Origin: Desulfobacterales bacterium
Lineage (GTDB): Bacteria > Desulfobacterota > Desulfobacteria > Desulfobacterales > B30-G6
Length of the DNA: 35,323 bases
Reading direction: 5' to 3'
NCBI GenBank assembly: GCA_029940035.1
Contig: JAOZRT010000012.1
Location: 1-35,323, forward strand
Shown: positions 1-35,323 of the stretch, one piece after another
Layout: the number at the start of each line of letters is the position of its first letter
How positions within the stretch are numbered: the first letter of the stretch is position 1
Notes under the pieces: generated by a model
Databases searched by the model: none
The model's input: only the letters and a program-made list of their open reading frames with translations
What the model was told of the DNA's origin: nothing
Program-made: the position numbers and the translations under genes

Positions 1-1206
1 GCCCTGGGATACCCGGATGGTGAACGATTCAAAAAATTATGGCCGGTGGCCCAGCATATTGTTGCCAAGGACATTCTCAAACCCCATGGAATTTACTGGC
101 CGATCATGCTCAAGGCGGCCGGGGTGCCCATTTACCAACACTTGAACGTACATGGCTACTGGAATGTGGACCAAAGCAAAATGTCCAAAAGCCTCGGCAA
201 CGTCATCGAACCCCTGCAATTGAAGAATGTTTACGGACTGGACGCGTTCCGCTACTTCCTCATGCGCGAAATGGCTTTCGGCCTGGATTCGAGCTTTAAC
301 GAAGAAGCGCTGGTTCACCGCATCAACGCCGATCTTGCCAATGACCTGGGTAACCTGGTCAGTCGGGTGACCGCCATGACCCACAAATATTTTAAAGGCA
401 CGGCGCCATCCCTTCATCCGGAATTCAAGGACACGGCGGAAATGGACATTCAAAAACTGGCAGCGCAAGCCATCGAAGAATTCGAAGAGCACATGCCGCT
501 CTTTGCGTTCCATAAAGCCCTGATGGCTGTTTGGGCCTTCGTCGCCCGGCTGAACAAATATATTGATCTAAAGGCGCCGTGGGCACTGGCTAAAGACGCA
601 TCTGCCGCGGCGGAACTGGCATCCGTGATTTACAATCTACTGGAAGGCCTCAGGGTGATCTCCGGCCTCATTTACCCGGTCATGCCTGCAACCGCCGCAA
701 CCATTCAAGGCCAACTGGGCCTGAACCCGGATGACGGGCCATTCTACCGCTTGGACCGCCTTAAATCCTGGGGGGCAACCACGGCCGGAAACCAGATCCA
801 GAAGTCCGGCCCGCTGTTTCCACGGGTCGAATACCAGCCCACGGCCCGGGAAGAAAAAGCCCATGTCCAAGGCCTCGATCTGAAACCGCAAATTTCCTTT
901 GACGAGTTTGGCAAGCTCGACCTGCGGGTGGCCAAAGTCATCAAGGCCGAGCCCATCCCAAAATCAAAAAAACTGCTCAAACTCGAAGTCGATGTGGGAG
1001 AGATGCGTACCATTGTCGCCGGCATTGCCCAAAGCTATACACCGCAAGAAATCATCGGCCGGCAGGTCATCATTGTCGCCAACCTCAAACCGGCCAAATT
1101 GATGGGTGTCGAATCCAACGGCATGATATTGGCTGCAGTCGATGAACAGGGCGCCAGCCTGGCGGCCCCGGGCAGAGACATTGCCCCCGGGACCCGGGTA
1201 AGCTGA
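1..1206 (+). CDS. metG: Methionyl-tRNA synthetase, 3' part (5' end outside window)
   Basis: Class I aminoacyl-tRNA synthetase that charges tRNA-Met in the cytoplasm. The reading frame is open from base 1 (it begins ALGYPDGERFKKLWPV), so the gene enters from upstream and the first in-frame ATG at 46 is not the real start. Visible are the KMSKS loop (QSKMSKSLGNVIEP, near base 175), the alpha-helical anticodon-binding domain (about 300-800) and a C-terminal EMAPII/Arc1p-like tRNA-binding domain (about 890-1200, LDLRVAKVIKAEPIPKSKKL and VANLKPAKLMGVESNGM). A C-terminal tRNA-binding domain is the usual dimerising form of bacterial MetG. The stop is TGA at 1204-1206. Identity is secure; only the N-terminal catalytic half is missing. 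Confidence 0.97.
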   Translation, partial: ALGYPDGERFKKLWPVAQHIVAKDILKPHGIYWPIMLKAAGVPIYQHLNVHGYWNVDQSKMSKSLGNVIEPLQLKNVYGLDAFRYFLMREMAFGLDSSFNEEALVHRINADLANDLGNLVSRVTAMTHKYFKGTAPSLHPEFKDTAEMDIQKLAAQAIEEFEEHMPLFAFHKALMAVWAFVARLNKYIDLKAPWALAKDASAAAELASVIYNLLEGLRVISGLIYPVMPATAATIQGQLGLNPDDGPFYRLDRLKSWGATTAGNQIQKSGPLFPRVEYQPTAREEKAHVQGLDLKPQISFDEFGKLDLRVAKVIKAEPIPKSKKLLKLEVDVGEMRTIVAGIAQSYTPQEIIGRQVIIVANLKPAKLMGVESNGMILAAVDEQGASLAAPGRDIAPGTRVS

Positions 1207-1220
1207 TCCCCAAAGTTGTA

Positions 1221-1247
1221 TTAACAACATGGCCAATGATATATAAT
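1221..1247 (+). promoter_or_regulatory. Possible promoter for the transpeptidase gene
   Basis: A perfect TATAAT lies at 1242-1247, with TTAACA at 1221-1226 and a short 15-bp spacer. It sits in the 57-bp gap after metG. The gap also holds a small hairpin, GTTGT-ATTA-ACAAC (1215-1228). The assignment rests on motif match only. Confidence 0.3.
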
Positions 1248-1263
1248 ATATTGGGATAAATAC

Positions 1264-2658
1264 ATGTCGCATTCGATGAACAACCGGAATCGAGAAACCG
1301 CCGGTTACGGTTGGAGGGCATACCAGGCCGGGATAAAGTTGGGCAAACAGCGCCGGCAACGTACCCGCACGGTGGTGAGGCTGCTGTTCATGATGGCTGC
1401 CGTTGCCGTTGGTGCCTGTGGTCTCTTCCTGTCGATCAACGGTTTTGCCCTGTACCGGTCCAATGCGTCCGCCCCGCTTCAAGCTGCCGCCGCAAGCAAA
1501 GAAAACGCACAGGACCCGCGGCAGGACAAGCTACGTGCCCGCAGCCTCCTGGACCCCGGCATGCTCATCAATCTCCAAGAGGCGGGCTTTTCCCTGGAAG
1601 CAGACGGAAAAAGACTGCAGGTGGATACCAGCCTCGACCCCGACCTGCAGCGTTACATGCTGAAAAAAATGGATCGCGTCAACTCCCGGTTCATCGGTAT
1701 CGTGGCCGCCGAACCCGCTTCCGGCAAGATTATTCTGTTATCCGGCTTCAATAAAGAAAATCCCGATCTCGACCCCTGCCTCGACAACCAATTTCCGGCG
1801 GCCAGTATTTTCAAAATTATATCGGCGGCAGCGGCTGTGGAGCAGTGCGGTCTGAACTCCGATTCAAAAATGCGCTTTAACGGTTATGCCCACACCCTTT
1901 ACAAGCGGCAGTTAAAGGATGTCGACAACCGCTACACCAATCACATCTCCTTCCGGGACTCCTTTGCCAAATCAATCAACCCCGTGTTCGGAAAAATCGG
2001 CACGCTCTATCTCAACAAATCCCAGCTCGAACAATATGCCCGGCAATTCGGTTTCAATCAGGAAATTGATTTTGAGATCGAATTTCCGGCCAGCCATCTC
2101 AACATCGAGGATGCTTCCTACAACTGGGCTGAAATCGCCAGTGGTTTCAACAACACCACGACGCTTTCGCCGCTGCACGGTGTGCTGCTGGCGGCAGCCG
2201 TGGTCAATAACGGCGAACTTGTGGAGCCGACCGTAATCGACAGAATTACAGATGCATCCGGGGAGATGCTATACCAGGGAGCCCCCAGATCCATGCGGCA
2301 GGCTATCGAACCGTCCACCGCGGTGGTATTGAACGATATGATGCAAGCCACTGTCCGTTCGGGAACGGCCAGAAAAACGTTCCGGGGCTACCGCAAGGAC
2401 CGCATCCTTTCCCAGCTCACCATCGGCGGCAAAACCGGTTCAATATTCAACCGCAAACACGACCTCAAATTTGACTGGTTTGTGGGTTTTGCCAAAGAAA
2501 TCAAAGGGGAAAAGACACTGGCCGTCTCCGTGGTTGTGGCCCATGAAGAGTACATCGGCATAAGGGCCGGCCAATATGCACGCATGGTCATACGGAAACA
2601 TTTTTCAGACTATTTCAGCAAACGCGATGAACAGAAACCCAGCCATCCGGCCGGTTGA
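1264..2658 (+). CDS. Membrane-anchored penicillin-binding protein (transpeptidase domain)
   Basis: Serine DD-transpeptidase-type protein that should cross-link peptidoglycan in the periplasm. Residues about 38-60 form one hydrophobic segment after a basic cytoplasmic stretch (KQRRQRTRTVVR), giving an N-in membrane anchor. The three active-site motifs of the penicillin-binding fold are present in order: SxxK (SIFK, about residue 180), SxN (SIN, about 238) and KTG (GGKTGSIFN, about 390). At 464 aa it is shorter than class B PBPs such as FtsI or PBP2, and I see no obvious N-terminal dimerisation module, so it is a compact single-domain transpeptidase. The ribosome-binding site is weak; the in-frame ATG at 1276 is an alternative start. 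The gene overlaps waaA by 32 bp, which suggests co-expression with Kdo genes. Whether it is a true transpeptidase, a carboxypeptidase or a penicillin sensor cannot be told from sequence. Confidence 0.85.
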   Translation: MSHSMNNRNRETAGYGWRAYQAGIKLGKQRRQRTRTVVRLLFMMAAVAVGACGLFLSINGFALYRSNASAPLQAAAASKENAQDPRQDKLRARSLLDPGMLINLQEAGFSLEADGKRLQVDTSLDPDLQRYMLKKMDRVNSRFIGIVAAEPASGKIILLSGFNKENPDLDPCLDNQFPAASIFKIISAAAAVEQCGLNSDSKMRFNGYAHTLYKRQLKDVDNRYTNHISFRDSFAKSINPVFGKIGTLYLNKSQLEQYARQFGFNQEIDFEIEFPASHLNIEDASYNWAEIASGFNNTTTLSPLHGVLLAAAVVNNGELVEPTVIDRITDASGEMLYQGAPRSMRQAIEPSTAVVLNDMMQATVRSGTARKTFRGYRKDRILSQLTIGGKTGSIFNRKHDLKFDWFVGFAKEIKGEKTLAVSVVVAHEEYIGIRAGQYARMVIRKHFSDYFSKRDEQKPSHPAG

Positions 2659-3913
2659 AAAAGCGGCTTTCGCACTATACAATATGGCATGGCGGATTAT
2701 CCTGCCGGCCCTGCGCAGGAACCAGCGTCTTGCAATAGGGTTTGAAAACCGTCTCCTCAAAGGCCCGCTGAAAAAAAATGTGCATATCTGGATTCAGGCA
2801 GCTTCGGGCGGCGAAGCCTATCTGGCCTGGGAGCTGCTAAAAAGCCTTTCCGGCCCGCGCCGCCTCACCGCGGTCCTGACCACCAACACACTCCAGGGCA
2901 AGGAGATCCTTGAAAAAGCAGTTCAAGACATAAAAGGCCGCAAACCTAATGTCGAGGCCCAGGTCACCTACTTCCCTTTTGACATGCCATTGATCATGGA
3001 AAAGGCCGTCCGCAGAATCAGGCCGCGCGTCATGGTACTTCTTGAAACCGAAATCTGGCCCGGCCTGTTCCTGGCACTCAAACGGCATGAGCGTCCGGCA
3101 GTCATTGTCAACGGCCGCATGACGGAAAAAAGCCTTTCCCGTTACCGGATCTGGCCCGCTTTCTGGCGCTCCATCAGGCCCGACCATATCCTGGCCATAT
3201 CCAATGAAGATGCCGACCGGTTCGCCGCTCTGTTCGGCAGTAGGGCTGTGGCTACCATGTCCAATATAAAGTTCGACCGGGTCCAGGAAGCGGATCCCAC
3301 CGGTGATGCCCTGGACACCTTCCATTCCATTGTCAAACCCGGAACGGATTTTGCCGTACTGGGATCGGTGCGCCAGGAGGAGGAGACCGACCTGGAGAAC
3401 ATCCTGCGCGATCTCAACCAGCGCCGGCCGGATGCGGTTATCGGTCTTTTCCCACGCCATCTGCACAGGGTACCGCATTGGCAGAATGCCCTCGACCGGC
3501 TCGGCCTGTCGTGGGGACAACGATCCATGATGAAAGAGCCCGCCGAATCCGGGCAGGTGGTGTTATGGGACGTATTCGGGGAACTGAACACCGCTTACCA
3601 ATGCGCTTCAGCAGCCTTTGTGGGCGGCAGTCTGGCCCCTCTGGGGGGACAAAACTTCCTGGAGCCCCTTTTCGTGGGGCTGAAACCGGTTATCGGGCCC
3701 CACTGGCGGAACTTTCTCTGGGTCGGCACTCAAATAGTGGACCAGGGGCTTGTGCATCAGGCAGATTCATGGCAGGATGTCGCCGGGTTTATGGTCGCCG
3801 GCATGGCCCGTCCCGAGGCAAAAGAGACCATCCGCCAGAAGGCGGCTGCCTACATTCACAAACGGCAGGGAGGCACTCAAATGGCATGTGAGCTCATCAC
3901 GAAATACTTGTAA
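2627..3913 (+). CDS. waaA: 3-deoxy-D-manno-octulosonic acid (Kdo) transferase
   Basis: Inner-membrane GT-B glycosyltransferase (also called KdtA) that transfers Kdo from CMP-Kdo to the lipid A precursor. The N-terminal half carries the family pattern IWIQAASGGEAYLAWELL, in which the Glu of SGGE is the expected catalytic base. LLETEIWPGLFLAL and VNGRMTEKSLSRY follow. The C-terminal CMP-Kdo-binding half has FVGGSLAPLGGQNFLEP and IGPHWRNF; Gln replaces the more common His of GGHNxLEP. I chose the ATG at 2627 (MNRNPAIRP) because it gives 428 aa, the normal family length, and avoids a 17-residue extension lying wholly inside the upstream gene. KdsB, which makes its substrate, starts 12 bp after its stop. 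Confidence 0.95.
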   Translation: MNRNPAIRPVEKAAFALYNMAWRIILPALRRNQRLAIGFENRLLKGPLKKNVHIWIQAASGGEAYLAWELLKSLSGPRRLTAVLTTNTLQGKEILEKAVQDIKGRKPNVEAQVTYFPFDMPLIMEKAVRRIRPRVMVLLETEIWPGLFLALKRHERPAVIVNGRMTEKSLSRYRIWPAFWRSIRPDHILAISNEDADRFAALFGSRAVATMSNIKFDRVQEADPTGDALDTFHSIVKPGTDFAVLGSVRQEEETDLENILRDLNQRRPDAVIGLFPRHLHRVPHWQNALDRLGLSWGQRSMMKEPAESGQVVLWDVFGELNTAYQCASAAFVGGSLAPLGGQNFLEPLFVGLKPVIGPHWRNFLWVGTQIVDQGLVHQADSWQDVAGFMVAGMARPEAKETIRQKAAAYIHKRQGGTQMACELITKYL

Positions 3914-3925
3914 ACCAGCAACGCT

Positions 3926-4678
3926 ATGACCACACTACCCAAATGTTACGGCATCATTCCGGCACGTTTTCAGTCAAAGCGGTTTCCCGGAAAACCGTTG
4001 GCAGACCTGCACGGCAAACCCATGTTCTGGCACGTGTACAACCAGGCCCGGAAATGCCCGTATTTTTCCCGCATCGCATTGGCCACGGACGACCAGCGCA
4101 TCTTTTCAGCAGCAGAGGCACTTCAGGTTCCGGTGATCATGACCCGCGCAGACCACCCCAGCGGCACCGACCGGGTACTGGAGGCCGCGTCCTCAATGGG
4201 TGTTTCCGACGATGCCGTCGTTGTCAACATTCAGGGGGACGAGCCCCTGCTTGAGCCTGAAATGCTGAATAGCCTGGTTGCGCCCTTTACATCGCCGAAC
4301 GTCAGGATAACCACCCTTGCCCGAAAATTGAACCCCGGGGAAGCCGATAATCCTGACCGCGTCAAGGTTGTCATTGCCGCAGATGGCCGGGCCCTCTATT
4401 TCTCCCGATCAAAAATCCCGTATTACCGGAACGATGCCGAACAGATATTCCTGGGCCATATCGGTCTCTACGCCTTCAGGATGGAAGCCCTGGCCTTCTT
4501 TCAGAAGCTGGGTCCGAGCCAACTGGAAACCATCGAGTCCCTGGAACAGTTGCGACTCCTGGAAAACGGGTTGGCCATCCATGTCATCGTCACGGACCAC
4601 AACAGTATCGGCGTGGACACACCCGAGGACCTGGCAAAAGTGGCCCGCATGATGCTAAGCCAAAAAGAAAACAACTGA
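3926..4678 (+). CDS. kdsB: CMP-Kdo synthetase (3-deoxy-manno-octulosonate cytidylyltransferase)
   Basis: Activates Kdo with CTP to CMP-Kdo in the cytoplasm, the donor used by the WaaA protein encoded just upstream. The N-terminal nucleotide-binding signature [24 protein letters not shown] is clear (first 30 residues; shown as the start of the motif), followed by [12 protein letters not shown], the metal/CTP motif [14 protein letters not shown] and the Kdo-site region [10 protein letters not shown]. Length 250 aa is typical. The start is ATG 3926, 12 bp after the waaA stop. The next gene begins 20 bp after this stop, so a transpeptidase-waaA-kdsB-GlmS-like operon is likely. Confidence 0.97.
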
Positions 4679-4697
4679 ATAATAAGGAACCTATGCC

Positions 4698-7600
4698 ATG
4701 ATCCGCATTACTGCCTTGAAAAACAGCCTGGGCCGACTGCTCCGTCTGAATATTTTTGTGGGCCGCATCCTGGCTTCCGTACCAGAGAACGCGCTTGTGC
4801 TGTTCCCGATCCGCCAGGCGACCTTCCACTGCGGGCTGGCCGGCATCGTCGCCATTAAATCGGCGGCCGGGCAACAACCGGATTCCGTTTTCGATGATCT
4901 TCAAAAGCAATTCAAGCATATCGCGGAAGGGAAATTTACCTGCTGTAAAGAGCAGAATCTGGTCATGGAAGACCTTTATCTGAACGGCGGAAATGCCCTG
5001 GATCAATTTTTGGCCCATGTCCAAAGACTGAAACGCTCCCGGGCCTTTGTCGATCTTTTCCTTGACCAGGAGCAGCTGGTCCGGCTTGACAGGCTTTCCG
5101 ACAAGGTGTCAGCCCTGATTCACGAGGAAGAACAGGCCCTGGCCGCCCACATGAGCCATCTGGAAACCGGGCTGGTGGAATGCATGTCAGGCGGGCTGGA
5201 AACCCTGAAAGACGCCCACTGGAGCATGACCGAAGTAATCAAAGGCAACATCGAAAATACACGGGCACTCATCAGTTACGCCCCCGCAGCAAAGAATCCT
5301 GAGGCCATAAAAATTTTCAGGGAAATCAACGCGGTTCTCAACAGCCTAGACCGCCTGGAAGTCCGGGGAAGGGATTCAGCCGGGATTTCACTGCTGTTCG
5401 TGCTGACCAGAGATCGCTTTGCAGCGTTTCAAAACAAGCTTGAGGAGGATAATCTCGGGTCCGCCATAGAGGAACGGATGTCCAACAAAATCCTGCTCAA
5501 CAATGATATCAGCCTGTTTCCCCAGGTGCCCGCCGACACGGCAGGACCCGTCTCAATTTCATTTACCTATAAAATCGCCGCGGAAATAGGCAGTCTCGGG
5601 GACAACATCGCCTTTATCCGGGAACAAATTAAAAACGATGCAATATTCCAGCGGCTGGCGACCTGTTCCCTGGTTCACCACACCATTTCTTCGCATACAC
5701 GCTGGGCTTCTATCGGTGAAATAAGCGAAGCCAACTGCCACCCGGTTGACAACAAGCTCGATAAAAAGGATGTTCCCCTCAACGGCATCATCCACACCTG
5801 CCTCAATGGCGACATTGACAATTATCTCGATCTTAAGGCCGGCTTGGAAAAACAGGGTCTTGCTCAGCCTGCGGGGATATCTACAGATACCAAGATAATC
5901 CCCCTCCAGATCGAACAGTATATCCGCCAGGGGCACGATGTGTCAGAGGCATTCCGGCTGGCTGTTAATCAATTTGAAGGTTCCCATGCCATCAGCATGC
6001 ACAGCGATCTGGCTCCGGGTAAATTATTTCTGGCCCAGAAAGGCAGCGGACAAGCGATTTTCGTCGGTCTGTCGGATGAAATGTACATGCCGGCCTCCGA
6101 GGTGTACGGATTTGTCGAAGAGACGTCCGCCTATCTTAAACTGGATGGAGAAAAGATCGTGGAGGGCATTGACGGTGAAACCCAGGGCCAGATATTCATC
6201 CTGGATCAAACCTCACCAGGGGGTCTTCCCGGTATCACCGCCCTCTACTACGACGGCACGCCCCTGGTTTTAACTGATGCGGACATCAAGCATACCGACA
6301 TCACCTCCCGGGATATTGACCGGCAGAATTTCCCCCATTACTTTTTAAAGGAAATCTCCGAGTCGCCCCTTTCAGTGGAAAAAACCCTGTACAACCGCTG
6401 GAAATCCACTGGCCGGCATGCGGGCCAACTGGCAACGTGCCTGGATGAAAATGTTCTCCCGGCCTCCATTGCCGCAGCCATTGCCGAAAGAACCATCAGA
6501 CGCATCTTCTTTGTCGGACAGGGTACCGCCGGTGTTGCCGCCAAGGCTTGTGCCAATATCCTTGACTATTACCTTGATGATCCGCTTTTGTACATAGACG
6601 CATTGAAGTCCTCCGAGTTGAGCGGGTCCAAGCTTAGTGAAGGTGACGCACCGGACAGCATGGCGGATGCCCTTATCGTTGCCATCAGCCAGTCCGGGAC
6701 AACCACGGATACAAACCGCACAGTGGATATGGTAAAAGAAAGGGGCGCGGCGACGCTGGCCATCGTCAACCGCAGGGATTCGGACCTTACCTTCAAAGTA
6801 GACGGTGTGATGTACACCAGCACAGGCCGCGACCTTGAGATGTCCGTCGCCTCAACCAAAGCTTTCTACTCTCAGATCGTTGCCGGCGCGCTTTTAAGCC
6901 TGCATATCGCGTTTCTGGCCGGCAAAAGAGGGGCGGAATTCGTGTCTCAGGAATTACAGGACCTTCGCGAACTGCCGGCCCACATGCATACCATTCTGGG
7001 TATGCAGGCGGAAATAGCGGCTTCCGCCCGCAGGCTGGCTGCCACGAAAACCTATTGGGCGGCTGTCGGCAGTGGCCCCAACAAAGCCTCAGCCGACGAA
7101 ATACGCATCAAGCTGAGTGAACTCTGCTACAAAACGATCTCCTCGGATTTTGTCGAAGACAAAAAGCACATAGACCTTTCCTCAGAACCGCTGATCATCG
7201 TTTGTGCGGCAGGGTCCCGAGACACTGTTATCGGCGATATCATCAAAGACACGGCTATTTTCAAAGCGCACAAAGCCATACCGGTAGTCATCGCAGACCA
7301 GGGAGAGCAACGGTTCGACCCCTATGTGGAGGATATTTTTCATGTTCCCACGGTCAGTGAACACCTGGCTCCCATTGTCAACACCCTGGTGGGACACCTC
7401 TGGGGATACTACGCGGCCCTGGCCATCAACGAAGGCTCAAAATTCCTCAACGACTTCCGCACGGAGATCCGCAAGGATATTGACGACCGCGCGCGGGAAG
7501 GAATGGATGTATACGAAGTCATCCTGGAAAAATCGTTCAGGGAGCGCGTAGCCCTTTTTTACAGTGACTTCAGGGCCAAAAGACGGCAAAAAAAGTTCCC

Positions 7601-8423
7601 GCTCTCCATCGCATGGGCATCCGATCTGACCCTTCTTTTGAAGTACCTCGCGGGACGATTGCCTGTATCCGATTTTGAAATCGATTTTGCCGTCAAAGGC
7701 ACGGCCTTGAACATGCTCAACACGCTTTTCAAATATCTGGGCGACTCCATCAACAGCATGTCCCGCCCCATCGACGCCATCAAGCATCAGGCCAAAACAG
7801 TCACAGTGGGCACCAGCCGCATCAGTGAGAAAATCGAGGGGCTTCTTTTCGACGCGCTGGCCCAGGAAGGGCTGAAGCCTTCCCAACTGACCAACAGGAA
7901 TGTTCTCGTCCTTAAAAACCTGCAGCAGATCACCGCCCACATCAGGGGATCCATCCTCTACCGGATCGGCCGTTTAAACCTCTTGGGGGAACCTACCCGT
8001 GATACCACCATCGAGGTCCTTGAAAAACACGGTGAGCTCAAACCGATTCCATCGCGTGTTGAAACGGATACAGCCCTCAAGGGTACCAAACGCATCATCG
8101 TCAGTCAGGGCAATGTTTATATCGGCAAGGGACGCAAGGATGACCGCAGCATTGTGGTCATACCCGTCATTACTTCCGGAGGGAATATCATTGAGAATCT
8201 TCTACTGCTCAATGTCGCCTTCAAGAAAAACGTGGACCTGGACCTCAAAATCAAAGCCCTGGGCGGAAAATACGAACATATTAAGAACATCGTCCAGGAA
8301 AACAACGTTGAATGGCATGACCGCCTCATAGAAAATATCGAGGTGGAAGAGTTGTTCGGCATCTCGGCTGAAAAGATTGGCGAACGCATCGTTTCTCAAT
8401 TCAACGAAACCGAAATGTCTTGA
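4698..8423 (+). CDS. Giant GlmS-like protein: glutamine amidotransferase class II plus two SIS domains, with large insertions and C-terminal extension
   Basis: At 1241 aa this is twice the length of GlmS, which makes glucosamine-6-phosphate from fructose-6-phosphate and glutamine. The Ntn-type glutaminase signature is present: Cys45 in HCGLAGIVAIK, RGRDSAG (about 224), HTRWASIGE (about 333), LNGDIDNY (about 370) and TDTKII (about 395). SIS domain 1 has VGQGTAG (about 605), SQSGTTTDT (about 664) and ASTKAF (about 718); SIS domain 2 begins near 787 (AVGSGPNKASADE). A GlmS-tail-like segment, RPIDAIKHQAKTVTVGTSR, lies near 1023, after a roughly 100-residue insertion, and about 200 further residues of unknown type follow. 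In canonical GlmS the cysteine is residue 2 of the translation product and lies close to the RGYDSAG motif. Here 44 residues precede it and a roughly 165-residue helical insertion follows. AAGGA at 4684-4688 supports the ATG at 4698. Placement after kdsB suggests supply of amino sugar to lipid A or peptidoglycan, but the substrate is unproven. Confidence 0.85.
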   Translation: MIRITALKNSLGRLLRLNIFVGRILASVPENALVLFPIRQATFHCGLAGIVAIKSAAGQQPDSVFDDLQKQFKHIAEGKFTCCKEQNLVMEDLYLNGGNALDQFLAHVQRLKRSRAFVDLFLDQEQLVRLDRLSDKVSALIHEEEQALAAHMSHLETGLVECMSGGLETLKDAHWSMTEVIKGNIENTRALISYAPAAKNPEAIKIFREINAVLNSLDRLEVRGRDSAGISLLFVLTRDRFAAFQNKLEEDNLGSAIEERMSNKILLNNDISLFPQVPADTAGPVSISFTYKIAAEIGSLGDNIAFIREQIKNDAIFQRLATCSLVHHTISSHTRWASIGEISEANCHPVDNKLDKKDVPLNGIIHTCLNGDIDNYLDLKAGLEKQGLAQPAGISTDTKIIPLQIEQYIRQGHDVSEAFRLAVNQFEGSHAISMHSDLAPGKLFLAQKGSGQAIFVGLSDEMYMPASEVYGFVEETSAYLKLDGEKIVEGIDGETQGQIFILDQTSPGGLPGITALYYDGTPLVLTDADIKHTDITSRDIDRQNFPHYFLKEISESPLSVEKTLYNRWKSTGRHAGQLATCLDENVLPASIAAAIAERTIRRIFFVGQGTAGVAAKACANILDYYLDDPLLYIDALKSSELSGSKLSEGDAPDSMADALIVAISQSGTTTDTNRTVDMVKERGAATLAIVNRRDSDLTFKVDGVMYTSTGRDLEMSVASTKAFYSQIVAGALLSLHIAFLAGKRGAEFVSQELQDLRELPAHMHTILGMQAEIAASARRLAATKTYWAAVGSGPNKASADEIRIKLSELCYKTISSDFVEDKKHIDLSSEPLIIVCAAGSRDTVIGDIIKDTAIFKAHKAIPVVIADQGEQRFDPYVEDIFHVPTVSEHLAPIVNTLVGHLWGYYAALAINEGSKFLNDFRTEIRKDIDDRAREGMDVYEVILEKSFRERVALFYSDFRAKRRQKKFPLSIAWASDLTLLLKYLAGRLPVSDFEIDFAVKGTALNMLNTLFKYLGDSINSMSRPIDAIKHQAKTVTVGTSRISEKIEGLLFDALAQEGLKPSQLTNRNVLVLKNLQQITAHIRGSILYRIGRLNLLGEPTRDTTIEVLEKHGELKPIPSRVETDTALKGTKRIIVSQGNVYIGKGRKDDRSIVVIPVITSGGNIIENLLLLNVAFKKNVDLDLKIKALGGKYEHIKNIVQENNVEWHDRLIENIEVEELFGISAEKIGERIVSQFNETEMS

Positions 8424-8547
8424 CAATGTATGTCTCCCAAAAGGCCGTTTTCAAAGGGACATCAGCCGAAATACTCCGCAAAGGCGGATAGATTCTAATC
8501 TTGCGAAGCAATTTTTCTTAAAACCCCTGCGAATGAACAATTACCTA

Positions 8548-8574
8548 TTGACTTTCACACGTGATTCCTATAAA
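8548..8574 (+). promoter_or_regulatory. Candidate promoter of the HU gene
   Basis: TTGACT at 8548-8553 and TATAAA at 8569-8574 are separated by a short 15-bp spacer, about 58 bp before the HU start. The rest of the 208-bp gap after the GlmS-like gene holds only a small hairpin, TCCGC-AAAG-GCGGA, near 8472-8486 that lacks a T tract. Confidence 0.4.
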
Positions 8575-8631
8575 TCGCGATACATTGATGTCCGTTCGTC
8601 CATCAACAATCACTAAACAAGGGGGGAGAAG

Positions 8632-8904
8632 ATGACAAAGGCAGAATTGATTGAACAAATGGCAAAAGATGCAACCATTTCTAAAGCCGCAGCCGGCGCC
8701 GCACTGAATTCATTCACGGCCAGCGTTACCAAAGCACTGAAAAAACGCAACGGCAAAGTTACCCTCGTAGGCTTCGGCACTTTCAAAAAGGTTTACCGCA
8801 AGACCCGTAAAGGCAGAAACCCGCAGACCGGCGAAGTTATCAAGATCAAAGGTAAAAACGTCGTTAAGTTTGCAACCGGTAAAAAATTGCAGGACGCCAT
8901 TTAA
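8632..8904 (+). CDS. HU-family nucleoid DNA-binding protein
   Basis: Small basic histone-like protein (90 aa) that bends DNA as a dimer in the nucleoid. It shows the full HU/IHF pattern: N-terminal helices (MTKAELIEQMAKDATISKAA), the GFGTF turn (VTLVGFGTFKKV), the DNA-binding arm with GRNPQTGEVIKIKGKNVV, and the C-terminal helix (FATGKKLQDAI). An excellent ribosome-binding site (GGGGGGAG) precedes ATG 8632. It has its own candidate promoter and a strong terminator 120 bp after the stop, so it is probably monocistronic. HU versus IHF subunit cannot be settled; the Pro of the arm tip (RNPQTG) is present, as in both. Confidence 0.95.
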   Translation: MTKAELIEQMAKDATISKAAAGAALNSFTASVTKALKKRNGKVTLVGFGTFKKVYRKTRKGRNPQTGEVIKIKGKNVVKFATGKKLQDAI

Positions 8905-9023
8905 TCGTTTATCAACTTGCTCAATCATCCCAGAGGCCCTTTCCGCATTCGATACAGACGGACAACCATTGACCGGCGGAAATAACCCAAGGGGTAGTAT
9001 CACACGGATTTCGATCATCACAA

Positions 9024-9069
9024 GGCAGCCCGGCCGGTTTTCCAAACCGACCGGGCTGCCTTTTCTTTT
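9024..9069 (+). terminator. Rho-independent terminator after the HU gene
   Basis: A 10-bp perfect stem GGCAGCCCGG / CCGGGCTGCC (9024-9033 and 9051-9060), continued inside by CGGTTT/AAACCG around a TCC loop, is followed directly by TTTTCTTTT. It separates HU from the next gene. Confidence 0.9.
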
Positions 9070-9128
9070 AGCGTCCCGAATAGTACGGATGACGAATCTG
9101 AACATGTGTATGACAACCGGTATAATCC

Positions 9129-9887
9129 ATGCTTAAAAGAATCATACGGCATCCGCTTTTCGTAAAGGTAACTGCATTTGTTGCCAGTCTCCTCACCTGG
9201 ATTTTGATGCACCTTTTGTTCTTCACCTGCAGGAAGCACATTTTCGGTATCGATAACGTGGACGCCCTGCTTGCGGAATATGATCGGAAAATCCTGAGCC
9301 CCAACTGGCACCGTTCCATTATTTTCAGCGTCTATGTCCACCGAGCAAGAAAAGGCGCCGTCCTGGCCAGTCGAAGCCGTGACGGTGAGATGATCAGTGC
9401 AGTTCTGCACCGCCTCGGCTACCACACCGCCCGCGGAAGCAGCGGTCGAAATAAAGGCGGCCACCTCGGGTTGAAGGCATTTGTCGAATACGTCAACAAG
9501 GGAAATCCCGGCGGTATAGCAGTCGACGCCCCCCTCGGCCCCCCCCATGTTGTCAAACGGGGAATCATCCTTGCTGCGGCCAAAACAGGCGCACCTCTTC
9601 TGCTCCAGGTCTGGTATGCCCGGCCTAACTTCCGTTTCAAAAGCTGGGACGGCACCATGATCCCCAAACCTTTTTCTGAAATTGTCATGATAATGGACAA
9701 CCATCTGATGCATGTCCCGGCCAACGCCTCCAAGGAAGTGATCGAACTGTATCGGAAAAAACTGGAAGATCGAATGCTGCATCTGACTTACCAGGTTGAC
9801 CACTGGTTTGACATGCGAGACATCTACCCGGATCCGCGCAATATCCCCGTACCCTCCCCCGTACCGCCGCCTTCGCTCGTCTCCTGA
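9129..9887 (+). CDS. DUF374-family, lysophospholipid-acyltransferase-like protein
   Basis: The 252-aa protein begins with a basic and hydrophobic segment (about residues 10-32) that would anchor it in the inner membrane. Then come the DUF374 hallmarks: LASRSRDGEMISAVLHRLGY (about 78-97), the Gly-rich ARGSSGRNKGG and the pocket motif GGIAVDAPLGPPHVVKRG (about 128-146). DUF374 proteins belong to the glycerolipid/lipid A acyltransferase-like superfamily and often sit near LPS genes. I infer a role in lipid or lipid A acylation, but substrate and activity are unknown. An in-frame stop at 9123 limits the start to ATG 9129, which lacks a clear ribosome-binding site. TATAAT at 9121-9126 is too close to the start to serve that ATG as a -10 element. 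The C-terminal PSPVPPPS tail is low complexity. Confidence 0.8.
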   Translation: MLKRIIRHPLFVKVTAFVASLLTWILMHLLFFTCRKHIFGIDNVDALLAEYDRKILSPNWHRSIIFSVYVHRARKGAVLASRSRDGEMISAVLHRLGYHTARGSSGRNKGGHLGLKAFVEYVNKGNPGGIAVDAPLGPPHVVKRGIILAAAKTGAPLLLQVWYARPNFRFKSWDGTMIPKPFSEIVMIMDNHLMHVPANASKEVIELYRKKLEDRMLHLTYQVDHWFDMRDIYPDPRNIPVPSPVPPPSLVS

Positions 9888-9907
9888 TAATTTTTTGCAC
9901 CACAATT

Positions 9908-9923
9908 ATGAATTTATATTCAT
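9908..9923. promoter_or_regulatory. Palindrome ATGAAT-TTAT-ATTCAT upstream of the beta-oxidation operon
   Basis: Six-base perfect arms with a 4-bp spacer, followed by TCA so that the right half reads ATTCATTCA. This nonamer recurs in the promoter-proximal operator at 10085-10093, about 169 bp downstream centre to centre. It lies in the AT-rich 238-bp gap between the DUF374 gene and fadN. It may be a secondary operator; no other gene is seen in the gap. Confidence 0.4.
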
Positions 9924-10045
9924 TCAACACTTTGGTAGAAATCCCGATATATTTTAACTGAAGAATTTATAAATTATATATTATATTGGTTATTTATACA
10001 TATATTACAGTCAGTTTGTCAGTATTATCGCATTGTGCATTCCCC

Positions 10046-10074
10046 TTGACAACCGGGCAATTAGCCTGTAAAAG
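10046..10074 (+). promoter_or_regulatory. Sigma-70-type promoter of the fadN-fadA operon
   Basis: A perfect TTGACA (10046-10051) is followed by a 17-bp spacer and TAAAAG (10069-10074, four of six consensus). A TG dinucleotide directly precedes the -10 element. The predicted start of transcription falls near 10081, inside the palindromic operator at 10076-10093. Confidence 0.6.
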
Positions 10075-10075
10075 A

Positions 10076-10093
10076 TAAATGAATATTCATTCA
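10076..10093. promoter_or_regulatory. TetR/FadR-type operator over the transcription start of fadN
   Basis: TAAATGAATATTCATTCA matches the ideal palindrome TGAATGAATATTCATTCA at 17 of 18 positions, with a perfect 12-bp core ATGAATATTCAT (10079-10090). From memory, acyl-CoA-responsive TetR-family regulators of fatty-acid degradation use sites with TGAATGA/TCATTCA halves. The position over the start site fits repression that is relieved by acyl-CoA. No regulator gene lies in the window. Confidence 0.6.
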
Positions 10094-10125
10094 TAATTAT
10101 ATTTGTACGCAATCAGGAGGTAGGT

Positions 10126-12531
10126 ATGAACAGAAAAATAAGAAAGGCTGCCGTCATTGGATCGGGTGTCATGGGAGGCGGCATTGCCGCTTTGCTGGCC
10201 GGGGCCGGCGTGAAAACCTTGCTCTTGGACATTGTCCCCTTCGACCTGCAGGATGATGAGAAGAATGACCCACAGGCCAGAAACCGCATTGCCAAAGCCG
10301 GGCTGGATGCAGTCATGATGTCAAAGCCCGCTCTTCTTATGCAGAAAGCGGATGCAGACCTGATAACCATCGGCAATCTCGAGGACGATTTCGATAAGCT
10401 GACGGGCTGTGACTGGATCGTTGAAGTAGTGGTGGAAAACCTGAACATAAAACGCGACCTGTTCAAACGTATTGAAGGTGTTCGAAAACCGGGAACCATC
10501 GTGTCCTCCAATACGTCCGGCATCCCTCTGGCAGCCATGTCAGAAGGTTTGAGCTCCGAATTCAGACAATACTTTTTGGGGACTCACTTTTTCAACCCCG
10601 TGCGTTACATGAAATTACTCGAAATCATTCCCGGCAAGGAGACCCTTCCCGAAATTCTTGAGTTCATGGCCGATTTCGGTGAACGCATTCTCGGCAAGGG
10701 TATTGTGTGGGCCAAGGACACGCCCAATTTCGTCGGCAACCGCATCGGCATCCACGGCATGGTAAGAGCCATGCAGATCATGCTTGAGGACGGACTGACG
10801 ATACCGGAAGTCGATGCCCTTTTCGGCCCTGTCATGGGACGCCCTAAAACTGCGATGTTCAAGACTGCCGATCTGGTGGGACTCGATGTTCTCGGCCATG
10901 TGGCCGGCAACACCCACGAACTGGTCCCCCACGACGAAGCCCGTGAAAGCTTTGTTGTTCCCGAATATGTGTCCCAGATGATAAAAAACAATCTGCTGGG
11001 TAAAAAAACCAAGGCCGGGTTTTATAAAACCGACCTGACCCCTGAATGGAAAAAGATTCGTAAGGTCATCGTTCCCGCCACCATGGAATATACGGAGTAC
11101 GGCACGCCGCAGTTCCCGTGCCTGGAAGACGCCAAAAAACGGAAATCTCTGCCCGAAAAAATGAAGGCCGTACTTTTCGGCAAGGACAAGGGCTCGCTGT
11201 TTGCCTGGAAGGCCACGGCAGCCAACCTGATCTACTCGGCCAACCGGATTCCTGAAATTTCCAACACCATCGTTGAGATCGACAATGCCATGAAGTGGGG
11301 GTTCAATTTTGAAATGGGCCCCTTTGAAACATGGGATGCGATAGGCGTGGCTGATTCCGTTGCAAAAATGGAAGCAGACGGTTTCGATGTGCCCGATAAC
11401 GTGAAAACCATGCTGGCAGCCGGGCATGCGTCCTTTTATAAAAACGAGAACGGCAAACATCTATATTTTGATTTCATTGACAACACCTACAAGCCGGTAA
11501 GCAAAAGTGAAAACATCACCATCCTGGCCGACCTGAAAGCAGACGGCAAGGTGATCCAAGCCAACCCCTCAGCTACCCTTGTGGACCTGGGCGATGGTGT
11601 GGCCTGCCTGGAGTTCCATACAAAAATGAACTCCCTGAACCAGGAGATCATCACCGCCGTCCATGACGCGCTCGATTACGTCGACGCCAACGGCACGGGG
11701 CTCGTCTTCGGCAACCAGGCTGGTGGCATGCCCGGCGCTTTTTCTGCGGGTGCGGACCTCTCGGCTGTTCGAGCAGCTGTTTCCGAGGGCCGTTTTTCGG
11801 AAATCGAGGGAATGATCAAAGGCCTCCAGTACGGGCTGCTGAAAGCCCGCTACGCCCCCTTTCCGGTGGTCGCGGCACCTTACGGCATGACCCTGGGAGG
11901 CGGATGTGAGGTCTGCCTGGCGTCGGACAAAGTCGTCGCCCATTCAGAACTTTTCATGGGCCTGGTCGAATTCGGCGTCGGCCTGCTGCCGGCCGGAGGT
12001 GGTTGTCTGGCTTTGTGGAGAAATTTCGTGGAAGCCATCCCCGCAGCTGTTCCTGATGCCGATCTGACCCGTTTTTTCATACCGGCCTTCATGGCCGTGG
12101 GTATGGCCAAAGTTTCCATGTCAGCGGCAGAAGCGAGGGCCAACGGTTTCCTGCTCCCCGCCGACCGTATCGTCTTCAACCGGGACTATCTCATCGGCGA
12201 AGCCAAAAAAGAAGTGCTCAAAATGGTGGACGAGGGATATGCGCCGCCCGTCAAAAGGCAGATCAAGGTTCTTGGTGAAGCCGCCCAAGGCATGGTCAAC
12301 GCCCAGGTTTCCGACATGCAGAAAGCGGGCTATATCAGCGATTATGATCTGTTCGTACTCAAGAGAATTGCCTATGTTATGAGCGGCGGGGATGTGCGCA
12401 GCAACAGCATGATCGATGAAGACATCATTCTGACCCTTGAAAGAGAGGCCTTTGTGGACCTCCTCAAGGAAGAAAAAACCATCGCCCGGATAGACCACAT
12501 GCTAAAAACCGGCAAGCCGCTCAGGAATTAG
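10126..12531 (+). CDS. fadN: FadN-type bifunctional 3-hydroxyacyl-CoA dehydrogenase / enoyl-CoA hydratase
   Basis: Carries out the middle two steps of beta-oxidation (hydration of enoyl-CoA and NAD-dependent oxidation of 3-hydroxyacyl-CoA) in the cytoplasm. Domain order is dehydrogenase first, hydratase last, the opposite of E. coli FadB and as in Bacillus FadN. The NAD-binding GSGVMGGGIAALLAGAG is at residues 12-28, the dehydrogenase catalytic His is in GTHFFNPVRYMKLLE (about 155), and the crotonase fold at about 480-760 shows AFSAGADLSAV (oxyanion hole), GMTLGGGCEVCLAS and the catalytic Glu region MGLVEFGVGLLPAGGG. Length 801 aa fits FadN. AGGAGGT precedes ATG 10126. The thiolase follows after 119 bp. 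In a sulfate reducer it may serve fatty-acid or aromatic-acid degradation. Confidence 0.92.
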   Translation: MNRKIRKAAVIGSGVMGGGIAALLAGAGVKTLLLDIVPFDLQDDEKNDPQARNRIAKAGLDAVMMSKPALLMQKADADLITIGNLEDDFDKLTGCDWIVEVVVENLNIKRDLFKRIEGVRKPGTIVSSNTSGIPLAAMSEGLSSEFRQYFLGTHFFNPVRYMKLLEIIPGKETLPEILEFMADFGERILGKGIVWAKDTPNFVGNRIGIHGMVRAMQIMLEDGLTIPEVDALFGPVMGRPKTAMFKTADLVGLDVLGHVAGNTHELVPHDEARESFVVPEYVSQMIKNNLLGKKTKAGFYKTDLTPEWKKIRKVIVPATMEYTEYGTPQFPCLEDAKKRKSLPEKMKAVLFGKDKGSLFAWKATAANLIYSANRIPEISNTIVEIDNAMKWGFNFEMGPFETWDAIGVADSVAKMEADGFDVPDNVKTMLAAGHASFYKNENGKHLYFDFIDNTYKPVSKSENITILADLKADGKVIQANPSATLVDLGDGVACLEFHTKMNSLNQEIITAVHDALDYVDANGTGLVFGNQAGGMPGAFSAGADLSAVRAAVSEGRFSEIEGMIKGLQYGLLKARYAPFPVVAAPYGMTLGGGCEVCLASDKVVAHSELFMGLVEFGVGLLPAGGGCLALWRNFVEAIPAAVPDADLTRFFIPAFMAVGMAKVSMSAAEARANGFLLPADRIVFNRDYLIGEAKKEVLKMVDEGYAPPVKRQIKVLGEAAQGMVNAQVSDMQKAGYISDYDLFVLKRIAYVMSGGDVRSNSMIDEDIILTLEREAFVDLLKEEKTIARIDHMLKTGKPLRN

Positions 12532-12650
12532 GGAGCACGGTCGACCAAACGGCAGCCCGTATCTGTTGAAAGGGCTATGATTGCATACAACAGCGGCAAC
12601 GCCGCGTTTAACAGATTCGTCTGGCGAACCTGTTCAAGGAGGAACAAACC

Positions 12651-13829
12651 ATGAGAGATGCATATATCGTAACTTCCGTAAGGACGCCGGGATGCAGGAG
12701 AAATAAGGGCGCCTTCAGGGATACACGCCCCGAAGATCTTTTGTCCTTTATCCTGGATTCCGCCATGCAGCAAACCAAAAACCTAGCCAAAAAGGACGTC
12801 GACGACGTCATGATCGGGTGCTCCTTTCCCGAAGCTGAGCAGGGGCTGAACATCGGGAGAGTAGCCTCCCAGATGGCGGGTTTCCCGGTAGAGGTCACCG
12901 GTGCCACCGTCAATCGCTTCTGCTCTTCAGGACTTGAGGCCATTGCCCTGGCATCCCTCAGGGTCATGGCCGGTTGGTCTGACGTAACCATCGGCGGCGG
13001 CGTGGAGTCCATGACCTACGTCCCCATGGGGGGATCCATACCCAGGCCTCACCCGGAGTTTTCCAAGACCCAGGCGGATAATTATATATCCATGGGCTTG
13101 ACCGCTGAAAACGTGGCCAATCGCTACGATATTTCACGGGAACAGCAGGACGAATTCGCCTACAATTCTCAGAAAAAGGCCGCCGCGGCCAAAGCCGGAA
13201 AAAAGTACACCGAAATCGTTCCCACGCCGGCGGTGCGTTTCAATAAAAAAGAGGACGGCACTTTCCAGAAGGAAACCTTCATCCAGGATTTCGATGACGG
13301 CATCCGCGAATCCACCACCTTGGAAGGCCTGACCAAGCTGCGACCGGCATTCTCCGCTACCGGTTCCGTCACCGCGGGGAACTCGTCCCAGATGACGGAC
13401 GGGGCAGCCGCCACCATCATCGCCTGCGAGGAAAAAGTCAAGGAACTCGGCCTTAAACCAGTGGCCAAGCTAAAATATTACACCACCGCAGGATGCAGAC
13501 CAGATGAAATGGGGGTGGGGCCGCTTTACGCTATTCCCAAACTGCTGAAGCTCGCCAATGTGGAGCTAAAGGATGTCGGGGTCTTTGAAATCAATGAGGC
13601 CTTTGCATCTCAAGCCCTCTACTGCACTCGTGAACTGGGCATCGACCTCGCCAAGGTAAATCTCAACGGCGGCGCCATCGCCCTGGGACACCCCCTGGGG
13701 TGTACCGGAGCCAAACTGTGCGCAACCCTCATGGCGAATATGAAATCCACAGGCGCCCGCTATGGTGTTGAATCCATGTGTATCGGCGGTGGGATGGGTG
13801 CGGCAGCCCTGTTTGAACGCTGCGAATAA
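12651..13829 (+). CDS. fadA: Acetyl-CoA C-acyltransferase (3-ketoacyl-CoA thiolase)
   Basis: Thiolytic last step of beta-oxidation, releasing acetyl-CoA. The family signatures are complete: nucleophile Cys in VNRFCSSGLEAIALAS (about residue 90), NEAFASQAL (about 316), the catalytic His in NGGAIALGHPLGCTGAK (about 345) and the second catalytic Cys in CIGGGMGAAALFE (about 378). Length 392 aa is standard. AAGGAGGAAC lies 8 bp before ATG 12651. The 119-bp gap to fadN holds a small hairpin, GCGGC-AAC-GCCGC (12593-12605), but no terminator, so the two genes are probably one operon as in Bacillus fadNA. The stop codon lies in the left arm of a palindrome (13826-13850). Confidence 0.93.
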   Translation: MRDAYIVTSVRTPGCRRNKGAFRDTRPEDLLSFILDSAMQQTKNLAKKDVDDVMIGCSFPEAEQGLNIGRVASQMAGFPVEVTGATVNRFCSSGLEAIALASLRVMAGWSDVTIGGGVESMTYVPMGGSIPRPHPEFSKTQADNYISMGLTAENVANRYDISREQQDEFAYNSQKKAAAAKAGKKYTEIVPTPAVRFNKKEDGTFQKETFIQDFDDGIRESTTLEGLTKLRPAFSATGSVTAGNSSQMTDGAAATIIACEEKVKELGLKPVAKLKYYTTAGCRPDEMGVGPLYAIPKLLKLANVELKDVGVFEINEAFASQALYCTRELGIDLAKVNLNGGAIALGHPLGCTGAKLCATLMANMKSTGARYGVESMCIGGGMGAAALFERCE

Positions 13830-13868
13830 AAATTTGTACCAAATTTTTATGAGACGCGGCTTCGCCGC
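13826..13868 (+). repeat. Palindrome at the thiolase stop codon plus tag hairpin
   Basis: A perfect 11-bp inverted repeat ATAAAAATTTG / CAAATTTTTAT with a 3-nt TAC loop spans 13826-13850; its left arm contains the thiolase stop TAA. It is followed at once by GAGACGCGGCTTCGCCGC, whose last 13 bases form the hairpin GCGGC-TTC-GCCGC (13856-13868). Nearly the same tag follows a larger palindrome at the end of rfbB (34705-34764). The structure could add a termination step ahead of the stronger terminator at 13884. Confidence 0.75.
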
Positions 13869-13883
13869 TAAAAAAATAGCAAT

Positions 13884-13921
13884 AATCAAAACGCCCGGCC
13901 ATTTGGCCGGGCGTTTTGATT
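13884..13921. terminator. Bidirectional terminator between thiolase and the convergent 196-aa gene
   Basis: Two 18-base arms (13884-13901 and 13904-13921) form a perfect inverted repeat around TT, with core ACGCCCGGCCA / TGGCCGGGCGT and AAAA/TTTT at the stem base. Flanking A and T tracts, especially TTTTTTT on the minus side (13870-13876), suit termination in both directions. Confidence 0.9.
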
Positions 13922-13982
13922 CAACCTCAGAAACAAATAGGGGCGTCGTTTCTTGCGAGTTATGGAAAACTGATGAAATGGT

Positions 13983-14573
13983 TCACTCCGCAAAGGTGCG
14001 GACCTTGATAAAAATGGATGTGTCCGACAAATCCTGGCCCAGGAACTCATCCGGTGAAACTGGCAAACCTTCCAAGGGCAAGACCTGGATGTGTTGCCGA
14101 AACACTTGGGGCTGGCTATTGATAAACGCCTGCACCCGTCCCCCGTCGATCCATACGCCTTGTTCCAGGAAGCCGGGCCCCAACTCCTTCAGCACCATGT
14201 TGAAAAGCTTTACCGTGACCCATCCATGGGCTGCCTGGTCCGATTTCTCATCTCCCCCGTGCGAAATAGCTTTACGCATCCAGCTATATTGTCCGCCCTT
14301 GCGAAAGGTCGCGCCAACAAGCCCTGGCATGGCCGCTGAAAGGGCTAGCACCGACCCGTCGTGCACAAGAGCTGTGGCCACGTCATCCACCGGTTTGCTG
14401 TCCAGAAAAATAGTCTGAATCCGTTCTTCAAAATAAACCTCGTGCACGCCAAGCTGCTCGCAGACAAATGTCTTTAAATCAATTCCGACCTGTGCTCTCA
14501 CGCTGAACCACGGCGCCAGCAATCCAACCAATTTTGGCAGATGGTCATCTGCTACAGCGATGCTCAATTCCAT
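13983..14573 (-). CDS. Conserved-looking protein of unknown function, downstream of the tungsten AOR
   Basis: I do not recognise a named family. The 196-aa protein (MELSIAVADDHLPKLVGL...) contains a central stretch, VDDVATALVHDGSVLALSAA followed by MPGLVGATFRKGG, that looks conserved in style, and it has no signal peptide or membrane segment. I chose the internal ATG at 14573 because the preceding 22 codons of the open frame run through the hairpin at 14601-14630. It lies 137 bp downstream of the AOR gene on the same strand, behind three hairpins, so expression may be a reduced read-through from AOR. An accessory role in AOR cofactor or substrate handling is only a guess from position. Confidence 0.6.
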   Translation of the reverse strand: MELSIAVADDHLPKLVGLLAPWFSVRAQVGIDLKTFVCEQLGVHEVYFEERIQTIFLDSKPVDDVATALVHDGSVLALSAAMPGLVGATFRKGGQYSWMRKAISHGGDEKSDQAAHGWVTVKLFNMVLKELGPGFLEQGVWIDGGRVQAFINSQPQVFRQHIQVLPLEGLPVSPDEFLGQDLSDTSIFIKVRTFAE

Positions 14574-14600
14574 ACTTTTTCTAATTCCAGATGCTACAAA

Positions 14601-14630
14601 ACAGGGGAAACCCGATAAGGCTTCCCCTGT
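14601..14630 (-). other. Hairpin in the AOR-196-aa intercistronic region
   Basis: Nine-base perfect arms ACAGGGGAA / TTCCCCTGT with a 12-nt loop. It lies 27 bp upstream of the chosen start of the 196-aa gene and could affect its translation or stabilise the transcript. Confidence 0.5.
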
Positions 14631-14641
14631 ATCATGCATTT

Positions 14642-14658
14642 ATGCGGCGCAGCCGCAT
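14642..14658. other. Triloop hairpin ATGCGGC-GCA-GCCGCAT
   Basis: Seven-base perfect arms with a GCA loop on the plus strand. It resembles the triloop mini-hairpins of the 24.3-kb array and the hairpin at 13856-13868. Confidence 0.6.
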
Positions 14659-14670
14659 TTCCCAAAAGGA

Positions 14671-14700
14671 TTTCGCCCGGCCCCCAAGGGCCGGGCGAAA
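14671..14700 (-). terminator. Terminator-like hairpin after the AOR gene
   Basis: Perfect 13-base arms TTTCGCCCGGCCC / GGGCCGGGCGAAA around CCAA, starting 11 bp past the AOR stop on the minus strand. A TTTT tract follows after three bases on the minus strand, so termination is probably partial. Confidence 0.7.
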
Positions 14701-14710
14701 AACGTTTTGT

Positions 14711-16447
14711 CTAGAAATCAAACACCTTGTCAAGGTCTTCATCGCTGACCTGAAAGGTTACGTTATGCGGCGCGAGGGGCTCCTTTTTAAAATATTCTGG
14801 CAGCCGGTCATCCTTGGCCGTAAAGCCTGCCCTGGCGTTGAAGTCTCTTTCAGCCTTCAATACCGCCATACCCAGGTTGCTCACATCGTCGGCGGTCAGA
14901 GGTTGGCCGCTGAAACCGCTGATAATATCCAGCAGCGCCTGGAACGTTTCGGGTTGGTCCAGTATCGCGAAGGCAATAAAGAGGCACATACCCGTGGAAT
15001 CAATCGCTGCCGTGGCAATCTGCAGGTTTTTGGACAACTCCACCTGCCCTTCCGGTTTTGTGCCATCCACGTTGCCGCCGACCCCCAGCAGATTGGCTGT
15101 TACCGAGTAGCCGGCCGTGTGGTCCGCACCCATGGTGGTGGTGGCATAGGTCACACCGATGCCCTGTACCGCCCGCGGATCATAGGCCGGCATGGACTGC
15201 TTTTTTACGACCGGCACGCGCTCGACACCAAACACCTGACCGGTCACAGCTGCACCATTGCCTAGAATCCGTCCCAGAGGCGTCCCTTCACCAACTTCCT
15301 TGAGCAGATTAATGGCTGCCTGGGCATCCCCGAACTTGGCGAGGCCGGCCTCCATGGCCACACCGATGGCCACCCCCATTTCAATGGTGTCCAGGCCAAA
15401 ATCATCATCCATGCGGTCGAGCTGGGCAACGGTATCCAGGTCATCGATACCGCAGTTCCCGCCATGGGCCCAGATGGTTTCATATTCGGGCTGCTTGGTC
15501 AGGAAATTACCGTCCTTGTCGTTGAAAATACCCGAGCACTGGATCACACATCCCTTGTGGCATCCGTGGGTGGCCAGACCGCCCCTTGAGGTTTCCAGTT
15601 CAGCCTGGGTTTCACCGCTAAGCTTCGAGGCGCCGTCAAACTGACCGGTGGAAAAATTGTTGGTTGGATACCCGCCCGCCTCGTTGACCACATTGGTCAG
15701 TACGTTTGTGCCGTAAGCCGGCAGTCCCTCACCGGTTACCGGATGCTTTTTCAACCCTTGTACCCAGGCTTTATTGGCTTCGCGGAACTTGTCCGGGTCA
15801 GCAGGCTGACGTTTTGACATACCTTCGTCATCCAATACGATCAGTTTCACCCCTTTCGAACCCATGACCGCGCCGACGCCCCCGCGCCCTGCATGGCGGG
15901 TTGGCCGTTGTTCCATGTCCGTAAAAGCAATGGAAGCCGCCGACATCTTCATTTCACCTGCCGGGCCGATGGAGATTGCACACACTTTATCTCCATATGC
16001 TTCCTTCACCTTGTCGATGACGGCATAATTGCCCAGCATCTTGAGGCTGTTGTCTGTCGTTATCTCGACACCGTCCTTGTTGATTAAGATCTTGTACAGG
16101 TTGTCGTCCGCCGGCTGCCCTTCAATCACGATGGCCGCGTACCCCAGCCGGGCCAATACTTGTGAAGGCTGGCCCCCGGAGTTGGCTTCCTTGATACCGC
16201 CTGTTAACGGGCTCTTGCAGCCCACAGAAATTCTGCCTGACATGGCTGCCACGCTGCCGCTCAACATACCCGGCGCGATAACCAGCTTGTTGTCCTCACC
16301 AAGAGGATGGCAGAGGGGAGGGACTTCCTTGGAAACGATGGTAGAAGTCATTGCCCGCCCACCGAGCCCTGCATACTCGCCCAGAGCCTCAACAACAGTT
16401 TTCGGGCCGCCCTCTTCTCCCATTTTCACACGCAAAATTTTATCCAT
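14711..16447 (-). CDS. Tungsten-containing aldehyde:ferredoxin oxidoreductase family protein
   Basis: AOR-family enzyme, which oxidises aldehydes to acids (or the reverse) with a bis-pterin tungsten cofactor and a [4Fe-4S] cluster in the cytoplasm. The N-terminal domain has the family run MTSTIVSKEVPPLCHPLGEDN and GRISVGCKSPLTGGIKEANS. AGRGGVGAVMGSKGVKLIVL is the pterin-binding region. The first three cluster cysteines are in HGCHKGCVIQCSG, spaced CX3CX3C; classical AOR has CX2CX3C, and the longer spacing recalls YdhV-like members (from memory). A distal Cys sits in DSTGMCLFI. The start ATG 16447 (MDKILRVKMGEEGG) is fixed by GGAGG 8 bp upstream and gives 578 aa. The true substrate is unknown. 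MoaA, encoded at 24.5-25.5 kb, makes the pterin precursor. Confidence 0.93.
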   Translation of the reverse strand: MDKILRVKMGEEGGPKTVVEALGEYAGLGGRAMTSTIVSKEVPPLCHPLGEDNKLVIAPGMLSGSVAAMSGRISVGCKSPLTGGIKEANSGGQPSQVLARLGYAAIVIEGQPADDNLYKILINKDGVEITTDNSLKMLGNYAVIDKVKEAYGDKVCAISIGPAGEMKMSAASIAFTDMEQRPTRHAGRGGVGAVMGSKGVKLIVLDDEGMSKRQPADPDKFREANKAWVQGLKKHPVTGEGLPAYGTNVLTNVVNEAGGYPTNNFSTGQFDGASKLSGETQAELETSRGGLATHGCHKGCVIQCSGIFNDKDGNFLTKQPEYETIWAHGGNCGIDDLDTVAQLDRMDDDFGLDTIEMGVAIGVAMEAGLAKFGDAQAAINLLKEVGEGTPLGRILGNGAAVTGQVFGVERVPVVKKQSMPAYDPRAVQGIGVTYATTTMGADHTAGYSVTANLLGVGGNVDGTKPEGQVELSKNLQIATAAIDSTGMCLFIAFAILDQPETFQALLDIISGFSGQPLTADDVSNLGMAVLKAERDFNARAGFTAKDDRLPEYFKKEPLAPHNVTFQVSDEDLDKVFDF

Positions 16448-16551
16448 CGGTTGCCTCCTTTTCCTTTGGTAAAAGATTTTCCATTGCACCCATTCAAGGG
16501 GCATCATTTTATGTTGGCAGGGTTGCCGAACAGGTCCACCAATCCAGCATG

Positions 16552-16592
16552 ACAATCACATTGTAATTATTGGTATTAATAAGTAATGTCAA
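16552..16592 (-). promoter_or_regulatory. Candidate AOR promoter with an inverted repeat at the start site
   Basis: On the minus strand a perfect TTGACA (16592-16587) and AATAAT (16571-16566) are 15 bp apart, in the 170-bp gap upstream of AOR. Just downstream lies the small inverted repeat ACAAT-CAC-ATTGT (16552-16564), where transcription should start, as expected of an operator. I cannot name a regulator. Confidence 0.4.
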
Positions 16593-16617
16593 GGAAAACC
16601 GAAACCAACAGGTCGGA

Positions 16618-18801
16618 TCACATCATCCGGTGAAGGTTGCGCAAACGGGTGGCCAGGCCTCCCAGATCATTTTGGGCGGCCTTGACCAGGTCCTTGAGTG
16701 TAGTCATGCTATTGTTATCAAAGGGTGTGGCCACACCAGCGAATTGAATGTCAAAGGGAATGCCTTTGACCTTGATGGATTGCGATTTCAAGGCCTTTGA
16801 GATCCTTTCAAGGGCAATTTTCGAGCCGGGCCCCTCGGTCATGGGCTGCATTACCATTACCATCTTCAGGCTTAGCCTTCCAACGACATCGGTCTCCCTC
16901 ACGCTGCCAAGCAAAAAAGCCATGAGTGCCTGGACCACATCGTCGGTGGTGACACCCTTTGCATTTCCGGCTTCCTGGGAAACCGCTTTGATGATGGAAA
17001 AAGAAAGCACCGAAAACGGCGTGTCATACCGCAAAGACCGTTTAACCTCGTTTTCGAGCACAAATAGCGAGCTCTGCCGATTGAGGGTGCCCGCCGGCGC
17101 CTTTTTGGCGGGGTCTCCCTGTTGGCGGGTCTCCATGTCCGCCATCATTTCATCATAGATACGGTCAAAATGCTCGTTCTCCATCCCTTTTTCCGACAGC
17201 ACATCCTTGACCTGGTCCAGAATTTCGTTGAATTCCCTTTCGTCATCTGAATAGGACTGCAGCATTTTCAGCACCGAGTCCTTGGTGAGGGCCCGGGCAT
17301 CCTTGTTGCTCACCTGCTTGAACAGCATTCTGGATTTTAGCAGGCGAAGGCTCTCTTCCATACGCTCCGTAAGGCGCTCTTCGAGGTCGCTCAGAACACC
17401 GGCGTCCAGATCGCGCTGCTTTAAATTGTCCACAAGGTCCGACCTGATGCGGGAAAACACGCGCTGGGTGTCTTCGCCATCCGTACTGTCCGCCTCTTCC
17501 AGTTCTCTGGCCGCCAGGTCGGTTCCGATGCGTTCTACGTAGTCGACTAACAGTTCGGACAGAATTTTTTCATCATCCCCCTTCTTCCGGATCTCGGCCG
17601 CCAGACAGATGAGTTCCGCAGCCTGCTCAGGATGGTCCATGATTTCCCGGACCAGGTCCTCCCCGTCCAGGCCGATCTCACTGGCGCCTCTCTCCAGGGC
17701 GCGCGTCAACTCATCGCTCTGAAGTTCCTGTTTGAGTTCCTGCACCAGCAGTAAAAACTCGGAAAGCAGCATACCGGCCGCCAAAAGCGCCTCCTTGGCC
17801 TTGGGCAGGATGCGCCTCAACTCATCCGTTGCCGGCACCAGACGAATGATTATGCCGGCCAGGCGTTTTACGGAGACCGCCCCCTGGTTGTATTCCTGCA
17901 CGATCAACCGGATCAGAACATTGTCCGTAATTTCGTCTGCTTCCTTGCGTATGGCTTCCTCATCTACGTAAAGAATCCCCTTGGCCTTTTGATCTTCAAT
18001 GCCCTTTATCAGTTTATTTTTAAGTTCAAATACGCCCCGGGCAAGGTCGGCCATGTCCAGTTCCGACGGTGTCGCTATGGCTTCATCCACCTCTTGACGG
18101 AAGGCCTGCAATCCCTGCACAAGCGATGCCCCGGGGACGAGGCCCTGTGCTTGGGGATGCTCGACAGCAGCCAGATCAGATTCGATCAGCAGGGTTGACA
18201 GTTCCGTGGTCTCAGCCATCATCTTTTCAATAGAAAAATTCTTACCGACCTCGTCAGAAACGATATTGGCCACCATGATATCGAGGATGCCGCCCAGGTT
18301 TGTATCCTTTCCCGGTGTCTGCTCCCCGCCCAGGAGGTCACGTTTGACAACCTCCTCGTCTTCGGTAATCTTGCGGAAGGTGACATAGTTGATCCGGACA
18401 CTCGTCAGGGATCTGGACTCCAGGGCTTTCTGGATGGCAGCGACGGAGACGTATTGATTGAGATCCGTGATGACTTCAAGAAAAAATGCCAGTTCTTCAC
18501 GGCTCAAATGTTTTTCAAATGATATGGACTCAAGTCCGACTTTCTTTAAATGGGCTGCCATGCGGGAAGTGTTGATGCGGGAGTCGAACGGCTCCTCTTC
18601 CACGAAAAGCTGTTCCTGGTTCATGGAAATGGCCAGGGGGGATATCAGCTTAAGGCCGTCGGTCAAGGCTTCGAAAAAACGGTCGATGGCATTTGCCCCG
18701 GACTTGTGCTGGGCGTTGTACATGGCCACCTGGTTAAAAACCAAATTGAAATTTCTGCCAATATGGTTGGAGAGATCTTTTGTCAGAACGGCTTTATCCA
18801 T
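16618..18801 (-). CDS. Large helical protein with C-terminal degenerate GGDEF-like domain
   Basis: The 727-aa soluble protein has no membrane segment. The N-terminal 140 residues include ISMNQEQLFVEEEPFD and LESISFEKHLSREELAFFLEV, a module resembling helical bundles of signalling proteins. A long acidic, mainly helical middle follows (about 180-560). The last 165 residues read like a GGDEF fold: LNRQSSLFVLENEVKRSLRYDTPFSVLSF, then DVVGRLSLKMVMVMQPM where the GGDEF active-site hairpin should be. The GGDEF motif is absent, so diguanylate cyclase activity is not expected; a sensing or scaffold role is more likely. The Ser/Thr kinase gene lies 71 bp upstream on the same strand, so this may be its substrate or partner. 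The ribosome-binding site AGAGGTGAT is good. The fold assignment is by eye. Confidence 0.7.
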   Translation of the reverse strand: MDKAVLTKDLSNHIGRNFNLVFNQVAMYNAQHKSGANAIDRFFEALTDGLKLISPLAISMNQEQLFVEEEPFDSRINTSRMAAHLKKVGLESISFEKHLSREELAFFLEVITDLNQYVSVAAIQKALESRSLTSVRINYVTFRKITEDEEVVKRDLLGGEQTPGKDTNLGGILDIMVANIVSDEVGKNFSIEKMMAETTELSTLLIESDLAAVEHPQAQGLVPGASLVQGLQAFRQEVDEAIATPSELDMADLARGVFELKNKLIKGIEDQKAKGILYVDEEAIRKEADEITDNVLIRLIVQEYNQGAVSVKRLAGIIIRLVPATDELRRILPKAKEALLAAGMLLSEFLLLVQELKQELQSDELTRALERGASEIGLDGEDLVREIMDHPEQAAELICLAAEIRKKGDDEKILSELLVDYVERIGTDLAARELEEADSTDGEDTQRVFSRIRSDLVDNLKQRDLDAGVLSDLEERLTERMEESLRLLKSRMLFKQVSNKDARALTKDSVLKMLQSYSDDEREFNEILDQVKDVLSEKGMENEHFDRIYDEMMADMETRQQGDPAKKAPAGTLNRQSSLFVLENEVKRSLRYDTPFSVLSFSIIKAVSQEAGNAKGVTTDDVVQALMAFLLGSVRETDVVGRLSLKMVMVMQPMTEGPGSKIALERISKALKSQSIKVKGIPFDIQFAGVATPFDNNSMTTLKDLVKAAQNDLGGLATRLRNLHRMM

Positions 18802-18844
18802 AAATATCGATCACCTCTTATTCATCAATAATTATATTCTTATA

Positions 18845-18866
18845 TGCGACTGACTGTTTCTAATGA
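18845..18866 (+). repeat. 22-bp repeat, copy 1
   Basis: The 22 bases here (beginning TGCGACTGACTG, ending TTTCTAATGA) recur exactly in reverse complement at 30397-30418. This copy lies in the 71-bp gap between the kinase and the 727-aa gene. No matching inverted partner is seen close by. Confidence 0.8.
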
Positions 18867-18872
18867 TATTTC

Positions 18873-19778
18873 TCAATTTCCGGCTTCAGCCAGGTAATGA
18901 CGGCGATACCACTTCAGAGCTTTTGCAAAAGCAGCACAGTCGGCAAATCTGTCTTTCGGATCGTATGCCAGGGCTTTGGCAACAATACGGTCCATATCCT
19001 GATTCAGGGCTGCATTCAACTGGGACGGTGTTTTCTGAAAAATCCCCTGCCTGTTTTTCTGTTTCTGTTTCAAAAGTGAAATGAGCGAATCATATTCAGG
19101 AAGGGGCAGTTGAAACACCATTGCCTGAAACAACAGCGTGCCCACGGCATAAATATCGGCCCGACCATCCACTTCGGATGTGGACACCTGTTCCGGTGGC
19201 ATGTACAACGGGGTGCCCAGAATCATCTCCGCCCCTATTTCATCACCCTTAATCATCTTAGCCGTCCCGAAATCGGAGATCAAGGGCCGCTTGCTGTACT
19301 TTTCGATCAAGATATTGGCAGGCTTGATGTCACGGTGAATGATTCCCTGGCTGTGGGCATAGCCCAACGCATCCAGCACCTGAAGGATGATATTGAAAGT
19401 GGCTTTAAGAGGCAAAATTCTTTTTGAGGGCACAACATGCTTGGCCGCCCTTTCAAGGTATTCTGCCAGGTCATGCCCTTGAACCATCTGCATGCTCATA
19501 TACAGATAGTCACCTCCCTCGCCAACTTCATAAATAGGGATGATATTGGGGTGGGACAAAATGGCGGCCGCCTCGGCTTCCAGTTGGAACCTCTCTGCCG
19601 CCACTGGTGTCATCAGCGACTTCGGTAGAATTTTCAGGGCGATTTTCCGCTTCAAGCTGCGTTGATAGGCTTCAAACACCAGAGCCATACTGCCCCTGCC
19701 GATCTCCTTCAGAACGGTGGCGTTCCCGACATCCCGTCCCACGAGGTGGCTCATATCAATGTCTCTGATGGAAGTCAT
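18873..19778 (-). CDS. Eukaryote-like (Hanks-type) Ser/Thr protein kinase
   Basis: Cytoplasmic protein kinase of 301 aa with a complete catalytic core: Gly loop IGRGSMALVFEA (about residue 27), the ATP-binding Lys in KIALKIL, the catalytic loop IIHRDIKPANILIE (about 150), the metal-binding DFGTAK (about 172) and GTPLYMPPEQ as the P+1 region. There is no transmembrane helix and no PASTA or other sensor domain, so it is essentially a bare kinase domain. I chose ATG 19778 (MTSIRDIDMSHL), 16 codons inside the longest frame, because the upstream extension runs into the divergent promoter region. It probably heads a two-gene operon with the degenerate-GGDEF protein. Confidence 0.92.
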   Translation of the reverse strand: MTSIRDIDMSHLVGRDVGNATVLKEIGRGSMALVFEAYQRSLKRKIALKILPKSLMTPVAAERFQLEAEAAAILSHPNIIPIYEVGEGGDYLYMSMQMVQGHDLAEYLERAAKHVVPSKRILPLKATFNIILQVLDALGYAHSQGIIHRDIKPANILIEKYSKRPLISDFGTAKMIKGDEIGAEMILGTPLYMPPEQVSTSEVDGRADIYAVGTLLFQAMVFQLPLPEYDSLISLLKQKQKNRQGIFQKTPSQLNAALNQDMDRIVAKALAYDPKDRFADCAAFAKALKWYRRHYLAEAGN

Positions 19779-19861
19779 AGTAAGTTTCCCCCATAGTCTC
19801 AATCCATTTTTTTGTAGCACAACCAAATGGATAAACTCAACCGTTTTGAATATTTATGGGT

Positions 19862-19890
19862 TTGCATTAGCGTAGATTTAAGGCTATAAT
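19862..19890 (+). promoter_or_regulatory. Promoter of the phosphoribosyltransferase gene, predicting a leaderless mRNA
   Basis: TTGCAT (19862-19867), a 17-bp spacer and a perfect TATAAT (19885-19890). The start ATG is at 19897, exactly where transcription should begin, and there is no ribosome-binding site. This fits a leaderless transcript. Confidence 0.65.
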
Positions 19891-19896
19891 CGGTCC

Positions 19897-20463
19897 ATGG
19901 ATAATAAAGTATATCTACATGCGCAGGACCTTTTGAATGACTCGTTTGAGCTGGGCCTGCGTATCTACAAAAGCGGATTCTGCCCCAGTTTCATCATCGG
20001 CATATGGCGGGGCGGCACACCCGTTGGAATTGCCGTTCAAGAAATTCTGGACCACATGGGCGTCAAGACGGACCACATCGCCATACGGACCTCATCCTAC
20101 TACGGCATCAACAAAAGGGACAAACATGTCCGGGTGCATGCCTTGGAATATGTCGTTCGGCACACCAACCGGGAGGACGGCCTCCTCATTGTGGATGATG
20201 TTTTTGACAGCGGCAACAGCATCAAAACTATTCTTGAAACATTAAAAATAAAAATGCGCCGCAACCTGCCCAATGATATCCGCATTGCGACAACATGGTT
20301 CAAGCCAGGCAACAATGTCACCGACATCGTTCCGGATTACTATATCCACGAAACCGACAAATGGCTTGTATTCCCCCACGAACTTGACGGGCTCACCCGG
20401 AAGGAGATGTTCGCCAACAAACCCGGCCTCAAAAAAGTTTTCAAGAAAGTCGACCTGTCCTGA
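19897..20463 (+). CDS. Purine-type phosphoribosyltransferase
   Basis: The 188-aa protein should join a nucleobase and PRPP to give a nucleotide (salvage). The PRPP-binding signature LLIVDDVFDSGNSI is at about residues 95-108, and the PPi loop region IIGIWRGGTPVG is at about 33-44. Both are as in type I PRTases of the hypoxanthine/xanthine-guanine group. The C-terminal hood has WLVFPHELDG. The base specificity cannot be read from the sequence. It is divergent from the kinase gene and convergent with the J-domain gene; the 55-bp gap after its stop shows no clear terminator. Confidence 0.85.
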   Translation: MDNKVYLHAQDLLNDSFELGLRIYKSGFCPSFIIGIWRGGTPVGIAVQEILDHMGVKTDHIAIRTSSYYGINKRDKHVRVHALEYVVRHTNREDGLLIVDDVFDSGNSIKTILETLKIKMRRNLPNDIRIATTWFKPGNNVTDIVPDYYIHETDKWLVFPHELDGLTRKEMFANKPGLKKVFKKVDLS

Positions 20464-20518
20464 CCGAGGAAAGCATATCGTTGCAACCGTACCATAAAGC
20501 TCTATGGCAGGCTTTACC

Positions 20519-21250
20519 CTAAGGGGTCTGGAGCGGAGCGGGCTGAACCCATTTGTGCTTTTCACCGTCATAAAACCACTTGTCAGGGAATCCGGACCGC
20601 CGCATGAAGGTGGGCTCATCAGCCCAGGCCATCAGATCCTCATACGCCTTATAAATCCGTCGGAAGGATGCCTCCCCCCCGCCAAAGTCCGGATGATGTT
20701 TCCGGGCTTCACGCCGGAATGCCGATTTGATAACTTTTTTCAATTCCGGCCGATCAAGGTCGGATTTGGTCAGCTTTAAATGCACCAAAGATCTCTTGTT
20801 TCCCTTCAGGGTGGGTATCCGGATCTCGTTCGGCTTCAGGGCCTCCACGGCTGTATTCTTTCTATCCGCTTTCGACAGTACATGCCTGGATGCCAGGTAT
20901 GGTTTCCGGGTTCGCTTCCTTTCCTGCCACCAAGCGTTTCCCAAGTAATTTGACATCTTCGAAAAATCTTCGGCAGGGGTGTTCTCCATTTCCCTGAGAT
21001 ACAGGAAACTGAAAATCCCGGGCTCATTGTAGGGCAGGATATCCAGTACCAGAAGACTGTTCGTGAAATAAAAGGTCGCATACCGGGTGTTGAGGGCTTT
21101 AAGAAGACCGGACCTGACATTCAACTGGTATCTGAGCTGCTGCCTGCAGGAAACAGAACAATAGCGCCGCTTGCCAAATCCCTCTCTTTTGCCGCAGGCG
21201 AGGCAGCCCGGGCTTTCATGCGCACGGTCCAATGGGTGTGTTATTTTCAT
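20519..21250 (-). CDS. Zinc-finger protein with C-terminal J-like domain
   Basis: A 243-aa protein with two recognisable parts. Near the N-terminus CLACGKREGFGKRRYCSVSC (about 14-33) is a Cys4 zinc-binding motif (CX2C...CX3C), resembling zinc fingers of unknown partners. The C-terminal 70 residues look like a J domain: helix II ending in KKVIKSAFRREARKHHPDFG with the HPD tripeptide, then GGEASFRRIYKAYEDLMAWA. HPD is what J proteins use to stimulate DnaK ATPase. I chose ATG 21250 (MKITHPLD); the open frame extends a further 61 codons upstream, so the start is uncertain. The middle region is not recognised. Confidence 0.7.
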   Translation of the reverse strand: MKITHPLDRAHESPGCLACGKREGFGKRRYCSVSCRQQLRYQLNVRSGLLKALNTRYATFYFTNSLLVLDILPYNEPGIFSFLYLREMENTPAEDFSKMSNYLGNAWWQERKRTRKPYLASRHVLSKADRKNTAVEALKPNEIRIPTLKGNKRSLVHLKLTKSDLDRPELKKVIKSAFRREARKHHPDFGGGEASFRRIYKAYEDLMAWADEPTFMRRSGFPDKWFYDGEKHKWVQPAPLQTP

Positions 21251-21431
21251 GATCCTGTCATCACTTCCTGAAGATCCTGTTGAAGCAGCTAAAGTGCTCG
21301 TCAAAAGAGCGTTCCGACTACCGTAAACAACAGGGTGCATATTTTTTTCAAAACGCCATATCAAACCAAAACATACCCTGGGCCCGCCGGGTTGATATTG
21401 ATATTCCTTGAATCTTGCAAGCATATTTATC

Positions 21432-21490
21432 AAATAGCAGGATTATATCCAATACGGATCCCATTTGGTATTGAAAATCCTGCTATTTTT
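21432..21490 (+). terminator. Stem-loop with T tract ahead of the 95-aa gene
   Basis: Perfect 13-base arms AAATAGCAGGATT (21432-21444) and AATCCTGCTATTT (21476-21488) enclose a second stem CAATAC/GTATTG (21450-21455 and 21468-21473), with T-rich sequence after it on the plus strand. It lies in the leader region of the 95-aa gene and far from any upstream plus-strand gene, so it could be an attenuator or the end of a small RNA. Confidence 0.6.
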
Positions 21491-21537
21491 CTTTATGGTG
21501 CTTGGAATGATTATTTGAGACAAGCGAGGTTGCGACC

Positions 21538-21825
21538 ATGGTCCAGACGATAAAAAAATATCTCTTATATGCCGCTTTGATCGGGCTTGTTTACCTGATG
21601 CTCGCCAATCACTACATTTATATGGGCGGAAAAGATTTTCGGGTTTTGAAAAAGGGATCCCTAAACCTGAAATACACCTTTTTCAGCGTGCAGAGCAAAT
21701 CACCGGCATCCATTATAAAAATTGATGACTTGCGATGGGCCGGAATAGGGGAAATCCTGTACGAAGAGGGCATCGTCACAAAGGATGAACAGGTGAGCCT
21801 GGAACAGAAGTTCGAATATGAATAA
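21538..21825 (+). CDS. Small single-span membrane protein of unknown function
   Basis: 95 aa. Residues about 6-28 (KYLLYAALIGLVYLMLANHY) form one hydrophobic segment, then a soluble tail with FRVLKKGSLNLKYTFFSV and a C-terminal acidic end. I recognise no family. The ATG at 21538 has no strong ribosome-binding site (AAGCGAGG about 8-15 bp before it). Codon use is ordinary for the window. It is convergent with the CNBD gene. Confidence 0.6.
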   Translation: MVQTIKKYLLYAALIGLVYLMLANHYIYMGGKDFRVLKKGSLNLKYTFFSVQSKSPASIIKIDDLRWAGIGEILYEEGIVTKDEQVSLEQKFEYE

Positions 21826-21873
21826 CCTGCCGTCAAGCAGCACCAGCCGCCCCTGGCAAATCATGCCCCGCCT

Positions 21874-22332
21874 TTAAAGCACCGCATATCCCCGGGCATA
21901 TTTGGCTATTTTGCTCAGTGCTTCATTCATGCTGTCCAACCGATTGGCCAGAAGTTCTATCAAATAGTTTTTAATATTATCCCGCATGGCCGGATCCAGT
22001 TTGGCAAAAAAGGCATCATCTATCTTAATAGCCAGACTATTCTCGTTGGCAATCACGTTGCTCTGCCTGGCTCTGCGCGTCAAAAAGGATATCTCACCAA
22101 AAGCCGACCCCGCCTTCAGAACGGCCACAGGGCTATCGTACCCCTCTCTGGTCACCTGGGCAGTGCCCCGTACCAGGAGATACAGGGAGGTATAGTGTTC
22201 TCCCTCCTTGATGATGGTGTCCCCCTTGTTAAAGGCCTGCATGGAGTGGTCCATCTTGGCAAACGCCTTTTTTTCTTCTTCAGAAAAATTTTTAAAAAGC
22301 GGAATGTCTTCGATCATTTCGAGTAACGACAT
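21874..22332 (-). CDS. Cyclic nucleotide-binding domain protein
   Basis: 152 aa made almost entirely of one CRP-type beta-roll. FNKGDTIIKEGEHYTSLYLLVRGTAQV is the start of the roll (shown from about residue 35), and AFGEISFLTRRARQSNVIA is the phosphate-binding cassette: FGEISFL followed by RARQSNV, with the conserved Glu and Arg positions. No HTH domain follows, so it is not a CRP-type DNA-binding regulator; the C-terminal helix (NYLIELLANRLDSMNEALSKI) may dimerise or bind a partner. ATG 22332 is preceded by GGAAGGA. It is divergent from the PilT-like gene, whose motor it may help regulate (inference from position). Confidence 0.85.
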   Translation of the reverse strand: MSLLEMIEDIPLFKNFSEEEKKAFAKMDHSMQAFNKGDTIIKEGEHYTSLYLLVRGTAQVTREGYDSPVAVLKAGSAFGEISFLTRRARQSNVIANENSLAIKIDDAFFAKLDPAMRDNIKNYLIELLANRLDSMNEALSKIAKYARGYAVL

Positions 22333-22473
22333 TGCTCTATCCTTCCTTTTTTGCGGCTTATGGGAATTTGTTATCATGTAAACCGAAAAGATTCAAGTGT
22401 TTATATGCATACCCCCTCGTGGTGCAAGGACCGAGGCTATTGATAGGAAAGGAAAAACCAAAATCCAAAGTTG

Positions 22474-22486
22474 GCTGACTGTCAGC
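22474..22486. promoter_or_regulatory. Inverted repeat GCTGAC-T-GTCAGC between divergent CNBD and PilT-like genes
   Basis: Six-base perfect arms with a single central T, in the 303-bp divergent gap (22333-22635). It is operator-like, but I cannot name a regulator. No -35/-10 pair in the gap is convincing and nothing else was seen there. Confidence 0.3.
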
Positions 22487-22635
22487 TGCTGATTGGCCGG
22501 CATTGCAATATTCCCTGAATTGTGATTATAGTTTGCAAATCCTTTGTAGTTGTAGATTCTTAAAATGCTTATCAAATTTCATACAAAATCCGGATAATTG
22601 TCCATTCAATCCAAATATTGCGGAGGAAACCTGAT

Positions 22636-24228
22636 ATGACCAGCCCGCCTCAGAGTACCGGCAAGAAACCCCATGGGAAAAAACGTATCGGAGACGCTTT
22701 TGTTGACAACGGGCTTATCAGCAAAGAACAGCTGCAAAAAGCATTGCAAAAACAAACCCAAAATGGCGGTCATCTGGGATCTATCCTGATTGAAATGAGA
22801 TTCATCACCATTGACAACCTGCTTGATTTTCTGTCCAGGCAGAGCGGATTCCCAGCCGTCAATCTGTATAAGACAAATATCAGCAAAGACCTGCTTGAAC
22901 TGATCCCCACGGAAAAACTTCACAGTTTTCAGGTCCTGCCTATTGCTACTGACGATAACACGCTGACAATGGCCATGATCAATCCCCATGACTTTGAAAC
23001 CGTGAGTGAAATCGGGTTTCTGCTGGGGAAAAAAATAAACCCCGTCATCGTGCCCTCTTTCATGATGGAAGCCGTCAGAAAAGTTCTTCTGGCTGATCCG
23101 GCCGGAGGCCTCAGCGGAAAACTGATCAAAAAAATGGTGGATGCCTCCCAGCAGAAAATCGGTAAAATTACGCCTCTGATAGCCCTGCTCCAATATCTGT
23201 CAAAATCCAAGGCCAATGATCTGCTGCTGACAGCCGGTGCACCGCCGGCCTTGAAAATCAGCAATGAAGTGAAGCGCCTGACCATGCCTCCCCTGACCCC
23301 GGCTGACTGTGAACAATACGCACGGGACCTGTTGTCCGAAGAGGAGTGGGCTGTATTCGAAGAAAAAAATGACTGCGGTATCGCCGTTACCTATCCAAAT
23401 CTGGGCCGTTTCAGGGCCAATGTTTTCAGGCAACGGAACTCGGCTGCCATTGCCTTGCGGAACCTTCCCGAATCCATCCCCTCCCTGAACGATCTCAATC
23501 TTCCCGAGTGGTTGAGGGAATTCGCTCTCAGGCCCCAGGGTCTTATTCTCATCGGGGGACCGGCGGGCCATGGCAAATCCACCACCATGTGTGCCCTGGT
23601 GGACATTATCAACAACAACCGGCGCTGCAACATCCTGACCCTGGAGGATCCGGTCGAGTATCTGCACAAACATAAAATGAGCAACATCAATCAACGCGAA
23701 GTGGGCAGGGATACCGAGTCCTTCAATGAGGGGCTGCGCCATGTGTTCAGACAGGCGCCGGATGTCATCGTCATCGGTGAAATGAGGGACACGGAGAGTA
23801 TGGCCATCGCCATGCGGGCGGCCAGCACCGGCCACCTGGTTTTGAGCACCATTCACGCCAACAATTCGACGTCCATCATAGAGACCATCATCAACAGCTT
23901 CGAGCCCCACCGTCAGAACCTCATCAGAATGATGCTCGCGGACTGTCTGCTGCTTTGCCTGTCCCAACGCTTGCTGCCTCTCAAGGATGGCCAGGGGCGC
24001 GTCCTTGCGCTGGAAAAGCTTATCAACAGCCATCGCATCCGGAATCGTATCCGGGAAGAAAAAACCCACCACATCCGTTCCCAGATGCAGGCCGGCTCTG
24101 AAGACTATGGCTCTCTGGATGTTGCCCTTGCCAACCTCTATAAAAAAGGCTCCGTCAAATTGGAAGACGCGGCCAAATTTGCCGATGACGATCTGTTTTT
24201 CAGGGAAGTTGCCACGGGGAAGAAGTAA
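22636..24228 (+). CDS. PilT-like secretion/twitching ATPase with N-terminal MshEN domain
   Basis: AAA-type hexameric ATPase related to type IV pilus motors, acting at the inner membrane. Residues 17-69 contain two repeats of the MshEN pattern: RIGDAFVDNGLI followed by SKEQLQKALQKQ, and HLGSILIEMRFI followed by TIDNLLDFLSRQ. The first repeat fits the c-di-GMP-binding consensus fully; the second has His for Arg and Arg for Gly. The ATPase half shows Walker A GPAGHGKST (about 308), Asp box EDPVEYL, Walker B VIVIGEMRD and His box TGHLVLSTIH. The C-terminal part (LLPLKDGQGRVLALEKLI, then SLDVALANLYKKGSV) follows PilT/PilU rather than PilB, and there is no Cys4 zinc motif. ATG 22636 follows GGAGGAAA. 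No pilin or pilus assembly gene is adjacent. Confidence 0.85.
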   Translation: MTSPPQSTGKKPHGKKRIGDAFVDNGLISKEQLQKALQKQTQNGGHLGSILIEMRFITIDNLLDFLSRQSGFPAVNLYKTNISKDLLELIPTEKLHSFQVLPIATDDNTLTMAMINPHDFETVSEIGFLLGKKINPVIVPSFMMEAVRKVLLADPAGGLSGKLIKKMVDASQQKIGKITPLIALLQYLSKSKANDLLLTAGAPPALKISNEVKRLTMPPLTPADCEQYARDLLSEEEWAVFEEKNDCGIAVTYPNLGRFRANVFRQRNSAAIALRNLPESIPSLNDLNLPEWLREFALRPQGLILIGGPAGHGKSTTMCALVDIINNNRRCNILTLEDPVEYLHKHKMSNINQREVGRDTESFNEGLRHVFRQAPDVIVIGEMRDTESMAIAMRAASTGHLVLSTIHANNSTSIIETIINSFEPHRQNLIRMMLADCLLLCLSQRLLPLKDGQGRVLALEKLINSHRIRNRIREEKTHHIRSQMQAGSEDYGSLDVALANLYKKGSVKLEDAAKFADDDLFFREVATGKK

Positions 24229-24546
24229 GGGATCACGGATTTTATACAAGTATGGTAACTACGCTGCGCTGTAATTTGTTGTAATTTGCCTGCGGCGTAG
24301 TTCATGCTACGCATGTCATTACGCCTTCGGCTGTCATCAGTGCTTCGCATGTAATTTGCCCTTCGGGCGTAATTTATTGTCGATATCGGCTTTAAGCTGT
24401 CGACAACAATAAATATCAGCGAAGCGTAATAACGCGCGCAGCGCTAATTGAATCTGTGCAATCCGCGTAATCTGTGCCAAATATTTTATTAGCCCTAAGT
24501 TCTCCCTTCTGACACTCCGACCCCAAATTCCGCATTCCGCATTCCA
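24229..24546. repeat. Noncoding region with an array of triloop mini-hairpins
   Basis: This 318-bp gap holds no credible gene. Short palindromes with 3-nt loops follow one another between AT-rich spacers: GC-TGC-GC (24263-24269), GCC-TGC-GGC (24288-24296), CATGC-TAC-GCATG (24303-24315), GCC-TTC-GGC (24323-24331), TGC-TTC-GCA (24341-24349) and GCCC-TTC-GGGC (24358-24368). After a central palindrome (24372-24383 with 24400-24414, TTTATTGT/ACAATAAA with a 3-base bulge), hairpins with the complementary loops appear: GC-GAA-GC (24419-24425) and GCGC-GCA-GCGC (24434-24444). Read in the opposite sense the left loops are GCA, GTA and GAA, the GNA class. The right end carries AATCTGTGC twice (24451, 24469) and ATTCCGC in tandem (24527-24540). 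Confidence 0.75.
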
Positions 24547-25539
24547 TCACCCCCCGATCCCCGACATCTGATCCGTCACCTTGAAGGCAGGGTCACCACT
24601 GAAGTGGTGCGCATCCTGTTTGTATCCGACAGCTTTCTTAAAGATATCGGCGACGTCATCGTCACTGCAACCGGCACGCATAGGCCCCTTGATGTCCACC
24701 ATGCGGTCGGACAGCAGGCAGGGCCTGATATGGCCGTCAGCCGTCAGCCGCAGGCGGTTGCACGCAGCACAAAAATGGCGACTCATGGGGCAGATGAAGC
24801 CGATCTCGCCGGGAGCGCCTTCAAACCGGAACCGCTCGGCAGGACCGTCCATCTGGTTTTTCTCGACAGGCATCAGTTTCCCCAGGGCCTCGATCTGCTT
24901 TCTGATTTCAGGCGCCAGAATGGAATCGCCGGCATGCATCCTTGAATTGCCGATGGGCATGTATTCTATAAACCGGATGTGGAAAGGATATTCCAACGAC
25001 AACCTGGCCATTTTCACAAGTTCCTGGTCATTGTGCCCTTTCAGTGCCACCACATTGATTTTTATGGGGCTGAGGCCGGATGCATGTGCTTTCATAATAC
25101 CGCGCCACACCTTATCGAACACATCGTACCCGGTGATGTACGCAAACTTGTCCCTGTCCAGGGTGTCGAGGCTCACATTGATCCGCTGGATACCCGTATC
25201 CTTGATCATGTCCACGTTCTTTTCCAGAAGATAGCCGTTGGTGGTAAGAGAAATATCCGTCAGGCCGTCGACTTCCCCCAGTTTTTTCAGAAAAGAGCCT
25301 ATGCCTTTGCGCACCAGGGGTTCCCCACCGGTCACCCGCACCTTGCGGATACCGGCTGCAACCCCGATTTTGACAACCTTTAAAATTTCCTCATACCGCA
25401 TGATGTCATCGTGGGGCACCTTGGGAACGATCCCTTTGGGAACGCAGTATATGCAGCGCAGGTTGCACCTGTCGGTGACGGAAATACGCAGATATTCCAG
25501 ATGCCGGTTGAAATTGTCGGTCAGCGCCGTTTTCTCCAT
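24547..25539 (-). CDS. moaA: GTP 3',8-cyclase (molybdenum cofactor biosynthesis protein A)
   Basis: Radical SAM enzyme that with MoaC converts GTP to cyclic pyranopterin monophosphate, the first step to the Mo/W pterin cofactor. The SAM cluster motif is CNLRCIYC (about residue 25-32). The second [4Fe-4S] cluster that binds GTP uses CPMSRHFCAACNRLRLTADG and HIRPCL; the three cysteines expected are present. The C-terminus ends in GIGG, the GG tail needed by MoaA family members. Length 330 aa is standard. Its ATG follows directly after the stop of the GpgS-like gene, so it is the last gene of the operon. The AOR at 14.7-16.4 kb is one likely user of the cofactor. Confidence 0.96.
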   Translation of the reverse strand: MEKTALTDNFNRHLEYLRISVTDRCNLRCIYCVPKGIVPKVPHDDIMRYEEILKVVKIGVAAGIRKVRVTGGEPLVRKGIGSFLKKLGEVDGLTDISLTTNGYLLEKNVDMIKDTGIQRINVSLDTLDRDKFAYITGYDVFDKVWRGIMKAHASGLSPIKINVVALKGHNDQELVKMARLSLEYPFHIRFIEYMPIGNSRMHAGDSILAPEIRKQIEALGKLMPVEKNQMDGPAERFRFEGAPGEIGFICPMSRHFCAACNRLRLTADGHIRPCLLSDRMVDIKGPMRAGCSDDDVADIFKKAVGYKQDAHHFSGDPAFKVTDQMSGIGG

Positions 25540-26517
25540 TCAGTTCCCCCGCACAAATTTTTCCCGGTAAGCCGGCACTTCGATCATGGGCGGCCGCTCG
25601 AGGCCTTCCATCTTGTAAGTAACCGGCTGGTATTCATTTTCCACATGATTGTATTGAATCATCTCATCAAACATTTGCTTTTTTAAATCAATCAGTCCCA
25701 GTTTGACTTTCCGGTTGATGAAGGTCTTCATGATCACGAAAGCCATGCGGCCGAGGGCCAGGGTCGCCTGGTTGCGGTGAATCCGCCGGTCGAGATCCGT
25801 CTGGGCCATGACCTCGAGCCCCCACTTTGTATAGATATCAAGAATCATACTGGTTTCCACTCCGTATCCGATGGGGAAGGGAATGTTTTCCAGGATGCCC
25901 CGGAAGCCGGCATATTCTCCCGACAGGGGTTGAATAATCTGCGTCAACTCGGGCAGGAACAACGAAAATAAAGGCCGGATCACCAATTCCGTCACCCGTC
26001 CTCCGCCGGTGGACCGCAACTTGTTTTTTCCGAGGGCAATGGGCCGGTCGTAAAAAGCCTTGACATACTTGATCTGATCGGTCAACAGCAATGGCCCCAA
26101 CAGGCCATAGGCAAACCGGTGGTGAATGTTTTTAATATCGGCGTCCAGGTAGATGATAATATCACCCTGGGTAATGTACAGCCCCTTCCACAGGTTCTCG
26201 CCTTTGCCCATGAAGTTCCCTGTGTCCGGAAGGATGTCGGCCGCCGGGTAAAAGCGTGCCCCGTAAGCCTCGGCTGCCTCGCGCGTCCGGTCCGTTGACC
26301 CGGAATCAACAACCACGATTTCGTCGATCAACGGGAAACGGTTCATGAGTTCCGATTTCATGATCAGAATCTCTTTGGCGATGGTTTTCTCCTCATTGAG
26401 GGTCGGCAGGCAGAGGGATATTTTCAAATTTTTATCCTGCTTGGCTTCCACCAGGCGCTCGAGGTCTGCAAATTCGGAATGATGAAACGTGTTATTTTTC
26501 AACCAGTCATACGCCAT
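25540..26517 (-). CDS. Glucosyl-3-phosphoglycerate synthase-like glycosyltransferase
   Basis: GT-A fold transferase of the GpgS type (CAZy GT81 in the best-known members), which joins NDP-glucose to 3-phosphoglycerate on the way to the compatible solute glucosylglycerate. LKISLCLPTLNEEKTIAKEI and EIVVVDSGSTDRTREAAEAYG form the nucleotide-binding half; IIIYLDADIKNI holds the metal-binding DxD. The acceptor region has STGGGRVTELVIRPLFSLF and QPLSGEYAGFR. The ATG at 26517 overlaps the end of the M20-like gene by 11 bp, with a GTG one codon earlier as an alternative. No GpgP phosphatase gene is next to it. Identity as GpgS rather than another inverting/retaining family member is likely but not certain. 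Confidence 0.8.
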   Translation of the reverse strand: MAYDWLKNNTFHHSEFADLERLVEAKQDKNLKISLCLPTLNEEKTIAKEILIMKSELMNRFPLIDEIVVVDSGSTDRTREAAEAYGARFYPAADILPDTGNFMGKGENLWKGLYITQGDIIIYLDADIKNIHHRFAYGLLGPLLLTDQIKYVKAFYDRPIALGKNKLRSTGGGRVTELVIRPLFSLFLPELTQIIQPLSGEYAGFRGILENIPFPIGYGVETSMILDIYTKWGLEVMAQTDLDRRIHRNQATLALGRMAFVIMKTFINRKVKLGLIDLKKQMFDEMIQYNHVENEYQPVTYKMEGLERPPMIEVPAYREKFVRGN

Positions 26518-27667
26518 CACACACCCCGCTGTCTATGGCCAGAATCACGCCCAGAATCTGAGCAATACCATTGAACATCGGCTCGATCTCCATGGTGGCA
26601 CCTTCCCGGTGATAATCCCGCCCCCGGGTGACCCCCAGGGTGACAGCAGGGATATCATGCGCCAGAAAAATGGACAACTCAGATTCGCTGGGTTCGCTCA
26701 CCGGCTTGAGATTGAGTCTGTGCATGGCCGCCACGGCACTCTTTACCAGCGGATGGGCATATCCGACTCTGGATGCGTGCAGGCTGCTGATGGTGTTCAA
26801 TTTTAAATCCACCCGGTATTCATGCCCGGCACCATTGACGATATCCGTTATATCGCCAAAAATGGTCTTCACCATGCTGTCGGAATCACTCTGTATTTCA
26901 AAACCCAGCGCAGCCTCATAGGCGATCAGGCCATGCTTATGGCCCCCTGAAATCTTGCCGATGATGATCCTCGACCGTGGCCGCTGCGGAAGGCACAGTT
27001 GGAGTATCTGATTGATGATTTCATTCAAGATCAGGATGGCATTGGGTTTGAACTGAGGCTCGAACCCGGACTCCATGGGAATGGCGCATTCAATCTCACC
27101 GCGGATCATACCGTAGCTGCTGTAATTGAGACGGCCCAGTTCCCCGCCCTCGATGCACACTGCTCCCCGTATCGGTGTAGACCAGGTTTTTAAAAGATGA
27201 CGGATGCCCCGAAGATTTCCCCGGCCAATGGACTGGATTACACCGGCCAGCACGATATCCGATTCAAATTTCAGCCCCAGGGACTTGAAAATGAACGGCA
27301 GGGATGCCAGCGCGCCGACGCCCACGGAGTTGTCCATAATGCCGGCACCTGTGATCGTCTCTTCGTTGACCACATAATTATGGTTTACGTCCTTGCTGAC
27401 GGCTGTATCCATGTGCGCCACCACGAAAATGGGCGCCTTGTCCTTGGTTGTGCCCCTGATGATGCCAATGGGGTTCTGGTAGCCGTCTATGGTGCACTCG
27501 TCCACCCCGAAATCGGAAAGCCGGTCCAGAAAAAGCTGCGAGCGGGTCTTTTCCTTGAATGTCGGCGCCGGTTCCTGCCCCAGGAGCACGATATTGGTGA
27601 TGATCGTCTCTTTGAGCGTTCTGAGGGCATCCGCGTATTCAGACAGGTTTTCAAGGTATGTCGGCAT
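26507..27667 (-). CDS. M20/M42-like peptidase homologue with altered catalytic site
   Basis: A 386-aa protein with the layout of dinuclear zinc aminopeptidases of the M20/M42 group. Metal-ligand positions present are His85 and Asp87 (VVAHMDTA), Asp112 (GAGIMDNSVG), Glu173 (CIEGGELG) and a late His (GRDYHREGATM). The usual QEEVGLRG block, with the catalytic Glu and adjacent ligand Glu, reads QSIGRGNLRG here, so both Glu are lost. Ordinary peptidase activity is therefore doubtful; another hydrolytic or binding role is possible. It lies in an operon between cobA-hemD (26 bp upstream) and the GpgS-like gene, which overlaps it. No signal peptide. Whether this is a distinct subfamily needs a family alignment. 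Confidence 0.7.
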   Translation of the reverse strand: MPTYLENLSEYADALRTLKETIITNIVLLGQEPAPTFKEKTRSQLFLDRLSDFGVDECTIDGYQNPIGIIRGTTKDKAPIFVVAHMDTAVSKDVNHNYVVNEETITGAGIMDNSVGVGALASLPFIFKSLGLKFESDIVLAGVIQSIGRGNLRGIRHLLKTWSTPIRGAVCIEGGELGRLNYSSYGMIRGEIECAIPMESGFEPQFKPNAILILNEIINQILQLCLPQRPRSRIIIGKISGGHKHGLIAYEAALGFEIQSDSDSMVKTIFGDITDIVNGAGHEYRVDLKLNTISSLHASRVGYAHPLVKSAVAAMHRLNLKPVSEPSESELSIFLAHDIPAVTLGVTRGRDYHREGATMEIEPMFNGIAQILGVILAIDSGVCDGV

Positions 27668-27693
27668 AACATTCCCCCCGGCAGGCAGTTATC

Positions 27694-29223
27694 TCAGTCT
27701 GCTGAAAAATGGTCAACTAGGGCTGCGTACAGTCCCGGGATGGTATACTCCCGGGCAACGACGTCAACGTCGAATCCGTGCGATTCGGCTGTTTCGGCCG
27801 TGATCGGACCGATACAGGCAACCGTTGTTTTTTTGATCAGGGTCTCGAATTTGTCCGGCGGCAGCAAGCGTTTGAAATTCCTGACCGTGGAGGAACTGGT
27901 AAAGGTCAGGCAATCGATGTCCCCGTTTTCGAGACAGGCAAGCATGGTTTCCACATTGTGATCCGCGATTTTTGTGACATACGCGGTGATCTCCTCCACC
28001 AGGGCTCCCATGCGGGTCAATTCGTCCGGAAGGATTGATCTGGCTTCCTTTGCCCGTGGAAGCAAAATCTTTTTTCCAGCAACCGGGATGCCTTCAAAAG
28101 CGGCCACCACTGACTCCGCCCTGTAGTTTTCAGGGATGATGTCGCATCTGATCCCGAAGTCCATAAGCCGTTGGGCGGTCGCCGGCCCGATGGCAGCCAC
28201 GTGGGTATGCTGCAACGCCCGGGAATCCCTGTCTGCTGCAAAAAGCCGTTCGAAAAAGAAAGTTACGCCGTTGACACTGGTAAAAATGAGCCAGTCATAG
28301 TCAGGCAACCCGGTAATGGCTTTGTCCAGGGCATCCCAACTTGGCGGTGGCGCCACCTCGATGGTGGGGCACTCCAGGCATTCCGCCCCGGCATCGGACA
28401 ACATTTTCAGAAAACCGCTGGCCTGCTTTCGGGCCCGCGTAATCACAATCTGTTTTCCCAGCAGGGGGCGCGTTTCAAACCATTTCATCCGCTCCCGCAA
28501 CCCCACGACGTCGCCGACCACAATCAGGGCCGGCGGTTCCATTCCGGCTTTTGCGACCTCAGCATTGATGGTGCCCAGTGTGCCGGTAATTGTCCGCTGG
28601 CGCGGCGTCGTGCCCCACTCGACCAGGGCCACGGGTTTGTCCGGCGCCATGCCGTGCTGCACAAGCTGTGTGGTGATATGGTCCAGGTTCTTCACCCCCA
28701 TGAAAAAAACCAGGGTGCCGATTCCCGATGCCAGCGACTGCCAGTCGATATTCGACGATTCCTTCTGTGGGTCTTCATGCCCGGTCACAAAAGCGACGGT
28801 GGATGTGATTTTTCGGTGTGTCAAGGGGATACCGGCATAGGCCGGGGCGGCAACCGCCGACGTGACCCCGGGCACCACCTCGAAGGCGATGCCGGCATCG
28901 ATGAGCACCTCCACCTCTTCGCCGCCACGGCCGAAAATAAAGGGGTCGCCCCCCTTGAGCCGGGTAACCACACATCCCTGACCGGCTTTTTCGACCAGCA
29001 GGGCATTGATACCGTTCTGGGAAAGGGTATGGTCACCCCCCTTTTTGCCGACATATATAAGTTCGGCCTCTTCGCCGGCATATCCTAAAAGTTCGGGAGC
29101 GGCCAGGTAGTCATACACCACGACATCCGCCTGTTCGATGCACTCTTTGCCCTTGAGGGTGATCAATCCCGGGTCTCCGGGCCCCGCGCCCACCAGATAA
29201 ACTTTTCCTCGCATCTCGGTCAT
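27694..29223 (-). CDS. cobA-hemD: Fused uroporphyrinogen-III C-methyltransferase / uroporphyrinogen-III synthase
   Basis: Bifunctional tetrapyrrole enzyme. Residues about 1-245 are SUMT (CobA), which methylates uroporphyrinogen III to precorrin-2: VYLVGAGPGDPGLITLKG, LKGGDPFIFGRGGEE and a VVPGVTSAVAAPAYAGIPLT block. Residues about 255-509 are HemD, which closes and inverts ring D of hydroxymethylbilane: KQIVITRARKQASGFLKML, DWLIFTSVNGVTFFFERL and a final TIPGLYAAL. Such fusions are common in anaerobes that need siroheme and corrinoids. It overlaps hemC by 4 bp (ATGA), which supplies the substrate. Siroheme is needed by dissimilatory sulfite reductase, consistent with the inferred lifestyle. 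Confidence 0.95.
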   Translation of the reverse strand: MTEMRGKVYLVGAGPGDPGLITLKGKECIEQADVVVYDYLAAPELLGYAGEEAELIYVGKKGGDHTLSQNGINALLVEKAGQGCVVTRLKGGDPFIFGRGGEEVEVLIDAGIAFEVVPGVTSAVAAPAYAGIPLTHRKITSTVAFVTGHEDPQKESSNIDWQSLASGIGTLVFFMGVKNLDHITTQLVQHGMAPDKPVALVEWGTTPRQRTITGTLGTINAEVAKAGMEPPALIVVGDVVGLRERMKWFETRPLLGKQIVITRARKQASGFLKMLSDAGAECLECPTIEVAPPPSWDALDKAITGLPDYDWLIFTSVNGVTFFFERLFAADRDSRALQHTHVAAIGPATAQRLMDFGIRCDIIPENYRAESVVAAFEGIPVAGKKILLPRAKEARSILPDELTRMGALVEEITAYVTKIADHNVETMLACLENGDIDCLTFTSSSTVRNFKRLLPPDKFETLIKKTTVACIGPITAETAESHGFDVDVVAREYTIPGLYAALVDHFSAD

Positions 29224-30149
29224 TCGTCTCCCTGAAGCCTTTCAAGAATCCGGTCCGCGCCCATATGCAAAAGGCGGTCGGCCAGCTCGATGCCGATGCT
29301 TTCCGTGTCTTCGGCCGAGCCCTCGGAATTTTCCCTGATGATATGTACACCATCTGTCTCCGCCACCAGGCCTGCTAAATGGTATCGACCACCCATCATT
29401 TTACCATGAGCCGCAATGGGTACCTGACAACTGCCGCCCATACGGTGCAAAAAAGCCCGCTCACCCAGCACCACCCGGCGGGTTTCCCCATGGTCCAGGG
29501 CAGCCACCACCGGCCCGGTTTGGGCGTCTTTTTCACGAATCTCAATACACAGCGCCCCCTGGCCGGCTGCGGGAAGCATCACGTCATCCCTGAGGTTATC
29601 GGAAATTCTGTGGGCAAGCCCCAGGCGTTTCACGCCGGCCGCCGCCAACACGATGGCATCCATTTCACCGGCATCCAGCTTCCGCAGCCGGGTGTCCAGA
29701 TTGCCCCGCAAAGGAAAAATGGACAGGTCAGGCCTTGCGTTAAGAAGCTGTGAAGCCCGGCGAAGGCTGCTGGTACCGACGGCAGCCCCCTTTCCCAAAG
29801 CGGACAATGTTTCATTGTTCCTGGAAATCAACACATCGTGGGGAACTTCCCGCTCCGGGATGGCACCGATGCAGAGCCCTTCCGGAAGATCGGCCGGCAT
29901 ATCTTTCATACTGTGTACCGCCAGGTCGATTCTCCGGGCAAGCAATGCCTCCTCTATCTCCTTAACAAACAAACCCTTTCCGCCAACCTTGGCCAAAGGC
30001 ACATCCAGAATTTTATCCCCTTTGGTTTTGATGATGGTGATGTCCACCTTAAGCCCGGCATCCCCTGCCATCAGGGCATCCTTAACCCAATTTGCCTGCC
30101 ACAGCGCCAGTTTGCTGCCCCGGGTGCCTATCGTAACGTGTCCCGGCAT
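29220..30149 (-). CDS. hemC: Hydroxymethylbilane synthase (porphobilinogen deaminase)
   Basis: Polymerises four porphobilinogens to hydroxymethylbilane in the cytoplasm. Signatures: IGTRGSKLALWQANWVKDAL at the N-terminus, HSMKDMPADLPEGL, the Arg-rich VGTSSLRRASQLLNARPDL (cofactor/substrate binding) and GSCQVPIAAHG with the Cys that carries the dipyrromethane cofactor. Length 309 aa is typical. I chose ATG 30149 because it overlaps the fmdB stop in TGATG, a classic coupling, and gives the usual N-terminus (MPGHVTIGTRG). It overlaps cobA-hemD by 4 bp. Confidence 0.96.
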   Translation of the reverse strand: MPGHVTIGTRGSKLALWQANWVKDALMAGDAGLKVDITIIKTKGDKILDVPLAKVGGKGLFVKEIEEALLARRIDLAVHSMKDMPADLPEGLCIGAIPEREVPHDVLISRNNETLSALGKGAAVGTSSLRRASQLLNARPDLSIFPLRGNLDTRLRKLDAGEMDAIVLAAAGVKRLGLAHRISDNLRDDVMLPAAGQGALCIEIREKDAQTGPVVAALDHGETRRVVLGERAFLHRMGGSCQVPIAAHGKMMGGRYHLAGLVAETDGVHIIRENSEGSAEDTESIGIELADRLLHMGADRILERLQGDE

Positions 30150-30379
30150 CAGGACCCGCACTCCGAACAACTTCCTGCGGTGCACCCTCCGCAGGCAGAA
30201 GCACCCGCTGAAGCACCGATGGTTTCACCACCGCTTCCCTTGCTGACAAATCCACAGGCTGACATCAGCCGGCACACATCCTTACTGTTGCAGGCAGAAC
30301 AGTCAGGTTTTTCACTGCCAAACACCAGCTGTTCGAAATCCTGTCCGCATGCTTTACAATGGTATTCATAAATGGGCAT
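30149..30379 (-). CDS. FmdB-family zinc ribbon protein
   Basis: 76-aa protein with the usual start MPIYEYHCKACGQDFEQL and a four-Cys zinc ribbon (CKACG and CSACN). The C-terminal tail is rich in Gly, Ala, Ser and Cys (CGGCTAGSCSECGS), as in other small FmdB-type regulators. FmdB was first linked to regulation of formamidase; for most family members the function is unknown. ATG 30379 has AGGGAAAAG upstream. It heads the hemC-cobA/hemD-M20-like-GpgS-moaA group and is coupled to hemC by TGATG. Confidence 0.85.
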   Translation of the reverse strand: MPIYEYHCKACGQDFEQLVFGSEKPDCSACNSKDVCRLMSACGFVSKGSGGETIGASAGASACGGCTAGSCSECGS

Positions 30380-30396
30380 ATTCTTTTCCCTCTCCT

Positions 30397-30489
30397 TCAT
30401 TAGAAACAGTCAGTCGCATTTGCGAACAACCCATCCTACACAAAAACCTGGGTTGTTAAATCATCTGCTCTGATACATGTTTCTAATGA
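30397..30489. repeat. Nested palindrome with 11-bp terminal inverted repeats, containing copy 2 of the 22-bp repeat
   Basis: TCATTAGAAAC (30397-30407) and GTTTCTAATGA (30479-30489) are perfect inverted repeats. Inside them AACAACCCA (30425-30433) and TGGGTTGTT (30449-30457) form a second stem with nearly the same centre. The first 22 bases of the element are the reverse complement of 18845-18866. CGCA-TT-TGCG (30416-30425) is a further small palindrome. It fills the gap between the GGDEF-like/TPR gene and fmdB and could be a MITE-like repeat or a transcript-end structure. Confidence 0.7.
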
Positions 30490-30554
30490 TTATGATAAAT
30501 TTTCATGAGTTAACATAAAATGGAAATACAAGATATATGGCGATAGTAGATGTT

Positions 30555-31934
30555 TCATGCTTGGTTGTGCGCGTCAAGGCATGCAAATTTTTCCATTTCC
30601 ATTTTAACCGCTGCAATCCGTTCCGTTGTATCGTACCCGAAGGCCTGTGCCTTCTCAAACATGTCAAGGGCACCGTCCATCTTCCCATGCTTCTGCAACA
30701 CGTCCCCCAGGCGGTAAAGGTACAGGCTGTTTTCCGGTTCAAGCTCGACGCTTTTTTCACAGAACAGCATCGATATCTCCGGATTTTCACCCTTGTCATC
30801 ATAGAGCAGACCCAGTGCTGAGAGCGCACCCGCATCATTCGGGTTCCGTTTGACAGCAGCTTCGTAGGCCCTGATGGCCTTGTCCGGACGGCCCAATTCA
30901 CGGTAGCACTCACCCATGAAAAAATGCCCCACACCGGAATCCGGCCTCAACTGCAATGCCTTTTCCAGAAAAGGCCTGCCCTCTTCCGGACGATCTGTCT
31001 CCACCAGCAGCTTCCCCATATGGAAGGCGACTTCAAATAGATTGCCGTCCAGTTCGTGGGCTTTCCGAAAATAAACCAGGGCGCCCTCGGTATTGTTCAG
31101 GATCAACTTGGAATAACCGGCATTATGCAGGGCCATCACATTATCGGGACTGATTGTTATGGCTTTCTCAAATGCCTCGAGTGCCTTCTGCTGATCGCCC
31201 TGCACGCCGTAACAGACCCCCAGACTGTTGTGGAGGTTCTCTTCCCCCGGGTCGATTTTAAGTCCCCGTTCAAATTCTTTTGCCGCCCCAACCACATCTC
31301 CCGCCTGGTACAGGGCGTCGCCGCTGATGTTCAGGCTCACCGCATCAAAAGCGACAATACTCCCCTGGCCAAAAAAGGATGCATGCACAAGCGCCTTGCG
31401 GGCATTTTCCACGATCTGCCCCCTATTATAATCGAGCATGGGATAGATAGCCGCACCGATGGAAACACTGCCGTTTTTCAGGCGGTTGACCGCTTGTTGA
31501 ATTTCATGGGAAACCGCCAGGCTGGCTTCTGGGTCGGAACCGGGCAGACAGCAGCCGAACATTTCGCCTTCGATGGCCCCCCACATCCCGTTTTCACGAT
31601 TACAGATGCCTTCCACAATCCTGGCAATGTCTTCTGCCCGGCGCACCCTGGCCTCCGGGTTCGGAGGTTTTTGTTCCTCGGTTGGGGGGTCCATCTTGAC
31701 CACCAGCAGAGTGAATGTCCCGGCCTCGGTTGTCTCCTCTCTCACCCGGCGCAGGAACACATGATCGGCACTCACGTGGGGGCCTGCAGACAGCGTCCCT
31801 GCCGGATCGCCGGTTTCATTCTCCGGCACACATCCGGACGGACTGTGTTTCCCCATGCGGCCCAACAAAAATTCACGGGAGGTGTTGCGTTCAGAAACGG
31901 TCTTTTGTTCAGAATTGTTTTTTTCTTGATTCAT
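30555..31934 (-). CDS. Degenerate GGDEF-like domain fused to TPR repeats
   Basis: 459 aa, no membrane segment. The N-terminal third resembles a GGDEF fold: FTLLVVKMD, then GAIEGEMFGCCLPGS where the GGDEF motif should be (EGEMF), then SVSIGAAIYPM and ALVHASFFGQGSIVAFDAV, the usual fold end. Without GG(D/E)EF it is unlikely to make c-di-GMP. From about residue 205 six to seven tetratricopeptide repeats follow (for example ALYQAGDVVGAAKEFERGLK, ALEAFEKAITISPDN, RAYEAAVKRNPNDAGA), a protein-interaction scaffold. The 71-bp gap to selA upstream shows no terminator. Function unknown; the fold call for the N-terminus is by eye. Confidence 0.75.
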   Translation of the reverse strand: MNQEKNNSEQKTVSERNTSREFLLGRMGKHSPSGCVPENETGDPAGTLSAGPHVSADHVFLRRVREETTEAGTFTLLVVKMDPPTEEQKPPNPEARVRRAEDIARIVEGICNRENGMWGAIEGEMFGCCLPGSDPEASLAVSHEIQQAVNRLKNGSVSIGAAIYPMLDYNRGQIVENARKALVHASFFGQGSIVAFDAVSLNISGDALYQAGDVVGAAKEFERGLKIDPGEENLHNSLGVCYGVQGDQQKALEAFEKAITISPDNVMALHNAGYSKLILNNTEGALVYFRKAHELDGNLFEVAFHMGKLLVETDRPEEGRPFLEKALQLRPDSGVGHFFMGECYRELGRPDKAIRAYEAAVKRNPNDAGALSALGLLYDDKGENPEISMLFCEKSVELEPENSLYLYRLGDVLQKHGKMDGALDMFEKAQAFGYDTTERIAAVKMEMEKFACLDAHNQA

Positions 31935-32005
31935 AGTCTCGTTAAACGGGCATCGTTAAAAATGCGTTGTACGGTACACCCCAAAATTGTGGAAGTTTGA
32001 GGGCT

Positions 32006-33433
32006 TCAGCCGGGTTGGCTCTGCAGCATGGATTCAAATGCCTGGATGATGATGTCAAACTCGCGTTCTGCGAGGGTCCTCACATCCATAATGAACCGGT
32101 CCTCTTCTATGCGCCCGATGATGGGCGGGCACCCGCTCCTGAGCCGCTGTTCCACCTGGTTGACGGAGATAAAATTGACCTTTACCCGCACGCAGAATGT
32201 GGGCAGACCCTCCAGCGGCATGGAACCTCCCCCTGCCCGTGAAGCACCTTCGGCAACATCTATTTCCATACGTCCGTCCCCCGCCTTTTTGAGCATGGCC
32301 GCCAGTCGTCCGGCTTTTTCCTCCAGTACTTCCGCCGGGGTAGTGAGCATGTTGAGGGTGGGAATCTCCTCCACGGCACGTTTTTCATCACGATACAGGC
32401 GCAGCGTGCTTTCCAGAGCTGTCAGCGTGAGCTTGTCGATCCGTAGCGCCCGTGTAAGCGGGTTCTGTTTGATTCTTTCGAGGATTTCCTTGGAACCGGT
32501 AATGATGCCGGCCTGGGGGCCACCCAGGAGCTTGTCCCCGCTGAATGTCACAACATCCGCTCCGGAAGCCACGGATTCCTGAACAGTCGGTTCCCTGACC
32601 AAATTGTATTTGGAAAAATCGACAAAGGTTCCGCTGCCAAGGTCCTCCATCACGGGAAGCCGGTATTTTTCCCCCAGCGCCACCAGTTCTTCGAGAGATA
32701 CGCTTTTGGTAAACCCCACAAGGCCGAAATTGCTGGTGTGCACCTTCAGCAACAGGCCGGTCTCGTTGTCCACCGCCTTTTCATAATCCTTTGCATGGGT
32801 CCGGTTTGTTGCGCCGACCTCCTGCAACAGGGCGCCGCTCTTTGCCATTACATCGGGAATCCGGAACGAACCGCCTATTTCAACGAGTTCCCCCCTGGAA
32901 ACGATAACCTTTTTACCTTTGGCGATGGTATCCAGGCAAAGCAGTACCGCCCCGGCATTGTTGTTCACCACCATGGCCGCTTCCGCACCGCTTATTTCAC
33001 AGAGCAGATCCTCTACCGCACTGTACCGGGACCCTCTTTTGCCCACATCGAGGTCAAACTCGAGATTGGAATACCCCGCACCAATGGTTTGTATACTTTC
33101 CAGGGCTGCTGCCGCCAACCGGGATCGACCGAGATTGGTGTGGACAATGACGCCGGTGGCATTCACCAGATATCGCAGGTTTTGGGTCATGCGCTGGGAA
33201 GCCGCCTTCTGCACCTTTTGCTGAACCTGTTCCTCGCTCAAGGAACCCGCCTCCCCGGTCAAGGCCCCATCGAGTATGGCCGAACGCAGTTCTTCAATGG
33301 CCTCCCTGGCGGAGGCAATCCTTACCGATCGCGGGACCTCCGCAAACCATGCATCCTTTTGCATGTATTCCAGCAAATTATCGACGCCCGGAAGCGACCT
33401 CAGCAACTGATTCCTCGATTTGTCCTCAGCCAT
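32006..33433 (-). CDS. selA: L-seryl-tRNA(Sec) selenium transferase
   Basis: PLP enzyme that converts seryl-tRNA(Sec) to selenocysteinyl-tRNA(Sec) using selenophosphate. Family features: RYLVNATGVIVHTNLGRSRLA, the EFDLDVGKRGSRY loop, VVNNNAGAVLLCL, and the PLP lysine in TFSGDKLLGGPQAG (about residue 297). Length 475 aa is standard. AAGGGGGGAGC is a strong ribosome-binding site for ATG 33433. Its presence implies that this organism makes selenoproteins, though I see no in-frame UGA selenoprotein, selB, selD or tRNA-Sec in the window. Confidence 0.96.
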   Translation of the reverse strand: MAEDKSRNQLLRSLPGVDNLLEYMQKDAWFAEVPRSVRIASAREAIEELRSAILDGALTGEAGSLSEEQVQQKVQKAASQRMTQNLRYLVNATGVIVHTNLGRSRLAAAALESIQTIGAGYSNLEFDLDVGKRGSRYSAVEDLLCEISGAEAAMVVNNNAGAVLLCLDTIAKGKKVIVSRGELVEIGGSFRIPDVMAKSGALLQEVGATNRTHAKDYEKAVDNETGLLLKVHTSNFGLVGFTKSVSLEELVALGEKYRLPVMEDLGSGTFVDFSKYNLVREPTVQESVASGADVVTFSGDKLLGGPQAGIITGSKEILERIKQNPLTRALRIDKLTLTALESTLRLYRDEKRAVEEIPTLNMLTTPAEVLEEKAGRLAAMLKKAGDGRMEIDVAEGASRAGGGSMPLEGLPTFCVRVKVNFISVNQVEQRLRSGCPPIIGRIEEDRFIMDVRTLAEREFDIIIQAFESMLQSQPG

Positions 33434-33543
33434 GCTCCCCCCTTACCGCATTGGAAATTGCATTAAATACCTGTAAACGCTATATGTTATATCCAGATAA
33501 CATGAATTTCAACTTTTTTTTACCTTACAATCTCAGGGGAACC

Positions 33544-33631
33544 TTGAATCCAGGTAAAATGATGACCACCGCAGCAATGGTGCGGCGGCGTGCATCCGGC
33601 GCCAAGGTTGAATCACCCGGGTAAAAATGAT
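33544..33631 (+). repeat. Imperfect direct repeat upstream of rfbB
   Basis: TTGAATC followed by GGTAAAATGAT (33544-33563) recurs 64 bp later as TTGAATC and GGTAAAAATGAT (33608-33631). The spacing is about six helical turns. It lies in the 231-bp divergent gap between selA and rfbB and might mark paired regulator sites or a small duplication. The gap shows no other clear element. Confidence 0.35.
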
Positions 33632-33664
33632 ATCAAAGATGGATATAATTGATTTGGAGGCGCC

Positions 33665-34704
<1,040 letters not shown>

Positions 34705-34723
<19 letters not shown>

Positions 34724-34840
34724 AACGGTGTTTCAGCCAGAATTTTCGTATGTGACGCGGCTTCCGTCTTCGCTCTCCCATCTTCGTTCTTCTAACTACA
34801 CCGGGCAGGTTGAGCTTCGCCGGACAGGTCGCCGCTATTA
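34705..34840 (+). repeat. 22-bp perfect palindrome over the rfbB stop plus tag-bounded repeat
   Basis: Arms 34705-34726 and 34730-34751 are perfectly complementary (22 bp) with a 3-nt GGT loop; the left arm starts in codon QYE of rfbB and runs through the TGA. Directly after the right arm comes GTGACGCGGCTTC (34752-34764), nearly the tag at 13851-13863. About 70 bp later GCCGCTATTAG (34831-34841) matches the end of the same short element at 13864 onward. The 70-bp insert contains CCGGGCAGG and CCGGACAGG and CTTCG-rich sequence. The stem could terminate rfbB transcription although it lacks a T tract. Confidence 0.75.
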
Positions 34841-34937
34841 GTTCAAATTGGTAAGGGAGGCGGAAGGTCTTTTGTGGCATTCGGCTTGGAGTAGTCATAA
34901 ACGCTATATTTTCACACGTAGAAATGGAGCAAAATCT

Positions 34938-35323
34938 ATGAAGAAGCCAAAGGACTTTCTCATTTTTCCCCTTGATGTTCCCTCCATGGAGGAAGCTGCC
35001 GCTTTGGTAAAAACACTTGCACCGGTGGTGGGAACCTTCAAGGTTGGCCTGGAACTCTTCATAAAATGCGGGCCGGAAATCATCCACCGCATCAGGAAGC
35101 AGGCCCCTGGCTGCAACATATTCCTGGACCTGAAACTCCACGATATACCCGCTACCGTCAACCGGGCCATGCGCCAGGTGTCCGCGCTCGGCATCGATAT
35201 GGCAACGGTTCACTGCGGTGAATCAAAAAACATGCTGGAAGCGGCTGTCGAGGGGGCCGGCAATGCCGTCAAAGTTCTGGGAGTCACCGTATTGACCAGC
35301 GTCGGGACAGGCGATCTTTTAAA
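34938..35323 (+). CDS. pyrF: Orotidine 5'-phosphate decarboxylase, 5' part (3' end outside window)
   Basis: Final step of UMP synthesis. The first 128 residues show the barrel start FLIFPLDVPSMEEAAALVKT, FKVGLELFIKCGPE and the active-site FLDLKLHDIPATV (Asp-Lys-x-x-Asp pattern DLKLHDI), then TVHCGESKNMLEAA. GGAG at 34926-34929 supports ATG 34938. The frame runs open to the end of the window. TATATT at 34905-34910 could be a -10 element, but no good -35 is seen. Confidence 0.95.
   Translation, partial: MKKPKDFLIFPLDVPSMEEAAALVKTLAPVVGTFKVGLELFIKCGPEIIHRIRKQAPGCNIFLDLKLHDIPATVNRAMRQVSALGIDMATVHCGESKNMLEAAVEGAGNAVKVLGVTVLTSVGTGDLL

Follow-up and report, generated by a model that had tools for sequence, protein, structure and literature searches.

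The stretch of DNA analysed, here called the window, comprises 35,323 nucleotides of contig JAOZRT010000012.1 from a Desulfobacterales bacterium. At positions 4698-8423 of its plus strand it carries a gene whose reading frame is open throughout and encodes 1241 residues, with a Shine-Dalgarno-like AAGGA at 4684-4688, 9 nt 5′ of the ATG. The product is a long relative of GlmS, which catalyses the committed step of amino-sugar and cell-wall synthesis; glucosamine-6-phosphate is the first building block of the bacterial cell wall. The usual GlmS is a compact protein of about 600 residues that starts at its catalytic Cys. In the long protein this residue is Cys45, encoded by TGC at 4830-4832 and preceded by a CAC codon. 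Directly upstream of the long glmS gene lie waaA and kdsB; the upstream region also includes a transpeptidase (PBP) gene at 1264-2658. Elsewhere in the window, the minus strand carries genes for an aldehyde ferredoxin oxidoreductase (14711-16555), a protein kinase (18873-19826) and the selenocysteine synthase SelA (32006-33433). No known RNA families were found near the long glmS gene.

Pfam matches were obtained for GATase_6 (residues 329-467) and SIS (601-733). The NCBIfam glmS model (TIGR01135) gave 231 bits over model positions 40-589 and did not reach its curated cut-off of 418; judged by sequence, the protein is a divergent variant outside the TIGR01135 equivalog as curated. When compared with two canonical GlmS proteins from the same order, the segments in excess were residues 1-44, 56-207 (152 aa, 4863-5318), 240-289 (50 aa, 5415-5564), 350-359, 914-1024 (111 aa, 7437-7769) and 1039-1241 (203 aa). 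An earlier note on this DNA had described a 1241-residue GlmS relative with a buried Cys, and the open frame and the presence of the HTRWAS, LNGD and TDTK motifs agree with that description. The 44 residues that it placed ahead of the Cys were also found, and no internal start in the window bypasses them. Of the insertions that it listed, the one ahead of the GlmS-like tail and the approximately 200 residues beyond the tail were recovered, whereas the insert after the Cys exists and is helical but measures 152 residues instead of about 165; the 50-residue insert had been missed.

The mature chain (residues 45-1241) was modelled with a mean pLDDT of 84 and a pTM of 0.71, and the model superposed on human GFAT-1 and E. 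coli GlmS with Z of 36-37 over 580-600 aligned residues, running from residue 1 on residue 1 to C-tail on C-tail. The Ntn glutaminase domain, inserts included, spans residues 45-536 (4830-6305) and aligned with all 239 residues of 1xff (rmsd 1.9 Å, Z 29.3), with Cys45 sitting where Cys1 does; the same residue superposes on residue 1 of 2j6h. The motif HTRWAS (residues 333-338, 5694-5711) corresponds to GlmS R73-W74, LNGD (369-372) contains the oxyanion hole N370-G371 (5805-5810; GlmS N98-G99), and TDTK (396-399) contains D397 (5886-5888; GlmS D123). The double-SIS isomerase domain follows at residues 541-913 (6318-7436; Z of about 36 against GlmS/GFAT isomerase domains), with the sugar-phosphate loop S664-Q665-S666 (6687-6695; GlmS S347-Q348-S349), K805 and E808 (7110-7121; GlmS K485 and E488) and H824 (7167-7169; GlmS H504). 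The GlmS C-tail was located at residues 1025-1038 (7770-7811) and includes K1033, the counterpart of GlmS K603, which forms the Schiff base with fructose-6-phosphate.

Conservation of these residues was followed among the homologues. The predicted nucleophile Cys45 is kept in 118 of 118 distinct sequences. The Thr-Arg and Asn-Gly motifs, together with R335, N370, G371, D397, Q665, S666, T669, K805, E808, H824 and K1033, were invariant among the rows tested, and Trp336 formed an invariant column in a 53-row alignment. At the GlmS Ser347 position the long forms have Ser or Thr. The equivalent of Ser303, a phosphate contact in GlmS, is Ala in every long-form row; one GlmS of canonical length from the same order has Ala there too. 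Between close relatives, the dN/dS of the glutaminase core was 0.14, that is, under strong purifying selection.

The 56-207 insert, which the model shows as entirely helical, separates strand 1 of the glutaminase from helix 1. A TruB_C_2 match of Pfam within this N-terminal insert was disregarded as weak (E 0.0024, under the cut-off). The last 329 residues, folded separately (pLDDT 88.5), yielded the helical insert 914-1024, a poorly ordered C-tail and an alpha/beta domain at residues 1047-1241 (7836-8420). The best fold match of this domain was to residues 174-361 of 7jsr_A, the large glutamate dehydrogenase L-GDH180 (Z 9.9, 164 residues, rmsd 4.4); at 16% identity and a Foldseek E of 0.02-0.03 this is a resemblance of fold only. 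Many GAF, PAS and CACHE chains came next with Z of 6-7. Profile searches with the C-terminal 330 residues found nothing in the PDB (best E 2.3) and no match in Pfam. By its modelled fold the domain may be described as PAS/GAF-like, with the large glutamate dehydrogenase's sensor region as its closest counterpart, a resemblance that is no proof of sensing.

The N-terminal extension (residues 1-44, 4698-4829) was present in 99 of the 118 homologues. Its proximal part, residues 19-44, is conserved and constrained, with a dN/dS of 0.27 between close relatives against 0.68 for residues 1-18. Over 95 aligned rows, G22 was kept in 88%, F36 in 89% and P37 in 95%; the F36-P37 pair (4803-4808), 8-9 residues before the Cys, is the best-conserved element, and the consensus ahead of the Cys reads roughly FG(K/R)...VP..S(I/V)(V/I)FFP....L.CG. 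In most of the extended genes a start codon with a ribosome site lies 40-65 codons ahead of the Cys. Misannotation of the start site and chance read-through were considered and ruled out by this conservation, the constraint and the upstream ribosome sites. Retained in most homologues and constrained in its proximal part by purifying selection, the extension is real and not a slip of annotation.

The remaining 19 homologues lack the extension, and all of them begin exactly Met-Cys; none has a further in-frame start ahead of it, and 16 of the 19 have a ribosome site at the Met. On the tree, the state of the extension changes seven times by gain or loss, at least five of these changes being forced by well-supported branches; when rooted on a distant Met-Cys pair, a root that is assumed, the tree gives one gain and about six losses. 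Loss of the extension always leaves the Cys at position 1 once Met is removed, which argues that the extended forms likewise need their Cys at the N-terminus. From the Met-Cys relatives we infer that residues 1-44 are a propeptide removed to leave Cys45 at the N-terminus of the mature enzyme, as the simplest reading. Propeptide cleavage had been one of two outcomes put forward in the earlier note, and it is the one that the Met-Cys relatives and the conserved extension favour.

Removal of the extension by a separate protease, or its use as a membrane- or partner-binding tag, would be an alternative to self-cleavage. In its favour, residues 1-18 are under loose constraint and carry many hydrophobic and basic side chains, and the residue preceding the Cys is highly variable among the 99 extended homologues (C 39, S 17, N 10, G 9, F 7). 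However, a variable -1 residue is equally compatible with self-cleavage, which it suits without proving it; the propeptides of PurF and GltS are generally accepted as autoprocessed; and an essential tag would hardly be lost repeatedly from a gene that is itself retained. This alternative is therefore considered unlikely. A second one, the other outcome foreseen in the earlier note, is that the Cys stays buried and the glutaminase is dead, leaving an ammonia-dependent GlmS. Such an enzyme would accord with an extension that no internal start in the window bypasses, and with cleavage being deduced from relatives; but the glutaminase residues are invariant, purifying selection on the core is strong, and a dead domain would have no need of the exact Met-Cys start seen in the lineages free of the extension. 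It is regarded as very improbable, and the glutaminase, on the strength of the Met-Cys relatives and the invariant residues, is predicted to be not dead.

The distribution of the long form was then compared with that of canonical GlmS. Of 58 genomes searched, that of the window among them, 56 contained a full-length or partial homologue, as did 54 of 56 genera; in one of the 58 (G008), the sole match was its canonical-length GlmS. The named relatives belong to MAGs and isolates of Desulfobacterales and other 'Deltaproteobacteria', with remoter members in other families of the phylum at 40-50% and then 33-34% identity. Among 146 genomes of the order that are at least 90% complete, approximately 138 had the long form only, two the canonical only, none both and six neither (figures tallied from a table, with canonical taken as passing the glmS cut-off). 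Across 297 genomes of the phylum, 37 had only the long form, 239 only the canonical, one both and 20 neither; the 38 long-form genomes leave out one further match with an E of 9e-4. All 14 control genomes of the family searches had a canonical GlmS. The single genome of the phylum sample with both forms is G323 (its long form is L150), in which horizontal transfer is possibly the cause. The six genomes of the order with no GlmS of either kind (G023, G044, G103, G129, G133 and G153), each more than 90% complete, would reflect assembly gaps or another source of, or route to, glucosamine-6-phosphate. Although shared ancestry of the genomes inflates these counts, the pattern is plain: the long form replaces the ordinary GlmS across most of the order. 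On plasmids only partial matches of the canonical-GlmS kind were obtained, none covering 80% of the query, and viral contigs gave none.

In the genome of the window itself, which is 99.86% complete, no second GlmS was found, and the long GlmS is the only candidate found there for making glucosamine-6-phosphate. This, together with the mutual replacement of the long and canonical forms, argues for a housekeeping GlmS role. Upstream of the gene, over 80 related loci, metG was found in 48, a transpeptidase (PBP) gene in 42, kdsB in 8 and waaA in 1, and the arrangement metG - PBP - long glmS appears to be an ancestral cell-wall neighbourhood. The suggestion of the earlier note that the protein is a specialised sugar aminotransferase of the Kdo/lipid A pathway beside a normal GlmS, which waaA and kdsB immediately upstream in the window would favour, is the least credible of all, since the genome holds no second GlmS, the two forms are mutually exclusive across the order, and metG and the transpeptidase recur upstream where kdsB and waaA are mostly absent.

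The long GlmS is thus, with good though not full confidence, read as the housekeeping glutamine:fructose-6-phosphate amidotransferase, made as a precursor whose propeptide of residues 1-44 is likely self-cleaved. Against this reading stand the NCBIfam score below the cut-off, the change of Ser303 to Ala, the genomes with neither form and G323 with both. As proposed, the precursor would be made first and residues 1-44 then removed, most likely autocatalytically through an N-to-S acyl shift at the bond preceding Cys45. The freed alpha-amino group would allow hydrolysis of glutamine by Cys45, and the ammonia would be handed on to the double-SIS domain for amination and isomerisation of the fructose-6-phosphate that K1033 binds. 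Oligomerisation or regulation is the probable role of the helical inserts and of the PAS/GAF-like domain that follows immediately on the catalytic C-tail. That the enzyme bears two switches, a self-cleaved zymogen propeptide and a ligand domain of PAS/GAF-like type coupled to the C-tail that ties amino-sugar synthesis to a metabolite, is offered as a tentative and rather doubtful extension of this proposal.

Like canonical GlmS (TIGR01135; the E. coli enzyme, PDB 2j6h and 1jxa), on which it superposes over the whole length of the latter, the long GlmS joins an Ntn glutaminase with a Cys nucleophile to a double SIS and a C-tail with the Schiff-base Lys. It differs from it in a core identity of about 30%, in the predicted propeptide, in the inserts of 152, 50 and 111 residues and in the C-terminal domain of about 200 residues; removal of the initiator Met alone, sufficient in the canonical state that the 19 Met-Cys relatives match, cannot expose a Cys with 44 residues ahead of it. 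The best structural match was human GFAT-1 (PDB 6r4i, 6r4e and relatives; Z 36.9), which has the same fold. Human GFAT-1 has a Met-Cys start and about 680 residues, and is not known to have a propeptide or a C-terminal PAS-like domain. PurF and glutamate synthase are made as precursors in which removal of a propeptide exposes the Cys, and PurF occurs in both propeptide and Met-Cys forms. The long GlmS resembles these two in its conserved extension directly before the Ntn nucleophile, with removal here deduced from relatives, whereas their synthase domains are different.

Most of an anaerobic bacterial order appears, then, to use a GlmS of double size that would require maturation in place of the ordinary one. 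Activation of the glutamine-using half by loss of the first 44 residues was not found described for GlmS in the open-licence literature, nor was any relevant description of a GlmS with a propeptide or of the long GlmS. The propeptide has been lost repeatedly, Met-Cys remaining each time, and this provides a clean comparison set for its purpose in Ntn glutaminases, and the added C-terminal domain, as modelled, suggests a regulated bacterial GlmS.

The position of His44 (4827-4829) is occupied by Cys in the 39 extended homologues mentioned above, forming a Cys-Cys pair with the nucleophile, and a Cys so frequent at -1 could make activation redox-sensitive. GlmM is present in the genome of the window. 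The best GlmU match (L179, G000:C79:4493-5245) covers the uridylyltransferase half only, and a TGA and a TAA fall within the frame of the match; a gene of its own may encode the acetyltransferase half. The second hit in this genome was a PurF-like protein (L006, G000:C224, minus strand) with a short extension before its catalytic Cys (MNFENDKPREACGIFA), which would make it the genome's second Ntn glutaminase of the propeptide type.

What the first reader, a model, noticed from the sequence alone, without database searches (positions are those of the whole stretch)
24263..24444. Array of GNA-type triloop mini-hairpins around a central palindrome
Eight tiny palindromes with 3-nt loops are strung together with AT-rich spacers (variants of GTAATTTG and GTCAT). 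Left of the centre the loops are TGC, TGC, TAC, TTC, TTC, TTC (GNA on the other strand); right of it GAA and GCA. GNA triloops such as d(GCGAAGC) are known to be exceptionally stable in single-stranded DNA. Loop chemistry is conserved while stems vary, which suggests selection or a spreading mechanism on single-stranded DNA. Related single hairpins occur at 13856 and 14642.
Basis: partly seen in the sequence, partly recalled or inferred. Interest (0 to 1): 0.58.

Follow-up and report, generated by a model that had tools for sequence, protein, structure and literature searches.

The report
Dispersed arrays of tiny DNA hairpins
The window holds one copy of a repeated, non-coding element built from many tiny hairpins, found in dozens of gaps between genes of this bacterium (even between two RNA polymerase genes) and in some unrelated bacteria; the hairpins are kept intact while the element comes and goes, much like known bacterial palindromic repeats but with different parts.

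Summary
Window 24254-24446 is one copy of a dispersed, non-coding element. It is made of ~18-nt modules, each a 3-5 bp stem closed as C(TNC)G, which reads C(GNA)G on the other strand, plus a GTMATTW spacer. Modules point towards a palindromic core: all 23 two-directional arrays examined in this genome and all 9 in a congener have TNC left and GNA right. The own genome gave 37 matches. Stems vary but pair; loop positions 1 and 3 are nearly fixed and the middle base is free. The arrays lie downstream of genes (17 codirectional, 6 convergent, 0 divergent of 23), including inside imuB-dnaE2 and rpoB-rpoC. Occupancy differs between related species: rpoB-rpoC is 22 nt and array-free in G003, while the array is present in G000 and, apparently inverted, in G001. 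The same modules occur in some Bacteroidales. No Y1/RAYT transposase gene found was flanked by arrays, and no Rfam family, plasmid, phage or viral contig matched. I read it as a REPIN/BIME-like palindromic mosaic without GTAG tag or known transposase. That the folded hairpin is what is conserved is well supported. ssDNA mobility is inferred; RNA-level function and replication-driven upkeep remain open.

The parts
24254..24446 (.). whole mini-hairpin array element (head-to-head modules around a core)
24256..24371 (+). left half: modules with C(TNC)G triloops on + and GTMATTW-type spacers (loops TGC, TGC, TAC, TTC, TTC, TTC)
24303..24315 (+). mini-hairpin CATGC-TAC-GCATG, 5-bp stem
24323..24331 (+). 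mini-hairpin GCC-TTC-GGC
24341..24349 (+). mini-hairpin TGC-TTC-GCA
24358..24368 (+). mini-hairpin GCCC-TTC-GGGC
24372..24414 (.). palindromic core; arms ATTTATTGT/ACAATAAAT and TTGTCGA/TCGACAA
   Evidence: I11, I12
24417..24446 (-). right half: modules with C(GNA)G triloops on + (GAA at 24419-24425, GCA at 24434-24444)
24231..24253 (+). degenerate left outer shell (related to GACACGGATTTCACGGATT)
24446..24479 (-). degenerate right outer shell (AATCTGTGCAATCCGCGTAATCTGTG)
22618..24228 (+). flanking gene: T2SSE/MshEN ATPase, ends 26 nt before the array
24547..25539 (-). flanking gene: MoaA-type radical SAM (Mob_synth_C), convergent

Best explanation
The array is one copy of a dispersed, non-autonomous palindromic mosaic element of the REPIN/BIME kind. 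Two runs of ~18-nt GNA-mini-hairpin modules face each other across a palindromic core, so either strand folds into TNC hairpins 5' and GNA hairpins 3'. SHOWN: dispersal, fixed polarity, paired stems with variable sequence, near-fixed loop positions 1 and 3, position downstream of genes, and occupancy that differs between congeners. INFERRED: the folded hairpin is the recognised unit; the element is copied and lost as folded single-stranded DNA, exposed for instance on the lagging strand; a hairpin-reading enzyme supplied in trans (unidentified) acts on the 5' TTAC/TGAC plus C(GNA)G stem-loop; tandem duplication and exchange between copies reshuffle modules. The element is tolerated where it does not break a promoter. 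An effect on transcripts would be secondary.
For: 37 matches in the own genome, listed as 28 places on 26 contigs. Related arrays in 2 same-genus and 1 same-family genomes but in at most 1 of the other 287 genomes drawn from the order. Unit covariation in G000 (60 units), G001 (42) and Bacteroidales (62). Spacer-anchored units, chosen without looking at the hairpin, still give stem >=3 in 55 of 99 against 9.4 shuffled, with 51 of 55 loops TNC. Polarity TNC-left/GNA-right in 23 of 23 and 9 of 9 two-directional arrays. 0 divergent of 23 gaps, against 17-27% divergent in control gaps, P 0.015-0.0007. Occupancy differences at MoaA-T2SSE, imuB-dnaE2 and rpoB-rpoC. Between-species hairpins: 40 stem pairs same, 2 double changes, 1 wobble, 0 broken, and stem mismatch 7 of 120 against spacer 109 of 582.
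Against: No mobilising enzyme found: none of 37 Y1_Tnp loci (7 in the own genome, 30 in eight others) has an array unit in the DNA fetched, up to ~1.5 kb each side. Target-site duplications were not tested systematically, and the gaps seen hold other fillers rather than clean insertions. No RNA-seq or DNA probing. Units are related by descent, so the shuffle tests overstate independence. For C419 in G001, three non-orthologous G000 arrays score above its syntenic partner (302, 231 and 220 against 218), so only the rpoB-rpoC pair is safely the same array.
Confidence: 0.55

Rival explanations
1. Replication-driven filler. Slippage and intrastrand template switching keep making and repairing short hairpins, so stems stay perfect with no selection and no transposase.
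For: Tandem 36-nt duplications in a G001 array. Template switching can create and repair stems (PMC8794818, abstract and outline read). Other quasi-periodic inverted fillers occupy the same gaps in congeners.
Against: Repair of arms does not fix unpaired loop bases, yet loop positions 1 and 3 are nearly invariant. Whole ~215-nt copies are shared between distant loci. The same GTMATTW spacers occur in Bacteroidales.
Confidence: 0.22
2. RNA-level element. Arrays are 3' regions or intercistronic spacers whose hairpins set mRNA stability or differential expression within operons.
For: 0 divergent of 23 gaps. Arrays lie in rpoB-rpoC and imuB-dnaE2. RNA folds are stable: z -4.4 for the window array and -7.9 for rpoB-rpoC.
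Against: Gaps of congeners lack the array at the same operons. DNA folding is also unusually stable, z -3.6 on both strands. Absence from divergent gaps also follows from selection against hitting promoters.
Confidence: 0.2
3. Ordinary intrinsic terminators or chance palindromes.
For: Convergent placement in the window and GC-rich stems.
Against: GNA/TNC triloops exceed all 2000 shuffles; modules lack T-runs; arrays sit between rpoB and rpoC.
Confidence: 0.03

Closest known systems
REPINs / BIMEs (REP doublets or mosaics; PMC3116915, PMC3733652)
   Same: Dispersed, intergenic, palindromic, no ORF; units in inverted orientation with fixed polarity; clusters; a folded single strand is the presumed active form.
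   Different: Module is ~18 nt with a 3-5 bp stem whose sequence varies freely; several modules per half around a separate palindromic core; no GTAG tag; no flanked RAYT found.
Group 3 TnpAREP substrate REP-Sm (PMC8266576, passages read)
   Same: Short perfect palindrome with a 3-nt loop whose first base (G) is essential, and a 5' tetranucleotide; resembles TTAC/TGAC + stem + GNA here.
   Different: 8-bp stem and GTAG tag; no such enzyme is linked to these arrays.
CGTC-tagged REPs (PMC3733652, passages read)
   Same: Reported in Proteobacteria and Bacteroidetes; no dedicated transposase; C/TGTC occurs at the foot of about half the modules.
   Different: CGTC REPs have 8-9 bp stems and 4-5 nt loops; modules here have 3-5 bp and 3 nt.
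MITEs with terminal inverted repeats
   Same: Some copies are enclosed by an inverted GACACGGATTTCACGGATT shell.
   Different: The shell also occurs without arrays and many arrays lack it; no target duplication shown.

Membership tests
REP (GTAG class) | GTAG/GTGG tetranucleotide 5' of the hairpin | tested here: not met
   5' of the GNA hairpins stands TTAC/TGAC; units were collected by GTAATT/GTCATT spacers
REP (GTAG class) | basal stem 7-20 nt paired, loop 2-5 nt (as used in PMC6006769 methods, passage read) | tested here: not met
   stems 3-5 bp, triloop
REP / REPtron | cognate RAYT gene flanked by the repeat | tested here: not met
   0 of 37 fetched Y1_Tnp loci contain an array unit; 40 matches in all, 37 with loci
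REPIN/BIME | units in inverted orientation, intergenic, multi-copy | tested here: met
   23 of 23 and 9 of 9 two-directional arrays with one polarity; 37 matches
CGTC REP | 8-9 bp stem, 4-5 nt loop, CCA tail | tested here: not met
   stems and loops do not fit; tail not examined; definition from passages of PMC3733652
CGTC REP | CGTC/TGTC at one end | tested here: inconclusive
   C-spacer units read GTC after the hairpin's last stem base (23 of 60 in G000), the rest GTA
MITE | terminal inverted repeats | tested here: inconclusive
   shell found beside 7 arrays and nowhere else in 228 kb at <=3 mismatches, but it also occurs without arrays
MITE | target-site duplication | not tested
   gaps inspected by eye only
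Intrinsic terminator | GC hairpin followed by a T-run, ending transcription | tested here: not met
   no T-run after modules; arrays lie inside rpoB-rpoC. The terminator scan tool was not run
Known Rfam RNA family | score above gathering threshold | tested here: not met
   0 matches over the window

The most novel reading that the evidence does not exclude
A new class of mobile repeat whose selfish unit is defined by DNA fold rather than sequence: C(GNA)G mini-hairpins on AT-rich spacers, read as single-stranded DNA by a still unknown enzyme. It spreads and flips within genomes and passes between phyla (Deltaproteobacteria and Bacteroidales), nesting inside other palindromic fillers and even inside rpoB-rpoC.
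Probability: 0.25. Interest if true: 0.78.

Novelty: new variant of a known kind. Interest (0 to 1): 0.55.

Why it matters
The arrays are a natural experiment in which stem sequence is free while pairing and a GNA loop are held. That makes 'is a DNA or RNA fold the unit of selection in bacterial intergenic repeats?' directly testable. Their presence in rpoB-rpoC, with array-free congeners, offers a clean test of cost or effect. If a mobiliser exists, it would be a hairpin-reading enzyme not linked to its repeats in the way RAYTs are.

Tried and rejected
Chance: rejected by the GNA/TNC count, though the any-triloop count alone is weak (51 of 2000).

RAYT/IS200 as flanking mobiliser: no array unit in any of 37 fetched Y1_Tnp loci. 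Subclasses not flanked by their repeats remain possible.

Phage or plasmid origin: no viral contig with the two-unit pattern and no plasmid or phage match.

Stem replacement at rpoB-rpoC: I first read the G000 and G001 arrays as having wholly different stems in the same places. Aligned in reverse they match end to end (score 223 against 149 forward; next best array 154), so an inversion, or two insertions in opposite directions, explains it better. The G001 contig starts at the array edge, so misassembly is not excluded.

Two of 16 stretches from the genome-contig scan (L097, L106) and the one distant order hit (L067) look like chance matches, judged by eye to lie in coding sequence. Eight hairpins not fully aligned or with an indel were dropped from the 12-hairpin count, and the C450/C120 pair was left out for poor alignment. 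One array place of the 28 (C433, a single unit) was left out of the gap count, and 4 of the 27 places used lacked one classified neighbour.

Literature: nine searches ran; none listed a paper that I recognised as describing these arrays. That is not proof of absence.

Full report
WHAT IS THERE. The gap 24229-24546 lies between convergent genes: a T2SSE/MshEN ATPase ending at 24228 and a MoaA-type radical SAM protein ending at 24547. Nothing in the window reaches an Rfam threshold. Inside the gap, 24254-24446 is built of modules of about 18 nt. Each module is a short perfect stem closed as C(TNC)G followed by a GTAATTT- or GTCATTT-like spacer. Left of a palindromic core (24372-24414) the modules run forward; right of it they run reversed, so their loops read GNA on the + strand. 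Triloops of any sequence are only mildly enriched (8 against 3.4; 51 of 2000 shuffles reach it), but GNA/TNC triloops are strongly so (6 against 0.46; 0 of 2000). The heptamers GCGAAGC/GCGCAGC, either strand, occur 44 times in 2950 nt of 13 arrays and 21 times in 109,903 nt of ten control contigs.

A DISPERSED FAMILY. The array matches 37 places in its own genome (5.17 Mb, 581 contigs), two of them at 93% over about 215 bp. I read them as 28 array places on 26 contigs, the window's included. Copies share stretches of different length and some have internal deletions, so they are mosaic. A two-module pattern hits 31 times in the own genome, 21 and 3 times in the two same-genus genomes, 4 times in the one same-family genome, and in 1 of the other 287 genomes drawn from the order. 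The Bacteroidota copies keep the same spacer. In the order of one of them, 7 of 295 genomes have a hit, against 2 genomes hit by the reversed control pattern, so the family is patchy. No viral contig, plasmid or phage record matched.

ANATOMY AND CONSTRAINT. Units were taken by spacer and CTNCG, so the outer three pairs were free. They are Watson-Crick in 58, 59 and 48 of 60 units in G000 against shuffled means of 26, 21 and 32, with like results in G001 (41, 40, 34 of 42) and Bacteroidales (57, 58, 49 of 62). Units anchored on two spacers alone still have stems of 3 or more in 55 of 99 (shuffled 9.4), and 51 of those 55 loops are TNC. All two-directional arrays have the same polarity, TNC left and GNA right: 23 of 26 in G000 and 9 of 11 in G001, the remaining 3 and 2 being one-directional, none reversed or mixed. 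DNA and RNA folds of the window array are more stable than shuffles (z -3.6 and -3.7 on the two DNA strands, -4.4 for RNA); the rpoB-rpoC copy gives z -7.9 as RNA. Minimum-energy folds mix local mini-hairpins with pairing between the two halves, so the mini-hairpins are not the only predicted structure.

WHERE THE ARRAYS SIT. Of 27 array places examined, 23 have both neighbours classified by a longest-ORF rule: 17 codirectional, 6 convergent, 0 divergent. Divergent gaps make up 17-27% of control gaps in the same genome, depending on the size cut (some control contigs carry arrays), giving P from 0.015 to 0.0007. Many arrays start within a few bases of a stop codon. One lies between rpoB and rpoC and others in an imuB-dnaE2 type operon, which argues against a terminator role.

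COMINGS AND GOINGS. In G001 the MoaA-T2SSE gap has the same genes (82 and 87% aa identity) but no array; its 332 nt hold a different inverted, quasi-periodic filler. In the imuB-dnaE2 cluster three gaps carry arrays in G000. G002 lacks them in two and has a one-sided run in the third; G001 lacks them in two and has a one-sided array in the other. The rpoB-rpoC gap is 22 nt in G003, 177 nt with another inverted filler in G002, and 286 nt with the array in G000. In G001 an array stands next to rpoC and aligns to the G000 array over 173 nt, but in reverse (score 223 against 149 forward; next best array 154). In-place inversion is the simplest reading; two opposite insertions or an assembly fault are not excluded.

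BETWEEN-SPECIES TEST. In four syntenic array pairs, 12 hairpins align fully and 8 were dropped. Stem pairs: 40 unchanged, 2 changed on both sides with pairing kept, 1 wobble, 0 broken. Loop position 1 differs in 0 of 12, the middle in 6 of 12, position 3 in 1 of 12. Stem bases differ in 7 of 120 aligned positions, spacers in 109 of 582 (Fisher P 0.0002; loop middle against ends P 0.003). Two cautions apply. Arrays exchange material, and G001 C419 scores higher against three non-syntenic G000 arrays (302, 231, 220) than against its syntenic one (218). For the one safe pair, rpoB-rpoC, the numbers are small: 4 hairpins, 13 pairs same, 1 double, 1 wobble, loop middle changed in 3 of 4 and ends in 0 of 8.

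HOW IT MOST LIKELY WORKS. The freedom of stem sequence, the fixed C(GNA)G signature and the fixed polarity say that a fold is what is kept. REPINs are inverted pairs of short palindromes thought to move as folded single strands (PMC3116915, passages). One REP transposase reads a perfect stem with a 3-nt loop through its first base, a G, plus a 5' tetranucleotide (PMC8266576, passages). The modules here, TTAC/TGAC + stem + GNA, would suit an enzyme of that kind. This is analogy, not membership: the tag differs, stems are shorter, and none of 37 fetched Y1_Tnp loci has an array beside it. Template switching during replication (PMC8794818, abstract) can make and mend stems and may well feed the array, but does not by itself hold the loop ends fixed. 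An RNA role fits the 3' placement but not the loss at the same operons in congeners.

VERDICT. A real repeat family, not labelled in the libraries searched here, closest to REPIN/BIME mosaics, with unusual modules. Constraint on the fold is well supported. Mobility is supported by distribution but the mechanism is inferred.

Noticed in passing
window 24231-24253 and 24446-24479; G000 C535:24112-24183 (L212); G002 C70:32791-32953 (L208): A second repeat, GACACGGATT-N-CACGGATT with its inverse, encloses several arrays like a shell; it also stands alone and, in G002, in 48-bp tandem copies. Arrays appear nested inside it.
   Followed up: partly
L149 2494-2825 (G001, ortholog of the window gap); L278 about 1325-1500 (G002 rpoB-rpoC): Different quasi-periodic inverted fillers (ACTTTAGATCAC- and TACGTTTTAAG-like) occupy the gaps where G000 has hairpin arrays.
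   Followed up: partly
L138 9258-9314 (G000 C94): A 57-bp hairpin-bearing repeat (ATAGCGAGCGCATTC...GCAGCTTGCTGC...GTAAGCGAGCG) matches more than 25 places in G002.
   Followed up: no
window 24504-24546; L138 6592-6640; L015 1370-1480: Degenerate ~10-nt periodic runs such as TTCCGCATTCCGCATTCC and GAACATCGAACGTCCACCATCC in intergenic DNA, in several gaps and genomes.
   Followed up: no
window 13856-13868 and 14642-14658: Single GC-rich triloop hairpins (5- and 7-bp stems) without the array spacers; a GCGGCTTCGCCGC hairpin also recurs beside a gap in L141 and L110.
   Followed up: no
L111 2920-3085 (G001 C416): Recent tandem duplication of a two-module 36-nt block inside an array, a sign of slippage-type growth.
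   Followed up: no
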